Source: Armatimonadota bacterium (GTDB lineage Bacteria > Armatimonadota > UBA5829 > DSUL01). Taken from it: a stretch of 64,000 nucleotides of DNA. Below are positions 1-64,000 of the stretch, piece after piece (the first letter of the stretch is position 1; every line of letters starts with the position of its first letter). The notes below the pieces were generated by a model. It saw only the letters and a program-made list of their open reading frames with translations, was not told the origin of the DNA and did not search any database. The position numbers were made by a program, and so were the translations under genes. Location: positions 2,806,162-2,870,161 of the forward strand of contig AP024674.1 of assembly GCA_025998755.1 (NCBI GenBank). The letters run 5' to 3'.

Positions 1-2690
1 CGTGCCTCCACCTTTTCGGTATCTATGGCAGGGGGGCGGATCTGCGCTCCTGCCCGGACCAGTTTCTCCAGAGCCTCCCCGGCGCGCCGACGGACCTTAT
101 CAAGCTTGGCGGGATCCAACTCGTAGTCTGTCAGCGACGGGCACGCCACCCGCACCGCGTCCAGAGCCTTTCTCCCCTGCGCGGCAAGCATCCTCCCGTC
201 CGGGAGCCGGTCGGCATCCTCCACGGCGCTTTCCAGCATGCGGAAGAGATCGTAATCCTCGATACCCTCTCGCAGCATCTCCCAACGTATGGACTCGATG
301 GGACCGGCGATCAGCGGCTTCCCGACGGGTTTGCGGGTGGCGGGATACAGAAGGAAGCCATCTCCGTTGCCGAACGGTTTGCGGCGGCCGTCGTTCGAAT
401 AGGTCATGGGCTCCTCCCACGGGTTGCCGCTCCAGAACATGGTCTCCCAGTAGAGTACGCCGGTCACCCCCCAGGCATAGGACATCCAGTGGAAGATGCG
501 GTGGCCGGCAGCGGGGTAGTCTATGAAGTAGTTGGGATACGGGTGTTTGGGTCCCGTGCACACATACCACCAGACAGCGTCCCCTGCTTCCTGCCTTTCG
601 CGGCAGCGCTCCAGGCTGTACGCATCCAGCACTGGCGTCCAGATATCCACCGAGCCGATCAGTTCATCCTCCACCTGCTCGGTCAGCAGGATCTTCAGAT
701 CGGGGTCTGCCTGTCTCCAGAGTCTGGCCTCCTCGGCCACCAGAGGATACTGAGGAGGGTCGGGCTCGTCGTAGATGTAGTTGTAGCCCTTCTCGAGCCA
801 CCCCTTCTCCCTCAGGTGCGCACTGAGCTGCTTCAGGAACTGTACCTTCAGCTCCTCGTATCCCTCGTCGCCCGGTCCCTTGCCACCTACTCCTCTACGG
901 AAAGACCCGGGAAGCATGAAGGCGTTGAACAGTGACAGGTATTTCTCCGCCCCTTCATCGAACTGCGAGAAGTCCAGGTGCACCTGGCCGTCTGTGACGG
1001 AGACGTGTACGTCGTGGGTCTGGAAGGCATTGAAGGGGGCGATCCGGTGCTCGTGGAAGGTGCGGTTCAGCAACTCCTCCGTCTGCCGGACGGGCTCCAC
1101 ATCTTCCATATCGATGCCGTGCCAGCGGCACAGCGCCTTTAGTCCGTGCCAGGTGCCGTATGCCGTCCGCAAATAGGGAAGGCTCGGCAGCTCGTAGTCC
1201 CACACGCGCAGGGACACCGGTATCCTTACCGGCACCTGTCCGGCGGGAGTGATGGTCACCTCGCCAGAATACTCGCCGGCAGGAGTGCCGGACGGCACCC
1301 GCACCGTGAACCAGAACGCGGTGGAGCGTCCGGATGGCACTGTGACCGGATCGTTGAGCGGGATGAGGGGGTCGGGATAGTCGCCCGGCAGGACGTCCAC
1401 GCTGCTCGGCAGGGTCACCGGAACCGTTGCTACCAGGCGCACGGAGACCGCGCCCGGCGGGATCCGTCCCGGACCGCGCAGCTCGGACACGCTGACGGAG
1501 ACGTCCTTCAGCTCACGATCGGGCGTCAGGACGATCTGAAACGGTTCGAACTCATTCTTTGCCGCAGCGAGTCTTACAGGCCCGCTGCGGCGGGAGGTGG
1601 GACGGCTGTCCGGAAAGACCTTTTCCGAGGCGCTCGCCTCCCACACCTGCCCCCACGGCGCCTGAGTGAGCATCCTGCCCGCCACGGCAGGGCGTTTGGG
1701 GGGGACGGGGAGGGTGAAGCTGCCGAGAAACGCAGCTCCGCCCCCCGGGATCTCTCCGAATACATCCACGCCGACCCTGCTCAGCCCGTGCGGAATCGGC
1801 AGGCGGGCACTGAGTGAGACAGTGGATGCCGGGGAGAGGGTGACCTCCCGCAGACGGACTGACCGCTCGAAGACGGAAGGATGCGCGCTCAGCCGTGGCC
1901 GCAGCACAACCGGTGATGTGCTGTCTGCATCCAGCTTGAGACGAATATCCGCGACTCCCGCCTGCGGCCTGGCCGCGGCGCTCATCCATGCAACAGCAGA
2001 GGGCTTCGGGCCGGTCAGCAGGTTTCCGAAGGGTTGGCCAGGCAGTGTTCCCGGGACTGCGCGCGGAACCCAGCTGGAGCGCTCCGGGCGAGCCTGCCTG
2101 TTGCGCGCGAAATTGATGCGCGGAGGCTGACGGGGCTCCGCGTTCAGGCCGAGCTCCCGCCAGGGTATGGCCATCTCCACCGTCCATTCTCCTTCCGACC
2201 GGCGAACGGCTGCCTGCCAGGCCGAGGGGGGCGGCCAGAGGGGAAGGTCTCCTGGCGGGGTGTGCACCAGGGCAAGCCGGGCTCCCGACGCCGAGACGAT
2301 GAACTGGAGAAAATGCCGCCGTCCGCGAAACGGGTCGATCAGCACCTCCACGGAGTCATCGCGCCATGGCTTATCCGGTTCGGAGATCTTCAGCGCGTCC
2401 ATGAACGGCTCGGCGCACCGGAAAGCGATGTAGAGAGCCTTTGCATCCCGGGCCAGTTGGACCTCTGTCTTCGCCTGGGGACCAGAGACTCCGTCCGGCA
2501 GCCGCAGCGTCGCGATTGCCGACGAGGCGCTCCAGCAGGCATCATCCAGGGCGCCGTCTATCACAGGCGAACGGCCAGCCGGAGGACAGCCGACTTCGGG
2601 GTCCGCATCTGCAGGCTCAGGCGCCGCTGCTGGACTGGCGGAGCAGAAAGCCGAGCAAGCGGCCAATAGCATAACAAACAGCAGTCTCAC
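1..2690 (-). CDS. Secreted GH123/DUF4091-type glycoside hydrolase with CBM9-like N-terminus (3' partial)
   Basis: An open frame with no stop runs from a GTG start at 2690 to the left edge, so about 896 residues are visible and the C-terminus is missing. A GGAGG lies about 11 bases upstream of the GTG. The N-terminus is a short hydrophobic signal sequence rich in Leu, Ala and Cys. Residues about 30-200 look like a CBM9-type carbohydrate-binding fold (VIDGALDDACW, WRDDSVEVLIDP). A YIYDEPDP motif near residue 640 matches the Asp-Glu pair of GH123-like enzymes. Around 720-830 the WGVTGVLYWE and IESIRWEMLREGIEDYDL motifs are typical of DUF4091. It probably cleaves or binds an extracellular glycan; the substrate cannot be read from the sequence. 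Confidence 0.85.
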   Translation of the reverse strand, partial: MRLLFVMLLAACSAFCSASPAAAPEPADADPEVGCPPAGRSPVIDGALDDACWSASSAIATLRLPDGVSGPQAKTEVQLARDAKALYIAFRCAEPFMDALKISEPDKPWRDDSVEVLIDPFRGRRHFLQFIVSASGARLALVHTPPGDLPLWPPPSAWQAAVRRSEGEWTVEMAIPWRELGLNAEPRQPPRINFARNRQARPERSSWVPRAVPGTLPGQPFGNLLTGPKPSAVAWMSAAARPQAGVADIRLKLDADSTSPVVLRPRLSAHPSVFERSVRLREVTLSPASTVSLSARLPIPHGLSRVGVDVFGEIPGGGAAFLGSFTLPVPPKRPAVAGRMLTQAPWGQVWEASASEKVFPDSRPTSRRSGPVRLAAAKNEFEPFQIVLTPDRELKDVSVSVSELRGPGRIPPGAVSVRLVATVPVTLPSSVDVLPGDYPDPLIPLNDPVTVPSGRSTAFWFTVRVPSGTPAGEYSGEVTITPAGQVPVRIPVSLRVWDYELPSLPYLRTAYGTWHGLKALCRWHGIDMEDVEPVRQTEELLNRTFHEHRIAPFNAFQTHDVHVSVTDGQVHLDFSQFDEGAEKYLSLFNAFMLPGSFRRGVGGKGPGDEGYEELKVQFLKQLSAHLREKGWLEKGYNYIYDEPDPPQYPLVAEEARLWRQADPDLKILLTEQVEDELIGSVDIWTPVLDAYSLERCRERQEAGDAVWWYVCTGPKHPYPNYFIDYPAAGHRIFHWMSYAWGVTGVLYWETMFWSGNPWEEPMTYSNDGRRKPFGNGDGFLLYPATRKPVGKPLIAGPIESIRWEMLREGIEDYDLFRMLESAVEDADRLPDGRMLAAQGRKALDAVRVACPSLTDYELDPAKLDKVRRRAGEALEKLVRAGAQIRPPAIDTEKVEA

Positions 2691-2910
2691 CAGGCAGACA
2701 ACCTCCAGTCCCGGACCCTTTCCTGCCGAGGAATTTCTCTGGCGAAATAAGGAAGGGGAACACCGGTCGCACCCAGAATTGGTAGTATAATAGTATAAAA
2801 GTCGCCCGCTGCCAAGATAAAACAGCGGTCGGGAAGGAAAAACCGGCATCGGGAGGACGGGGAAGAGCCCAATCCCCCCGCGCCGGGCGTCGCGAACGGA
2901 GTTCTGTGAG
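2691..2910. promoter_or_regulatory. Divergent intergenic region with TATAAT/TATAAA boxes
   Basis: This spacer separates the leftward GH123-like gene from the rightward pseudopilin. It contains an AT-rich patch, unusual here, with TATAAT at 2786-2791 and TATAAA at 2794-2799 on the + strand. These are plausible -10 elements for the pseudopilin gene, but no good -35 box sits 16-18 bases upstream. The assignment is tentative. Confidence 0.3.
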
Positions 2911-3603
2911 ATGATAAGCAGAAGCAAAGGCTTCACCCTGATCGAGCTGTTGGTGGTCATTGCCATCATCGCCATCCTGGCCGCCATCCTCTTCCCGGTG
3001 TTCGCCCAGGCGCGCGAGCGGGCGCGGATGTCAGCCTGTCTGTCCCACGGAAAGCAGCTCGGGCTGGCCACGATGATGTATGTGGACGACAACAAAGGCC
3101 GTATGCCCAACTACGCGCCCGAAGGGGTGCCGCTCGGAGTGTATGAGAGCCCGAAAGGCGGGGCCAAGGTTCAGTTCACCTCCAAACGTTGGTCATTCCG
3201 CGTGCATCCAGGCTTCTCTCAATACGTCAAGGACGACAAAATCTGGATCTGCCCCAGCAGGGGAAACGGGCAGTATTACGGCAAGCGGTACGCCTTCGGC
3301 TACCTGCAAACGTGGATTCCCAACTGCCAGCACGACGTCGCCGTGAGCGTAGGGTTTGACACCGGATGGTGGGATCCGGTCAACGACCGTCCGCGCACCA
3401 TCACCGAACTGGACGGACTGAACGGCCGCAGCCTGTCGCAGCGGGTGATGTGGTACTGTGTGGTGCTGAACTGGCCGGACTCGCGGATGCCGGGCATGGA
3501 TCTGCCGCTCAAGCCGCACAAGGAGGGCAGCATCTATGTCCACGGCGATGGCCATGCCCGTTACCGGGAAGTGGCGGAGGGAGCTGTTCCGAAAGATTAT
3601 TAG
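2911..3603 (+). CDS. Pseudopilin-like protein with prepilin N-terminus and C-terminal H-x9-DG motif
   Basis: This 230-residue protein starts with a short basic leader followed by [16 protein letters not shown], the class III (type IV prepilin) signal. Cleavage would fall between Gly7 and Phe8, with Glu5 of the mature protein conserved. The rest is a globular, predicted extracytoplasmic domain. His203 begins an exact H-x9-DG motif near the C-terminus, the hallmark of the large DUF1559/H-x9-DG families of Planctomycetes and Armatimonadota. No pilus assembly gene is nearby, so it is probably a secreted or anchored protein of unknown role. A similar gene lies at 56014-56682. Confidence 0.88.
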
Positions 3604-3632
3604 TTTCCGTCTTGTTCCGCAGACACGCACCC

Positions 3633-3662
3633 GGCGGGGGCGGCCGCACAACCGTCCCCGCC
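3633..3662 (+). terminator. GC-rich hairpin after the pseudopilin gene
   Basis: An 11-base arm at 3633-3643 pairs with 3652-3662 (one G-T wobble) around an 8-base loop. A moderately T-rich stretch, TCCCCTTCTTCT, follows. It lies between two convergent genes and could terminate the pseudopilin transcript. Confidence 0.5.
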
Positions 3663-3725
3663 TCCCCTTCTTCTGCCGTGATGCGGAAATCAGGTCTGTT
3701 CTGGGGACAAAAGCAGGCCGTCCCT

Positions 3726-5363
3726 TCAGCTATTCCCGGCGGAAACGGTCTCCGACGCTTTTGTGGCCTCCCGGATCGCTCCGCCCCGTGCGAACGGCAG
3801 GCTAAAGAGATAGCCCGCCACCAGGCTGACCCCCAGAGAGAACGGAAGGATATAAGTGAAGCTGAGGTAAGAGTCCCGTCCGGTCAGCACCTTGACGATC
3901 TCCGAATAATACGATACCACCACGCCCACCAGGAATCCGGAGATGATCGCCGCCCAGGCACCCGCCGCATTCGAACGCTTCATATAAAACGCCATAAGGA
4001 ACAGTGCGGCCACCGGAGCAATGAAGAACAGATTGACTTTCTGGGCGACCTCCATGAAGTTGCCCTTGATGTACTGCTGAACGAAGGCCACCATAATGGC
4101 CAGCGTGCCCACCGCGATGCCGATACTGCGGGCGCGGGCCACGGTGCCCTCGGTGGTAGCAACCTTCGCAAAACGCTCTGGAAAATCCACCATCAGCACG
4201 GTGGTCACGGAGTTCACCCCTGACGAGACGCTGGACATCGCCGCGGAGAACAAAGCCGCCAGCAGCAGCCCGGAGACCACCGGTGGCAGAACGTGAGCGA
4301 TGAACCAGGGGAACAGTTTGTCCGCTCCGTGGGTCAGCACGTACAGCTGCCCCTCGAGACCGCCCAGCCTCCGGGCCTGCTCCGCCACATCTGCGCTCAT
4401 TCCCAGTCCGCCGGGACCTTCCGCCGGCGGAATGAGCTGGGGGTTGTGGGTGAAAAAGCCGAGCAGGGCGAAGCCCACCAGCGCAAGCGACACCCCCAGG
4501 AAAAGACCCGCCACCGCGTTAGTCAGAAAACTGCGCCGGGCGCTCGCGGCGTCGCGCGTGCTCAGGTAGCGCTGAATGGTCAACTGATCCGAACTGGAAG
4601 CGGCGATCCACCAGATGAACTGATGGAGCACAATCCCGAAAACCGTGATGCGTTGCGAGAGACTGGTGGGAAAGATCGGTGTCGGCTTCCAGCCCAGGTC
4701 CAGGTTCCGTAGGTCCGGCCACCAGGCGGTCACGCTCCCAAAGTGCCACATCACGTACACGACAACCGCCAGCGTTCCCCCGAAAAGGATTAGCGCCTGC
4801 ATGACGTCTGTCACCACCACCGCCCGGAACCCGCCCATCGTGGTATAGGCCGTCGTCACCGCTCCGACCACAACCAGAAGTACGGGGACCGGAATGCCGG
4901 TCATCGCGGAGAGCGCCACGCTGCACGTGAAGACCACAAGCCCCAGCCACGAGAGCCGGGTGAGCACAAACAGCAAGGCCGCTGCCCGCCGGATGCCCCT
5001 GCCGAACTGACGCTCCAGCAGCTCATAGCCGGACACAATGGGCGCAGCCATGATCCGCGGGATGATGAAGTACCCGATGATAGGGTAGGCCAGCCAGATG
5101 GAGAGAGCGCTCCACAGGACTCCGGGGCCGTTCTTGATGATCTCGCCGGGTGTGGTCAGATAGGTGATGGTGCTCACCAGCGTTGCCATCACGGACAGGC
5201 CCACCGCGATCCAGTTCTGCGTCCGCCCGCCCAGAAAATACTCGCCAAGATCAGTCTGGCGGCGGGAATAATACCAGCCAACCAGCATCACTGCCACAAA
5301 ATAAAGGGCCACCACCCCGTAGTCCCAGGCGGTGAGCCCACCGTGCGTCTGTGTCGCTCTCAA
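3726..5363 (-). CDS. Sodium:solute symporter (SSS family)
   Basis: This 545-residue polytopic membrane protein has roughly a dozen hydrophobic segments. Its N-terminal DYGVVALYFVAVMLVGWYY and GEYFLGGRTQNW are characteristic of the SSS family, followed by TTPGEI and the GGFRAVVVTDVMQ region typical of SglT/PutP-like carriers. It would import a sugar, sugar acid or similar organic solute coupled to Na+. The start is TTG at 5363, preceded by AGGAG at 7-base spacing. It is the last gene of an operon with a regulator, an aldolase and an oxidoreductase, and begins 22 bases after the oxidoreductase stop. The substrate is probably the compound catabolised by those enzymes. Confidence 0.92.
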   Translation of the reverse strand: MRATQTHGGLTAWDYGVVALYFVAVMLVGWYYSRRQTDLGEYFLGGRTQNWIAVGLSVMATLVSTITYLTTPGEIIKNGPGVLWSALSIWLAYPIIGYFIIPRIMAAPIVSGYELLERQFGRGIRRAAALLFVLTRLSWLGLVVFTCSVALSAMTGIPVPVLLVVVGAVTTAYTTMGGFRAVVVTDVMQALILFGGTLAVVVYVMWHFGSVTAWWPDLRNLDLGWKPTPIFPTSLSQRITVFGIVLHQFIWWIAASSSDQLTIQRYLSTRDAASARRSFLTNAVAGLFLGVSLALVGFALLGFFTHNPQLIPPAEGPGGLGMSADVAEQARRLGGLEGQLYVLTHGADKLFPWFIAHVLPPVVSGLLLAALFSAAMSSVSSGVNSVTTVLMVDFPERFAKVATTEGTVARARSIGIAVGTLAIMVAFVQQYIKGNFMEVAQKVNLFFIAPVAALFLMAFYMKRSNAAGAWAAIISGFLVGVVVSYYSEIVKVLTGRDSYLSFTYILPFSLGVSLVAGYLFSLPFARGGAIREATKASETVSAGNS

Positions 5364-5384
5364 GAACGTGCTCCTGTCATGGCC

Positions 5385-6377
5385 TCAGGCTCTGTTCATC
5401 TCCTCCTGCCCATCCAGCAAATCCAGACAGAGCCGAAGGGTGTGCGCCGCATCGGCGATCCCCGTACGCATCGGGGGGCCGCCCCCGATCGCCGCCAGAA
5501 ACGCCGCAGCCTGCCTGCGGAGCGCTTCAGCATAATCCGCCCCATACAGATGAACGTGCTCCCAGGAGGAGGCTCCCTTCCTCCACACCTCGCACTCGAA
5601 ACCCGGTTCCCGGATCCTGAGGGATGCCTCAGGCCCGGAGAAGTCGTAGACGTTCTCGTTGACCGGCTGATACTGATTGACGTGCAGCACTCCGATTGCG
5701 GGACAATCCTGGAAGTCGAAGCAGACTGCAACGGTGTCGTCCACATCCACGCCGGCAAGCGCCAGATGCCGGGCGAATCCCCGCATGCTGCGGATGGGGC
5801 CGCCGTACCACTGGATCAGGTCCAGAAAATGGCTGGCGAAGTCAAGGGTACAGCCGCCGCCTTTGTCCCGTGACGCATAGTATATGTCTCGATAGTCGGG
5901 ACGGTAGGCCGCGAAAGGCTGCCCTGCGCATACCCGCACACTGAGAACCGGCCCCATCTGGCCGGAGTGAACCAACTCGTGAGCATACTCGTGTGCTGGG
6001 TGATATCTGCGAACATACGCGATGCCCGCGATTGCTCCGGGATGCTTCTCTGCTTCCTCCAAGAGCTCCGGCACGCCGTCCCAGCTGGCAGCGAGAGGCT
6101 TTTCGCAGAGCACAGGCACGCCTTCCCGGAGACAGCGGATCAGGAAGGGAACGTGCAGGTGAGACGGGACACAGATGACCACGCCGTCGAACTGGCTGAG
6201 ATCCGTATCCTCCCACGAGGTCTCCAGCGTCTGTGCTCCGTGCTCACGCGCCAGAACCAGACGACGCTCGTCGGCGTCTATTACTGCGATGGCAGTGGAA
6301 GGGTCGGCGGTGGAAAACGCCCGGACCTGTTTCAAACCGATGCTGCCGGCGCCGACGATCAGAATGCGCGCGCTCAT
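5385..6377 (-). CDS. Gfo/Idh/MocA family oxidoreductase
   Basis: This 330-residue NAD(P)-dependent oxidoreductase starts with ILIVGAGSIGLKQ, the Rossmann dinucleotide-binding motif. CEKPLA follows near residue 94, the catalytic-lysine region of the Gfo/Idh/MocA family. The C-terminal half is the mixed alpha/beta substrate domain. The ATG at 6377 has AGGAGG at 8-base spacing. It sits between the HpaI-type aldolase and the SSS symporter on the same strand, so it probably oxidises or reduces a sugar, inositol or sugar acid that the symporter brings in. The exact substrate is not determinable. Confidence 0.9.
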   Translation of the reverse strand: MSARILIVGAGSIGLKQVRAFSTADPSTAIAVIDADERRLVLAREHGAQTLETSWEDTDLSQFDGVVICVPSHLHVPFLIRCLREGVPVLCEKPLAASWDGVPELLEEAEKHPGAIAGIAYVRRYHPAHEYAHELVHSGQMGPVLSVRVCAGQPFAAYRPDYRDIYYASRDKGGGCTLDFASHFLDLIQWYGGPIRSMRGFARHLALAGVDVDDTVAVCFDFQDCPAIGVLHVNQYQPVNENVYDFSGPEASLRIREPGFECEVWRKGASSWEHVHLYGADYAEALRRQAAAFLAAIGGGPPMRTGIADAAHTLRLCLDLLDGQEEMNRA

Positions 6378-6437
6378 CGCCCGGCCTCCTTTTCCACGGG
6401 CGGGATCGCGAGGAGCCCCATCCCCGCTTCCCGCATG

Positions 6438-7241
6438 TTACAGGAGTAGATTCGAGAGCACCGCGCCGGAAACCCTTTTCTGGAACTCCCGGATCAGATT
6501 CTGGCAGTAGCTGTTCAGTCCCACCACATCCGCGCCGATGTTCAGGAATGTGTAGCCCAGCTCCACCAGCTCTTCCACGTTGTCCAGATTGGCCACCGTG
6601 CCCGCGAACTTGCCGTGCTGCCGGGCCGCCTGCGCCACACGGCGGCGTGCTTCCAAAACGCGGGGATGGTCGAAATCTCCGGGCACTCCCAGCCCGTGAC
6701 TGAAGTCGGCCGGCCCGAAGAAAAGAATGTCAATTCCCTCCAGAGACGCGATGGCATCCAGGTCCGCCAACGGCTCGGGATCTTCGATCTGAACGGCCAC
6801 GAAGCGCTGCTCGTTGGATTCACGGATGTAGTCCGCAAGGTCCACGTTGCAGTAGATGCCGTCTGCGTTTCCGCCGTCCAGCGGCCGGCGGCCCAGAGGA
6901 TGGAAGCGGGTCATCCGCACCACCTCGCGCGCGTCCTCCACACTGCGGATGTGCGGCACCATAATGCCGGCCGCGTCCAGTTCCAAAGGGCGGATGTAAT
7001 CGCTGTAAGCGCCACGGGTGACACGCACCAGCACGTCGGTGTTCTGGGTCTTGGCCGCCCAGATCTGCTTCTCGACGATATCCCAGTCGTTGGCGGTATG
7101 CTCAAGGTCGCTCCAGATGCAGTCAAACCCGAACACCCCCACCAGCTCCGCCAGGCGGGCGCAACTGGAATTCAGTTTGAAGCAACTGGCGACCTCTCCT
7201 GCACGCAGTTTGGCCAGCACGCGGCTCGGTCTCATATGCAT
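6438..7241 (-). CDS. HpcH/HpaI-family aldolase
   Basis: This roughly 267-residue class II (metal-dependent) aldolase belongs to the HpaI/citrate-lyase-beta-like TIM-barrel family. Visible motifs are DCIWSDLEH near the N-terminus, QIEDPEPL with a metal-ligand Glu, and FFGPADFSHGLG with a metal-ligand Asp. Family members split 2-keto-3-deoxy sugar acids to pyruvate plus an aldehyde. The frame opens at a GTG at 7277, but the ATG at 7241 (or ATG 7235) fits the family start better and follows a GGAGG. Co-transcription with a FadR-type regulator, an oxidoreductase and a symporter fits a sugar-acid catabolic operon. Confidence 0.87.
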   Translation of the reverse strand: MHMRPSRVLAKLRAGEVASCFKLNSSCARLAELVGVFGFDCIWSDLEHTANDWDIVEKQIWAAKTQNTDVLVRVTRGAYSDYIRPLELDAAGIMVPHIRSVEDAREVVRMTRFHPLGRRPLDGGNADGIYCNVDLADYIRESNEQRFVAVQIEDPEPLADLDAIASLEGIDILFFGPADFSHGLGVPGDFDHPRVLEARRRVAQAARQHGKFAGTVANLDNVEELVELGYTFLNIGADVVGLNSYCQNLIREFQKRVSGAVLSNLLL

Positions 7242-7364
7242 GGATGTATCCGTTGCCTCCCCCGCCGCACGGCCCACCGGAAACCTGGGTATCCTACCAG
7301 GTGTGGGCGCTTCCTGCCGCCGGCGCTTCTGTTAGTAAAAAACTTCGAGCCTGAGCTCGCAGAA

Positions 7365-8093
7365 CTAAAAACCCGAGTCCCCGTTACTGCCGGAAGGCCG
7401 CTCCCTGTCCTTGTACTTCTCCAGTTGCGGGTCCCAGGTATGGATGTGGCGCCGCATCACGTCCTTGGCGGCATCCACATCGCGGGCGCGCAGAGCGGCG
7501 AGCAGCTCACGATGCCCCTCCGCAGTCCGGTCCCGGGCATCCATTCCCACCAGCTTTTGCGCCCGCTGGAAGAACCGGGCCAGGAACGCGCCAAACTCAC
7601 TGAGAATGGGATTGTCCGCAATCTCCAGGAGTTGCCTGTGGAAATCCAGGTCCAGTTCGGTGAACTCTTCCGCCGTCGTCGCCTCACTGATGCGCCGGTT
7701 GCACTCCTCCAGTTGCAACAGGCTGACCTCGTCCAGGTTCCGGACCACCAATTCCATCAGACCCACCTCGATGATGAGACGTGCCTGGATGAAGTGGGCC
7801 ATCTCCGGATCATTGCGCAGGATGGCAAACGAGATGTGGTCCACCACGTTCGAATAGTCGAACGAGGAGACATACATCCCGTCCCCCACCTTGATCTCGA
7901 TCAGTCCTACGGCCTCAAGGGACTTTAGAGCCTCCCGCAGGATATTGCGGCTTACGTTCAGGCTGGAAGTCAGGATCTTCTCGGAAGGAAGGCGGTCACC
8001 CGGTCCGAGGTTGTTGGAGGAGATGTAATCCTTGATACTCTCCATCACCCTCGTGGTGAGGTTAACCCGTCTGACAGGTTCGATCTGCTTCAT
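7365..8093 (-). CDS. FadR/GntR-family transcriptional regulator (FCD domain)
   Basis: This 242-residue regulator has an N-terminal winged helix-turn-helix (residues about 10-75, PGDRLPSEKILTSSLNVSRN and IEIKVGDGMYV). A C-terminal all-helical FCD ligand-binding domain follows. The FCD metal-site pattern is visible as DFHRQLLEIADN, EGHRELLAAL and MRRHIHT. Such proteins usually repress a neighbouring catabolic operon until a sugar acid or organic acid binds. It is the first gene of the leftward operon with the aldolase, oxidoreductase and symporter, so autoregulation is likely. A GATAC-N16-GTATC inverted repeat sits just upstream of its start. Confidence 0.9.
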   Translation of the reverse strand: MKQIEPVRRVNLTTRVMESIKDYISSNNLGPGDRLPSEKILTSSLNVSRNILREALKSLEAVGLIEIKVGDGMYVSSFDYSNVVDHISFAILRNDPEMAHFIQARLIIEVGLMELVVRNLDEVSLLQLEECNRRISEATTAEEFTELDLDFHRQLLEIADNPILSEFGAFLARFFQRAQKLVGMDARDRTAEGHRELLAALRARDVDAAKDVMRRHIHTWDPQLEKYKDRERPSGSNGDSGF

Positions 8094-8094
8094 T

Positions 8095-8132
8095 GATACT
8101 ATTATCCTTCCACCTGTATCTTATCCTGTCAA
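8095..8132 (-). promoter_or_regulatory. Putative promoter/operator of the GntR-aldolase-symporter operon
   Basis: On the minus strand a perfect TTGACA lies at 8132-8127. An inverted repeat GATAC-N16-GTATC spans 8095-8120, ending one base before the ATG at 8093. Candidate -10 hexamers (AAGGAT at 17-base spacing, GATAAT at 20) are imperfect. Position and symmetry suit an operator for the FCD-type regulator, but this rests only on pattern reading. Confidence 0.35.
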
Positions 8133-8375
8133 AGCTCATCGTGCCACAAGCCCTGGCAGATCGAATCCCGGACCGGGGCTCCGGGACAGCAGGCCCACCT
8201 GCCGGAAGCGGAGCGGCTGCTTCCGGTCATCCTCCGGTTTCCGGCCCGGCCGGGCGGAGTCTGGAAGATTCCGTCGTCTCCGGATGAATTATGGCGTAAA
8301 ACGGCCGGTTCCTTCCTCCCCCCGACCGTGGCCGGGTTCCAATGCGTCAGGTGGCGGAGATGAGTCTTCTCAGTG

Positions 8376-9539
8376 TCAGTACTCGCCAATCCCCGCCAGC
8401 GTCTCCACCAGATCCCACCGGCTCTCCAGAGTAGGCGGGTTGGTGGACGGGTTCAGGGCTCCCGTGGCCTTCACATAGTCGAACGGGTTCACGGAGTGAG
8501 CCGGCGCCTTTACCAATATCGGACGGCCGGACCCGTCGTCCACAGTGAACTGATCGCCCGTGAAGAACTCGTTGAAGTCCACCTTACCGAACACGGTGAA
8601 CCGGAAGTTGTTCCGGGCCTGGTTCATAATGGGATCCTTGGCCGCCTTGTTGTTGATGGTCACCACCGGCAACGGCGCGCTCTCGAAGTCGTATTCGTAG
8701 TCCACGCCGTCAATTCCGATGACCAGCTTGTCCACGTAACCCCACACGCTGGACTGGTCGTGCCACCACGGCCCGTAGCGGCTGTCCACAACCTGCCCGG
8801 AGCCGATCTTGATGGCGATGGAGGTTCCGGTCTGGTTGGCCAGCTGCAGGTTGGCGTTCATCGGATCGCGGTAGTCGCCGACGTATGGCGTCGCGAGCTT
8901 CATACTCTCGCCGGCGGCGTCGTAGCGCTTCCGCAACCACTCCCAGTTGCCGTAATAGTTTGTGCTGGAGGTGCCGACCAGCTCCCACCAGCCGTTCGGA
9001 TCCATAAGATCCCACTTCTGCCAGGTTCTCATCTCGACGGGCCACGTGGCACCGCCTGTGTAACCGGTCGGCCGGACGGTATAGCCCCACGGATAGAACC
9101 AGAAGCGGCGTTGCTGGGCCGTGGTGCCGCTGTCGGTAATGATCTCAATCATCGGCGGCCGGCCGCGATCGTAATCGCGATACTGAACATAAGTCCAGTA
9201 CTCGAACTTGGTGATCCGCTTCAGCTCGATGCCGCTGAAATTGTCGGTCCCCAGATAGACCTTCGACAGCGGATTGTTGTCGCTGTAGAAGACCTGCATT
9301 CTGAACGAGCCATCCCCTGCAGGAGGGAGTCCGGGGCCGTTCACGAACTCCCCGACAGGCATCTGCGCGGGCTCCTGCGGGTTGTCCCAACCGCCTTTCA
9401 CTCCCTGCTGGATGGCCAGCTTCCACCCCTTCGATTCCATATTACCAGGGGTGACGACGATGGTCTCCGCGGTGGCGGCGCCCGCCATCAGGGCGGCAAG
9501 AGCCCCTGCGGCGAAGCATCTGACGAAGGCACGTCTCAT
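8376..9539 (-). CDS. Secreted protein, tandem paralog of the downstream PEP-CTERM protein, with extra C-terminal OB-like domain
   Basis: The preferred ATG at 9539 is preceded by AGGAGG and opens a clear signal peptide ending near AGAATAE, giving 387 residues. The central roughly 230 residues match the neighbour at 9701-10567 closely: SKVYLGTDNFSG, PPMIEIITDSGTTAQQRRFW, WELVGTSSTNYYGNWEW and ATPYVGDYRDP all have counterparts. Unlike the neighbour it has no PEP-CTERM tail. After the shared DGVDYEYDFE it continues for about 90 residues with FRFTVFGKVDF and FTVDDGSGRPILVKA, resembling small OB-fold-like modules. The function is unknown. It probably acts outside the cell, perhaps in surface attachment or glycan binding. 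Confidence 0.8.
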   Translation of the reverse strand: MRRAFVRCFAAGALAALMAGAATAETIVVTPGNMESKGWKLAIQQGVKGGWDNPQEPAQMPVGEFVNGPGLPPAGDGSFRMQVFYSDNNPLSKVYLGTDNFSGIELKRITKFEYWTYVQYRDYDRGRPPMIEIITDSGTTAQQRRFWFYPWGYTVRPTGYTGGATWPVEMRTWQKWDLMDPNGWWELVGTSSTNYYGNWEWLRKRYDAAGESMKLATPYVGDYRDPMNANLQLANQTGTSIAIKIGSGQVVDSRYGPWWHDQSSVWGYVDKLVIGIDGVDYEYDFESAPLPVVTINNKAAKDPIMNQARNNFRFTVFGKVDFNEFFTGDQFTVDDGSGRPILVKAPAHSVNPFDYVKATGALNPSTNPPTLESRWDLVETLAGIGEY

Positions 9540-9610
9540 GGTCACTTGATCCTCCTGTCCTGAAGCGGCCGCTTCCCGCTGAAGGGAGGGCGGCGCTGCA
9601 AACTTCCTGT

Positions 9611-9639
9611 GGCCGGGCGGGCGGATGTCCCGCCCGGCC
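9611..9639 (-). terminator. Perfect GC hairpin between tandem paralogs
   Basis: An 11-base arm at 9611-9621 pairs perfectly with 9629-9639 around a 7-base loop. It lies downstream of the PEP-CTERM gene ending at 9701 and upstream of the second paralog. It lacks a clear U-tract on the minus strand, so it may be a processing or stability element and not a true terminator. Confidence 0.4.
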
Positions 9640-9700
9640 GACAAATCATTCCGGGGACGCGCCGCGCGCCGCATCCGCACGTCCCCGACAGACATTGCCG

Positions 9701-10567
9701 TTACTTCCGATTGCGGCGCAGCAGCCCGCCAAAGGCACCCAGCCCCAGGGCAAGCGCAGTCAGCGAAGCCGGCTCGGGAACCACCTCGAAGTCGTAGACG
9801 TAATCCACGCCGTCAACTCCGATCACCAGCAGATCCACGAAGCCGTTGATGCTGCTGGATGTGCGCCACCAGGCTCCGTAGCGACTGTCCTGGGCCTTGC
9901 CCGCGCCAATCTTGACGCTCAGGCTGGTGCCGGTCTGGTTGGCAAGCTGCAGGTTCACCAGCGGGTCCACATAGTCGCCCACGTAAGGAGTGGCCAGCTT
10001 TGCGCCCGGATAGCGACCCACCACCCAGGTCCAGTTACCGAAGTAATTCGAGCTGCTGGTGCCAACAAGCTCCCACCGGCCGTTCGCATCCATCAGATCC
10101 CATTCCTGCCAGACGTTCAGCTGAACGTTCTGGTTGCCGTTGGGACCCCAGGGCAGGAACCAGAAGCGGCGCTGCTGGGCGCTTGAGCCGCTGTCCGTGA
10201 TCAGCTCGATCATCGGCGGCTGCCCATCGGCGTAGTCGCGATTGGTCACGTAGGTGTAGTACTTGAATGAGGTGATGTTCGCGAGCGGGACACCACTGTG
10301 ATTGTTGGTGCCAAGATATACCTTCGAGATCGGATCGGTGTCGCTGTAGCCCGTGCGCATCTGGAACGAGCCGGATCCGGCCGGCGTGGTCCCCGGACCG
10401 TTGACGAACTGCGCGGTCGGTGGCGTGCTGGACGTCCCCTGCCGGGTGGCGAACACCCATCCCTGCAAGTCGCCGGGCCAGACCACAACGGCGCCGGCGG
10501 GAGCCAGAGCGCCGATCAGAAGAGCGGCGGCCGTCACGGCCACCACGGGAAGCGCGAATCGCTTCAT
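9701..10567 (-). CDS. PEP-CTERM sorting domain-containing secreted protein
   Basis: This 288-residue protein is read from ATG 10567, which has AAAGGAGG at good spacing; an adjacent ATG at 10570 is the alternative. A signal peptide ends near APAGAVVV. A roughly 230-residue beta-rich domain is shared with the protein at 8376-9539. The C-terminus, VPEPASLTALALGLG then a hydrophobic stretch and LLRRNRK, is a classic PEP-CTERM exosortase sorting signal. It is therefore expected to be exported, processed and surface-attached or released into extracellular matrix. No exosortase gene is in the window. The function of the main domain is unknown. Confidence 0.87.
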   Translation of the reverse strand: MKRFALPVVAVTAAALLIGALAPAGAVVVWPGDLQGWVFATRQGTSSTPPTAQFVNGPGTTPAGSGSFQMRTGYSDTDPISKVYLGTNNHSGVPLANITSFKYYTYVTNRDYADGQPPMIELITDSGSSAQQRRFWFLPWGPNGNQNVQLNVWQEWDLMDANGRWELVGTSSSNYFGNWTWVVGRYPGAKLATPYVGDYVDPLVNLQLANQTGTSLSVKIGAGKAQDSRYGAWWRTSSSINGFVDLLVIGVDGVDYVYDFEVVPEPASLTALALGLGAFGGLLRRNRK

Positions 10568-10972
10568 CATCTTTCCTCCTTTGCTGCACTGGATGCGTTT
10601 CCCCCAAGTGCGGGCACGGAAACGCCTGAACCGGCCTCCTCTCCACCGGTCCCGGCGGATACGAAGGCGCATACGTCCATAGTAACACGGCCACATCCCC
10701 GGCGGGAGCCTTCCAACAGCGACGGCCGCCAGCCAATGGTAGTGGGCCAATCATACTACAATTAAGCGTAAACCTTTTGCTTCCTCCTGTCAAGCAGGTT
10801 TTTCTACCAGGTCTTCCCTTAAAGGGGCTCGAGCCGGCCGCAGCTCCTCCGGCAGTCTTGGACCGAGTCAGCACCTTGGGATCCGCGTAACTCAAAAGAG
10901 GAGTCTGTCGCCGGGGGATATACTGTCCCAGACTTGTAAACACGGAGCCACCATCTCCTCCCGGAGGGAAAT
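10568..10972. other. 405-bp divergent intergenic region
   Basis: This stretch lies between the leftward PEP-CTERM gene and the rightward EamA gene. It holds a candidate minus-strand promoter at 10765-10793 and a TATACT at 10919-10924 on the + strand without a matching -35 box. A GGAGGG at 10963-10968 fits a ribosome-binding site for an EamA start at 10973. I see no further gene. Confidence 0.5.
10765..10793 (-). promoter_or_regulatory. Candidate sigma-70 promoter for the PEP-CTERM gene
   Basis: On the minus strand a perfect TTGACA (10793-10788) is followed after 17 bases by TACGCT (10770-10765). This reads toward the PEP-CTERM gene starting at 10567. The -10 box is weak. Confidence 0.35.
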
Positions 10973-11923
10973 CTGCAAGCAGATATCAGAGAACCGAGCG
11001 AACGAACTGCGGCCATCCTGAGCGCCCTCGGGGCGACTGTCTCCTACGGGGTGACGCCGGTGTTCCTTCGTCACTTCACCGCGTGGCTGGATCCGTGGAT
11101 GGTCAATGGCATCCGATACAGCATCGCCGCCCTGTTCTGGTTGCCGGTGGTCCTCTCCATGCGCGGTTGGTGGAGCGGAGACGGGGCAAGCCCCGGCATC
11201 TGGAGGGCGGCGATGGTTCCTGCCGTCATCAACGCGACAGGCCAGGTGCTCTGGGGGCTGTGTCCCTATTTCCTTACCGCCTCGGTCATCGGGTTCGCCT
11301 CGCGCCTGTCGTTCCTGTTCACGGTGCTCATCGGCTTCGCCCTGGTTCCGCGCGAGCGTCTGCTGGCTCGTCAGCCGGCCTTCATTGCCGGATCCCTGGT
11401 CTGCGTCGCGGGAATGCTTCTGATGTTCCGGGACCAGCTTGCCGCGCCAGGAGCATCGGTCGCCGGGGTGGTCATCATGACGCTGACAAACGTGATGTTC
11501 GGAGCCTATGCCGTCAGTGTGGGACGGCATCTGGGTGGATTTCCCACGCGCCTGAGCTTCGGTGTGGTCAGCCTGTATACCGCACCGCCCCTCCTCCTGT
11601 TGATGTTCCTGCTGGGAGACCTGCCTTCGGCCGCGCGTCTGGACGTGAACCTCTGGGGCCAGATCGCCGCCTCCGCGCTGATCGGCATCGCGCTTGCCCA
11701 CGTGTTCTACTTCCGGAGCATCCACGGACTGGGTCCGGTGGTCTCGACGGGGCTTTTGATGGCCATTCCTTTCGTCACCCAGGTGACGGCCTCCCAGTTC
11801 CTGAGAGAGCGGATGACGTCGCTTCAGTTGGCCGGCGGTTTGATTCTCGTGGCGGGAGGAGTATTGCTGATAATCGCGCGCGCTTGCGCAGACACAGCCG
11901 CGATGGAAGACCTGCCGGCCTGA
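10973..11923 (+). CDS. EamA/DMT-superfamily transporter (start uncertain)
   Basis: This roughly 316-residue polytopic membrane protein has about ten hydrophobic segments in two homologous halves, typical of the drug/metabolite transporter superfamily. The first ordinary start codon is GTG at 11051. Coding potential clearly continues upstream in frame (ILSALGATVSYGVTPVFLRH), supplying the conserved first membrane helix. No ATG, GTG or TTG exists between the in-frame stop at 10937 and 11051. A CTG at 10973 sits 4-5 bases after GGAGGG and is the best non-canonical start. It probably exports a small metabolite or amino acid; the substrate is unknown. Confidence 0.85.
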   Translation: MQADIREPSERTAAILSALGATVSYGVTPVFLRHFTAWLDPWMVNGIRYSIAALFWLPVVLSMRGWWSGDGASPGIWRAAMVPAVINATGQVLWGLCPYFLTASVIGFASRLSFLFTVLIGFALVPRERLLARQPAFIAGSLVCVAGMLLMFRDQLAAPGASVAGVVIMTLTNVMFGAYAVSVGRHLGGFPTRLSFGVVSLYTAPPLLLLMFLLGDLPSAARLDVNLWGQIAASALIGIALAHVFYFRSIHGLGPVVSTGLLMAIPFVTQVTASQFLRERMTSLQLAGGLILVAGGVLLIIARACADTAAMEDLPA

Positions 11924-12029
11924 CTCGCCCACCGCATCATCCGGGCCGGGTTGCTCCCCTCCGCAAAAAGCACGGATAATCCCTGAGTCTTTCGCTATTC
12001 AAGGTTTCAAAGGGAGAGTATTAAGGCGG

Positions 12030-13307
12030 ATGAGTTCAGCAACAGGGGTCATCGTTTTGCTCCTTGTGTGGTCCCTCGCCGCGGTGCCTGTGCTGGGGGG
12101 TACCTTTTCGGTGAAGGATTTCGGGGCGGCAGCCGACGGTGTCACGGACGACACCGCGGCTTTCCAGAAGGCCCTTCAGCGCGCCGCGGAGCAGAAGGGG
12201 AGCTCGGTTTTCGCCCCGGCAGGGAGGTACCTCATAGCAGGTTCGCTTCAGATCCCTGCCGGAATTACCCTGTATGGCGAGTATCGCGGACCGGGCAGGC
12301 AGCGTGGAACGGTGCTGCTCTCTACGTATGGCAAGGGCAGAAGCGATGGCCCGGGCTGCATCATGGCCACCGAGAAAGGATGCGCGGTGCGTGGCATCTG
12401 CATCGAATACCCGGACCAGACGGCCGACGCCTCCGAGCCGGTTCCTTTTCCCTATGCCATCCACCTCGGCCCGGACGGGCGCCTCGAGGACATTTTCCTG
12501 TACAACGCATATCAGGGCATCAACCTGGATGGTGCGCACGCCAGCGTGGTGCGCAACATATGGGGCGAGCCCCTGAGGGTCGGCATTCACGCGGACCACA
12601 TTTACGACATCTGCCGCATCGAAAACGTGCATTTCTGGCCGTATTTCTCGCTGCACAAGCCCCTGCGCGACTGGGTGCTTTCGCACGGCGTGGCCTTCGA
12701 GTTCGGCCGATCGGACTGGCAGTACTGCCTGAACACGTTCTGCTACGGATACCGCGTGGGATATCGGTTCTTCACCTCACAGGACGTGAAGGACAAGGCC
12801 TATCCGGGCGGAGTCACCAACGGCAACTTCCTGGGCATCGGCGCGGACTGCGTGGGGGTGGCGCTGGATGTTCAGAACAGCTTCAACATCGGTATCAGCA
12901 TCACGAACGGCGAGTTTGCCCCATTCGCAGGGACGCATTGTGTGGGGGTTATGCTTCACGAGACCAATACCGGGAACGTCACCCTGACCAACTGCAACTT
13001 CTGGGCGGTGGCGGAGGCGCTGGCTGTCGTGAACGGCGGATCGCTGAACATGACCGGCTGCAACATCAACGACTGGAACGTGTCGAAGAAGGGAGATCTG
13101 CCTGCGTTCACGGTCACGAAAGGTCGGCTGAACGTCAACGGATGCACGTTCAACAGTGGCGGTCTTGCCGCCGTGTTGCAGGGTGACCAGAGCCGCGTCA
13201 GCTTCACGAACAACATGGGTACCGTGCCGCTCAAGGTCATCAACCGCATCGGTTCCCGGGCGCACTTCAGCGGCAACAATCCTCCCATCGACGTAATGGA
13301 GGAGTAA
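12030..13307 (+). CDS. Secreted pectate-lyase-superfamily (right-handed beta-helix) protein
   Basis: This 425-residue protein has an N-terminal signal peptide. TFSVKDFGAAADGVTDDTAAFQKAL follows in two parts, the diagnostic start of the Pectate_lyase_3 / GH28-like beta-helix fold. Repeated short strands rich in Asn and Gly (NVTLTNCNFW, LNMTGCNIND, LNVNGCTFNS) are the coils of the helix. Members include polygalacturonases, lyases and phage-like tailspike depolymerases. No catalytic set is certain here, so substrate and mechanism are open. A GGGAGAG lies upstream of the ATG. It follows the EamA gene by about 100 bases on the same strand. Confidence 0.87.
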   Translation: MSSATGVIVLLLVWSLAAVPVLGGTFSVKDFGAAADGVTDDTAAFQKALQRAAEQKGSSVFAPAGRYLIAGSLQIPAGITLYGEYRGPGRQRGTVLLSTYGKGRSDGPGCIMATEKGCAVRGICIEYPDQTADASEPVPFPYAIHLGPDGRLEDIFLYNAYQGINLDGAHASVVRNIWGEPLRVGIHADHIYDICRIENVHFWPYFSLHKPLRDWVLSHGVAFEFGRSDWQYCLNTFCYGYRVGYRFFTSQDVKDKAYPGGVTNGNFLGIGADCVGVALDVQNSFNIGISITNGEFAPFAGTHCVGVMLHETNTGNVTLTNCNFWAVAEALAVVNGGSLNMTGCNINDWNVSKKGDLPAFTVTKGRLNVNGCTFNSGGLAAVLQGDQSRVSFTNNMGTVPLKVINRIGSRAHFSGNNPPIDVMEE

Positions 13308-13552
13308 GACTGCAAGCCGGGGGCATCCACAGGCCGCGCTTGGGGTGCGGCCGCGGCCCACCCTTGCGAGTTGTGCTGGCGGAAAGATGTTCTTGTCGCG
13401 GTGCTCAGGGTTGGGGAAGCCCGATAGCGCAGCATCCTTGACATTCACCCCCAAACCTTCAACTGTGCCCGTCCGGGCGCTTCCTCCCACGATGGTCGAG
13501 TAGGGCGGCGAAAGCTGCGCGTATGGACCCCCCTTTGCGGAAATGTGGTTTC

Positions 13553-13579
13553 GACCCGCCCGCCGAAGGCGGGAGGGTC
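13553..13579. terminator. Hairpin with GAA triloop
   Basis: Arms 13553-13564 and 13568-13579 pair with a single internal G/A mismatch around a GAA loop. There is no T-run on either side. It may help block read-through between the convergent genes. Confidence 0.35.
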
Positions 13580-13589
13580 AAGCAACGTC

Positions 13590-13627
13590 TCGGAAAAACA
13601 CAGGGGCCGGCCATTCCGGCCGGCCCC
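13590..13627 (-). terminator. Rho-independent terminator of ppdK
   Basis: A perfect 10-base stem (13603-13612 with 13618-13627, 5-base loop) is followed on the minus strand by TGTGTTTTTCCG. It lies about 60 bases past the ppdK stop and has the layout of an intrinsic terminator. Confidence 0.75.
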
Positions 13628-13685
13628 GTGAGCCGAGAGGTGTCTCGTCCCAGGTCGAATGCCGCCGCAGCGGCAAACGGCAGGG

Positions 13686-16367
<2,682 letters not shown>

Positions 16368-16463
16368 GATGCCTGTTGTTTTTCCTCCGTATTGGCCGTC
16401 TGCCGGCGGGGCAGACAAAACGACGCCGGGACTGTTGTTTCCCCGGCTGCGGAATACCCGCAA

Positions 16464-17243
16464 CTACGACCGCTTCACCACCAGCGTCACCGGCTCCGCT
16501 GCCGGGCGCTCGTCTCCCATCACGGTCAGCCACGCCGATACCCGGTACTCGCCCGGCGGCGCCGGCTTTCCGCTGTTATCTTTCAGGTCCCACTCCACAC
16601 TGTAGACCTTGCTCTCTCCGGGCCGGATGCTGCCCTGCACGATGGCGGTGGTAAACAGCTTTCCGTGCGACCAGTGCCACACGCGTCCCGCAGGACCGTC
16701 CACCTGGAACTCATACTGCTGCCCGGTGGGCGTCTGATACGAGTAGACCGTGTCAGACGCGTTCCGGACGGTCAGCGTCATCCGTACGCTTTCACCCGGT
16801 GACGCCCGTTCCGGCGTCACTTTCAGGGTCGTAATCAGCCTCTTCACCGCCGGGCGCTCCGGGTCACTGCCCTGTCCCGCTCGCTCGAACCGGCCCAGAT
16901 ACCACTGCTCGGATCCCCACTGCCTCCACAGGAACGCCCGGATACGCTCGCCCGGCTTCAACTGCCAGGCGGCTTCTCCGGCCTCTGTCCACGGCCGCGC
17001 TGCTCCCGGGGACGACTGACCCGGAAACGATAGTGCCACCACCCGCGCCCCGCGCTGCCCGGCGGATCCGGCCGGACGCACATCCCGTAGCGTCACCTGC
17101 ACGACCGGGTGCGACAGCCGCCGGACGGACTCGACCACCGCCTCCACCATCCGGTATCCATCCGCCTTCGCGGGAGCCTGCCCGTACAGGACGCAGGCTG
17201 ACAGCATCGCGATGGCAAACTGGGCTGTCCGAGAAGCGCGCAT
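16464..17243 (-). CDS. Secreted BsuPI-domain (proteinase-inhibitor-like) protein
   Basis: The protein is about 259 residues from ATG 17243; an in-frame ATG at 17249 is equally possible, with GAGG just upstream. An N-terminal signal peptide ends near LYGQAPAKA. The C-terminal roughly 110 residues (VRMTLTVRNASDTVYSYQ, YEFQVDGPAGRVWHWSHG, PPGEYRVSAWL) match the BsuPI Ig-like fold named after a Bacillus intracellular proteinase inhibitor. In environmental bacteria this domain is often a generic secreted beta-sandwich, so protease inhibition is only a possibility. It lies upstream of ppdK on the same strand, about 97 bases away. Confidence 0.75.
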   Translation of the reverse strand: MRASRTAQFAIAMLSACVLYGQAPAKADGYRMVEAVVESVRRLSHPVVQVTLRDVRPAGSAGQRGARVVALSFPGQSSPGAARPWTEAGEAAWQLKPGERIRAFLWRQWGSEQWYLGRFERAGQGSDPERPAVKRLITTLKVTPERASPGESVRMTLTVRNASDTVYSYQTPTGQQYEFQVDGPAGRVWHWSHGKLFTTAIVQGSIRPGESKVYSVEWDLKDNSGKPAPPGEYRVSAWLTVMGDERPAAEPVTLVVKRS

Positions 17244-17474
17244 CGGCATCGGTCCTCGCTGATGATTAGCCCGGGCCGTTCCATGCGGCGTGGCATCCGG
17301 CGGTCCCGCCGCAGGCCGCACCGCCTGTGACGGGCCAATGGATTATCCCGGTTTGGCAGGAAACCCGCAACCTTTCCCGCCTTTCCCCCAATATGCCGGA
17401 GGACGTTGAGGCAGGGCAGAGGGCAGACAGGGGATTGCTCCGCTGCAGGCGCATAGCAGCGACGCCGGGCGGCG

Positions 17475-17483
17475 TGATATAAT
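17475..17483 (+). promoter_or_regulatory. Extended -10 promoter
   Basis: TGATATAAT at 17475-17483 is a perfect extended -10 element (TGn plus TATAAT). It lies about 60 bases before the start of the small Cys-rich gene at 17544. No clear -35 box is present, as is usual for extended -10 promoters. Confidence 0.6.
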
Positions 17484-17543
17484 GGTTGTGGGACGGCCCC
17501 TCCGCACAACTCCCCCGGGCCGGACTGGACACGGAGGCCAGGC

Positions 17544-17873
17544 ATGCGAACCTGCATCCGCTGCAATTGCGGCAAACGTATCGTTGCAAAGGATGTCATG
17601 CAAAAGGGCTATTACCTGAGGGTTGATGGACCCAGTTTCGTCTGGTTGAAGTTCCGCTGCTCGCACTGCAAGAGGCTGGGCGAGCAGTTTGTGAAGCAGG
17701 AGGAGTGGGACGAAAGGCTTCTTCAGGACGCCCCTAGTGAGGTCTCGGAGAAGGAAAAGGAGCGCTTCGAGGCGATGGGGCCAATCGGTATCCACGAGGT
17801 CATCGAAGCCCATTTCCGGCTGGACAGCCTGGGCTCTCTGGCCGAGCTCTACAAAGCCCCCTCCGAGAGCTGA
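17544..17873 (+). CDS. Small Cys-rich (zinc-ribbon-like) protein of unknown function
   Basis: This 109-residue cytoplasmic-looking protein has an ATG preceded by GGAGG. The N-terminus has CIRCNCGKRIVAKDV and, about 30 residues later, FRCSHCKRLGEQF. Together they give two Cys pairs that could form a zinc ribbon. The C-terminal half is acidic and helical (VSEKEKERFEAMGPIGIHEV). I do not recognise the family. It precedes the rhomboid gene by 124 bases on the same strand and has its own extended -10 promoter, so it may be monocistronic. A nucleic-acid-binding or regulatory role is possible but unproven. Confidence 0.75.
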   Translation: MRTCIRCNCGKRIVAKDVMQKGYYLRVDGPSFVWLKFRCSHCKRLGEQFVKQEEWDERLLQDAPSEVSEKEKERFEAMGPIGIHEVIEAHFRLDSLGSLAELYKAPSES

Positions 17874-17997
17874 CTCCGCTGGAACTCCCCTCCAGCGTCA
17901 TCCTGCTGCTGATCCGCCGCCGGGCGCCTGCAATCCTGAGGGAGGCGCGGGGGCCATCCGTTACCGTTCCGCTTGTTAGAAAGCCGGGCTCCGGCCG

Positions 17998-18705
17998 TTG
18001 ATCCCCCTCCACGACGACAATCCCACCCGCAGCTTTCCGCTTGTCACGTGGCTCATTCTGGCGGTCAATGTGGCGGTCTACATCCTTCAGCTTCTCAGCC
18101 CGAGAGGCCCGCATCCGGGGTTGGTGGAGTACGCAATGGTCCCTCTGGAGGTGGTCACCGGCCGTCAGGTGCCGCCCTACGCGCCGGTTCATCCGGCCTG
18201 GCTGACCATCTTCACCAGCATGTTTATGCACGGAGGGCTGCTGCACATCGGCAGCAATATGCTCTACCTTGCCATATTCGGGAACAATGTTGAGGACCGG
18301 CTGGGGCATTTCCGGTTCTTCATCTTCTACATGGCGTGTGGCTTTCTGGCGGCGGTTGCGCACATCTTGAGCGCACCGTTCTCTCCCGTTCCCACTCTGG
18401 GGGCCAGCGGCGCGGTGGCCGGAGTGCTCGGAGCCTATTTCCTGCTGTATCCGCACGCCCGTGTGACCTGTCTGGTCTTCCTGTTCTTTTTTGTCACCAC
18501 CATCCAGCTTCCCGCTGTCATTGTGCTGGGGTTCTGGATCATCGGGCAGATCCTTAGCGCAAGCTCCGGCGCCGGGATGCAGGTGGGAGGCGGCATCGCT
18601 TACTGGGCGCATATCGGGGGATTCTTCGCGGGAATGCTGCTGATATCAGCAATGGCGCCCTCCAGGGCGCAGGCGCGGCGCAGGTATGACCGCAGATACT
18701 GGTGA
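17998..18705 (+). CDS. Rhomboid family intramembrane serine protease
   Basis: This 235-residue membrane protein is read from TTG at 17998, which encodes the family-typical N-terminus IPLHDDNPTRSFP. It has about six transmembrane helices. The catalytic dyad is visible: Ser137 in GASGAVAG and His205 in YWAHIGGFFAG. The oxyanion-region HGGLLHIGSNMLYL is also present. It cleaves single-span membrane proteins within the bilayer. Its stop overlaps the start of the DUF5693 gene (GTGA), so the two are translationally coupled. That gene is followed directly by csaB. The substrate is unknown. Confidence 0.93.
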   Translation: MIPLHDDNPTRSFPLVTWLILAVNVAVYILQLLSPRGPHPGLVEYAMVPLEVVTGRQVPPYAPVHPAWLTIFTSMFMHGGLLHIGSNMLYLAIFGNNVEDRLGHFRFFIFYMACGFLAAVAHILSAPFSPVPTLGASGAVAGVLGAYFLLYPHARVTCLVFLFFFVTTIQLPAVIVLGFWIIGQILSASSGAGMQVGGGIAYWAHIGGFFAGMLLISAMAPSRAQARRRYDRRYW

Positions 18706-20651
18706 ACTTATCCGGCGTGGAAGACAACCGCTTGAGGAACGCAAGGACTCTTTTGCTGGCGGTGGCGCTGATCTCCCTGGCCGCCGCTCTTCCCACGCTT
18801 CATCGCAGGCACACCATCGAAACCGCCAACAACCGTGTCTCCATCGCCGTGGACTGGGACGAGGTGCGGACGCTGGCCGCCGCCGTGCCCGGGCAGGACA
18901 CGGACAGTGTGCTGCGGTCGTTGAAGCAGGCGGGCGTGACAGCTGTGGCCGTCACGGAGCCCGTGCTGGAAGACTTTCTTCGAACCGGCAGGGCCTCGAT
19001 CCGGAGGATCTTCGCCGGTGGACAGCAGGGCTACAAGCTGTCCTCCCCTGAGCGGGACGTTGAGCAGGCCATTGCTCGCACCCTCCAGACGAACGGTCTC
19101 AGCGATGCTTCGCCTGGCATCCCGGGCGATCCCCGTCTTTCAACCCGAACCGACCCCGTCCTTCTGGCGCGCCTGCCTCTGGGCTTCGAGATCCTTCGCG
19201 GTGACATCCAGCGCCTGCAGTCCCGGCACGGACTGGAGGTCATCGCCCGGGCCTACAACTTCCCTTCCTATGCCCGGGAGGGGATGGAGGCGGTGGCGGC
19301 GGAAGCCCGTGAGCTGGGGATGAAGACGCTCATATTTGCGGCGGACGAGGTGCTGGGGTGGCGCGGAGCCGTGGAGGAGTGCGCGGAGACTCTGGAGAAG
19401 GCCGGACTGACGTTCGGGAGCATCGAGTTCGGTAAACAGAAAGGCTCGGAAAGGCTGGAGACGGCCCTGGACGGGCAGTTCCTCCGCGTCCACAGCATCT
19501 CGGCCACGGAGATGGCGCAGTATCAGCCTGCTGCCGCTGTGGAACGGTTCGTCCGTGCGGCGCGCGAGAGGGGCATCCGCCTGCTGTATGTCCGCCTGCC
19601 TGAGCTGAACGGTCCGGATGCGGTGGAGACGAACGCGGCTTACATCTCCGCCATTGTCGCCGGTCTGAAACGCTCCGGACTGGCCACAGGCTCTCCACAC
19701 CCACTGCCTGACGCAGGGCCAGCAGCCTGGGAGCGGGTGCTCATTGCGATGGGAGTGGCCGCCGCAGCTGCGCTGGCACTCTCTGAGCTGATCCGGTTGA
19801 CCTCTTCTGCGGCGTGGGGTTGGTTCCTGGTCACGCTGATTGTGCTGGTGCCAGTATCCCTGGCCGGGGACCTGGGCCGGAAGGTGGTGGCTCTGGCCGC
19901 AGCGCTTGCCTTCCCCGTCTGGGCCGCCGCGCGCGCCGCCAGGCTGGCTTCCGCAGGCGCTCCGGCAAAGACCCCGGACGCCCTGCGCGTGCCGGCGCAT
20001 TATCTGAATGCCATCACTATCGCCGTGATGGGCGGGCTGCTCATAGCCGCGCTGCTGACAGGGCGGCTATTCATGGTGCACACGGAGGGCTTCGCGGGCG
20101 TCAAGGTGGCTCATCTGCTTCCTGTGCTGGCGGTGGCCCTATGGGCGGCGGCGGGGCTTCTGGGCGCGGCGCTTCCCTGGCGGGACAGTTTGCAGACCGC
20201 GCGCGAAGCCTTCCGGCGCGTGTGGGTCTCCCCCGTGCTGTTCAGCTCGGCCATAGTGGGTCTTATCGGCCTGGTGGCGCTGCTTGTGGTGGTGGTCCGG
20301 TCAGGCAACGAGGCGGCTGTTGGGGTCTCTTCCCTGGAGTTGCGCTTCCGTGCCCTGCTGGATCAGATCCTTTATGTCCGTCCGCGGACCAAGGAGATCC
20401 TGCTGGGATATCCTGGCCTGTGGGCCGGGCTGTGGCTTTTCCGCAAGGGTGAAACCGGCTGGGCCCGGCTGTTCACCACCGCCGGGGTCATCGGGCTGGT
20501 CTCCGCCGTCAACACGTTCTGCCACATCCATACGCCACTGGCGGTCTCGCTGGTCCGCACGGTGAACGGAGTATGGGTGGGGGCGCTCGGCGGAATGGTC
20601 CTGGTGGCGGCGCTGCGGGTGTTGGGGCTCGGGCGGGGCGCGCAATCCTGA
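18702..20651 (+). CDS. DUF5693 family integral membrane protein
   Basis: This 649-residue protein starts at the GTG overlapping the rhomboid stop. An N-terminal membrane anchor is followed by an extracytoplasmic domain of about 320 residues (NRVSIAVDWDEVRTLAA, VTAVAVTEPVLEDFLRTG). About eight hydrophobic segments then run to the C-terminus. This matches the DUF5693 family, which is commonly found beside csaB in bacteria with pyruvylated cell-wall polymers. Family function is not established. Its position between rhomboid and csaB, with a one-base gap to csaB, suggests work on the same surface polymer, for instance in transport or assembly. Confidence 0.82.
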   Translation: MNLSGVEDNRLRNARTLLLAVALISLAAALPTLHRRHTIETANNRVSIAVDWDEVRTLAAAVPGQDTDSVLRSLKQAGVTAVAVTEPVLEDFLRTGRASIRRIFAGGQQGYKLSSPERDVEQAIARTLQTNGLSDASPGIPGDPRLSTRTDPVLLARLPLGFEILRGDIQRLQSRHGLEVIARAYNFPSYAREGMEAVAAEARELGMKTLIFAADEVLGWRGAVEECAETLEKAGLTFGSIEFGKQKGSERLETALDGQFLRVHSISATEMAQYQPAAAVERFVRAARERGIRLLYVRLPELNGPDAVETNAAYISAIVAGLKRSGLATGSPHPLPDAGPAAWERVLIAMGVAAAAALALSELIRLTSSAAWGWFLVTLIVLVPVSLAGDLGRKVVALAAALAFPVWAAARAARLASAGAPAKTPDALRVPAHYLNAITIAVMGGLLIAALLTGRLFMVHTEGFAGVKVAHLLPVLAVALWAAAGLLGAALPWRDSLQTAREAFRRVWVSPVLFSSAIVGLIGLVALLVVVVRSGNEAAVGVSSLELRFRALLDQILYVRPRTKEILLGYPGLWAGLWLFRKGETGWARLFTTAGVIGLVSAVNTFCHIHTPLAVSLVRTVNGVWVGALGGMVLVAALRVLGLGRGAQS

Positions 20652-20652
20652 C

Positions 20653-21741
20653 GTGCGAAGGCCTCTGCGCATACTCATCCTGGGATACTACGGGTTCGCC
20701 AACGCCGGCGATGAGATCGTGCTGGCGGGGATCCTGCGCGGCGTCGCGTCAGAGGCCAGGCAAGAACCCTTCGAAGTCCGAGCGCTGAGCGCGGAACCCA
20801 GCCGGACCGTGGCCCTTCACGGCATCCGTGCCTATCCCCGCTTCTCACCGGCGGCCATCCTCTCGGCGCTTTTCTGGTGCGACATCCTGGTGCTGGGCGG
20901 AGGCAGCCTGATCCAGGACGTCACAAGCAGGCGGTCGGCGGCGTATTATCTCTGGATCTGCCGGCTGGCCCTCGCGCTGCGGCGGAAGCTGTTTCTGTGG
21001 GCTCAAGGGTTCGGACCCCTGGAGGACCCGCAGCTCAGGGAAAGCGCCGGCCGGACGCTGGCGCACGCGAGCGGCGTGACGTTACGCGACCCCCGATCCC
21101 TGACGGAGCTTTTGGGACTGGGGATCCCGGAGAGCCTGCTGACCCTTTCGGCCGATCCTGCTTTCCTTCTCGAACCTGCTGCGCGGCTCCCGGAAGACAG
21201 GGTTGCAGATGCAGGGCCCGTGCTGGCGGTGGCGCTCCGGCCGTGGGGATCCGTGGAGCGTTCCTGCCCGGATGTGGCCGCTGCCTGCGACTTTTTTGCT
21301 CGCGAGACAGGTATCCGCTCCCTGTTCGTGCCGTTTCACCTTCCGGGTGACGTTGAAATCTCCCGCCGGGTGCTGGAATACGCCGAAGGACCCCATTCCC
21401 TTCTGACCGCCGAACTGTCTCCCGCGGAGATGGCCCGGTTGTTCCACGGCTTCCATCTCTCCCTCGGAATGCGACTTCACAGCATTATTCTGTCGGCGAT
21501 GGCGGCGGTGCCGTTTGCGGGCCTGTCCTACGATCCCAAGATCGAGCGGTTCTGCCACCTTGCGGGGATGCCCTGCCTGACTGCCGACGGCCTGCACGCA
21601 GGAGAACTGCAGGACATCCTGCTCAGCCTCCACGCCAACCGCGAGCAGGCCAGCAGCCATCTGCATGCCTTCGCGGAGGAGCAGCGCGAGCTGGCCAGGA
21701 CGAGCGCACGTCTTTTCTGGGAGGTCTGCTCCGCAGCATAG
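20653..21741 (+). CDS. csaB: Polysaccharide pyruvyl transferase CsaB
   Basis: This 362-residue protein begins at GTG 20653, one base after the DUF5693 stop. The N-terminal ILILGYYGFANAGDEIVLAG, the GGGSLIQDVTS motif and the central WAQGFGPLEDP are characteristic of the CsaB/WcaK polysaccharide pyruvyl transferase family. The C-terminal SLGMRLHSIILSAMAAVPF supplies the conserved His region. CsaB adds pyruvyl ketals from PEP to a secondary cell-wall polymer. That polymer then serves as the ligand for SLH-domain surface proteins. No SLH protein is encoded in this window. Confidence 0.92.
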   Translation: MRRPLRILILGYYGFANAGDEIVLAGILRGVASEARQEPFEVRALSAEPSRTVALHGIRAYPRFSPAAILSALFWCDILVLGGGSLIQDVTSRRSAAYYLWICRLALALRRKLFLWAQGFGPLEDPQLRESAGRTLAHASGVTLRDPRSLTELLGLGIPESLLTLSADPAFLLEPAARLPEDRVADAGPVLAVALRPWGSVERSCPDVAAACDFFARETGIRSLFVPFHLPGDVEISRRVLEYAEGPHSLLTAELSPAEMARLFHGFHLSLGMRLHSIILSAMAAVPFAGLSYDPKIERFCHLAGMPCLTADGLHAGELQDILLSLHANREQASSHLHAFAEEQRELARTSARLFWEVCSAA

Positions 21742-21789
21742 ACAGATCCGCACACTTCCGGTGTCCTTGTCATTGACAGGAGGACGCCG

Positions 21790-22356
21790 GTGGACACTGC
21801 GGGAATACCGGCCCGGAAGGAGTGGAGCGGGCCATTGAGGATCATCCGAATCAGCCGGGAATCGGCAGGCTGCCTGACGGCGGAATCGCTGGAGCGCCTC
21901 TATGATCTCCACGCCCCCGCCCTCTACCGCTACGCGCGTTCGCTCACCGGCTCCGCGGAGGATGCGGAGGATGCCCTTCAGGAGGTGTTTGTCCGTCTCG
22001 CCGGAGCCGGCAGGATGCCCCGGGATCCGCGTTCCTATCTGATGAAGGCCGTGCGCAACCAGTGTCTCGTGGTCATCCGTAGCCGCAGCCGCCGGACGGA
22101 TGTGGCCCGCAGGCTGGCGGACGGGCTGGCTCCGGGGCAGCTTGCAGTCCCCGTAGGCGGAAGGACTGACATTGCAGAGGCCATCCAGGCCCTTCCGCTG
22201 GAGCAGCGCGAGGTTCTGACCCTGAAGGCGGTGGAGCAGATGACTTTCGAAGAGATCGCCTCCGTGACCGGCGTCTCCGCCAATACCGCCGCCAGCCGCT
22301 ACCGGTACGCCGTGGCGCGGCTCCGCCGCGAGCTGAAGGAGAGTGAAAATGGATGA
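21790..22356 (+). CDS. ECF-type RNA polymerase sigma factor
   Basis: This 188-residue sigma-70-family protein starts at GTG 21790 with AGGAGG at 7-base spacing. Region 2 is visible as YDLHAPALYRYARSLTGSAE and DAEDALQEVFVRLA. Region 4 is LPLEQREVLTLKAVEQMTFE followed by EIASVTGVSANTAASRYRYA. There is no region 1.1 or 3, so it is an extracytoplasmic-function type. Its last codons overlap the next gene's ATG, and a third gene follows immediately. The three probably form one regulatory operon with a membrane-bound partner. Confidence 0.92.
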   Translation: MDTAGIPARKEWSGPLRIIRISRESAGCLTAESLERLYDLHAPALYRYARSLTGSAEDAEDALQEVFVRLAGAGRMPRDPRSYLMKAVRNQCLVVIRSRSRRTDVARRLADGLAPGQLAVPVGGRTDIAEAIQALPLEQREVLTLKAVEQMTFEEIASVTGVSANTAASRYRYAVARLRRELKESENG

Positions 22357-22699
22357 CCGGCGTCTGGAGCAGATGATCCGCGATGCGCTGGATTTTCATC
22401 CGCCGGAGGGGATGCGAGAGAGGGTGCTCGGAGCGGCGCGTACGCAGCTGCGCGAGGGCGGGCAGGCGCGGCGTTACCGCGTCACGGGGCGCATTCTGGC
22501 GTGGGCGGCCGCCGCGTTCGTGGTCGTGAGCTTCGGGCTTGATGGTGTCCGGCAGGAGCGCATCGCATATATGACATCCCGAAGCGAGACGCCAGAGACC
22601 GTTCCGGGATGGGCGGAGATGCGCCGCCAGACCGAGATGCTGCTGGTGCATCTGGAATCTGGCGGAAATGGGGAGGTCCGGTCAAAGGAGCGTGGTTGA
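22349..22699 (+). CDS. Putative membrane-anchored anti-sigma-like partner
   Basis: This 116-residue protein starts at ATG 22349, overlapping the sigma-factor stop by 8 bases. The first roughly 45 residues are charged and helical (RRLEQMIRDALDFHPPEGM). A single hydrophobic span (ILAWAAAAFVVVSFGL) and a short outer tail follow. Size, topology and coupling suit a minimal anti-sigma factor. No zinc-binding HxxxCxxC motif or other named anti-sigma domain is visible, so this role is inferred from context only. Confidence 0.7.
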   Translation: MDDRRLEQMIRDALDFHPPEGMRERVLGAARTQLREGGQARRYRVTGRILAWAAAAFVVVSFGLDGVRQERIAYMTSRSETPETVPGWAEMRRQTEMLLVHLESGGNGEVRSKERG

Positions 22700-22700
22700 G

Positions 22701-24104
22701 ATGTCAGAAAAGAGGGGTTGCCTGCTTCGGGGTTTGAAAGGGCTGTGCTACTTCGTCCTGGCGCTCGCGGTGTTGCACGCCGGTCTGACGCTATGGGCAG
22801 GCAGGAAGCTGGAGCGGGAGCTCGAAGCGTTGCGCAAGGGGGGAGAACCGGTCACACCGGCGGATCTCTCCGGACCAGAGATCTCCCCCGAGCGCAACGC
22901 CTTTACCTACCTCTCAGAGGCTGGCCGGTTTATGATGAGCGTCCCGGACCGAGAGCGGCTTCTTAAGACGTATCAGACGGCGCTGGAGCCGGGGCAGCCG
23001 GACTGGGGAGCGGTGGAGCAGGCGCTGGAGCGGTTCGCGCCTGCAGAGCGTTTGATCCGCAGGGCTCTGGAATGTCCCGATGCCAGGATGGTGGACTGGA
23101 AGCGAGCGGACGTTTTGACTCGGACTTTTTCCGACCTTTCGGCGACGCGCGAGCTCGCCCGTCTTCTGGGGGCGCGCTCAGCCCTGGCTGCTCAGCGGGG
23201 CGACACAGCCGGGGCCGTGCGATACGCCATCGAGATCTTGCGCCTGTCCGGATGCCTCCGGAACGAACCCACGATGATCGCCCAGCTGGTGCGTTACGCT
23301 ATCATCGCCACCGGGACGCAGCGGATGGATGTGGCGTTGTCGTCACCGCGCGGCCTGAGTGTTGAACAGGCCACGGATGCTTTCGACGTCGTCAGCCGTA
23401 TTGGCCTCTCGGACTCGATGGAGATGGCCCTCAGGGGCGAGCGTATCCTTATCTTCACGGCAATGACCGAGGCGCGCAAGGGACCGATGGGTGTGGGCCT
23501 CCTGACGGCAGCGGAACCCGGGTTTCCGCCGCGCGAGACCACCCGGATGAGGCGCGTGATGGATCGCGTGCTGGGCTACGTTCTGGCGCCGGCGACCTAT
23601 CTGGACCAGCTTAGCTACCTCGATCTTGCGAAGCGGCAGATGGAGGCGCTCAGGGCTCCGGCGTCCGAGCGCCCGAAGCTCCTCTCAGAAGCGGATGAAA
23701 GCCTGAGATCCACGCCGCGGTATGCCATTTTTACCAGGCTTATCGCTCCCGTCTTCGGCCGCAGTATGAACCAGTGCCTCGCCGCCGAGGCGAATATCGA
23801 GGCGTGCAAGGCGATGCTTGCGATTGCGGCCTACCGCGCCCGGACAGGGACGTATCCGGCCACACTGAAGGAGGCTTGCGCGCTGCTGGGACGGCCGGTG
23901 CCTCGTGACCCGTTCACCGGGTCGGAGCTGCGTTATCGCCGGGAAGGCAGTGCCTACTTGCTGTACAGCGTTGGAGAGAATCTGAGGGACGATGGCGGAG
24001 CCCCGCAGGTGAAACGCAGTGAGGATGAAAGAGAAGGCGACCTAGTCTGGGGTGGCGGCCGGAGTGCGATCGGAAAGAAGTGCCGCGTCAACCCCACCCG
24101 TTAG
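22701..24104 (+). CDS. Membrane-anchored extracytoplasmic protein of unknown function
   Basis: This 467-residue protein is read from ATG 22701, one base after the upstream stop. One N-terminal membrane segment (GLCYFVLALAVLHAGLTLWA) is followed by a long helical extracytoplasmic region. The last roughly 60 residues (YRARTGTYPATLKEACALLG, RDPFTGSELRYRREG, YLLYSVGENLRDDGG) resemble the C-terminal signature of GspG-like and related DUFs. There, DPFTG-LRY and SVGxDxxDDGG sequences bind calcium or cap the fold. It is the third gene of the ECF sigma operon and may be a sensor or an output of that system. The family is not recognised. Confidence 0.75.
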   Translation: MSEKRGCLLRGLKGLCYFVLALAVLHAGLTLWAGRKLERELEALRKGGEPVTPADLSGPEISPERNAFTYLSEAGRFMMSVPDRERLLKTYQTALEPGQPDWGAVEQALERFAPAERLIRRALECPDARMVDWKRADVLTRTFSDLSATRELARLLGARSALAAQRGDTAGAVRYAIEILRLSGCLRNEPTMIAQLVRYAIIATGTQRMDVALSSPRGLSVEQATDAFDVVSRIGLSDSMEMALRGERILIFTAMTEARKGPMGVGLLTAAEPGFPPRETTRMRRVMDRVLGYVLAPATYLDQLSYLDLAKRQMEALRAPASERPKLLSEADESLRSTPRYAIFTRLIAPVFGRSMNQCLAAEANIEACKAMLAIAAYRARTGTYPATLKEACALLGRPVPRDPFTGSELRYRREGSAYLLYSVGENLRDDGGAPQVKRSEDEREGDLVWGGGRSAIGKKCRVNPTR

Positions 24105-24213
24105 GCGTCTGGGAGTACCCACGCGAATGCTGTTTTGCGCGCCTTGAGTCTTCAACTCACCCCGTGTTGGATAAGCGGCTCAGTGCGACCGTTCGAGTCG
24201 GGACCACTCTTTG

Positions 24214-26316
24214 TCAGGCGCGGTCTCGATACGCGCGGCCTGCGCCGCGTGAGTTCACCGGCGTAGTGGGATGAGAAGGCGTGCGTCGTCCGCCTGCGCG
24301 GGCCAGCTCTCGGCGCGCCCAGCGGCAGGCGACGCTGAGATCCTCCAGTTGGCCCGGAGTGGGGTCACCCGACCCGTAAAGAGCTTCGCTCAGAAGTTCA
24401 GAGGCGCACCGGACCGCCTCCGCTGCCGGGTGCGAGCCTCCGTTCAGAGCCTCGAACGCATCCGCCATCTCCAGCGGCGTGGTGGCCGGCGTAACTGTCA
24501 CCCCGTGTCTGCGAAGCGCGACTGCCAGATCGCGCCAAAGAGCCCGGGCCCTGCGTCTGCCCGCCGACAACCTGCGCGGAGCAAACCCTTCCGGATCGAG
24601 CGGAGCGGCGGGGAACACCACCCGCAGCGCCAGTAAAGCGAAGCCCAGTGTGGCCAGCAAGAGAGCAAAGCGCGCGTTGCCGCTGGCGTAGAAGAAGCGC
24701 AGCTCAGACATCAGCGAGGACCAGAAGTCCTGCGGCGTGACGTCGCCTGACGGTGTCGCCTCCACCGCCTGCCATCCATAGCCAGGGAAATAGATCTCGG
24801 CCCAAGAGTGCCGGTCGCGGTCCCGCACAACATACTCGCCCCGCTCCTCGTCGAAATCCCCGGGCATGAATCCCGTCGCGATCCGCGCCGGGATGCCCAG
24901 AGAGCGAGCCATCACCGCCAGAGCGCTGGCGAACACGTCGCAGTAGCCTCTGCGGGACTCGAACAGGAAGTACTCCACAGCGTCGTCCTGGTCTTTGGGC
25001 AGGGGCGGGGTCTGAAGATCGTAGACGCAGTGGCGCGCCAGATACTTGCGCAGGGCCATCACCCGGTCATAGTCGTTGTCCAGGCCGCGGGTGATCCGCT
25101 CCGCCTCCATCCGGACCCGGAAGGTGGCGTCATTGCGGTTGCGGAACCGTTCCACCTCCGGTGGATAATCCGAGCCGGCGTTGCGGAGCTGGTCCGGCGT
25201 GGCCGTGGAGATATACGAGACCACCCGGTACTCCGTGATGGGCGGGCCCGAGAGCCGCGGCAGCCGCCAGCAGTTGAAGGAATCCCGGTAGAGGTCGCTG
25301 GAGGCGATCCAGAACGCCGCAGGCTCCCCGGCAGCGTGAAGGTATCCGCGGAATCCCGAGGGGCTGTAGAACTGCTGCACAAGCTGCGTCGTCGGTCCGC
25401 GGTCCTCCTCCGTCCAGGCCTGGAACTGGTTCTCCACAAAGCCGCTGGAGGATGGAAGTCTGGGGGTGAGCGGCGCGTGCGACTTCCAGTCACGTCCCGA
25501 ATAGATGTCCCAGACCCGCGTCCGCCAGTAGGCCGGAGCCGAGGCCCGGACGCGCATCTCCTCCCGGCTGGACAGCCTGACCGGTCCTTCGGAGATCTCC
25601 AGCACGTTCCCTTCGCCTTCACCCACCGGCAGTTCCAGAGGTTCCCGGTTGGCCGAAAGGGTGGGAGCCAGCTTCACGAACCCCCACATAGCGGTGTGCT
25701 GTACCAGCGGGCTGACCACTGACCCTGCCAGCACCGCCCCGATGGCCAGCGTGGCCGAGAACGTCACCGAACGGAATTTCTGCCCCCCGCGCGATGTCGT
25801 GGTCTTGCGGCCGCTCTCCACGAACATCAGGATGGAGAAAGCCAGCCACGCGGTGAAGAACAAGATCACGTCCCCGCGGGTGGATGTGGTGGCCACCACG
25901 CCGATCAAAGCAAGCGAGGGCACGGCCGAGAACATGACCGCTTCATCCGACACCAGCGAGAACGACCGCACCACCTCCGCCCACACCAGCATGACCGCAA
26001 GCGACAGCTCCTTGTGGAACAGTGCGATTCCCGGGCTCAGCAGAGGGCTGGTGTCACCCGTGGCGAACAGGCGCGCATAGGTGGCCAGACAGATGGTGAT
26101 GACCACTGTCTCCACGATCCGCAGGCTGCGGCCCTGCGCCCGCAGCCGCGAAGAGACCAGATGACCGGCCGCCGTCAGAGACCCTGCCAGGAGCAGGAAC
26201 CCGTAAGACTGCACGGCCAGAGAGATGGCTGCCACGCCCACCAGCGTGGTCAGCAGTCCCGCCAGGTAAAAGATCCTCCGTTCCGGCGTCGGTCTGTCAG
26301 GCTCTGACGAGTTCAT
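24214..26316 (-). CDS. TgpA-type transglutaminase-domain membrane protein
   Basis: This 700-residue protein has several N-terminal membrane helices (DUF3488-like), an extracytoplasmic transglutaminase core, another helix near residue 560, and a cytoplasmic DUF4129-like tail. The catalytic Cys lies in SRRGYCDVFASALAVMARSL near residue 457. The His lies in DRHSWAEIYFPGYGWQAVEA. The position normally held by Asp (16 residues after the His) is Glu. The gene overlaps the DUF58 gene by 20 bases. A MoxR-DUF58-transglutaminase cluster is a widespread arrangement thought to act in envelope protein maturation, though no substrate is established. Confidence 0.92.
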   Translation of the reverse strand: MNSSEPDRPTPERRIFYLAGLLTTLVGVAAISLAVQSYGFLLLAGSLTAAGHLVSSRLRAQGRSLRIVETVVITICLATYARLFATGDTSPLLSPGIALFHKELSLAVMLVWAEVVRSFSLVSDEAVMFSAVPSLALIGVVATTSTRGDVILFFTAWLAFSILMFVESGRKTTTSRGGQKFRSVTFSATLAIGAVLAGSVVSPLVQHTAMWGFVKLAPTLSANREPLELPVGEGEGNVLEISEGPVRLSSREEMRVRASAPAYWRTRVWDIYSGRDWKSHAPLTPRLPSSSGFVENQFQAWTEEDRGPTTQLVQQFYSPSGFRGYLHAAGEPAAFWIASSDLYRDSFNCWRLPRLSGPPITEYRVVSYISTATPDQLRNAGSDYPPEVERFRNRNDATFRVRMEAERITRGLDNDYDRVMALRKYLARHCVYDLQTPPLPKDQDDAVEYFLFESRRGYCDVFASALAVMARSLGIPARIATGFMPGDFDEERGEYVVRDRDRHSWAEIYFPGYGWQAVEATPSGDVTPQDFWSSLMSELRFFYASGNARFALLLATLGFALLALRVVFPAAPLDPEGFAPRRLSAGRRRARALWRDLAVALRRHGVTVTPATTPLEMADAFEALNGGSHPAAEAVRCASELLSEALYGSGDPTPGQLEDLSVACRWARRELARAGGRRTPSHPTTPVNSRGAGRAYRDRA

Positions 26317-27454
26317 TGCTCCTCACCTGGAACACAGAGACCATTCCGCGATGACCGCCCTCCTCCCGCCGGTCCGGATCCTCCGGAGGCGAAGTCACAA
26401 TGGCCGTGACGCTCCGCCGCGCCTGAGCCAGCCAGCAGAGCGCCGCCTGCGAGTCCTCGTCCCACCGGGGGGTCACCACCATAACGGCAGAAGAGCCTCC
26501 TGCGGCTCGCATCCACTCCCGGCCGACCTCTTCCAGCGGCTTTGCCTCTCCGGGATTGACCGCGGCCAGCGCAGCCAGCGCTTCCCGCTTCTCGCGGTCT
26601 CCCAGCGGGCCAAACGGGTTGCCGATAATCCTGCCGTCAATCAGCACACTCAGCCGTCTGCGATGCAACCAGGCGTTCTGGACAAGGAACGACATCACCT
26701 CGCACGCCGTTTCGAAAGCGGCCGCCGCTTCCTGGTCCGTCCCGCAGGCGCTGTCCAGCACAGCGAGGGCGCTGGTAGTGGACTCCGCTTCGAACTCGAT
26801 GACCGCCAGTTTGCCCAGACGCGCTGTGGATGGCCAGTGTACGTGCCTCACGGCATCGCCCGGCATCCACGGACGGACGCTGTAGATGCTGGTGCCGTCG
26901 TTGCCCTTCCGTCCGCCCTCCTGAGTCTCTGCGCCGGTCTGGTCGCTGACGGGCCGGGATGTCTCGCCGGGATCCAGAGGTGGTGGCCAGGCGGCCACAG
27001 CCAGCGTCTGCCCCGCCGGAACCTTCACCTGAAACAGACCCATCGGATCCTGGACAGAAACTGCGGGAATGCCGATGGAGTGAACTCCCCGGTGAAGCGC
27101 CGAAAGCCGGATGACCGCCCTGGTCCAGCTCTCTCCCTCCTCGCGCGAAACCTCTTCCAGATACTCCAGTCCGTCGGGCAGGCTCAGCACCACGTCAAAA
27201 CGGGGCTGGGAGGATGCGCCCGAAGATGAGACTTTCAGATGCGCCTCGAAAGGCTCTCCTGCCGGAACCAGGTCAGGCGCGTGGCATTCCAGTATGACTC
27301 CGCGCGCTGCCCTTCGCGCCAGTACGTAGGCGGCGGCGAGCACCATCCCGAGCCCCGCCGCCATCACGAACAGCTGGGCGATATTCAGAAGCGCCCCCAC
27401 CACCACAAGGAAGATGAGGCCGACCAGAAGTCCTTTGGCCTTACCGCTTAGCAT
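26297..27454 (-). CDS. DUF58 domain-containing protein
   Basis: The protein is 385 residues with two hydrophobic helices at the N-terminus (GLLVGLIFLVVVGALLNIA and the next span). A beta-rich region follows, then the DUF58 signature YSVRPWMPGDAVRHVHWPST plus ARLGKLAVIEFE around residues 190-225. The C-terminal part resembles a von Willebrand A-like fold (ALAVLDSA). It overlaps moxR by 14 bases and the transglutaminase gene by 20, indicating one polycistronic, translationally coupled operon. It is the usual partner of MoxR ATPases, probably as a membrane-associated adaptor. Confidence 0.92.
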   Translation of the reverse strand: MLSGKAKGLLVGLIFLVVVGALLNIAQLFVMAAGLGMVLAAAYVLARRAARGVILECHAPDLVPAGEPFEAHLKVSSSGASSQPRFDVVLSLPDGLEYLEEVSREEGESWTRAVIRLSALHRGVHSIGIPAVSVQDPMGLFQVKVPAGQTLAVAAWPPPLDPGETSRPVSDQTGAETQEGGRKGNDGTSIYSVRPWMPGDAVRHVHWPSTARLGKLAVIEFEAESTTSALAVLDSACGTDQEAAAAFETACEVMSFLVQNAWLHRRRLSVLIDGRIIGNPFGPLGDREKREALAALAAVNPGEAKPLEEVGREWMRAAGGSSAVMVVTPRWDEDSQAALCWLAQARRSVTAIVTSPPEDPDRREEGGHRGMVSVFQVRSNELVRA

Positions 27455-28481
27455 GGGTCAACGGGCACGGCACGGAGTCCAGCGCTTCTTCCACGATCTG
27501 CAGCGTCTCCATTCCCCGGAAGCGCATCTCCGGCTTCAGCACCAGCCGGTGCGCCAGTACCGGAACTGCTACTGCCTTCACGTCGTCCGGGGCGACGTAC
27601 GTCCTTCCATTCATCGCTGCCAGGGCCCGCGATGCGTAGACCAGGTTCAGCGTTCCGCGCGGGCTGATGCCCAGATAAAGCTCCTGGCGCTTCCGCGTGG
27701 CCCGCGCAATCTCCACCACCCACTCCTGCACCGCGTCGTCCACATGCACCGAGTGCAGGCTCTTCTGCAGGCCAAGCAGGCGGGATGCATCCAGTACCGG
27801 GCGCACTTCCTCCATCGGGTTATCACCCATCCGCGTTTCCAGGATGCGCTTCTCGTCCGGCGCGCTGGGGTAGCCCAGCGAGATGCTCATCATGAAGCGG
27901 TCCAGTTGCGCTTCCGGCAAGGGATAGGTGCCCTGCATATCTATGTGGTTCTGGGTGGCGATGACGAAAAACGGCTTCGGCAGGCGATAGGTCATACCGT
28001 CCGCCGTGACCTGAGCCTCTTCCATGCATTCCAGCAGGCTGGACTGGGTCTTCGGGCTTCCACGGTTGATCTCATCCGCCAGGACGATGTTCGCGAATAC
28101 CGGTCCCTGCCGGAACTCGAACTCCAGCGTCTTCTGATTGTAAATGGAGATGCCCGTAATGTCGGACGGCAGGAGGTCGGGGGTGAACTGGATGCGCTTG
28201 AACGAACAGCCGAGCGCGCGGGCCAGCGACTTTGCCAGGCTGGTCTTGCCCACGCCGGGAATGTCCTCGATCAACACGTGGCCGCCCGCCAGCACGGCGG
28301 CCAGCGCAAGTCGCACGGCATCCCGCTTGCCGACGATAACCTTCTCCACTTCGGCGATGATCTCGCGGGAGGCTTCCTCGATGGTGGCGACCGCCTCCTC
28401 GACGTTTTCAGTCATCTCCTGCGGCGTTTCCATCGCCGTGCTTGCTTCCGCTTTGTCCAAGTCCTGCCAGATCCTTTCCAT
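27441..28481 (-). CDS. MoxR-family AAA+ ATPase
   Basis: This roughly 346-residue cytoplasmic ATPase has Walker A IEDIPGVGKTSLAKS near residues 75-85. Walker B is NIVLADEINRGSPKTQSSLL, sensor 1 is FVIATQNHIDMQGTYPLPEA, and QLDRFMM is the arginine-finger region. MoxR proteins act as chaperone-like ATPases for partner complexes. The start is uncertain: the frame opens at 28517, with ATGs at 28481 and 28433 and no strong ribosome-binding site before either. It is divergent from the DapA-family gene. Confidence 0.93.
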   Translation of the reverse strand: MERIWQDLDKAEASTAMETPQEMTENVEEAVATIEEASREIIAEVEKVIVGKRDAVRLALAAVLAGGHVLIEDIPGVGKTSLAKSLARALGCSFKRIQFTPDLLPSDITGISIYNQKTLEFEFRQGPVFANIVLADEINRGSPKTQSSLLECMEEAQVTADGMTYRLPKPFFVIATQNHIDMQGTYPLPEAQLDRFMMSISLGYPSAPDEKRILETRMGDNPMEEVRPVLDASRLLGLQKSLHSVHVDDAVQEWVVEIARATRKRQELYLGISPRGTLNLVYASRALAAMNGRTYVAPDDVKAVAVPVLAHRLVLKPEMRFRGMETLQIVEEALDSVPCPLTHAKR

Positions 28482-28531
28482 CCGGGGCGTTGCGCGCCCG
28501 CCGGAACGGCTTGTCACGGATCCCGTGAAGG

Positions 28532-28561
28532 TTGACAGCCGGTCCCCGATAGGCTTAGGAT
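28532..28561 (+). promoter_or_regulatory. Sigma-70-like promoter of the DapA-family gene
   Basis: A perfect TTGACA at 28532-28537 and TAGGAT at 28556-28561 are separated by 18 bases. They point toward the gene starting at 28699, leaving a leader of about 130 bases with GC-rich palindromes. Confidence 0.55.
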
Positions 28562-28698
28562 ACCCCGGGCGGCCTCCTCGCGGGCCGCATCAACCAGAAA
28601 GACGGCCGCCGGGCCCGAAAAGTTCACAGGTCCGCATTCCGGGCCGGCCCGGCCGGTTCCCTCCGTCCATTACGGCACATTATCGGGAGGCTGAAGCC

Positions 28699-29571
28699 AT
28701 GTTCGGCAGAAAAAGACTCCAGGGAGTCTTCACAGCCGTTGTCACACCGTTCGACTCCAGGCAGAACCTGGACCTGCGCTGGATGGAGCGCCACCTTGCC
28801 TTCCAGCGCGCCTCCGGCGTGGACGGCATCGTGATCTGCGGGACCAACGGCGAAGGGCATTCCCTCTCACTGACCGAGAAGCGCCGCCTCATCGAGTTTA
28901 CCCGTAAGCACCGGGGCCGCCTTCGCCTTATCGTCGCCACCGGCACCAGCAGCCTGGCCGAATGCATTGAGCTTTCGCACGCGGCCCGGAAGGCCGGAGC
29001 CGAAGCATTGCTGGTTCCGCCTCCGTTCTTCGATCATACCGCGTCGGAGGAGGGCATCATCGAGTACTTCCGCCGTGTGGCCAACTCCTCCGCTATTCCG
29101 GTCATCCTCTACAACATCCCCTGGCGCACGGGGATTCCCGTCACTCCGTCCATTCTCCGGGCTCTCAAGGGACACCGGCGCATTATGGGGGTGAAGGACT
29201 CCTCGGGCGATCTGGACGTCACCCGCGAGCTGGTGACGTCTTTCCCGCGGTTGCAGATCTTCTGCGGGACGGACACCCAGCATCTGCCCGCCCTGCGGCT
29301 GGGATGCGCCGGACTGATCAGCGGGGTGGCGAACGTCTTCCCGGATGCGGTGGTGCAGGTGTGGAAGGCTCACCGGGAGCGCAGGGGGGATGCCGAGACG
29401 CGACAGGAGATCGTCACAGCGCTCACCCGGGTGTTCGAAGGGCTGCCGCCCCGCGCAGCCACTAAATATGCGCTGGAGCTCGCGGGGATGCCCCGCACTT
29501 TCGTGCGTCCTCCGGCCGTGGAGCTCACGGACCGGCAGAGGGATCTGCTGCGCTCCCGCCTGAACCCGTGA
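28699..29571 (+). CDS. Dihydrodipicolinate synthase/DapA-family lyase
   Basis: This 290-residue class I aldolase of the DapA/NanA family starts at ATG 28699 with GGAGG at 8-base spacing; the open frame runs on upstream but without family similarity. Key motifs are GVDGIVICGTNGEGHSL (GTxGE), VILYNIPWRTG with the proton-relay Tyr near residue 137, and MGVKDSSGDL with the Schiff-base Lys near 165. It condenses or cleaves pyruvate with an aldehyde. It could be the lysine/DAP enzyme or a sugar-acid aldolase. The GTN in place of GTT and the absence of lysine genes nearby leave this open. Confidence 0.88.
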   Translation: MFGRKRLQGVFTAVVTPFDSRQNLDLRWMERHLAFQRASGVDGIVICGTNGEGHSLSLTEKRRLIEFTRKHRGRLRLIVATGTSSLAECIELSHAARKAGAEALLVPPPFFDHTASEEGIIEYFRRVANSSAIPVILYNIPWRTGIPVTPSILRALKGHRRIMGVKDSSGDLDVTRELVTSFPRLQIFCGTDTQHLPALRLGCAGLISGVANVFPDAVVQVWKAHRERRGDAETRQEIVTALTRVFEGLPPRAATKYALELAGMPRTFVRPPAVELTDRQRDLLRSRLNP

Positions 29572-29588
29572 GACCCGGGCGGCCCCTT

Positions 29589-29942
29589 TCAGAGGGGCCG
29601 CAGGTTCACCACGAGCACCAGCAGGAGATAAGCCAGCAGGTAAGCCCAGAACCCCACGCGGATGAACAGCCTGCCGGTCACCGGGTTGCGGCGGCGGTAG
29701 ATCTCGCACATCGCCACAAAGGGGGCGAAGGAAGCCGCCTTCACGGTCAGGAAGACCAGCGCGCCCCGCTCCAGACACCAGGCCATCAGGGGGTTCGCCT
29801 CGGTGGCCAGTCCGCGTCCCACCAGAAACAGCGTGGAGACGGCGTCCGCCACGCAGATCAGTACAAGCATCACGCTTTCCGGGCACAGGCCCCGGATATC
29901 ACCCACCTCCAGCGCCTTGACGTTTGCCCTTTCGTTTCGCAA
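29589..29942 (-). CDS. DUF5658 family small membrane protein
   Basis: This 117-residue protein has three to four hydrophobic helices. VADAVSTLFLVGRGLATEAN followed by PLMAW and a downstream Lys-containing helix (FLTVKAASFAPFVAM) are the signature of DUF5658. It starts at TTG 29942 with AAAGGA about 6 bases upstream. Function is unknown in the family. It is convergent with the DapA-family gene, with 17 bases between the ends. Confidence 0.8.
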   Translation of the reverse strand: MRNERANVKALEVGDIRGLCPESVMLVLICVADAVSTLFLVGRGLATEANPLMAWCLERGALVFLTVKAASFAPFVAMCEIYRRRNPVTGRLFIRVGFWAYLLAYLLLVLVVNLRPL

Positions 29943-30078
29943 TGCCGGTCCTTTCTGCTGTGCCGGCCTGCGCTTGCACGGCAGGCCGGTGATTCCATGG
30001 TAACGGACCGGCGGGCGCCTTTCATACTGGCAGAATTGACAGTCTTCTCAGGGGAGATTTCCGGGCAGACACGCCAAA

Positions 30079-30103
30079 GGGCCGGGCGCGCCGCGCCCGG
30101 CCC
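30079..30103 (-). terminator. Terminator after the second Gfo/Idh gene
   Basis: A perfect 11-base stem (30079-30089 with 30093-30103) with a GCC loop is followed on the minus strand by TTTGGCG. It lies just past the oxidoreductase stop at 30137. Confidence 0.55.
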
Positions 30104-30136
30104 CTCTGGTCTTGCGGAAAGGTTGGCTGCCGGTGG

Positions 30137-31300
30137 CTAGACCTCGTCCACCTTCACCCAGCGCCGCTCCTGCGCCGACTTCGTGACTGCCTCCAACACC
30201 ATCTGGCACTTCAGGCCGTCCTCGAAGTCCGGGTGCGGGTTCACACTGTCCGCGATGCCGTTCATCAGCTCGTAGATCTGGTGCGTGAAGGTCTGTCCCC
30301 AGCCGATGATGTGCGCCGGAGGCCACCACGCGCTCATCCACGGATGCGAGCTCTCCGTGGTCTGGATGACCCGGAAGCCCTGCCGGTCGCCCGACTGGGT
30401 GTGGTCGTAATACTCCAGCTCGTTCATGCGCTCCACGTTGAAGCGCAGCGATCCCTTCTCGCCGTTGATCTCCCACATATTGCCGTTGCGATGCCCGGCG
30501 GCGAAGCGCGTGGCCTCGAACGAGCCCACCGCGCCGTTCTTGAAGCGCACCAGGAACAGGCTGGCGTCGTCCACCGTCACCTCGCCCATCTCCTCAGCGG
30601 CGGCCGCCGAGAGTCCGCCCGTCGTGCGGGCCAGCTTCGGGCGCTGCTTGATGAACGTCTCCTGCAGCCCCACCACCTCATCAATCTCGCCCACCAGATA
30701 GTGCGCCAGATCAATGGAGTGCGCCGCCAGATCTCCGTGCGAACCAGAACCGGCCACATCTCCCTGCAGCCGCCACACCAGCGGGAACCCGGGATCTATG
30801 ATCCAGTCCTGAAGATAGAACGCCCTCCAGTGGAACACGCGCCCGATCAGCCCTTCCTCAATGAGCTGCTTGGCGAACCGGATGGCGGGCACGGCGCGGT
30901 AGTTGAAGTTGACCATGTTGATGACGCCGGCCTTCTTCACGGCCTCCACCATCGCGCGCGCCTCACGCACGTTCATGGCCAGCGGTTTCTCGCAGAAGAT
31001 GTGCTTGCCTTTCTCCGCGGCCGCGATGGCCATCTCGGCGTGCACATTGTTGCCGGTGGAGATGTCTATCAGGTGGATGTCATCCCGCTCCACCACCCGG
31101 CGCCAGTCCGTCTCGTAGCTCTCCCAGCCGAACTGCTTCTGCGCCTGGCTGACGCCCTCTTCGTCACGTCCGCAGATGACTTTCATCACCGGGACGGCCT
31201 TCACATCGGGGAAGTAGAAAGGCACATCCCTGAAGCCCTGGCTGTGGGCTTTTCCCATGAACTTGTAGCCGATCAGCCCCACATTCACTGTCTTTGCCAT
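30137..31300 (-). CDS. Gfo/Idh/MocA family oxidoreductase
   Basis: The protein is 387 residues. The N-terminal Rossmann domain begins VGLIGYKFMGKAHSQGF, the IFCEKPLAMNVREAR motif follows near residue 95-110, and the C-terminal half is the typical substrate domain. The YKFMGKAHS start is common in members acting on sugars or inositol-like compounds. It shares only family-level similarity with the one at 5385-6377. Own terminators flank it on both sides, so it is probably transcribed alone. The substrate cannot be assigned. Confidence 0.9.
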   Translation of the reverse strand: MAKTVNVGLIGYKFMGKAHSQGFRDVPFYFPDVKAVPVMKVICGRDEEGVSQAQKQFGWESYETDWRRVVERDDIHLIDISTGNNVHAEMAIAAAEKGKHIFCEKPLAMNVREARAMVEAVKKAGVINMVNFNYRAVPAIRFAKQLIEEGLIGRVFHWRAFYLQDWIIDPGFPLVWRLQGDVAGSGSHGDLAAHSIDLAHYLVGEIDEVVGLQETFIKQRPKLARTTGGLSAAAAEEMGEVTVDDASLFLVRFKNGAVGSFEATRFAAGHRNGNMWEINGEKGSLRFNVERMNELEYYDHTQSGDRQGFRVIQTTESSHPWMSAWWPPAHIIGWGQTFTHQIYELMNGIADSVNPHPDFEDGLKCQMVLEAVTKSAQERRWVKVDEV

Positions 31301-31469
31301 TGCTGTCCCTCTTGCGTCCGTCTCATGTGCGGCCGTGTCCTGCGCTCTTTTGCGGGCGGTTTCGCGAACCGCCCCGCCGGCCGCAACGGAATACTTCCTC
31401 TCTCATCCGCCGGATGCCTGCCCGGATTTCGCGGTCCGAAGAGTCCTCCGGTTGCCTCAGATGAACAAA

Positions 31470-31496
31470 GGCCGGGAGCCACCGTGGCTCCCGGCC
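31470..31496 (-). terminator. Terminator after the PpiC foldase gene
   Basis: A perfect 11-base stem (31470-31480 with 31486-31496, 5-base loop) is followed on the minus strand by TTTGTTCATC. It sits about 35 bases past the stop of the foldase gene. Confidence 0.65.
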
Positions 31497-31531
31497 GTAA
31501 CCTGCTCAGCCGTCCTGCGGCAGCCGGCCCG

Positions 31532-32575
31532 TCAGTTGGACTCGGGCGCAGGCGGGGGCGGAGGAGGAGTATCCTGCCCGCCGGTCTCCGGCTGGCTCTC
31601 CTCCATCGCGGGAGGCGGCGTCGGCGGCTTGGGCTGCTCGCCGAGAGCCCGCTCCACCTGAGCCTCCTGCTTGGCCTTCAGATACCAGGCGGTCATCTCA
31701 GGGCGGAGCCGCTCCTGCCGGATGCGCTCGATCAGATCCGCGCGCTCCTGACCTTCCGCGTCCTTGCCCAGCTTCTCCACCAGGATGAGATGGTAGCCGT
31801 AGGTGGTCTTCACCGGCTCGGACATCTCACCGGCCTTCAGCTTGAATGCCGCCTCCTCGAAAGGCTGCGTCATCACCCCGCGCTTGAAGAACCCCAGATC
31901 GCCGCCCTGGTCCTTGCTGCCGGGATCGTCCGAAAACTCTTTCGCGGCCTGCTCGAAGGTGGTCTTGCCGGCCTTGATGTCTGCGGCGATCTGCTCCAGC
32001 TTGGCCTTGGCCTCCTGCTCTTTCTTTTCCCGCTCCTCGGCGGTGGCGCCGGGCTGCTGGGTGGAGATCAGGATGTGGCGGGCCTTGATGTATCCGGCCA
32101 GGTCCTGGTCGGTCACATTGATGTTCTTTGCGGCGGCCTTCTCGATGTAGACGCTGGTCTCCAGCTCCTTGCGCAGCTGCTCTTCCGTGATGTTGTACTG
32201 CTCCAGAAACTGCTCGAAGGTCATTCCCGGTGGCAGCCGGTCCTTCAACTCGTTGACCTTCGCGTCCAGATCGGCGGGCTCAATGGTCACCCCGGCCTTC
32301 TGGGCAGCCTGGCGGATGGCGACTTTGTCAATGAGATCCGTCAGGGTGGGGATGGCGTAGCGTCCCCACATCGCCTCCATTAGCTCGCCCTTCGTGATGG
32401 GCTCGCCGTTGACCGTCGCGACCACCGTGGAATCCGGGCTCTCCACTGTGATCTTTGGCTTCTGAGCCGCCGGAGCGTTCTCGTCTCCGGCCGCCGGTAT
32501 CGCGCCCGGCAAAAGCAAGGCGGCCAGCAGAACGGCTGCCGCCGTGTAAATGGATCTGGCCCTCATATCAGGCAT
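31532..32575 (-). CDS. PpiC/SurA-type peptidylprolyl isomerase
   Basis: This roughly 347-residue exported foldase starts at ATG 32575, which follows GAGAGGAG at proper spacing. A signal peptide ends near GAIPAAGDE. An N-terminal SurA-like helical domain ([16 protein letters not shown]) precedes a single parvulin domain: [43 protein letters not shown] and [12 protein letters not shown]. It would catalyse proline isomerisation and aid folding of secreted proteins, of which this region encodes many. The C-terminus is Pro-rich and probably disordered. Confidence 0.92.
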
Positions 32576-32995
32576 ACAGATGCTCCTCTCTGAAGCAGTG
32601 TGGCGTTTCATGCTATCCGCGGACGGGGCATCAGTCAACCGGCGACCGGAAGCGCCGTCTCAGCGTGCCCCGCGCTCCGCTCTTTAGACCCTTCCAGGAC
32701 GCCCGCGTGTTCACTACGGGACCGCGGGCGCTTCGGGTTTCCGTTGCAGGCGCTACGGGAGCGCCGCCGCGCGAAAAATCCCCCGGAAAAAGTTCCGCAC
32801 CGCCAAAAGACTGACAGAAGGTGACAGCCTCGGCGGTTACCTTTATAAGCGAGGGATCGGTGGAACGGCAGTCTCGGCTATGAGACTGCTCGCGAGCCGG
32901 GCGCCAAAAGGGGGCAGGGCTGTCTTTGAGGGGCCGGTCATCCTCATCGGGTGCCGGCCCCGGGCCCTGCCTTCCTGCCCCTGGCAGGTTCTTCC
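32576..32995. other. 420-bp intergenic region with palindromes, no gene seen
   Basis: The spacer between the ABC ATPase and PpiC genes, both leftward, holds two hairpin elements. A perfect 8-base stem lies at 32868-32889 and a GC-rich imperfect hairpin spans about 32929-32967. An AT-rich TTATAA lies near 32843-32848. No ORF with family similarity is visible. Confidence 0.5.
32868..32889. repeat. Perfect inverted repeat GCAGTCTC-N6-GAGACTGC
   Basis: Eight-base arms at 32868-32875 and 32882-32889 flank a 6-base loop. There is no T-run. It may be an operator or a structured leader for the downstream foldase gene. Confidence 0.45.
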
Positions 32996-34102
32996 CTAGT
33001 AAAGCGCCACCTCCGTGTCCGGGTCGAACACGTGGGTGCTCTCCATGTCGAAGACCAGCTCGATCGGCTGCAGCTCCTTCGCCTTAGAGTTGGCGTCCAG
33101 CGTCGCGACCACCGAATGCTCGCCCAGCGTGACATAAGCGGTGATGATGGAGCCCATCGGCTCCACCACGTCCACCACGGCCTGGACCGTGTTCTCGGGC
33201 GTAGCCTCCACCGGGTTCTTGAGCGAACTGTCGAAGATATCCTCCGGCCGGATCCCGAAGATCACCTTTCTGCCGATGTAGTCTTTCACCCGGTCGTACT
33301 TGTCCGCAGGCACTTTTACGCGGAAGGCCCCGGCGTTGATGATGGCTCCCCCGTCCGCGCTCTCCAGCGTTGCGTTCAGGAAGTTCATACTGGGCGTTCC
33401 GATGAAGCCCGCCACGAACATATTCGCCGGGTTGTGGTAAAGCCCCAGCGGAGTGTCCAGCTGCTGCAGCACCCCGTCCTTCATCACCGCGATCCGGTCA
33501 CCCATGGTCATGGCTTCCACCTGGTCGTGGGTGACGTAGATGGTGGTGATTCCCAGCCGCCGGTGCAGCTTTATAAGCTCCGCGCGGGTCTGCACCCGCA
33601 GCTTGGCATCCAGGTTGGAGAGCGGCTCGTCCATCAGGAACACCTTCGGCTCCCGCACAATGGCCCGTCCCAGCGCCACGCGCTGGCGCTGCCCGCCCGA
33701 AAGTTGTTTGGGCTTGCGCTGAAGCAGGTCCCGCAGCCCCAGCAGGTCAGCAGCCTCTTCCACACGCCGGCGGATCTCATCCTTCGGAACCTTGCGCAGC
33801 TTCAGCCCGAACGCCATGTTGTCATACACGCTCATATGAGGGTAAAGCGCGTAGTTCTGGAACACCATGGCGATGTCCCGGTCTTTGGGGGACACATCAT
33901 TGACCACCCGATCCCCGATGAGGATTTCGCCGGAGGTGGCCTCCTCAAGTCCCGCGATGAGCCGCAGGGCGGTGGTCTTTCCACATCCCGACGGCCCGAC
34001 AAGCACCAGGAACTCCTTGTCTTTGATCTCCAGGTTCAGGTCGTTGACGGCAACGACGTTCTTGAAGGTCTTCCTGAGGTTTCTCAGAGTGACGCTGGCC
34101 AC
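32996..34102 (-). CDS. Sugar ABC transporter ATP-binding protein (MsmX/UgpC/MalK type)
   Basis: This 368-residue ATPase is read from GTG 34102; the frame runs further upstream without family similarity. It has Walker [10 protein letters not shown] at residues 36-44, the Q-loop [18 protein letters not shown], the signature [15 protein letters not shown] and Walker [16 protein letters not shown]-terminal TOBE/MalK-type regulatory domain (residues about 235-368) completes it. It powers carbohydrate import. No permease or binding protein is adjacent, so it probably serves several importers as MsmX does in Bacillus. Confidence 0.95.
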
Positions 34103-34288
34103 TTGACTGTCTGTGCCTCCGTTGCTCCCCGCCGCCGCGCCACGCGCTGCCGGTGGCGGACGGGATGGATATGGAGAACCGGCATGCTCCCATGCGATCG
34201 CGAAAGCCCTGCGCCGGGTCTTTCGCGCCGCCGCGCCATTATACGGATTGCGGCCGCGCGAAGTCAACGCCGCCGGGTCAGGCGGCAA

Positions 34289-34318
34289 TTGGCACAAATC
34301 CGGTCGGTTAGGTATACT
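34289..34318 (+). promoter_or_regulatory. Sigma-70 promoter of the metYXW operon
   Basis: TTGGCA at 34289-34294 and TATACT at 34313-34318 are separated by 18 bases and point toward metY. The predicted leader is about 55-65 bases and contains no recognisable SAM riboswitch. Confidence 0.6.
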
Positions 34319-34391
34319 TTCTTCCGGCCGGTCAGCGCGGGAGCATCCTCCCCGACCTGCCGCAGCTCTTCGGTAAGGAGTGAACCAGACA

Positions 34392-35675
34392 GTGGCAGAC
34401 TTCAGATTCGATACGCTGGCCCTGCACGCGGGCCAGACCCCGGACCCCGTGACCAAGGCGCGTGCCGTGCCCATCTATCAGACCACCTCCTACGTGTTCG
34501 ACAGCGTGGAGCACGCCCGCAGCCTGTTCGCCCTGGAGCAGTCCGGCAACATTTACACCCGCATCATGAACCCCACCTGGGACGTGCTGGAGCAGCGGAT
34601 CGCGCAGCTTGAGGGAGGAGTGGGGGCGCTGGTCACCTCCAGCGGGCAGGCCGCCTGCAGCCTTGCCATCATGAACATCTGCGAGGCCGGCGGCGAGGTC
34701 ATCTCCGCCACCAGCCTGTATGGCGGCACCTACAATCTGTTTCACTACACCCTGCCGAAGTTCGGCATTTCTGTGAAGTTCGTGGATCCTTCGGACCCGG
34801 AGAATTTCCGCCGCGCGGTGACGGACCGCACGAAGGCGTTCTTCGTGGAGGCGCTGGGCAACCCGAAGCTGGACATCCCGGACTTTGAGAAGATCTCCGC
34901 CATAGCCCACGAGAACGGTGTGCCTCTCATCGTGGACAACACGCTGCCTTCGCCCGCTCTGCTTCGTCCGTTCGAGTGGGGGGCGGATATCGTCATGCAC
35001 TCGATGACCAAGTTCATCGGCGGGCATGGTACCAGCATCGGCGGCGTGGTGGTGGACAGCGGCAAATTCGACTGGAAGGCCAGCGGGCGCTTCCCCGGAC
35101 TTACCACGCCCGACCCCAGCTATCACGGGGTGAACTACGCGGAGGCCCTAGGGCCGCTGGCGTATATTGTCAAGATGCGAGTCCAGCTGATGAGGGACCT
35201 CGGACCCTGCCTCTCTCCGTTCAACGCCTTCCTGTTCCTGCAGGGGCTGGAGACGCTGCACCTCCGAATGGAGCGCCACAGCCGCAATGCTCAGCAGGTG
35301 GCGGAGTGGCTGCAGCAGCAGCCCCAGGTCAGGTGGGTGAACTATCCCGGACTGCCGGGACATCCCTCACACGAGCTCGCGAAAAAGTATATGCCGGATG
35401 GTTGCGGAGCCATTATCGGTTTCGGCATCAAGGGCGGCAAAGAGGCCGGCATTCGGTTCGTGGACGCCTGCAAGCTGCTTTCGCATCTTGCCAACGTGGG
35501 AGACTCCAAGAGCCTGGTCATCCATCCGGCCAGCACAACGCATCAGCAGCTCACGCCGGAGGAGCAGGTCGAGACGGGCGTCACTGAAGACTATGTCCGC
35601 CTCTCCATCGGCACCGAAGACGTGCGCGATATTATCGCGGATATCGAACAGGCCCTGCAGGCGGCGAGCGTCTGA
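34392..35675 (+). CDS. metY: O-acetylhomoserine sulfhydrylase (MetY)
   Basis: The protein is about 427 residues from GTG 34392, which has AAGGAG at 11-base spacing; GTG 34380 overlaps that site. It is a PLP-dependent Cys/Met metabolism enzyme starting [16 protein letters not shown]. The PLP-binding Lys is in [16 protein letters not shown] near residue 206. Internal [20 protein letters not shown] is diagnostic for the MetY subgroup. It makes homocysteine from O-acetylhomoserine and sulfide. metX, which makes the substrate, and metW follow on the same strand. Confidence 0.95.
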
Positions 35676-35763
35676 GTGCGCCGCCGCTTTCCTGCGGGAT
35701 GGACTATAATCAAATGACCGAAGCGGCCGGGGCGGCATCAGCGTCCCGGCCCCTGCCATCCCG

Positions 35764-36909
35764 ATGCTAGATCAGACAGACGTTCAGACCGCTCCCGGAA
35801 GCGTGGGACTGGTCCAGACGCAGTATTTCACCTTCCCCGGCCCCCTGCGGCTTGCCAGCGGCAAGGAGTTGGGGCCCATCACGCTCGCCTACGAAACCTA
35901 CGGTGAACTGAACTCCGACCGCTCCAACGCCATCCTGGTGGAACACGCCCTTTCCGGCGATGCTCACGTTGCCGGGCGGCACCATCCCGATGACCGTAAG
36001 CCCGGCTGGTGGGACATGATGGTGGGTCCGGGCAAGGCGCTGGACACAACGAAATATTTTGTCATCTGTGCCAACTGCATCGGGGGGTGCATGGGGTCGA
36101 CGGGGCCCTCCTCCATCAATCCGGCCACAGGGCGGCCGTATGCCATGTCGTTCCCGGTCATCACCATTCAAGACATGGTGGAGGCCGAGACATACCTGCT
36201 GGATCATCTGGGAATCGAACGGGTGCTGTGCGTCATCGGCGGCAGCATGGGAGGGATGCGGACGCTTCAGTGGGCGGTCAGCCACCCGGAGCGCGTACGG
36301 CTTGCCATCCCCATCGCCACAACCAGCCGACACACTGCTCAGGCCATCGCCTTCGACGAGGTCGGACGGCAGGCGATCATGGCCGATCCCAATTGGAACG
36401 GGGGTGACTATTACGGAGGTCCGCGTCCGGAGCGGGGCCTGGCCATCGCCCGGATGATCGGGCACATCACCTATCTTTCCGACGAGGCCATGCACCGCAA
36501 GTTCGGGCGCAATCTCATCCGCGACAACGGGCTGGAGTTCGGGTTCGAGGAAGAGTTCCAGGTTCAGAGCTATCTCCGCTATCAGGGGGATAGCTTTGTC
36601 CAGAGATTTGACGCGAACTCTTACCTTTACATCACGAAGGCGATGGACTATTTCGACTTGACCCAGCCGAGCGGGAGCCTGAAAAAAGAACTGTCTCGGG
36701 TCCGGGCCAAGTTCCTGGTCATCAGCTTCACTTCGGACTGGCTGTATCCCACCTATCAGTCACGGGAGATCGTCACCGCCTTGCGCCACAACAACGCCTA
36801 TGTGACGTTCGCGGAGATCACCACGCCGCACGGGCATGACGCATTCCTGCTGGAGAGCCGCCAGCTCACCAGCCTGATCTCGAACTTCTTGAGCTATGCC
36901 GTTGACTGA
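35764..36909 (+). CDS. metX: Homoserine O-acetyltransferase
   Basis: This 381-residue alpha/beta-hydrolase-fold acyltransferase has GKALDTTKYFVICANCIGGC (in part) and GSTGPSSINP near residues 90-120. The nucleophile motif is CVIGGSMGGMRTLQW, and the C-terminal His is in TTPHGHDAFLLE. It acetylates homoserine for MetY. It starts 88 bases after metY and overlaps metW by 14 bases. A TATAAT lies in the metY-metX gap at 35705, but without a -35. No Shine-Dalgarno is obvious before the ATG. Confidence 0.95.
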   Translation: MLDQTDVQTAPGSVGLVQTQYFTFPGPLRLASGKELGPITLAYETYGELNSDRSNAILVEHALSGDAHVAGRHHPDDRKPGWWDMMVGPGKALDTTKYFVICANCIGGCMGSTGPSSINPATGRPYAMSFPVITIQDMVEAETYLLDHLGIERVLCVIGGSMGGMRTLQWAVSHPERVRLAIPIATTSRHTAQAIAFDEVGRQAIMADPNWNGGDYYGGPRPERGLAIARMIGHITYLSDEAMHRKFGRNLIRDNGLEFGFEEEFQVQSYLRYQGDSFVQRFDANSYLYITKAMDYFDLTQPSGSLKKELSRVRAKFLVISFTSDWLYPTYQSREIVTALRHNNAYVTFAEITTPHGHDAFLLESRQLTSLISNFLSYAVD

Positions 36910-37558
36910 GCCCGCCGCACCCCCTCTGCCCCGTGAGGAAACACTGCAGCGCACCGCGCCGCTGAAAGGCGAGCTGGAATACATTATCGAGCTGGTTGAG
37001 CCGGGCACTCGGGTGCTGGACCTGGGCTGCGGTACGGGCGACCTGCTGAAAGCGCTGCAGGAACGCAAGAGAGTCTTTCCCCAGGGAGTAGATATCGATG
37101 AGGAGGCCATCCAGGTCTGTGTGTCCAAGGGGCTGCCCGTCTATCACGGCGACCTCGACGAAGGGCTCGCGGACTTCGGCGACCAGGCGCTGGATTATGT
37201 CATCCTCACGAACGTCATCCAGGTGCTGCATCGCCCGGACTTCCTGATGCGGGAGGCCGCGCGTGTCGGGCGCAGGGTCATCGTCAGCTTCCCCAATTTC
37301 GCCCACTGGAGCGCCCGGCTGCAGCTTGCGCTCCTCGGCCGGATGCCCAGGACGAAGCGGCTGCCCTACGAGTGGTACGACAGCCCGAACATTCACCTGA
37401 CCACCATCCGGGACTTTCAAGAACTGCTCGGTAGAGAGAAGTTGAGGATTCACCGCAGGGTCTTCCTGCGCAGCACGCGAGACGGGCGCTTTGTGCCTGT
37501 CCGGCTCTGGCCCAACCTGCTGGCGGAGCAGGCCATCTTCATGGTCTCCCGCGACTGA
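36896..37558 (+). CDS. metW: Methionine biosynthesis protein MetW
   Basis: This 220-residue SAM-dependent-methyltransferase-fold protein has TRVLDLGCGTGDLLKAL (motif I). IVSFPNFAHWSARLQLALLG and YEWYDSPNIHLTTIRDF, split here, are signatures of MetW. The start overlaps metX by 14 bases, so the two are translationally coupled. MetW often accompanies MetX and is needed for its full activity in bacteria with this pairing. The chemical role of MetW is still not well defined. Confidence 0.93.
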   Translation: MPLTEPAAPPLPREETLQRTAPLKGELEYIIELVEPGTRVLDLGCGTGDLLKALQERKRVFPQGVDIDEEAIQVCVSKGLPVYHGDLDEGLADFGDQALDYVILTNVIQVLHRPDFLMREAARVGRRVIVSFPNFAHWSARLQLALLGRMPRTKRLPYEWYDSPNIHLTTIRDFQELLGREKLRIHRRVFLRSTRDGRFVPVRLWPNLLAEQAIFMVSRD

Positions 37559-37574
37559 TGCGCCCGCGGCGCGA

Positions 37575-38252
37575 TCAGTTCATAGAGAACGGCATGCCGT
37601 CTTCCTTCCAGTCCAGCGGGACAGCCTGGCGCGGGCGGCGGGCCACCTCGGTGAGCGTCTCGATCTGTTCGTTCAGCAGCTCCAGTTCCTGCTCCAGCAG
37701 ACGCTGCACGTCCAGCTGCTGCAGCAGATCCTGGCGCATCTCCAGCGGGACGGCCAGCAGCGACGCCACCACCGATGCCAGCATCTCCACGTCGTCCGGC
37801 AGCTCCAGGGCGTCCACCGACTGCCCGGCCAGGCTTGCCAGTAGTTTTACGTAGCGCGTAAAAGCGTCTGACACCTCGGCGGGAAGTTTCGAGCGCTTTA
37901 GCGAGGCAGGCACCACCGGATCCAGGAACTCCACCATAGCCGCGCGGTAGGGATGTCCCGGAACGAGCTCCACGATGCGGAATCGCCGCTCCCCCTGCAC
38001 CACGATGTTCATTCGTCCGCCGGAGAGCCGCTCCACGTCAGTCACGATGGCCGCTGTGCCGTATTCGTGCGGGAAGTCCTCTTCCTCCACATCCTCTCGC
38101 ACCAGCACCACACCGAACGGCTCATCCAGTGTGATGCACTCATTGATCATCTGCTTGTAGCGGTCCTCGAAGATGTGCAGGGGGGTGCGCACTCCCGGGA
38201 AGAGGACCAGAGAGAGAGGAAAAAGCCTCAGGTAATTGAGCTGCTCGGACAT
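37575..38252 (-). CDS. Stand-alone Lon substrate-binding-domain protein
   Basis: This 225-residue protein matches the Lon N-terminal (LAN/PUA-like) domain: YLRLFPLSLVLFPGVRTPLH followed by IFEDRYKQMI, GTAAIVTDVERLSGGRMNIV and GERRFRIVEL. An amphipathic helical tail follows. There is no AAA+ or protease domain, so it is not a Lon protease but a separate adaptor-like protein of uncertain role. It lies 68 bases downstream of mnhG on the same strand and may be read through from the Mrp operon. Confidence 0.9.
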   Translation of the reverse strand: MSEQLNYLRLFPLSLVLFPGVRTPLHIFEDRYKQMINECITLDEPFGVVLVREDVEEEDFPHEYGTAAIVTDVERLSGGRMNIVVQGERRFRIVELVPGHPYRAAMVEFLDPVVPASLKRSKLPAEVSDAFTRYVKLLASLAGQSVDALELPDDVEMLASVVASLLAVPLEMRQDLLQQLDVQRLLEQELELLNEQIETLTEVARRPRQAVPLDWKEDGMPFSMN

Positions 38253-38319
38253 GGCGGCGACTCCCTTTTCCTGTTATACCCGCTCCGCGCCGCGGCGTCG
38301 CGGGCGCAGGAAGCCTCTT

Positions 38320-38700
38320 TCAGGGGACCGGATCGCTTCCTGCTGGAGATCCGGACTTGTGCCCCGTTTCCTCCGTCGTCCGCCGTTCCCGCCATTCGTC
38401 CGTAAGAGTGCCTTCCCACATCGGGACTCTCATCAGATATGCGGACCGCGCAATGATATGCGCCGCTACCGGAGCGGTCAGAAGGAAGAAGACGATGATC
38501 AGCAGGGCGCGGGAGGTCACTGGGACGGCATGGAAGAACACGGCCGCACCGGCCGCGACCAGTCCGACCCCCAGACTCCCTGCCTTGCTGGATGCCTGCA
38601 TCCGCGAGAACATGTCCGGCATCCGGATCACCCCGATGGAGGCGATCAGCGCCAGCGCGCTTCCCAGCAGCATCAGAACGGTGGCCAGGATCTCCTTCAT
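38320..38700 (-). CDS. mnhG: Mrp antiporter subunit MnhG
   Basis: This 126-residue protein has three hydrophobic helices and GVIRMPDMFSRMQASSKAGS, the MnhG/PhaG signature, plus PVAAHIIARSAY. It is a small structural subunit of the multi-subunit Na+/H+ antiporter. It overlaps mnhF by 4 bases and is the last gene of the mnhABCDEFG run. Confidence 0.95.
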   Translation of the reverse strand: MKEILATVLMLLGSALALIASIGVIRMPDMFSRMQASSKAGSLGVGLVAAGAAVFFHAVPVTSRALLIIVFFLLTAPVAAHIIARSAYLMRVPMWEGTLTDEWRERRTTEETGHKSGSPAGSDPVP

Positions 38701-38987
38701 CGGTCCTGCTCCGCGCGCTTAGCCACATAACGGGCGAAGCCGACCGTCGCCAGAAAGGCCACCAGCGCCACGACGATGGCCACGTCCATGAAAACCGGGT
38801 TTCCGCTCCGCACCGAGTAGACGACCATGAAGGCTGCCGCGCAGGAGGTCAGCAGGTCCAGGGCGATCACCCGATCCGGCAACGTCGGCCCCAGCACCAC
38901 CCGCACGAAGGCGACCAGCATCGCGCCCGCCAGCATAAGGAGCGAGATTGCGGCCGCGCTTGCGGCTGTTCCTTCCGGAAGGCTCAT
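38697..38987 (-). CDS. mnhF: Mrp antiporter subunit MnhF
   Basis: The protein is 96 residues with three membrane helices. RVVLGPTLPDRVIALDLLTS and the C-terminal VAFLATVGFARYVAKR are diagnostic of MnhF/PhaF. It overlaps mnhG and mnhE by 4 bases each, indicating coupled translation in the operon. Confidence 0.95.
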   Translation of the reverse strand: MSLPEGTAASAAAISLLMLAGAMLVAFVRVVLGPTLPDRVIALDLLTSCAAAFMVVYSVRSGNPVFMDVAIVVALVAFLATVGFARYVAKRAEQDR

Positions 38988-39463
38988 CTCAGCGTCTCCA
39001 GCAGCCGCCGTTCAAAGCCGTTCTTTACGTCGGCGCGCAGGGCGTCTGTGTCGCCATTCGGGATATACATCGCGTGTATGTAGAGTACCCTGCGGTCTTC
39101 AGATACATCCAGGCTCAGCGTGCCAGGCGTCAGAGTAATGAGGTTGGCCAGCAGTGTTATCTCCGCATCCGTCTTGGCGTCCAGCGGGATCGCCACGATG
39201 CCCGGCTGCATATGATGTTTCGGAGTCAGAACGTCATGGGCGATGCGGATATTGGCCAGCACCAGTTCCCAAAGGAAGAAGGCGATGAATCCTGCGGCGC
39301 GGCTGGCGCGCGCCGTGTACGGGCTCTGTCCCACAAGCCCTCCGCGGACCAGCAACGCAAGCAGCAGATAGCCCACCGCGAATCCCACCGAGAGTGACGT
39401 GAGAGAGAACTCCCCGTGAAGGGCCGCCCACGCCAGCGCCAGAACCATGTTCCAGGCGAACAC
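38984..39463 (-). CDS. mnhE: Mrp antiporter subunit MnhE
   Basis: This 159-residue protein has two to three N-terminal helices and a cytoplasmic domain. [20 protein letters not shown] and [20 protein letters not shown], with the IHAMYIP strand, are the MnhE/PhaE signature. It overlaps mnhF by 4 bases and meets mnhD at a single base. Confidence 0.95.
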
Positions 39464-40962
39464 TATCGCGCACCCTCTCCCAGGACAGCGGCGATGTATT
39501 GGGAGTTATCGAGTATCTGCTCCGCGGCGCGCAACGCGATGTGGACCAGCGGAGCCGCCTGGATTCCCATGAGTATCGTCAGTGCACCGAGAAACGCCAC
39601 CGGCACAAGCAGTGTCGTCAAAACCTTTCCGGAAGGCCGCTCTGGAACCGCACTCCCCGGCGCTGCCTTCCAGAAAGCTTCCGCCCAGATCTTGGTCATG
39701 GACATCAGTGTCACCATCCCGACGGCCAGCGCCACCCCCACGATGACCCACTGACGGGCGTCCAGCCCGGCTCTTGCGAGAATGAACTTGGCGACGAACC
39801 CGGCGAGCGGCGGCATCCCGGCCAGCGACATGGCCACCACAAAGAACAGTCCGGCCACCAGCGGCGAGGAGGAATACAACCCCCCCAGCTTTTTCAGCTC
39901 GAATGATCCGCAGAGCCTGTGCGCCACGCCACTGATCAAAAACAGGTTGGTTTTGACCACACTGTGATGCACAACGAAATAGACGGACCCCGCCAGGGCC
40001 AGCGGGGAGAAAAGTCCCAGGCCCATCACCATGTAGCCGATCTGACTGATGCTGTGGAAGCTCAGGATCCTGCGGAACTCGTTCTGCGCGAAGGCGCCGA
40101 GCACCCCCGTCACCATCGTCAGCCCTGCCGCCCAGAGGAGGATGGTCTGTGTGTAGGGGATGTCCTGCGTGAAGATCAGGGTGAATACCCGCAGCAGAGA
40201 GTATACGCCCACCTTGGTCAGAAGCCCGGCGAAGATGGCCGACACCGCGACCGGCGGAGTGTGATAGGACGCCGGAAGCCAGCAGAACACCGGGAACAAC
40301 GCCGCCTTCACGCCGAATGCCGTCAGAAACAGCATCGCCACGCAAGTAATCAGCCCGGAGTGTCCCGTGTCGCGGAGCTTCAGCGAAAGATCCGCCATGT
40401 TCAGTGTGCCGGCCATTCCGTAAAGGATTCCCACCCCTGCCAGGAAGAGAGCGCTCGCCATAAGGTTGAGCGTGACGTATTTGATGGCCCCTTCCATCTG
40501 CGCCCTTTCTCCGCCCAGGGCGAGCAGCACGAACGAGGCGATCAGCATCACCTCGAACCAGACGTAAAGGTTGAACAGATCACCCGTCAGGAAGGCCCCG
40601 TTTACGCCGCACAGCAACATATGGAGCAGAGGATAGTATCCGAACCGCTCCCGCGCCTCATCCATGGAGGCCATCGAGTAGATGGCTGTGGCCAGCCCCA
40701 TCAGGCCCGTCAACAGCACCATCACGGAAGTCAAGATGTCGGCCACCAGGGTAATGCCGAACGGCGCGGGCCAGTTGCCCGCTTGCGTGCAGAGCACCCC
40801 GTGGCGCAGCACGCTGATCATCAGGATGATGGCCGCGATCAGGAGCGCCGCCGTGCCCGCCACTGCCAGACGCCGTTGCAGCCGGATGTTGCGCCGGGCC
40901 AGCAGCGAGGCCACGGCGCAGCCCAGCGGGATGAGTATGGGAATGACTGTCAGCGCGCTCAT
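39463..40962 (-). CDS. mnhD: Mrp antiporter subunit MnhD (NuoN/M-like)
   Basis: This 499-residue polytopic protein is homologous to complex I antiporter-like subunits. It has about 14 helices, the TM5-like [20 protein letters not shown] with a key Glu, and [20 protein letters not shown] with the conserved Lys and His. [20 protein letters not shown] is also present. It forms a proton-conducting channel together with MnhA. It overlaps mnhC by 4 bases. Confidence 0.96.
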
Positions 40963-41306
40963 GTGTCCGTGCTCGTCAGACGATCCAGGTCGTCGGCTCC
41001 CGCTTCTTCCGCGGCTCTGTAGAAAAGCGCCAGCGCGAAGGCCATCACTCCGAAGCTGATGACGATGGCTGTCAGGATCAATGCCTGGGGGAGCGGGTCG
41101 GCGAATGGCGCTGCCGGGACCGATTCTCCCGGCACGACAAGGGGCGGTCTCGCGGGCACCAGACCGCCGGATGTGAAGATCAGCAGGTTGGCCGCGTTGC
41201 TCAGGAGCGCCAGCCCGATGATCAGTTTCACCAGACTCCTGCGCAGCATCATGTAGATGCCTGCGGCGTAGAGCACTCCGATGACCACGGCCAGAAGGGT
41301 CTCCAC
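40959..41306 (-). CDS. mnhC: Mrp antiporter subunit MnhC (NuoK-like)
   Basis: The protein is 115 residues with three helices. [29 protein letters not shown] and [20 protein letters not shown] are the classic MnhC/NuoK motifs. It starts at a GTG one base after the mnhB stop and overlaps mnhD. Confidence 0.96.
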
Positions 41307-41307
41307 C

Positions 41308-41727
41308 TCAGGCCTCTTCCTCCTCCAGTGCCACCACTACGGTCAGCACCACGCCCACGACGACAAGAAACACTCCCACATCGAAGATCAGTGGCGTTCC
41401 CACCTTCAGATTCACAAGACCGGGGATGTGCAGCTTCGCCCACAGGGCGGTCAGGAACGGTTTGCCGGCCATCGGAGCGCACAGGCCGCTGCCGACGGCA
41501 AGCAGCAGACCCCATCCAATGAGGGTGCGCGGCCCCACCCGCAGCAACTGGATCATCCTGCCGGGCGAATACGCCAGGGAATACAAGGCAAAACCCGCCG
41601 CCGCCACCAGTCCGGCGATGAAGCCTCCGCCAGGCTCATTGTGTCCGCGCAGCAGCAGGAACACTGCGAACGTCAGAAACAGCGGCATCAGGAAGCGCGT
41701 TGCGGTGCTGAGAATGAGATCGTTCAC
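41308..41727 (-). CDS. mnhB: Mrp antiporter subunit MnhB
   Basis: This 139-residue, four-helix protein starts [20 protein letters not shown] and contains [20 protein letters not shown], the MnhB signature. It overlaps mnhA by 4 bases. mnhA also carries its usual C-terminal DUF4040/MbhE-like segment, so the complex is the seven-subunit form. Confidence 0.95.
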
Positions 41728-44027
41728 GGCGCTTTCCTCCCCGAGAGCCTGAGCTTCAGCACTGCATATACTCCCAGCCCCGCCAGCCCCAACACCGAGA
41801 TCTCCCCCAACGTGTCCAGAGCACGGAAATCCACCAGGATGACGTTCACGACGTTACGGCCGAAACCGGCCGAAACGCTGTTCTCCGCGAAATAGGAGGA
41901 GATGGGCGGGTGCAGATCCACGTGCAGGGCCACCAGCGCCAGATACGCCATCATGCTGCCCGCCGCGAGAGAGATCAGCCCGTCCCGCACGCGCGACCAG
42001 GGCCTTGACAGCCGGGCGAATCGCGGCAGCTTGAAGATGATCAGCATGAACAGGATGATGGTCAGGGTCTCCACCAGGAACTGGGTCATGGCCAGGTCCG
42101 GCGCCCCGTACATCACATAGATGAGAGCCACTCCCCCGCCTGCGCCTCCCAGAGCGGCGATCGCCCCCAGGCGGGTGTCCAGCAGAACCGCGGCGACCGC
42201 CGAGGCGATGATCATCAGTGCCACTGCTGCGCTGTAGGGCGTCACAGGGACGGAGGACACCATGACCGGTGGCTCACCGCGCGTGTAAAGAGAGTGCCCG
42301 GCCAGGGCCATTACGCTAAGGACCACCGCCAGCAGATAGTAGCGGAGGTAGCCGCTCTGGACCACGCGGGTCTGTCCGCGCGCGAACGCCGTGAACGCAT
42401 CAAGCAAGAGGTCGTACAGCCGGTCCGGCCCCCACTTCAGGATGGTGTCCCCCAGCCGCCCGGCGGTCCGGAGTCCGTCCCATCCCATGTAAGCCGCCGC
42501 CCCAAGGGCGATGGAGAGAGTGCTCAGTCCCAGAGCCGCGTTCACCCCAAGCCAGAGTACAAGCCTGACTTCCTCCGGGCGCCCCAGCACGCTCGATACC
42601 GCCGGAGCAACGAACGCCGCGGCCTTGCCAGCCATCAAACCCAGGAGCGCTCCCTTGACGGCAAGCCACACCGGTCCGATCCACATGCTGACCGGAGCCT
42701 CGTGGGCTTTCTTCGGCGCCGCTGACCGTGGTCCAGCAAAGATGCGCAGCCCCGTGACTCCGGCAACAGCCACGAACGAGGCCGATGTCAGCACCGCGAC
42801 TGCCGCCAGCCAGAGGTTCCCTCCGCCCAGAACCGCCTCGAGCGCCAGCTCTTTGCCAATGAAGCTGAGCCAGGGACCCAGCCCGGCCATCGCCAGCCCG
42901 GCCAGAGACGCCGCAAAGGCGGTGAACGGCATTACGCTCCGCAAGCCCCTCAGCACCGACGCATCCCGCGTGCCTGTCTCGTGGTCCACTGCGCCGGCCA
43001 CCATAAAGAGCGCGCCCTTGTACAGTGCGTGCGCCGTGAGGAACACCAGGCAGCCTTTGACAGCATACGGGCTCCCGATGCCCAGCAGCATCACCATGAA
43101 GCCCAGCGAAGCCACCGTGGAATATGCCAGAAGCTGCTTCAGATCCGTCTTCACAAGTGCCAGCGTCCCGCCTGCCAGCATGGTGGCCGCCCCGAAGACC
43201 GTGAGCGAGGCCTTCCATTCGGGTGTCCCTCCCAGCACGGGACTCAGACGCGCAAGAAGGAAGACCCCGGCCTTCACCATGGTGGCGGAATGCAGATAGG
43301 CGCTGACCGGAGTGGGCGCCTCCATCGCATTCGGCAGCCAGTGGTGGAAAGGGAACTGCGCGCTCTTCGTGAAAGCTCCCAGAAGCACCAGGATCAGCAC
43401 GGGTAGATAAAGCGCGGCGGAACGGATCTGATCACCCCGTCCCACGATGTCCGAAAGTTCCATCGAGCCTGCCGCCATCCCAAGCAACAGGAACCCGGCC
43501 AGCATCGCCAGGCCGCCCGTGCCGGTCACCACCAGCGCCTGCAGAGCCGCTCGGCGGCTCCGTTCCTGCTCGTGGTTGAACCCGATGAGCAGATAACTGG
43601 TCAGGCTGGTTAGCTCCCAGAACACAAAGAGCGTGATCAGATTGTCAGACAAGACCACACCCAGCATGGAGCCCATGAACAGGAGCAGGAAGACGAACAT
43701 CCTGCCCTGGTGTGGGTGCCCCTTGAGATATCCGCCGGCGTAGATCAGGATGAACGTCCCGATCCCGGAGATCAGCACGGCGAACAGAAGCGCCAGCCCG
43801 TCCGCGCGGAAGGAGAACATCACCCCGGCGCTGTCCATCCACGGCATGCGGAAGGATGCGGGCGCGCCAGAGGCCGCAAGAGGCATCAGTGAGCCGAAGA
43901 ACGCCGTCAGGATCGCCGGAAGGACGGCCAGCAGCCATCCCGCACGATGCTTCAGCCCCGCGTGAGCCCACGGCACCAGTCCCGCGAGCAGGAACGGCGA
44001 AAGCACTGCCAGGACCAGCGCCGTCAT
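41724..44027 (-). CDS. mnhA: Mrp antiporter subunit MnhA
   Basis: The protein is 767 residues from ATG 44027, whose ATGA overlaps the nth stop codon. The N-terminal roughly 500 residues are NuoL-like, with [55 protein letters not shown] and [20 protein letters not shown]. The C-terminal part adds the DUF4040 and MbhE-like helices ([37 protein letters not shown]). The length fits full-size MrpA. It is the main ion-translocating subunit of the antiporter, which exchanges cytoplasmic Na+ for H+ and supports salt and alkali tolerance. Confidence 0.96.
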
Positions 44028-44710
44028 CCAGCCGCCTCCCGCACCGCCGGGGCGGCGGCCGTGCGGCGGGACCCTTCCGGGCACAGGTGGAGCAAGGGGC
44101 ACGCCTCGCATGCGGGGCGGCGGGCGTCGCAGACGGCCCTGCCGTGAAAGACCATCAGATGGCCGAAGATGCTCCAGTGCTCAGGCGGCAGCAGGGACAT
44201 CAGGTCCCGCTCAATGCGGTCCGGATCCGTCTCCCGCGTCAGGCCCAGCCTGCGGCTGATCCGGCGGCAGTGGGTATCCACAATGACTCCGCCGCCGGTG
44301 AAACAGGTTCCCAGAAGGACGTTGGCGGTCTTCCGGCCCACGCCGCGCAGGCGGACGAGTTCCTCCATTGTACGCGGCACCTCGCCCCCGTGGATGGCCA
44401 CGATATCCCGCGACATCTCCACCAGGGCCCGCGCCTTCTGCCGGAAGAACCCCAGCGGATGCACCACGCGTTCCACGTCGGCGATGTCCGCCGCAGCCAT
44501 CGCCTCAGGCGTCGGCCACCGCCGGAACAGCTCCGGGGTCACGGTGTTGACCTTGGCGTCCGTGCACTGCGCCGCCAGGATGGTGGCGCACAGGAGCTCG
44601 AAGGGGTTGCGGTGATCCAGCGTGCAGCGCGCATCGGGATACCGCCGGGAAAGGATGCGGACCACCTCCTCCGCGCGCTTCTTCAGGCTGGATCGGGAAT
44701 GTCTGGGCAT
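44024..44710 (-). CDS. nth: Endonuclease III
   Basis: This 228-residue DNA glycosylase/AP lyase starts at ATG 44710 (MPRHSRSS). The HhH-GPD elements are visible as [15 protein letters not shown] with the catalytic Lys and [13 protein letters not shown] with the catalytic Asp. A C-x6-C-x2-C-x5-C cluster near the C-terminus ([17 protein letters not shown]) binds a [4Fe-4S] centre. It removes oxidised pyrimidines in base-excision repair. The overlap of its stop with the mnhA start suggests shared transcription with the Mrp operon, an unusual pairing. Confidence 0.96.
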
Positions 44711-44768
44711 GGCCGGTTGCGGGTGTTTGACAGCATTATACCCGCCACCGGCCACCCGCCCCTTCTTC

Positions 44769-47700
44769 TTACCTGCTGAGCGGCGGCAGTTCCGCGAAGA
44801 CCACGTCGTCGAAGTATGCCACTCCGCCCTTTCCGCGCGTCACTCCCAGGTGGATCTGCGCCTGGCTGGCTCCCGGTGGGGAGATGAGCCGGCGGTATGT
44901 ATGGCGCCGCCAGTCCTGGTTGGGCTCAATGCCCAGCGGATCGGATTCCCCGATGACATCCCCGTTCTCGGCCAGCCAGATGATGTGCACCACCGGGCTG
45001 GCGCTTTCCATCCCCACCGTCCGGACGTGGACCTCGAACAGATACGGGGTGAGCTCCTTCACAGGGATGATGTCCGAGCGCCACCAGCGGGGCTCTTCGC
45101 CCACCCGGACTGTCAGATTTCTTTGCCCGATGTAGGCGAACCGCTGGCCCACGTCGAACGCCACGCCTGGCATCACGTTGTAAGTGCCCCAACCCGCGTC
45201 CTGCCAGAGCACATCGTCCGAGTCCTCGGAACGGAGCCAGCCGGGCGGCTCCTTCATTCCCTCGCGGGGCCGGAACTCGAAGCTGGGGTTGGGAACCAGG
45301 TTAACCAGCGGCGGAAGCGTGTTCGGAAACAGCCGCCGGGGGCGGTCCGGCCCGGAGGGCTCGAAGCCTCCGGCCGTCAGCAGGATGCAGTCCATCAGCT
45401 TGGCATAAGGCCGGTTGTCAGCCATCGTCACGGAGGTGCCCTTGCCCCGCCTCTCCGTCACGCGGAAGGTCAGTGTGTGGCGGCCCTTTTTCAGGCGCAC
45501 TTCGCCATAGTGGTACCACGCGAAAACCTGCCGGGTGTCCTCGATGGCGTTGTAGAGGGCAACCACACGGGCATCGCGGGGAACAAGCTGGTTGGTCACG
45601 TGCACCCACTCGCCGCCGTCCACGCGATACCAGCACGGCGAGCTGTAGGAAAGGTAGTTCTCCCGCACCCAGAGCTGATAGACGCCGTCGGTCGGCGCCG
45701 TGAACTCATATTGCGCGAACCAACCCGTGTCCGCCGGCGGCTCCACGGCCGTCTCGAGTCCCAGAAAGGCTCCTGCGCTCAGGCGCGGAATGCCGCCGAT
45801 GCGGCTGTAGTTGAAGTTGGACGCCTTTCGGTCCTCCGCCTCGATCCAGATGTAAGGGGTGACTCTCTCGAAGAATGCGTCGGTCTCGCGGACGGCGATC
45901 TCCGCTGCCTCTCGGCGTCTGCCCTGTTTTGATGCCTCCAGCGCACGCTCGATGATGCGTTGCAGACCCGGCTTCGCCTCCTCCCGCAGGCGCGCGAGCG
46001 CCTCCTGCGCCCGGCGCACGGCGTATCCTGCCATCTCCAGGGGATAGGCCCTGTCGAACGGCAGCCCCCGGATGATGACGCTGTCGCGCGCGTCCAGGGA
46101 GTCCACCAGCAACCCCGACCGCACCCAGCGATTCTCGTCGCGGCGCGGCCAGTCGTCCCGCCGGACAAGCTCCATCTTCTGCGGCTCCAGACGCACCACC
46201 AGTCGGCCGTCGCGCATCTCTCCCGCCCGATTGCCATCCGGCCAAACGGCCTCCACCCGCAGGTCGGCGGGGATCTCAAAGGAGATGGTCCGGCTCTCCC
46301 CGAGCGTGCCGATAACCGTCACTGGCCTCCCGTCTTCGAAGTACTGCAAAGCATACATTCCCGGGTCTGCAGGCAGAAGGTCCACGCCCAGCAGATCCCG
46401 GAACACGCCATGGTAGGGTTCGACAGCCTTCTCCTTGCCGGGCAGCAGCCCGTCCGGGCGGTATCCATGCACTGCGAACACCTGCTTGGAGTTGATCTGC
46501 AGATTCCCGTCCAGCAGGTTCCACACCTCGCCTTTGGCTGTCTGCCCCAGGATCCGGCTGGTGGGGGTGGGGCGCAGCACCTGGAAGCGCCGCCCGTCGG
46601 AGTCCACGGACATCCGGCTGGTGTAGTAGCGGTCTATCTCCGGAATGGAGCCCAGATCCCGCCGGAACCCGATCATCGTGATGCGCACGCCATCTTTGAG
46701 CGCCTGGACCAGTTCCTCCCGGTGGCGCTCCGTGGCAGGCATATCCTCCAGGTTGACGATGAACATCGGCGCATCCGGCCGCAGCGAGAAGGACGGCACA
46801 ATCCATATGTCGTTTTCGCTGCGCTCGATGGGCTCCCGCCACCACCATCCGCCGATCCCGGCGTAGTCCGCGTTGGGCTCGGAGGAGAGATTCATCGAGT
46901 TGGGGTTGTACAGGCCCGGGAAGCGGAAGTACATGGGCGGGCGGTAGTCCACCAGCGCGGGCGCATTGTCCAGAATGCGCTGGTAGGTGGCCAGCCACTC
47001 CAGCTGGCGAGGGTCGGCAGTCAGCGCATCCGTCCAAGGCTGATCCGTCCCGCCGCCCGGCACCATGTTGTATTGAAACACCCCCTTCGCCCCGCCCGAG
47101 ATCAGAGCATTGAAGTTGGCGTACATATGCCCCAGACGGCTGGAGTAGCCGGGCATCTTGTTGCGCGAAGGGCTGTTGTCCTGGTGATTTCCCTCGCCCG
47201 TCTCGGTCACGATCAGCCAGGTGGTCTTGGTGGCCTGCTCCAGCGCGCCGTAGAGATGCCCCGCCATGAACATCAGAAGCGGCTCACCGTTCCCGTAGCT
47301 TTCCATCCCCAGCCCGTCGTGCCCGCCGGGAGTCCCCAGATCGTTGATGTGCCAGAAGTCCAGGTCGGAGAACCCCTTGTAGATGACGGGCACGTCATAC
47401 AGCTTTTTGAAGTGGTCCGCGATGTCGCAGGTGAAGTGCAGCAGGCTGCGTCCCAGATGCTCCTGCAGGTCGTAGTTCATCTGAGACGTGGAAAGATCCA
47501 TCCGGAAGACTTTCCCGCTGACGGGATCCAGCATATACTGATATTCCGGGCCGCGAAGGCGGAGCCGCTTGCGGTCCAGCGGAGCCAGCCGGGCCGCCTG
47601 TTCGAAGCTCTCCAGCGGGTCCTCGCCCGTCCTCCATCGCCTGTTCAGCTCCTCCACGCTGCCGTAGCGCTGCTTCAGCCACTCCGCAAGCTGGCGTTCA

Positions 47701-48869
47701 TAGACAGGGGAGCGCGGGAAAAAGTCCCGGTTGACGTTCATCTCGTTCCAGAGGGGGTCCACGACGAACCGGAACCCCGGCCCGAGCGCAACCTTGCTAT
47801 AGTGCCGGAGGACAGTCTCCACGTAGTTGGGATACTGATCGTCCCAGTAATACATGCTGAACATCTCGGGCGAGTCGCGCTCCAGCGTGAACACCACCTG
47901 GTAGCGCCCCGGGCGCTCCACTGAGACATCCGCCTCCACGTAGCGCTCTCCGGAGACCCTCGCGCGGCCGGTCTGAATCACCTCCCAGGTGTCCATGTCG
48001 AACACCGCGAAATACCCGTCGCGCACCTTCTCCTCCTCGGCACGCACCGTCCCCGACCCGGTAACCTCCACACGCGGGCCGCGACCCGGGTAGTACCACC
48101 CCGGCCCTTTGGCCTCCAGCGCCTGGAACTCGATGCCGTAGGTGAATCCCAGCTCGTCCAGGTAATCAATGGTCTGCTGGAAGAAGCGGTAGTCGTCGTC
48201 GGAGTAGGTCTTCCAGGGGTAGGGTTGATTGACGCCCAGATGCAGGTAGATGCTGCGGACTCCGTATCGGTGCAGCAGGTCAATCTGCGCCTTCACCAGA
48301 TCCCAGTCCCGATCGTAGATGAACATTCCACCTGCAGGCAGGTAGGGGCGGCCGTTCCAGATGAGGGTATGGGCATGGTTGATGTGCCACCGGTGCGGCA
48401 CGCCATGCTTGTCCACCATCGTGCCGGTGGTAACGATCTTCGCCAGGCGTGACGCCTGTTTGCCGGTCACGCGCAGAGGCGCGCGGCCTTCGACCTTCTC
48501 CTGATACACGCCCACCGTCAGTTCGTAATCGCCCGTGGGAATATCCGGCGGAATGCGGATGCGCGCTTTCCGGATCCTGTTCTCGCCCGTCTTCCAGGGC
48601 GAGGGGTTCGGCAGGACCTCGACGTGCCGTACGGCGCCCGCGTGTGTTAGATACGCAAACAGCAGACGGTCCTCCGGCATCTGCGAGACCGCCGTGACCG
48701 TTATGTCCACCGTCATGGCCGATCCCGTCCAGGCGGATGCCGGGGCTTTCACGCTGACCGCCTGGACGGCTGGTGGAGTCTGCGGATACTCGGCCCTCCG
48801 ATACTCAGCCGAAGCCGCTCCGGCGAGCGCAAGGACCACGCATGCGATTGTCAGGGCTGAACGGACCAT
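44769..48869 (-). CDS. Very large secreted GH42-like beta-galactosidase-family protein with C-terminal CBM4/9-like domain
   Basis: This 1366-residue protein has a signal peptide ending near AGAASA. Residues about 35-140 look like an Ig-type domain. A TIM-barrel (GH-A clan, GH42-like) follows, with DPLWNEMNVNRDFFPRSPVY near 370 carrying the proton-donor Asn-Glu pair. The following WLKQRYGSVEELNRRW element is typical of GH42. TETGEGNHQD near 555 is a candidate nucleophile region. Further beta domains lead to a C-terminal LVNLVPNPSFEFRPREG module of CBM4/9 type. Substrate is unknown. It ends 59 bases upstream of nth. Confidence 0.85.
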   Translation of the reverse strand: MVRSALTIACVVLALAGAASAEYRRAEYPQTPPAVQAVSVKAPASAWTGSAMTVDITVTAVSQMPEDRLLFAYLTHAGAVRHVEVLPNPSPWKTGENRIRKARIRIPPDIPTGDYELTVGVYQEKVEGRAPLRVTGKQASRLAKIVTTGTMVDKHGVPHRWHINHAHTLIWNGRPYLPAGGMFIYDRDWDLVKAQIDLLHRYGVRSIYLHLGVNQPYPWKTYSDDDYRFFQQTIDYLDELGFTYGIEFQALEAKGPGWYYPGRGPRVEVTGSGTVRAEEEKVRDGYFAVFDMDTWEVIQTGRARVSGERYVEADVSVERPGRYQVVFTLERDSPEMFSMYYWDDQYPNYVETVLRHYSKVALGPGFRFVVDPLWNEMNVNRDFFPRSPVYERQLAEWLKQRYGSVEELNRRWRTGEDPLESFEQAARLAPLDRKRLRLRGPEYQYMLDPVSGKVFRMDLSTSQMNYDLQEHLGRSLLHFTCDIADHFKKLYDVPVIYKGFSDLDFWHINDLGTPGGHDGLGMESYGNGEPLLMFMAGHLYGALEQATKTTWLIVTETGEGNHQDNSPSRNKMPGYSSRLGHMYANFNALISGGAKGVFQYNMVPGGGTDQPWTDALTADPRQLEWLATYQRILDNAPALVDYRPPMYFRFPGLYNPNSMNLSSEPNADYAGIGGWWWREPIERSENDIWIVPSFSLRPDAPMFIVNLEDMPATERHREELVQALKDGVRITMIGFRRDLGSIPEIDRYYTSRMSVDSDGRRFQVLRPTPTSRILGQTAKGEVWNLLDGNLQINSKQVFAVHGYRPDGLLPGKEKAVEPYHGVFRDLLGVDLLPADPGMYALQYFEDGRPVTVIGTLGESRTISFEIPADLRVEAVWPDGNRAGEMRDGRLVVRLEPQKMELVRRDDWPRRDENRWVRSGLLVDSLDARDSVIIRGLPFDRAYPLEMAGYAVRRAQEALARLREEAKPGLQRIIERALEASKQGRRREAAEIAVRETDAFFERVTPYIWIEAEDRKASNFNYSRIGGIPRLSAGAFLGLETAVEPPADTGWFAQYEFTAPTDGVYQLWVRENYLSYSSPCWYRVDGGEWVHVTNQLVPRDARVVALYNAIEDTRQVFAWYHYGEVRLKKGRHTLTFRVTERRGKGTSVTMADNRPYAKLMDCILLTAGGFEPSGPDRPRRLFPNTLPPLVNLVPNPSFEFRPREGMKEPPGWLRSEDSDDVLWQDAGWGTYNVMPGVAFDVGQRFAYIGQRNLTVRVGEEPRWWRSDIIPVKELTPYLFEVHVRTVGMESASPVVHIIWLAENGDVIGESDPLGIEPNQDWRRHTYRRLISPPGASQAQIHLGVTRGKGGVAYFDDVVFAELPPLSR

Positions 48870-49078
48870 GGGACGAGCGTCCCCCTCTCCGGTTGAAGGT
48901 TGTGAAGGTCTGGTGAGCCGCGCTCTTCCGGTGCGGCCCGGATTTGTCCATATGTCCCTTCTCCGTCTTCCAGCCGCACTCCTCCCAGGCGCTGCCGTTC
49001 CACATAAAGTCCAGAACTAATCAATATAGTGTTACAGTTTTGGCCTCGAAGGCGCGCCGGGCGATCTGTGTCCTGCTG

Positions 49079-49087
49079 TGATAGAAT
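49079..49087 (+). promoter_or_regulatory. Extended -10 promoter of panD
   Basis: TGATAGAAT is an extended -10 element (TGn plus TAGAAT, 5 of 6 matches) about 70 bases before the panD start, with no clear -35 box. Confidence 0.45.
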
Positions 49088-49156
49088 CTGATCTGCGACA
49101 GGCGGCGCAAAGAATCCCGCCTGCATCCGGCTGCGATTCGAGGTGAACTTTCGGCT

Positions 49157-49504
49157 TTGCGGCTTCTCACGCTTCTGAAAGGCAAGATCCACCGCGCCAC
49201 TGTCACGGCGTCCAACGTGGACTATATTGGCAGCATCACCATTGATGCCGCCCTCATGGAGAAGGCTGGCATCGTGGAAGGGGAGATGGTGCACGTCTGG
49301 AACCTGACCAACGGCCAGCGCTTTATCACATACGCCATCCCCGGCGAACCGGACTCTGGCACCATCCAGATCAACGGCTCAGCCGCCCACCGCGCAAGAC
49401 AGGGTGACAAAGTCATCATCGCGGCGTTCATAATTACAGATGAAGAAGTGGAGCCGAAGGTGGTCCTGGTGGACGACCAGAACCGGTTCGTAAAGTATCT
49501 GTAG
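49157..49504 (+). CDS. panD: Aspartate 1-decarboxylase
   Basis: This 115-residue protein starts at TTG 49157 with GAGGTGA upstream. [20 protein letters not shown] followed by ITID contains the Gly25-Ser26 self-cleavage site that generates the pyruvoyl cofactor. [20 protein letters not shown] and GAAxR-like [15 protein letters not shown] complete the double-psi barrel. It makes beta-alanine for pantothenate and CoA. No other pan gene is adjacent. Confidence 0.96.
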
Positions 49505-49563
49505 GACTCGCGGCTCCGGCCACTCAAAGCCGTGGCCGCTGAAGTCAACAGGCGGCGACGGCG

Positions 49564-50703
49564 ATGAAACAGACAGCATTCTCTCTTCCCATACTCCTTG
49601 CGGCTGCGGCCGCTCTTTCAACCCTCCTTCTCGGCGCCTCCCCGGCGGCGGCGTTCGACGAGGAGGAATACGGCCGCAGGTTCCATGAGGAGATCTCCAA
49701 GAAGTACCGTGTCTACGAGGACCCTCGCCTGACCGAGATAGGACGGCGCGTCTCCGAAGTGGCTCAAGTGCGCGGGGTGAAGTTCTATGCCCTGGATATG
49801 GGCAAGGACGAGCAGCTCAACGCCTTCCAGGTGCCCGGCCACATCTACGCCACCAAGTCCCTGCTGAAAGAGTTCGATGACATCTCGCTGACGTTCATCA
49901 TGGGGCACGAGCTGGGGCACGAGTCGGGCCGGCATCTGTCGCGTCAGGTCCGGCGCAACCAGACGGCCGGGATCGCGGCGGTGCTGCTGGGCGCCATCTT
50001 CGGAGTGAAGAGCAACACCGTTGGCGACTATGCCATCAACCTGGCGGGACTCGCATACATCAACCAGTATTCTCAGGAACAGGAGCGCGAGGCGGATCTT
50101 TTCGGGCTGAACGTCCTCTACGATCTGGGAATCCCGTTCGAGAAGGCGGCCGAGGCGTTCAAGAAGCTGGGGGGCGATCGCAAGGAGAGCCGTACCCTGA
50201 ACGCCGTCTTCGGCTCGCATCCCATGATGCGGGAGCGCATTCAGCGGACCGGCTCGGCCAGCGAGTGGCTCACCATGCGGCCGGTGGATATCTATGAGGG
50301 AAACGGGCGGAGGATCGCGGTCCTCTGGCGCTACACCGGCGACGACCCGATGGGCGAGAACGAAAAGAGACTGCGCGCCGATCTCAGGCGGGAGATGACG
50401 GCCCGCGGCTACACTTACCGCGATCCGGGCAGCCCCCGCGTCTGGACCGCGCTCAGCCGTGCGGAAAAGCTGGATGCCGCCGGCCTGCGGGCCCTGGGCG
50501 ATGCTCTGGGAGCGCAGTGGCTGATGATCCAGAGCGGACTGGACTCCCGGCGAGGGTGGAGCGGGCAGGTGGTCGGGCTGGAACGGATGGTGCGCGTGCC
50601 GGTGGCCTGGAAGTTCCGTCAGCCGGGAGAGATCGTGGATTTCTTCCAGGTCAGCATCGAGAACATCTCATCCGGCAGACACGATGACCTGAAGGTGTCA
50701 TAG
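49564..50703 (+). CDS. M48-family metallopeptidase, secreted
   Basis: This 379-residue protein has a signal peptide ending near ASPAAA. A zinc protease core follows: FIMGHELGHESGRHLSRQ near residue 115 gives HExxH, and QEREADLFGLNVL gives the third ligand Glu. SHPMMRERIQR is the downstream family motif. It resembles the BepA/LoiP group that degrades or repairs envelope proteins. The last roughly 150 residues form a separate beta-rich domain I do not recognise. It starts 60 bases after panD on the same strand. Confidence 0.9.
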   Translation: MKQTAFSLPILLAAAAALSTLLLGASPAAAFDEEEYGRRFHEEISKKYRVYEDPRLTEIGRRVSEVAQVRGVKFYALDMGKDEQLNAFQVPGHIYATKSLLKEFDDISLTFIMGHELGHESGRHLSRQVRRNQTAGIAAVLLGAIFGVKSNTVGDYAINLAGLAYINQYSQEQEREADLFGLNVLYDLGIPFEKAAEAFKKLGGDRKESRTLNAVFGSHPMMRERIQRTGSASEWLTMRPVDIYEGNGRRIAVLWRYTGDDPMGENEKRLRADLRREMTARGYTYRDPGSPRVWTALSRAEKLDAAGLRALGDALGAQWLMIQSGLDSRRGWSGQVVGLERMVRVPVAWKFRQPGEIVDFFQVSIENISSGRHDDLKVS

Positions 50704-50725
50704 CCGACCGCGGGAACGTGCGCCG

Positions 50726-51592
50726 TCATCCCTCCAACAGCTGGCGGGCGAACTCGCGAGGATCGAACAGTTCCAGGTCCTCCACCTTCTCGCCCGTGCC
50801 GATGTAGCGCACCGGCACGCCCAGTTCATCCCGGATGCTGAGCACCGTGCCCCCGCGTGCGCTGGAATCCATCTTGCTGAGCACAAGACCCGTCACGTTG
50901 ATGGCGTTCAGGAACTCCCGCGCCTGTGCGATGGCATTCTGCCCGGTGGTGGCGTCCAGTACCAGCAGGGTCTCGTCCGGCGGCCGCCCGGCGGTCTTCT
51001 CCACCGTCCGGACGATCTTGCGCAGCTCCTCCATCAGGTTGGATTTCGTATGCAGCCGTCCCGCCGTGTCCACAATGACCACGTCCGCGCCGCGGGCGCG
51101 TGCGGCGTTGATGCCGTCGAAGACCACCGCCGCCGGGTCCGCACCGGGCTGACCTTTCACGATGTCCGCTCCCACGCGACCGGCCCAGATCTCAAGCTGC
51201 TCGATGGCCGCGGCGCGGAAAGTGTCCGCCGCGCACAGCAGCACCCGCTTGCCTTCCCGGCGGTACAGGTGCGCCAGTTTGGCGATGGTGGTGGTTTTGC
51301 CCACGCCGTTGACGCCGGCGACGAAAATGACCGAGGGCGGCTGCGGACCGTAGGCCAGTCCCTGCGGGCCGTCCGATCCCATCAGGTCACAGATGATCTC
51401 CCGCAGCCCTGCCTCCACCCCGTCGGGATGCGCTTTCGAGTCGTGCAAGCGCTGGAGGATTTTCGTCACCGTCTCGTAGGCGACGTCGGCGCCGATGAGT
51501 GCCTCCTCCAGTTCCTCGGCAGTGTCCTCGTCCAGGACGGTTTTTCCGGTCAGCTTGCGGGCAATGTTCTTTAGGGCTCCAAACAGCCGCAT
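50726..51592 (-). CDS. ftsY: Signal recognition particle receptor FtsY
   Basis: This 288-residue NG-domain GTPase starts at ATG 51592 (MRLFGALKN), with GAGGAG about 12 bases upstream; the longer frame to 51715 is not family-like. The N domain is helical. The G domain has FVAGVNGVGKTTTIAKLA (G1, residues about 91-105), CAADTFRAAAIEQL, VDTAGRLHTKSNLMEEL and LSKMDSSARGG. It docks SRP-ribosome complexes at the membrane for co-translational insertion. It lacks the long acidic A domain of enterobacterial FtsY. Confidence 0.96.
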   Translation of the reverse strand: MRLFGALKNIARKLTGKTVLDEDTAEELEEALIGADVAYETVTKILQRLHDSKAHPDGVEAGLREIICDLMGSDGPQGLAYGPQPPSVIFVAGVNGVGKTTTIAKLAHLYRREGKRVLLCAADTFRAAAIEQLEIWAGRVGADIVKGQPGADPAAVVFDGINAARARGADVVIVDTAGRLHTKSNLMEELRKIVRTVEKTAGRPPDETLLVLDATTGQNAIAQAREFLNAINVTGLVLSKMDSSARGGTVLSIRDELGVPVRYIGTGEKVEDLELFDPREFARQLLEG

Positions 51593-51788
51593 TCGGGAAA
51601 ACAGCTCCTCGCAGACGATATGCGCCGGCATCCGGCGGCGGGGCGCAAGAGAGCGCCCCGGGGATGATAGTCCGCCCCCGCCTCTCGCGGCAAGGGGAAC
51701 GCAACGCGGCCGCACCGGGGCAGGATGCGGGCGGACGGCGGCCGAAGTTCTCTGCGGGGATCACCCTCCCGAAAGGAACCTTTGTCCG

Positions 51789-52763
51789 ATGGAGAATGCG
51801 CTTTTCGTGGTGTGTCTCGGAGTGGCCATCTGCCTGCTCGTGGTGTCCCCCGGAGCGGCCCAGCAGGGCTCTCTGGAGAAAGTCTGCGGGGACCTGAAAT
51901 TCCCGGAGGGGCCGGCCTGGGACGGCAAAGGCACGCTTTACTTTTCCAACTGCTCCGCTGACACCATCTCGCGCCTTGGCCCGGACGGCGCGTTCACGTT
52001 CGAATGGATGAAGGGCTCGGAGTCACCGGAGAAGTCCCCGTTCCGGAAGACCAACGGCATCACGGTACACCGGGACGGGTCGCTCTTCATCTGTGATTAC
52101 GGCCTGAACGCGATCGTCCGCGTTGACCCGCAGACGAAAAAGGGCGAGGTGTACGCAGACCGTTGCGACGGCGAGGCGTTCAAGGGTCCAAACGATCTGG
52201 CCTTCGATCCGGCCGGAAACCTGTACTTCACCGATCCCGTCGGCTCCGGGCGCGACAATCCGGTGGGATGCGTCTATCGCGTGGAGACCGTCACGCGCAA
52301 GGTGACGCGCGTTGCCGGCGGTATGGCCTTCCCGAACGGCCTGGCCTTTACGGCGGACGGTGGTTACCTTTATGTGTGCGAGTCCCAGCAGAATCGCATT
52401 GTCCGCTTTCCCGTCAACCGGGACGGGTCGCTAGGTAAGATGGAGCCCTTCGCGGACCTTTCCCCCAACGGACCTGGCGAACCGGACGGAATGGCTGTGG
52501 ACTCATCGGGGCGTCTGTGGGTCACACACTTCGGGGCGCACTCGGTGTTGATCATCGAGCCGGACGGCAGGATCGTCCAACGCATCGAGGTGCCGCATAC
52601 GGAAGGAAACGGCTACGGTCCCACCAACATCGAGTTTGCCGGACCGGACCTGAGGACGGTCTACATCACGGATCCGGGGTCGGCCGCGCTGTTCCGGATG
52701 CGCTCGGAAGTGCCCGGTCTGCCCCTGTTCTGCTCGCCGATGGACCGCCGCGGGAAGCAGTGA
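51789..52763 (+). CDS. Secreted SMP-30/gluconolactonase-family protein
   Basis: This 324-residue six-bladed beta-propeller starts at ATG 51789 with AAGGAA upstream and a signal peptide ending near SPGAAQ. Metal ligands of the SMP-30 family are all visible: Glu in KFPEGPAWDG, Asn in KGPNDLAFDPAGNLYFTD, and Asp in GEPDGMAVDSSGRLWV. It is a predicted Ca2+-dependent lactonase acting on sugar lactones outside the cytoplasm. The open frame extends upstream to 51495 but that part overlaps ftsY and is not real. Agmatine deiminase follows 17 bases downstream. Confidence 0.92.
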   Translation: MENALFVVCLGVAICLLVVSPGAAQQGSLEKVCGDLKFPEGPAWDGKGTLYFSNCSADTISRLGPDGAFTFEWMKGSESPEKSPFRKTNGITVHRDGSLFICDYGLNAIVRVDPQTKKGEVYADRCDGEAFKGPNDLAFDPAGNLYFTDPVGSGRDNPVGCVYRVETVTRKVTRVAGGMAFPNGLAFTADGGYLYVCESQQNRIVRFPVNRDGSLGKMEPFADLSPNGPGEPDGMAVDSSGRLWVTHFGAHSVLIIEPDGRIVQRIEVPHTEGNGYGPTNIEFAGPDLRTVYITDPGSAALFRMRSEVPGLPLFCSPMDRRGKQ

Positions 52764-52779
52764 CGCGAGGATCCCGCTC

Positions 52780-53865
52780 ATGACTGCCCCTTTGACCACT
52801 CCCCGGCGTGACGGGTTCCGGATGCCGGCGGAGTGGGAGCCGCATTCCCGCTGCTGGATGGGCTGGCCATTCCGGCCCGATGTCTGGAGAGAAAAGGCCC
52901 GGCCTGCCCGGGAGGCTTTCGCGATGGTGGCGGAGGCGATCAGCGCCTTCGAGCCGGTGACCGTCTGCGTGCCCCCAGGCCAGGCAGACGAGGCCCGCAG
53001 GATGCTTCCGGACGGGGTGGAAGTGTTCGCCGTTCCCTGCGATGACGCCTGGCTGCGAGACACGGGTCCCACCTTTGTGACGGATGGCCGGGAGCTCCGG
53101 GGGGTGGACTGGGAGTTCAACTCCTGGGGCGGCCTGCTGGCGGAGTGCCGTAACGACAACGCGCTGGCCGGGCGCATTCTGCGCCGCGTAGGAGCCCGCG
53201 CTTACCGGCCGGGCATCGTGATGGAGGGTGGCTCCTTCTCCGTTGACGGCGACGGGACCGTCATCGCCACGCAGGAGTGCCTGCTGAACCCGAACCGCAA
53301 TCCGCATCTGTCGCGCCGGCAGATCGAGGAGACGCTGCTGGAGTATCTGGGTGCGCGGAAGATGATCTGGATCCCCCGCGGTATGCCCGGCGATTCGGAC
53401 ACCAGCGGGCACGTGGACAACATCTGCTGTTTCGTCCGGCCGGGGGTGGTAGCCGTGGCCTGGGCCGGTGATTCCACCGACCCGCGCCACGCCGCCTGCG
53501 CCGAGGCGGAGCAGGCGCTCCTTTCCTCCTCCGACGCCTGCGGCCGCGTTCTCCAGGTCGTGCGCGTTCCGCTTCCGCCACCCCAGATCGTCTCTCCGGA
53601 GGAGTGCCGCACCCTTCCTCTTGCGAACGGTCAGCCCATCCGCTCGCCCGGACAGATGCTGCCCGCCAGCTACATCAACTTCTACTTCGCAAACGGCGCG
53701 CTGATCGTGCCCGCCTTTGGGGACCAGACGTCGGACGGCGAGGCGGCGGAGGTGCTCGCGCGTCTGTTCCCGGACCGCAAGATCCTGATGATCCCTTCGC
53801 GTGAGATCCTGCTTGGCGGCGGCAACATCCACTGCATCACGCAACAGCAGCCGGAGGTGGCTTGA
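52780..53865 (+). CDS. aguA: Agmatine deiminase
   Basis: This 361-residue protein of the peptidylarginine-deiminase-like fold starts GFRMPAEWEPHSRCWMGWPF. Catalytic residues are visible in PCDDAWLRDTGPTFV, EGGSFSVDGDGT, GHVDNICCFVRP and the nucleophile Cys near residue 351 in GGGNIHCITQQQP. It converts agmatine to N-carbamoylputrescine on the route from arginine to polyamines. No N-carbamoylputrescine amidase is adjacent, so the rest of the pathway must lie elsewhere. Confidence 0.94.
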   Translation: MTAPLTTPRRDGFRMPAEWEPHSRCWMGWPFRPDVWREKARPAREAFAMVAEAISAFEPVTVCVPPGQADEARRMLPDGVEVFAVPCDDAWLRDTGPTFVTDGRELRGVDWEFNSWGGLLAECRNDNALAGRILRRVGARAYRPGIVMEGGSFSVDGDGTVIATQECLLNPNRNPHLSRRQIEETLLEYLGARKMIWIPRGMPGDSDTSGHVDNICCFVRPGVVAVAWAGDSTDPRHAACAEAEQALLSSSDACGRVLQVVRVPLPPPQIVSPEECRTLPLANGQPIRSPGQMLPASYINFYFANGALIVPAFGDQTSDGEAAEVLARLFPDRKILMIPSREILLGGGNIHCITQQQPEVA

Positions 53866-53871
53866 CCGGGT

Positions 53872-53889
53872 GTTATCTTTTGTGATAAC
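53872..53889 (+). promoter_or_regulatory. Inverted repeat GTTATC-N6-GATAAC at the toxin-antitoxin start
   Basis: Perfect 6-base arms at 53872-53877 and 53884-53889 end two bases before the ATG of the toxin gene. There is no Shine-Dalgarno between, so this may be an autoregulatory operator combined with a leaderless start. Confidence 0.5.
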
Positions 53890-53891
53890 TT

Positions 53892-54254
53892 ATGTTGAGG
53901 GCCGTGAGTTTGGGCTGCAACTCCGGACTGCGCGTCCTTGAGTATCTGGCGGCCGATGGCCGCAGTCCTTTTGCGGAGTGGCTTGAGCGGTTGCCGATTG
54001 CCGCTAGAGCACGCGTTCAGGCGCGAATCCTGCGTTTTGAGATGGGTAACCTGGGCGATTGGAAAAGTGTGGGCAGTGGAGTTCGGGAGTCCAGACTTGA
54101 TTACGGTCCGGGATACCGCGTGTATTTCGCCTGCGCGGGCAAAGACCTGATTCTACTGTGCGGAGGGGACAAGACCACCCAGAGCCGCGATATCGAGACA
54201 GCGAAAGCCTTCTGGAAAGATTACAGGAGAAGAGAAACGGATGAGCGTGCGTAG
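53892..54254 (+). CDS. RelE/ParE-type toxin of the HI1419 family
   Basis: This 120-residue small basic protein has the phage-derived Gp49-like/HI1419 layout: LEYLAADGRSPFAEWLERLP, ARILRFEMGNLGDWKSVGSG, VRESRLDYGPGYRVYFA and ILLCGGDKTTQSRDIETA. These match the addiction-module killer family (RelE/ParE superfamily). It would inhibit translation or a related process when freed from the antitoxin. The antitoxin gene overlaps its end by 14 bases, and the toxin-first order is usual for this family. Confidence 0.9.
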   Translation: MLRAVSLGCNSGLRVLEYLAADGRSPFAEWLERLPIAARARVQARILRFEMGNLGDWKSVGSGVRESRLDYGPGYRVYFACAGKDLILLCGGDKTTQSRDIETAKAFWKDYRRRETDERA

Positions 54255-54549
54255 CCGGGACTGGAATGAGGGGCTGGCGCAGCAGTTGCGTGACCCGGCT
54301 TTTGCGGCGGAGTTCGTGAAGGCTGCGCTTGAGGAGGGGATCCCGCTCCAGGCCGCGCTGGGCAAGCTTGTGCGTTCGGTGGGGGTCAACGAGTATGCCG
54401 CACGCGTTGGGATGGCTCCCCCCAACCTGGTCAGGGCCCTCGATCCTTCGCGCAACGTCACTCAGGAGACTCTGAACCGCTTGCTCCGCCCGCTGGGGCT
54501 GCGGCTATCGGTGGAACCGATAGCAGAGGATCCGGGGCGCGCGGCGTGA
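54241..54549 (+). CDS. HI1420-type antitoxin (addiction-module antidote)
   Basis: This 102-residue helix-turn-helix protein has RDPAFAAEFVKAALEEGIPL followed by a Cro/XRE-like domain (VNEYAARVGMAPPNLVRALD). The closing strand TQETLNRLLRPLGLRLSVEP is diagnostic of the HI1420 probable addiction-module antidote family. Its ATG lies inside the 3' end of the toxin gene, ensuring coupled synthesis. It would bind the toxin and probably the inverted repeat upstream. Confidence 0.9.
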   Translation: MSVRSRDWNEGLAQQLRDPAFAAEFVKAALEEGIPLQAALGKLVRSVGVNEYAARVGMAPPNLVRALDPSRNVTQETLNRLLRPLGLRLSVEPIAEDPGRAA

Positions 54550-54595
54550 CCGGCAGCAGACTGGACCAAGCGGTTTCCTGCCGCCTGAGCGCAAC

Positions 54596-55249
54596 GTGAC
54601 ACTCCCGGGACAGCTCCGGTTACGTAGGCTCGTCTTCGCTTCGGGAGCGGCGGGGTTCCTCTGGTTAAGATTGGCGCTTGCAGTCCGGAGCGGTCACACA
54701 ATGCCGCTAGATCTGGTTGTCAGCCGGGCCGTTCAGAGTGCGCACGCGCCGTGGCTCGATTCCTTCGCCAATGCGCTGACATTTCTGGGCGCTCCAGTCA
54801 CAGTCATCATTTTCGCCTTTGCGGGGTGTGTGCGGTTTGTCATCCTGCGCCGTCCTGTTCCGGCTCTGGCCCTTGCGTTGACCGCCCTCTCGCTTCCGTT
54901 CAGCAACCTGCTGAAGGCGGTTGTCGGTCGTTCCCGTCCTGATGAAGACCTGGTCCGGGTCGTCGTGCATGCGGTAGGCGAGTCATTCCCGTCCGGGCAC
55001 GCTCTGGGCTCTCTGGTGTTTTACAGCTGCCTGTGCGCCGTTCTATGGCAGGAGTTGCCTCGTAACGGACGCATCATCGCGGCCTGGACGGCGGCGCTTC
55101 TGGTGGTGGCCATCGGTTGGACGCGGGTCTATCTGGGCGTACACTGGACGAGCGATGTCATCGGCGGATGGCTTGCCGGGTCCTTGCTGCTTACCGGCAT
55201 TCTGGATCTAGCATCGCGCATCCGGAGGCTTGCGCAATGGCGGAGATGA
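54596..55249 (+). CDS. PAP2-superfamily membrane phosphatase
   Basis: This 217-residue protein has five to six transmembrane helices and the three PAP2 motifs in order: KAVVGRSRP, SFPSGHA and TRVYLGVHWTSDVIGG. Such enzymes dephosphorylate undecaprenyl pyrophosphate or phosphatidate at the outer face of the membrane. Here recycling of the lipid carrier for surface polysaccharide is plausible. It starts at GTG 54596, just after the antitoxin gene. Confidence 0.92.
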   Translation: MTLPGQLRLRRLVFASGAAGFLWLRLALAVRSGHTMPLDLVVSRAVQSAHAPWLDSFANALTFLGAPVTVIIFAFAGCVRFVILRRPVPALALALTALSLPFSNLLKAVVGRSRPDEDLVRVVVHAVGESFPSGHALGSLVFYSCLCAVLWQELPRNGRIIAAWTAALLVVAIGWTRVYLGVHWTSDVIGGWLAGSLLLTGILDLASRIRRLAQWRR

Positions 55250-55359
55250 TTATCCTGCTGCCGAGTGGGGCGGAACAACAGAGCGCGCAAGAAAGGGAGC
55301 CGCCCACCTTCGGCGGCGCCTAAGTTTCGGGTTTTCCGGAAAAATCTTTGTGGTTTTTC

Positions 55360-55389
55360 TTGACAGGGGCCACGCTACCACCCCATAAT
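55360..55389 (+). promoter_or_regulatory. Sigma-70 promoter upstream of the PEP-CTERM cluster
   Basis: A perfect TTGACA (55360-55365) and CATAAT (55384-55389) are 18 bases apart, about 40 bases before the ATG at 55432. It is among the best promoter matches in the window and would drive the first gene of the secreted-protein cluster. Confidence 0.6.
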
Positions 55390-55431
55390 GCTTGCGGTAG
55401 TCGCTGGCAGCAAGAACGACGCCGCGCGAAG

Positions 55432-55764
55432 ATGAGTATCCGGAGGACAACAACATTCGTTCGCGTGACCGGGTGGCTGGTCCTGGCTGTGCTGACCTAC
55501 AGCCTGCTGGGAATCGGTCTGCACTCTCACGCGTATACCTCCTCCGCTGAGTGCTCCGACTGCCGCACTGCCATCGGCAATCTTCACTCTGATCACTGCG
55601 TGTTCGTGGAGCTGGAGCGCGCACTTAGTGCGTCGGATCTGGTCTCCCTTGCACAGCTTTCCCCGTCCGGTCCGTGCCAGCCGGCTGTCCTGGCGCCGCA
55701 GCAGTCCTGGACGGGCACATCCCTCACCGAGCACCCCGGCCGTTCTCCGCCTCCTCTCCTCTGA
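55432..55764 (+). CDS. Small exported HxH/CxxC protein of unknown function
   Basis: This 110-residue protein starts at ATG 55432. One hydrophobic segment (VTGWLVLAVLTYSLLGIGL) acts as signal or anchor. It is followed at once by HSHAYTSSAECSDCRTAIGN and LHSDHC. This gives an HxH pair, a CxxC pair and a further His/Cys set within 30 residues, a likely metal- or heme-binding head. The layout recalls DUF2946-like membrane-anchored His/Cys proteins, though I cannot name the family. It has its own promoter and heads a rightward run of secreted proteins. Confidence 0.7.
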   Translation: MSIRRTTTFVRVTGWLVLAVLTYSLLGIGLHSHAYTSSAECSDCRTAIGNLHSDHCVFVELERALSASDLVSLAQLSPSGPCQPAVLAPQQSWTGTSLTEHPGRSPPPLL

Positions 55765-56013
55765 CAGATTTGCCTCCGAGAGAGGAGCCTTTCTGAGCTC
55801 CGTCGGGCGCCTGTCGTTCCTTCAGGCGGACAAACATGCCGCTCGTTTCGCCTGAGTGTCCTGCGAGCACCTGCGGACACAAGGTAGCGCAGCGCCGGGC
55901 TCTCCTTCCTTGAGGTCTTTCGGGGGCTTTATTGCAGCTTCGCCGCGCTCACGGGCTGCAACCGTTCCAGTCCGAGCGCCTCAAGTGCGAACGTTCAGAG
56001 GGGAGGCAATTAG

Positions 56014-56682
56014 ATGAGCACTTTGAATCGTGTCCGGCTTTCCCGGCCGGGCCGCGAAGGGTTCACTCTCATCGAGCTTCTGGTCGTCATAGCGATCATC
56101 GCGATCCTGGCGGCCATCCTGTTCCCCGTTTTTCAGCGGGCCAGGGATGCCGCCGTGCGGACGAAGTGTCTGTCCAACATGAAACAGATGGGTCTGGCAT
56201 TTCGGATGTACGTGGATGACAACCGAGATACCTACCCGCCGTCCGACCACAACGACCTGCGCCTCACCTGGCTGGCCGTCCTGCAGCCTTACAGCAAGAC
56301 GGAGCTGCTATATCGGTGTCCCGCGGACACCAGCACCAACTGGGGCAATGTGCCCGGGACGCGCCGAACCAGTTACGGCACGAACTTTTACTTCACTCCG
56401 GCGGCTCCGGGGGACGAGCCGGGCATCAACGGCTTCATCAGGGAATCGATGGTGGCAAACGTGTCGCAGTCCATCTACATCTGCGAGCTGCGGCGCAACG
56501 CCGCTTCGGACCACGTCCATCCCTGCTACTGGCCGTTCCGCGTCCGCCCACAGCAGGAGGTGAACCAGAGTGCCCACCGGGGAGGAAGCAACTATGTCTT
56601 CCTGGACGGGCACGCCCGCTGGATGAGGTGGGAGGAGACGTGGCGTAACGACGGTTCCATCAATCTCTGGGATCCCTACTAG
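56014..56682 (+). CDS. Pseudopilin-like protein with prepilin N-terminus and H-x9-DG motif
   Basis: This 222-residue protein has a short leader, then [20 protein letters not shown] (class III prepilin signal) with Glu5 conserved. The C-terminal domain has an exact H-x9-DG motif beginning in [16 protein letters not shown]. The ATG has GGGAGG at 8-base spacing. It is the same family as 2911-3603. No secretion or pilus genes are near. It is followed after 45 bases by the all3515-like PEP-CTERM gene and is probably part of the same expression unit. Confidence 0.88.
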
Positions 56683-56727
56683 GGAAGACCCTTCGTTCTC
56701 GATCTGCGTGATTGAAAGGAAAGAAGG

Positions 56728-57555
56728 ATGAGAACAACAGCTCTGAAGCTTGTTGCGCTTTTTGCGGCCGTGCTTGCCGCTCTGGCAGTCTCTGCGGACG
56801 CGCGTCCGCACTATTACGTGGGTTGGGAGAACCGCCCGCTGATCACCAGCGGTACTTACGCCGGTCTGGCGGAGCCCAATTACAACCGCCTGACCTTCCT
56901 GTTCGGGCACTTCTACGAGGACAATCCCAACAGCAATCACTTCCACGGTGTCGGACGATATACATACTCTGGCCCGCGGACCTCGCCCGTCGTCGTGGAT
57001 ACCAGCGGCAACAACCGCCTACCGGAGATCTTCGCGCGGGTGGAGGAGCCGTTCATCCCCCTGCTGCCGGGTAGCGGTGCCTGGGCCGGCAAGTATGTTT
57101 CCGGACTGGCCGAAGGAGAATACGCGCGCCTGACCATCGCCACCGTCGGCACTCTGAACGGGGGCGACGAGGGCGAGCAGACCCTGTTCAACAGGAGCCC
57201 GCACTATGCCGGGTCGCTGGACGGCTCCACGGTGGCGCTGGAGCTCCTGGAGATCAGCCCGGGCCTGCACGTGGCCGATGAAAGCGGTAATCCGCTCTTC
57301 GGCAGCGGCAACCTGGCCGTGCTGGGATCCGGTAACATCTGGCAGTTCACGCCCGTCTTCTGGGCGGATCTGTCCGTAGGCCCGGATGTTCCGCTGACCG
57401 CGAAGTTCCGTCTGGTGGATCTGAACGGTGTCCGGGAGCCGTCCGGCTACTTCTACTACGACTTCCAGACGGTGGTGCCTGAGCCCGCCAGTCTGATCGC
57501 GCTAGGAACGGGTCTGGCCGGTCTCGCCGCGGTTCGCCGCCGCAGCCGCGCCTGA
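56728..57555 (+). CDS. PEP-CTERM protein resembling the all3515 (Zur-repressed) family
   Basis: This 275-residue protein has a signal peptide ending near SADA. RPHYYVGWENRPLITSGTYA, LAEPNYNRLTFLFGHFYEDN and PNSNHFHGVGRYTYSG follow, with NNRLPE and VPLLPGSG-like spacing. This pattern is what I recall for the cyanobacterial all3515 family of PEP-CTERM proteins, known as Zur-repressed. The C-terminus, VVPEPASLIALGTGLAGLAA then RRRSR, is a PEP-CTERM sorting signal. It is probably a surface-exposed metal-linked protein. Family assignment is from memory and not verified by alignment. Confidence 0.8.
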   Translation: MRTTALKLVALFAAVLAALAVSADARPHYYVGWENRPLITSGTYAGLAEPNYNRLTFLFGHFYEDNPNSNHFHGVGRYTYSGPRTSPVVVDTSGNNRLPEIFARVEEPFIPLLPGSGAWAGKYVSGLAEGEYARLTIATVGTLNGGDEGEQTLFNRSPHYAGSLDGSTVALELLEISPGLHVADESGNPLFGSGNLAVLGSGNIWQFTPVFWADLSVGPDVPLTAKFRLVDLNGVREPSGYFYYDFQTVVPEPASLIALGTGLAGLAAVRRRSRA

Positions 57556-57572
57556 CAAACACTGACCGCCGT

Positions 57573-57599
57573 GGGGACCGGGCAGGCCGCCCGGTCCCC
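57573..57599 (+). repeat. Perfect hairpin between PEP-CTERM genes
   Basis: An 11-base arm (57573-57583) pairs perfectly with 57589-57599 around a 5-base loop. No U-tract follows, so partial termination or mRNA stabilisation is more likely than full termination. Confidence 0.5.
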
Positions 57600-57626
57600 C
57601 GGAGATACCGAAAGGAGAAAAGGACA

Positions 57627-58394
57627 ATGAAAAGACTTGGAATCGCTCTGCTACCGCTCGTCGCATCCGTTTCGCTGGCTGCGGCGATTTGCAGTCTTGC
57701 TTCGCCCGCTTTCGCGGAGGAGCACGAGCATTTTTCCGGGCACGTCGGCGTTGACGTGCGCGACGGCTCGTTCCTGATGGGCCGTTTCTACAAAGTGGAT
57801 GGCATTCCGCACTTTGACGAGAGCCATAAGGTCTTCCCGGTTGAGCTGGAACTGGATGAAGCCCTGGGTTACTGGATCTCCAACGAGCCTGGCTACGCTG
57901 GGTTCTGGAGCTACAGCGCCAACCCGGTGGATCTGGTGGGACTGCGGCTCGGCATCGCCTTTGCGGATTCGGTCTGGAAATGGGACCGGTCCGCCTTCGT
58001 TCCGTCGACTTCGGAACGTTTGCGCGTGATCAATCCCAACGGCCCGGGCTTTACCGAGAGCGGCTCCGGCCCTGTCGGCCCGGCCTTCTGGTTTACGGTT
58101 GGTTCAGACAACTGGTGGCACGATCACGTGCCGGTCCGACTGATCGCCACCGCGGGTGACCCCAATTCGCCTTCTGATGGCCTCTACCTGGCCCTGCTGC
58201 GCGTCCAGAGCCAGGACGGTTCCATCGGTCCCTCGGACCTTTACGCCATGGTCTTCAACAAGGGCATGTCCGAGGAGGATCATGATGCCGCGGTGGACTG
58301 GGTGGTCGAGAACGTCGTGCCTGAGCCCGCCAGCCTCACGGCGCTGGCGGTCGGACTGGCCGGACTGGTCGCGATGCGCCGGCGATCCGTCTGA
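57627..58394 (+). CDS. PEP-CTERM secreted protein with His-rich N-terminus
   Basis: This 255-residue protein has a signal peptide ending near PAFA, then EEHEHFSGHVGVDVRDGSFL. This recalls the GHxHxDxxxxDG start of actinobacterial surface-anchored proteins with the TIGR03769 or choice-of-anchor M domain. Later WHDHVPVRLIATAGDPNSPS and LYLALLRVQSQ fit the second half of that fold. The C-terminal VVPEPASLTALAVGLAGLVA plus RRRS is a PEP-CTERM tag. Upstream AAAGGAGAAAAGG provides the ribosome site. It may bind metal at the cell surface; function is not established. Confidence 0.8.
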   Translation: MKRLGIALLPLVASVSLAAAICSLASPAFAEEHEHFSGHVGVDVRDGSFLMGRFYKVDGIPHFDESHKVFPVELELDEALGYWISNEPGYAGFWSYSANPVDLVGLRLGIAFADSVWKWDRSAFVPSTSERLRVINPNGPGFTESGSGPVGPAFWFTVGSDNWWHDHVPVRLIATAGDPNSPSDGLYLALLRVQSQDGSIGPSDLYAMVFNKGMSEEDHDAAVDWVVENVVPEPASLTALAVGLAGLVAMRRRSV

Positions 58395-58412
58395 GCCTGT
58401 GCCGAAGTCCGG

Positions 58413-58434
58413 GGCAGGGCCGTCTTGCCCTGCC
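58413..58434 (+). repeat. Perfect 8-base hairpin between secreted-protein genes
   Basis: Arms 58413-58420 and 58427-58434 pair perfectly with a 6-base loop. No U-tract follows. It is the second such element inside the cluster. Confidence 0.45.
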
Positions 58435-58500
58435 GCTGCTCCGTGATCGGGAAGACGGTCCCGGCCCTGGACGCTTCCAGTTTAAGGAGGATGATGAACG

Positions 58501-59649
58501 ATGATCAGGCTTTTCAGCCTGGCTGCCGTTGTCGCAGCCGCGCTGCTTGCCCAGTGCGGTTTTGCTCACCACGAGCACGACCTGCACTTTGGCATCTCCG
58601 GCGGCAAGATGGCGGTGGTGGAGCCGAGCACCTTTGAGGTTCCTAAAGTACTTTACTTCGATGGAGAGAACTATCTGCGCGACCAGGGCATGGATGGGGT
58701 GTTGGTCTACCTGCCTGGAGGTGGGAGCTACTGGCAGCTGAAGAGCTTCACCTGGAGGCAACTCTCCATCACGCCGGGACTCACTATCGGCAACTGGTTC
58801 GGGGATGGCCGGCCGGGATTCGCCAACCTGGACGACGGAGCCAACCGGCATCTGCACCGGCTCGTGTCCGCCCGGCAGCCCGGCACGTATGTCTTCACCA
58901 GTTACCTTCACTCAGGAAGAGACCACCTGGGCAATCCGGTGCCGGATTCCGAGCCGTTCACCATGATCTGGGTGACCGCCCGGAACAATGACAACGACGC
59001 CCCGGCGTATGCCGCGGTGGATCTGCCCCTTCTGCGCAACCTGCCGGATACTCCCCTGTTCCCGCTGGAGAACGGATGGGCGGGTGTGGAGCTGTCCGGG
59101 CTGGTGGTGTCGGCGGTGTTCCCGTCCGGCTTCTATGCCCAGACTCCCGGCCGGACGGGTGGAGTGTTCGTTCAGGGCGGCTCCGGCGCCGCTCCGGGGG
59201 ATCGCGTGACGGTACGTGGCTGGCTGTCCACCCGTGGTTCGGAAAGGGTGGTGCTTCTGAATGAGCCCCTCGAAAAGACTGCATCCGGCGCGCCTCCTCG
59301 GGCTCTCTCGGTTCGGTGCTCGGCTGTGGGAGGGGGCAGCATGGGCAAATACACGCCGGCCACGAAGGACGGGAAAGGCATCTCCAATACCGGTCTGCTC
59401 ATCCGGGTGGCCGGGGTGCTTCGCTCTGAAGGCAACAGGCTGTATGTGGACGATGGCAGCACGCCGGTCAACGACGCCGCATCGGTGAGAGGTCTGAAGG
59501 TCTCCACGGAACTGCTCGGTTCGCCTGTGGTCTTTCCGCCGGCAGGCTCATTTGTGATCCTGACGGGAGCGAGCGGCACGGAGGAAACACCCGGCGGCAT
59601 CATCCCGGTGATCCGGGTCCGGGGACAGTCGGATATCGTGGTACCCTGA
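58501..59649 (+). CDS. Secreted His-motif protein with OB-like repeats
   Basis: This 382-residue protein has a signal peptide ending near CGFA, directly followed by HHEHDLHFGISGGKMAVVEP, an even denser His motif than its neighbour. The first roughly 160 residues resemble a TIGR03769/choice-of-anchor-M-like domain (FANLDDGANRHLHRLVSARQ, GTYVFTSYLHSG). The rest carries two OB-like modules: LSGLVVSAVFPSGFYAQ to DRVTVRGWLS, and LIRVAGVLRSEGNRLYVDDG to GSFVILTGASG. There is no PEP-CTERM tail. It is the last gene of the cluster and is followed by a strong terminator. Confidence 0.78.
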   Translation: MIRLFSLAAVVAAALLAQCGFAHHEHDLHFGISGGKMAVVEPSTFEVPKVLYFDGENYLRDQGMDGVLVYLPGGGSYWQLKSFTWRQLSITPGLTIGNWFGDGRPGFANLDDGANRHLHRLVSARQPGTYVFTSYLHSGRDHLGNPVPDSEPFTMIWVTARNNDNDAPAYAAVDLPLLRNLPDTPLFPLENGWAGVELSGLVVSAVFPSGFYAQTPGRTGGVFVQGGSGAAPGDRVTVRGWLSTRGSERVVLLNEPLEKTASGAPPRALSVRCSAVGGGSMGKYTPATKDGKGISNTGLLIRVAGVLRSEGNRLYVDDGSTPVNDAASVRGLKVSTELLGSPVVFPPAGSFVILTGASGTEETPGGIIPVIRVRGQSDIVVP

Positions 59650-59673
59650 GCCGGCGGGCTGAGGCCCGCCGGC
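59650..59673 (+). terminator. Terminator hairpin of the PEP-CTERM cluster
   Basis: A perfect 10-base stem (59650-59659 with 59664-59673) with a TGAG tetraloop begins at the stop codon region of the last cluster gene. CGCTCCTTCCC follows. It separates the cluster from the convergent GH10-like gene. Confidence 0.6.
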
Positions 59674-59730
59674 CGCTCCTTCCCATCGCACGGAATGGCA
59701 AGCCTTGAGGCCTTGCCGAGGGCTTGCCCA

Positions 59731-61269
59731 TTACTGGCCGGCTTTCTTCAACTGCACCTTCAATCCCGCTTTCGGGCCTTCGTTTCCGCAGCGGTCCACC
59801 GCCGCGACTGCGACGGCATACTCCACCTCGTCGGCTCCGCTGAGCTGCAGCTTCGCTTCCCGGTAGGCTCCAGGGAGCACGTGTGCCTTCCACTGTCCTC
59901 CCGGCCGGGTGTATAGCACCCACAGGAACGGCCGCTCCTCATCGCCCGGCTTCCAGCGCGCGGTGACGCTGAGGCCATCCGGCTCGACGGAAAGCTCCAG
60001 CGTGGGCCGCGCCGGCAGGCGGTCGTCCAGCCACGTGGAGGCCGGCGGGAGCGCTCTGACCGCGTAAAGTTCCTTAAGACCATCCGCCAGAGCCTGATTG
60101 CGCTGCAACGCCTTGAAGCTGAAGTGCACGTTCCCCGAGGCTCCCTCCTGTTGGCGGGTCACGCGCACCTGCTCCAGGATCTCGCTGACGGGCCAGTCCT
60201 CCAGCACCTTACTGGTGAAGTTGCCCGGCCAGATATGTCGGCCCTGCCTGTTCTCTTGCACCCAGTATCTTAGAAGCACCGGGTAGCTCTGGGCCCGGGC
60301 CTCGATCTTCCAGTAGAGCTGCGGCGTCCAGTAATCCAGCCACCCTTCGTGGAGCCACTTGCGAGCGTCGGCATAAAGCTCCGAGTACTGGTCGAACCCC
60401 TGGATGCCCGGAGGGTAGCCCGGCCGGTAGATGCCAAACGGGCTGATGCCGAACTTGACGTGCGGCTTTACCTTCCTCAACTCGGCATACAGCCGCTGGA
60501 TGAAGTTGTTCACATTTTCCCGGCGCCAGTCGTCCCGCGAGAGCGTACCGCCGCCCTTGCGATATTCCTGCCAGCTCCGCTCGTCCGGAAAGTCCAGGAT
60601 CTTGCCGTCCGGCCCTCTCTCCTTATAGGGGTAAAAGTAGTCGTCAATGTGAATGCCGTCCACGTCGTAGCGGCGCGCCACGTCCAGCATGACGGCGATG
60701 GAATGATCCTGCACAGCTTTCTCGCCTGGGTCCAGCCAGAGGTACCTTCCGTACTGCTTCACCAGCTCTGGGCGCTTCTTGCTGACGTGGTCCGGCGAGA
60801 TCGGAGACTTGCCCTGCGGATGCCGCGCCCGGTACGGGTTGAACCAGGCGTGCAGCTCGATGCCTCTGCGGTGCGCCTCCTCGATGGCGAAGGCCAGCGG
60901 GTCGTAGAACGGCTCGGGAGCCTTGCCCATCGTCCCTGTCAGGAACTCCGACCACGGCTCCAGGCTGGACTCATACATCGCGTCGCATGCCGGACGAACC
61001 TGGAAGATCAGGGCATTCAGGTTCAGCTCGGCGGCGCGGTCCATAATGCGCACCAGCTCTGACTTCTGCTGATCCACGCTCAGCCCTGGCCGCGATGGCC
61101 AGTCAATGTTCGCCACCGTGGCGATCCAGGCCGCCCGGAACTCCCGGGGGGGTGAAGGGATAGCATGCAGCTCTTCCTCGGTCAGTGGAACGCTCTGCGC
61201 GCTGCACCCAGAGGTTAGGGCAAGAATCAGCAGGATGAGGGTCGTGAGCCTGGCTTTCAGGGACATCAT
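59731..61269 (-). CDS. Secreted GH10-like (GHL10/DUF187) glycoside hydrolase, probable lipoprotein
   Basis: This 512-residue protein has an N-terminal signal LILLILALTSGCSAQ with a lipobox-like Cys. EFRAAWIATVANIDWPSRPG, NALIFQVRPACDAMYESSLE, FAIEEAHRRGIELHAWFNPY and VDGIHIDDYFYPY follow. These are the motifs of the YddW/GHL10 family, a TIM-barrel related to GH10. A C-terminal fibronectin-like domain (LSVTARWKPGDEERPFLWVL) precedes a short tail. Some family members act on peptidoglycan-derived or similar glycans, but no substrate can be read here. It is convergent with the PEP-CTERM cluster. Confidence 0.92.
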   Translation of the reverse strand: MMSLKARLTTLILLILALTSGCSAQSVPLTEEELHAIPSPPREFRAAWIATVANIDWPSRPGLSVDQQKSELVRIMDRAAELNLNALIFQVRPACDAMYESSLEPWSEFLTGTMGKAPEPFYDPLAFAIEEAHRRGIELHAWFNPYRARHPQGKSPISPDHVSKKRPELVKQYGRYLWLDPGEKAVQDHSIAVMLDVARRYDVDGIHIDDYFYPYKERGPDGKILDFPDERSWQEYRKGGGTLSRDDWRRENVNNFIQRLYAELRKVKPHVKFGISPFGIYRPGYPPGIQGFDQYSELYADARKWLHEGWLDYWTPQLYWKIEARAQSYPVLLRYWVQENRQGRHIWPGNFTSKVLEDWPVSEILEQVRVTRQQEGASGNVHFSFKALQRNQALADGLKELYAVRALPPASTWLDDRLPARPTLELSVEPDGLSVTARWKPGDEERPFLWVLYTRPGGQWKAHVLPGAYREAKLQLSGADEVEYAVAVAAVDRCGNEGPKAGLKVQLKKAGQ

Positions 61270-61545
61270 CGGCGCACCTCTTTCGGTAATCCCGGACCGC
61301 CCCGTGCTCCTTTGCGCTTCGGGGGGTGTTGCGGAACCGTTACCGCAGTGTTCGGCGTCTGGCTCGTGTTTATCCTCCCGGCATCTTCCGCCAGCTCTTC
61401 CAGGGCTGTGCAGTCTAGATGGTCAGTATTTATACCTGATTTGGGGCCAGAGAGGTGTATTCGGGTTTGCAGCGGTGTATATTTGTTATCGCTCTGTTAC
61501 GGAAGTGTCTCGCCCGGTGCAGCCGGCCGGCATTGACATAACAGC

Positions 61546-61798
61546 GGATTGCTGCAATCCAGCCTGCCGCCCCCTCAAAGCAGGGGGCGAAAGAAAGGAG
61601 AACGGGGCCTGCCAGAAGGTGCGGCACATCTGGCAGGTCCCGGTCTCTGCCGTGGGAGGCCTGCAAACACAACCAGGATCGCTTGTCCCAGCGACCGGAG
61701 CAGCGAGGGGTACAACCCCGGCAAGATCCGGGCAGGGTGGGAGAGCGAAGCGAGCCTGCCAGGTCTACCCTTGCCCGGACCTGGCAGGCCGTCTTTTT
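61546..61798 (+). ncRNA. Putative structured RNA with mutually exclusive stems and terminal terminator
   Basis: Hairpins are visible at 61546-61560, 61568-61589 (8-base perfect stem), 61602-61643 (about 15 paired bases), 61717-61732 and 61754-61789. CCTGCCAG occurs at 61608-61615 and 61755-61762, and its complement CTGGCAGG at 61630-61637 and 61781-61788. Each arm can therefore pair with two partners. That is the logic of a switch, although a stable non-switching RNA is also possible. It resembles no RNA family I recognise; 6S, SRP, RNase P and common riboswitches were considered and not matched. Confidence 0.35.
61754..61798 (+). terminator. Strong rho-independent terminator
   Basis: A perfect 12-base stem (61754-61765 with 61778-61789) with a 12-base loop is followed by CGTCTTTTT. 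The U-tract is on the + strand, so it ends a rightward transcript although both neighbouring genes are leftward. Confidence 0.75.
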
Positions 61799-61814
61799 CA
61801 GAGAGACTTCTTTT

Positions 61815-63191
61815 TCAGGCGCTTGCCAGTGCGGCTTTGACGCAGCTCTCCAGCGTTTCCAGACCCTCCAGGAGCACGTCGCGCTGGATGTTCAAAGGAG
61901 GGTTCACCTTGATGGCACCGCCGCCCACACCCACCGGCGCGAACAGCATCACCCCGCACTCCACGGCGCGCCGCACCACTTCGAACGCCAGGTCCGGGTC
62001 CGGCTCAGTGGTTCCCGGACGCACGAACTGCAGCGCCATCACCAGTCCTGCGCCGTCCGCCCGACCGATCCTTCCGCTGGAGGCCGCCATCATACGGGCG
62101 CCCGCATCCAGCAGATCACGCTCCAGCTCTTTCGCGTGCTCAACCAGCCCTTCTTCCAGAATGACCTCGATATTCGCCAGGGCGGCGGCCGCACAGACCG
62201 GGTTGGCGGAGTGGGTGGAGGTCATTTCGCCCGGTCCGTAAAGACCCATCATTTCGTCGGTCCCCGCCACTGCGGAAAGGGGCATCCCTCCAGAGATCCC
62301 CTTCCCGAAGCAAGCCAGGTCCGGTACGATTCCGTAGTGCTGGAACCCGAACATTTTGCCCGTGCGGCCGAATCCCGCCTGCACCTCATCGAAGATGAGC
62401 GCCGCGCCGTTGGCGTCGCACCACGCGCGAAGATCCCTTGCATACTGCTCCGGCATCAACTTCGCGTTGCATCCTTGATAGGTCTCGCTGAGGACGCCGG
62501 CTACCTGCTCGGGACGCACACCTTTCTGGGCCAGGGTTTTCTCAAACAGGGCGAACGACGTGTCCGGGCAGCGGAAACCATCCGGATAGGGGACCTGCAC
62601 GAAATCCGGACAGCCGCAGCCGATCCACGTCTTCAGGGCAGGGATGCCTCCGGCGAGCTGTGAGCCCATGGTGCGCCCATGGAAAGCGTTGTCGAATCCG
62701 ACAATGACCCTGCGCTGTGTCTCTCCGCGGGTCACGGCGCGTGTCTTGGCCAGTTTGATGGCGCACTCCACCGCCTCCGATCCCGTCGTCAGAAGGAACA
62801 CCCGGTGCAGAGGCGGCGGCATGAGAGAGCTGAGCTTCTCCACCAGCCGGGCGCGCACGTCGGTGGGGAAGCAGTAGGCGTGATACAGGTGCTTTTCCGC
62901 CGTCTCGCGGATCGCCGCCACCACCCGGGGGTGATGGTGCCCCACGCTGGTCACCAGCACTCCCGAGCTGAAGTCTATCCACTGGTTGCCGTACGGGTCG
63001 CGGATGAAGCTGCCTTCGCCTGAATCCCAGATAACCGGCGGCTGCCCGCCCATGGAGCGGGGCTCGGCGTCGCGCAGCTTCTGCAGGATGGGTATGGACT
63101 CCGGAACAGGGATGGGAGTGACGATGCGGCGATACGCGGTCTCAATGCGCTCGACCTGGCGCGGTTCAAGCGGAAATTCTCTGGTTGCCAA
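61815..63191 (-). CDS. Class III (4-aminobutyrate-type) aminotransferase
   Basis: This 458-residue PLP enzyme is read from TTG 63191, preceded by AGAGGA at 7-base spacing; the open frame to 63404 is not family-like. Motifs include DFSSGVLVTSVGHHHPRVVA, LLTTGSEAVECAIKLAKT, FDNAFHGRTMGSQLAGG, LIFDEVQAGFGRTG and CFGKGISGGMPLSAVAG with the PLP Lys near residue 295. It transfers amino groups between an omega- or alpha-amino acid and 2-oxoglutarate or pyruvate. The substrate is uncertain. The M20 peptidase gene upstream on the same strand may share its transcript. Confidence 0.93.
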   Translation of the reverse strand: MATREFPLEPRQVERIETAYRRIVTPIPVPESIPILQKLRDAEPRSMGGQPPVIWDSGEGSFIRDPYGNQWIDFSSGVLVTSVGHHHPRVVAAIRETAEKHLYHAYCFPTDVRARLVEKLSSLMPPPLHRVFLLTTGSEAVECAIKLAKTRAVTRGETQRRVIVGFDNAFHGRTMGSQLAGGIPALKTWIGCGCPDFVQVPYPDGFRCPDTSFALFEKTLAQKGVRPEQVAGVLSETYQGCNAKLMPEQYARDLRAWCDANGAALIFDEVQAGFGRTGKMFGFQHYGIVPDLACFGKGISGGMPLSAVAGTDEMMGLYGPGEMTSTHSANPVCAAAALANIEVILEEGLVEHAKELERDLLDAGARMMAASSGRIGRADGAGLVMALQFVRPGTTEPDPDLAFEVVRRAVECGVMLFAPVGVGGGAIKVNPPLNIQRDVLLEGLETLESCVKAALASA

Positions 63192-63279
63192 TGCGGGTCC
63201 TCTTCTGCGGTGTGTGTGAAGCGATAATGCCCACCCCTCTCCCCAGTTGAGTTCGACTTGCGCGCCCGGACCTCCTGCC

Positions 63280-64000
63280 TCATACCGTCTCTGTGCCGCA
63301 CCAGCGGACGATGAGCCGCGCCAGCGCCCGCGCTGCGTCGCGAATCTCCTCCAGCGCCACCTTCTCCCAAGCGGAATGCGCATCCCGCAGGTCGCCCGGC
63401 CCAAAAACTACCGTCGGGATGCCCGCCCGGAGATGGATCAGGCGGGCGTCGCAGGACGCCAGAAAACCGGAGATCTGCGCTCGCCCACGAACCTCCGCCA
63501 CCTGCTGCGCAAGCAACGTGGGCAGGGGATGGGCCACGTCCAGGGCGTAAGGAGCGTTAGCAAGCCCATCGAAGCGGATCTCAGCATCCACTCTGTGGCG
63601 TTGCCGAGCCTCACGCACCGCCGACTCCAACCCTGAGCGCACCTCCTCCAGCGAGGCGTTCGGAAGAAAACTGACAGCACCCCTGGCCTCGGCCGTGGCC
63701 GGAACGGTGGAGGGCCAGTCACCGGCGTGGACCTCACCGATATTCACGTGCACCGGGCTGGGATGGGACGGAAACAGGGGCACGTCCCGGGACCGCTCAA
63801 CCAGGGCCTCTCCGAACGCGCGTACTCCCGCCAGCACCTTTTCCAGATCCTCGAAGGCGCTCTGCCCCTCCCACCAGCGTCCCATATGGGTGGCCTTCCC
63901 ACGGACCAGGATGCGGAACCACAGCGCGCCGCGATTGGCCGGATGCACTTCCAGGCGCGAGGGCTCCAGCACCACGCATCCGTCTGCCCGCCCGCCTGTC
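63280..64000 (-). CDS. M20-family peptidase/deacetylase (ArgE/DapE-like), 5' partial
   Basis: The frame is open to the right edge, so the N-terminus with most metal ligands is missing; about 240 C-terminal residues are visible. VVLEPSRLEVHPANRGALWF, RILVRGKATHMGRWWEGQSA and FGPGDLRDAHSAWEKV are typical of the M20 dimerisation domain and last metal-site His. Such zinc enzymes hydrolyse N-acyl amino acids or peptides, including acetylornithine and succinyl-diaminopimelate. Which one this is cannot be told. It lies 88 bases upstream of the aminotransferase on the same strand. Confidence 0.87.
   Translation of the reverse strand, partial: TGGRADGCVVLEPSRLEVHPANRGALWFRILVRGKATHMGRWWEGQSAFEDLEKVLAGVRAFGEALVERSRDVPLFPSHPSPVHVNIGEVHAGDWPSTVPATAEARGAVSFLPNASLEEVRSGLESAVREARQRHRVDAEIRFDGLANAPYALDVAHPLPTLLAQQVAEVRGRAQISGFLASCDARLIHLRAGIPTVVFGPGDLRDAHSAWEKVALEEIRDAARALARLIVRWCGTETV

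Follow-up and report, generated by a model that had tools for sequence, protein, structure and literature searches.

In type IX secretion, many secreted proteins that are otherwise unrelated end in a C-terminal domain of about 80 to 100 residues. The PEP-CTERM/exosortase system (EpsH) was described by Haft et al. in 2006, and the passages of that paper relevant here treat PEP-CTERM regions as a modular domain whose copies resemble each other more inside one species than across species (PMC1569441). Haft and Varghese (2011) reported that one protein family can carry GlyGly-CTERM, LPXTG, or PEP-CTERM as alternative functional tails, and the logic of following a C-terminal domain together with its processing enzyme across genomes was published with GlyGly-CTERM and rhombosortase (PMC3237569). 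Both the existence of alternative tails within a family and the modular spread of PEP-CTERM are already published, as the relevant parts of these two papers make clear (PMC3237569, PMC1569441). In those parts of the rhombosortase paper, the alternatives are short tripartite tags compared across genomes (PMC3237569), whereas at the locus described here one of the alternatives is an OB-like domain, and both tails are found on neighbouring genes of one genome.

The locus lies in a window of 64,000 nucleotides, by which we mean the whole stretch of DNA that was analysed, from an Armatimonadota bacterium (contig AP024674.1). Two genes follow each other on the minus strand, first P0002 (9701-10570, 289 residues) and then P0001 (8376-9539, 387 residues), separated by a gap of 161 bp (9540-9700, minus strand) in which a three-frame reading revealed no remnant of either a PEP-CTERM or an OB tail. 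Both proteins start with an N-terminus that looks by eye like a signal peptide and continue into a core domain, at 9770-10492 in P0002 and at 8667-9464 in P0001 (both minus strand). The two proteins share 55% identity over 291 positions when the signal-like N-termini are included (BLASTP, 3e-103), and the cores share 57.7% over 265 positions. The original prediction of neighbouring proteins with a common core and near-identical blocks is therefore confirmed, and the four blocks singled out there (SKVYLGT, AQQRRFWF, ELVGTSS, and LQLANQTGTS) are all identical in the two proteins. The PEP-CTERM tag that it had placed at the end of P0002 was also found, at residues 264-289 (9704-9781, minus strand). 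This tag has the PEP motif, the hydrophobic stretch, and the basic end, and it scored above the cut-off both in Pfam (PF07589, 24.5 bits against 20.7) and in NCBIfam (TIGR02595, 19 against 16). P0002 thus has a tag of the kind described with EpsH (PMC1569441, in the part relevant here), and the source genome (G000) has three exosortase matches (PF09721, best 2.9e-58). At the C-terminus of P0001, no PEP-CTERM was detected by Pfam or NCBIfam, and its printed sequence has no hydrophobic tail; behind its core lies an OB-like C-terminal module of type I, 96 residues long, that extends up to the stop (8379-8666, minus strand). Another species of the genus retains the pair, with both genes 92-94% identical and in the same order. 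A scan for promoters and terminators gave nothing useful on the strand of P0001 and P0002.

The core was not recognised in the original prediction, which would have been refuted had the core turned out to be a well-described family that regularly comes with either tail. Neither alone nor as a set of 21 relatives did the core match any entry in Pfam, NCBIfam, or PDB. The HMM search of the core did bring out relatives, in 7 of the 28 genomes of the class and with seven matches in the source genome, but these do not belong to a curated family, and at E 0.01 neither plasmid nor phage records yielded a relative. An AlphaFold model from four rows (A3) had a pLDDT of 35.7, too low to be of use. A widespread, unnamed extracellular domain has similar motifs, with GW at the start and YDFE at the end, and is a candidate relative of the core. 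The genes beside the pair encode a FadR-type regulator, an HpcH/HpaI aldolase, a GFO/IDH/MocA oxidoreductase, a sodium:solute symporter, an EamA transporter, and a rhamnogalacturonase-like protein. The regions flanking the pair, 3726-8093 on the minus strand and 11051-13307 on the plus strand, look like a pectin/uronate utilisation island, and much of their gene order is kept at L001. From these neighbours, glycan or matrix binding would be a guess at the role of the core. However, the nearest relative in G010 stands alone among housekeeping-looking genes, and we therefore did not use the context to infer the function of the pair.

Nearly all relatives of the core have an OB-like tail after it, and a PEP-CTERM follows the core in three lineages. 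When 27 cores are arranged on a tree, three changes of the tail label are required, all of them forced by well-supported branches, so the core family has undergone at least three tail exchanges. Four partial, broken, or weak loci (L186, L187, L190, and L191) were left out of this tree, and three labels were set by hand: L050 as OB, where the contig ends within the tail, and L184 and L185 as OB-like by eye. One of the omitted loci, L187 (G011:C6:293537-294502), is a core-family gene with two interrupting stops, while its relative L183 in G019 is open. Since most core relatives are OB tailed, an OB-tailed first state is favoured for the window pair, with the trio of P0001, P0002, and the G010 relative unresolved on the tree. 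The tail and the body of P0001 differ in their closest matches: the tail is 57% identical to that of the paralog at 2463 kb versus 35% to that of the G010 relative, and the body is 56% identical to the G010 relative versus 38% to the 2463-kb paralog. The AU test did not reject a clade that unites the P0001 tail with the tail of the protein from another genus whose body is closest to that of P0001 (p 0.215).

The tail of P0001 had been called OB-like in the original prediction, and of this claim the separate end of 96 residues stands firmly, while the OB assignment depends on matches below the family cut-offs. The tail itself belongs to no curated family and gave no OB match above any cut-off. 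When 35 relatives of the tail were compared with Pfam, RMI2 appeared in 9 (best 3.9e-5, and below the cut-off wherever a cut-off was printed), BOF in 3, tRNA_anti-codon in 3, and Rep_fac-A_3 in 2, and TIGR00156 matched weakly in 1 of the 35. The best PDB matches of the tail profile, with E values of 0.02-0.4, included RPA14 and HIN proteins, which we take to be OB folds. The AlphaFold model of the tail (A6, two rows) had a pLDDT of 33.0, again too low to be of use. These sub-threshold matches to several OB families support, at the level of sequence, an OB-like domain. The likeness extends weakly to BOF/YgiW (PF04076 and TIGR00156, the 3 and 1 of 35 matches given above), but here the OB domain occurs as a module at the C-terminal end of larger proteins. 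It also differs from PEP-CTERM, as it is a domain of about 90 residues and lacks the PEP motif, the hydrophobic stretch, and the basic end.

Searched on its own, the P0001 tail brings up many large proteins of the class. With a type I profile built from 35 rows (A2), it was found at 1e-3 in 24 of the 28 class genomes and at 1e-6 in 23 of these 28 and in none of the 263 other genomes of the phylum; G012 has an exosortase and lacks the type I tail at the stricter threshold. There were 84 unique strong type I copies, 83 of them complete, and the distance from the complete copies to the stop was at most 12 residues in 73, 13-40 residues in 4, and greater in the remaining 6. A related subtype, type II (A5; profile comparison probability 98.8), forms the C-terminal end of about 19 further proteins of the source genome, and 18 of 18 aligned type II copies from this genome reach the stop. 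The same 24 class genomes have at least 11 type II copies each, and outside the class there was one match in each of 6 of 263 genomes. The window holds a second OB-tailed protein, at 58501-59649 on the plus strand (type II profile, 1.5e-14), and the two genes directly ahead of it (56728-57555 and 57627-58394, plus strand) match PEP-CTERM; no homology was found among the bodies of these three. The bodies that carry type I tails are diverse: in a Pfam scan of 59 of the 84 strong hosts (leaving aside core-family hosts, open reading frames above 1300 residues, and two open reading frames each of L197 and L198), fn3 was found in 10 of the 59 and Amidase_3 in 8, along with Ig-like, C39 peptidase, FG-GAP, and RCC1 domains. 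The tail is a class-wide C-terminal module on unrelated secreted-type bodies. In some large proteins (L143, L151, L155, L165, L177, and L198), the module lies internally or near the N-terminus.

The module is mobile. Within one genome, the tails of proteins with unrelated bodies are on average 40.3% identical, compared to 35.6% (sd 0.6) with shuffled labels, and none of 1,000 shuffles gave a value as high. This resembles PEP-CTERM, whose regions are also more alike within a species in the part of the 2006 paper that concerns them (PMC1569441). Across genera, tails are 36.5% identical for pairs with homologous bodies and 35.2% for pairs with unrelated bodies, so a homologous body adds hardly any likeness and the tails do not track the bodies. 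One G017 protein, unrelated in its body, has 78-81% of its tail DNA in common with FGE-type proteins, compared to 63-64% in the bodies and a background of 58-65% against a distant OB protein.

The alternation of PEP and OB tails on neighbouring paralogs was seen in three unrelated families: the core family, a family at 2324 kb in the source genome, and the FGE-type family of G017. The 2324-kb family has an OB-tailed and a PEP-tailed gene in tandem about 70 bp apart, with bodies that are 78% identical. In G017, three FGE-type genes in a row have three different tails, including OB and PEP (67% for the family). The first of this trio (L059, 3961-5295, G017:C46) ends in a region of the third kind, which is not an OB or a PEP-CTERM tail. 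A further, older pair of the core family lies at 2459 and 2463 kb of the source genome, its two members separated by other genes and about 3 kb, and in this genome a PEP-tailed homologue is found nearby for 3 of the 6 OB-tailed proteins of the core and 2324-kb families. A possible trace of an exchange was found in another FGE-type gene of G017 (C261), where the OB tail has a normal end and stop and is followed, about 25 nt on and in another frame, by a PEP-CTERM stretch. Over 84 nt, this stretch is 92.9% identical to the PEP-CTERM carried by the FGE gene on C46. Such a remnant would be expected if an OB tail had taken the place of a PEP tail. The body reading frame of the gene is broken upstream, and it may therefore be a dead copy or carry an assembly fault. 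This was the only remnant behind an OB stop in the 84 OB genes scanned, and it lies outside the core family of the window. Taken together, the mobile tail, the three alternating families, and the three changes on the tree support the proposed duplication followed by tail swapping, and an origin of P0001 and P0002 by duplication and C-terminal exchange is well supported. What does not hold is that the swap would be particular to this pair, since both tails are modules used throughout the class.

P0001 and P0002 are paralogs that share a predicted extracellular core and differ in their C-terminal modules, and we lean towards explaining them as one exported core with alternative tails. For the function of the OB module, our best reading, possible rather than likely, is that it brings proteins by other means to the surface or matrix associated with exosortase. 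The PEP-CTERM module would route this core through exosortase, while the OB module would act as a targeting or retention domain that offers another route into the same exosortase-associated surface or matrix. Recombination of 3' ends would carry it from one gene to another, and the pair would display one core in two ways. Its C-terminal position and an absence that it shares with exosortase hint that the OB tail, like PEP-CTERM, serves targeting or retention. The more specific idea that the OB domain is a new kind of sorting or surface retention module, a folded domain in place of a short tag, recognised by machinery that is part of the exosortase system or was lost with it, we also hold to be possible but less likely than not.

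Within the class, exosortase, PEP-CTERM, the type I tail (at 1e-3), and the type II tail are each found in 24 of 28 genomes, and these are the same 24. The four genomes that lack exosortase, PEP-CTERM, and OB tails represent only two lineages, namely, G008 and the three genomes of one genus (g8: G009, G013, and G025). The chance of such matching absences is 4.9e-5 when counted by genomes and 0.007 when counted as the same 2 of 17 genera. Since just two lineages lack them, the match could have arisen by coincidence or from a lifestyle that both have lost, and a serious contender, which we hold to fall a little short of probable, is that the four genomes have lost a matrix-forming lifestyle and that the OB module and exosortase are functionally unlinked. 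The small size of all four genomes (2.1-2.9 Mb) fits this explanation, as does the low number of lineages; however, G021 is equally small at 2.1 Mb and keeps exosortase, PEP-CTERM, and the type I tail. By a crude signal-peptide predictor, the density of secreted-like genes in the sampled parts of G009 and G008 (148 per Mb in 210 kb and 134 per Mb in 127 kb) is near that of G010 (160 per Mb in 400 kb), so the tails are not missing there for want of secreted proteins. Across the phylum, exosortase is present in 241 of 291 genomes, mostly without the OB tail, and the OB module is therefore not a general partner of exosortase. G046, with one type II match, is not among the exosortase-bearing genomes.

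Tail shuffling is common on secreted proteins, and OB folds frequently bind ligands. The OB module might then be an ordinary domain that binds glycan, nucleic acid, or metal and stands last by chance, with neutral shuffling of tails and no logic of localisation, and we regard this as possible but not likely. The 6 of 83 complete type I copies that lie internally are what such a domain would allow, whereas neutral shuffling is not expected to keep 73 of the 83 within 12 residues of the stop. The distribution also speaks against an ordinary binding domain, since within the class a genome has either none or many copies, in step with exosortase.

The original prediction had further proposed that the tail swap separates an anchored PEP-CTERM form from a released OB form. 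PEP-CTERM is indeed a known sorting tag, and the OB form lacks a hydrophobic tail, but the OB module itself resembles a targeting tag in being C-terminal, present in many copies, and absent together with exosortase, which makes a simply released form unlikely in our estimation. It is very improbable that the module is a type IX-like C-terminal domain, which it resembles in length, copy number, and C-terminal place on many unrelated secreted proteins, as its sequence is OB-like rather than Ig-like and SprA (SprA_N) was found in 0 of 28 class genomes in a search that had no positive control.

We found no published description, in the open-licence literature searched, of the OB C-terminal module, its abundance across the class, its alternation with PEP-CTERM, or its joint absence with exosortase, and this literature also gave nothing on PEP-CTERM in Armatimonadota. 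As far as it shows, the OB-like C-terminal module is apparently undescribed.

How proteins are delivered to the surface and retained there is unknown for most uncultured bacteria. A domain that is present in many copies, is nearly always last, and is missing together with exosortase within a class is the type of pattern that revealed exosortase and rhombosortase. The remnant behind the OB tail of the C261 gene in G017 suggests a route for such exchanges, and the natural pairs that differ in their tails are ready-made controls, with closely related cores and two tails whose localisation can be compared directly. If the OB domain is indeed a new kind of sorting or retention module tied to the exosortase system, neighbouring OB- and PEP-tailed paralogs would show one extracellular core via two parallel routes, and genes would change from one route to the other through recombination of their 3' ends.
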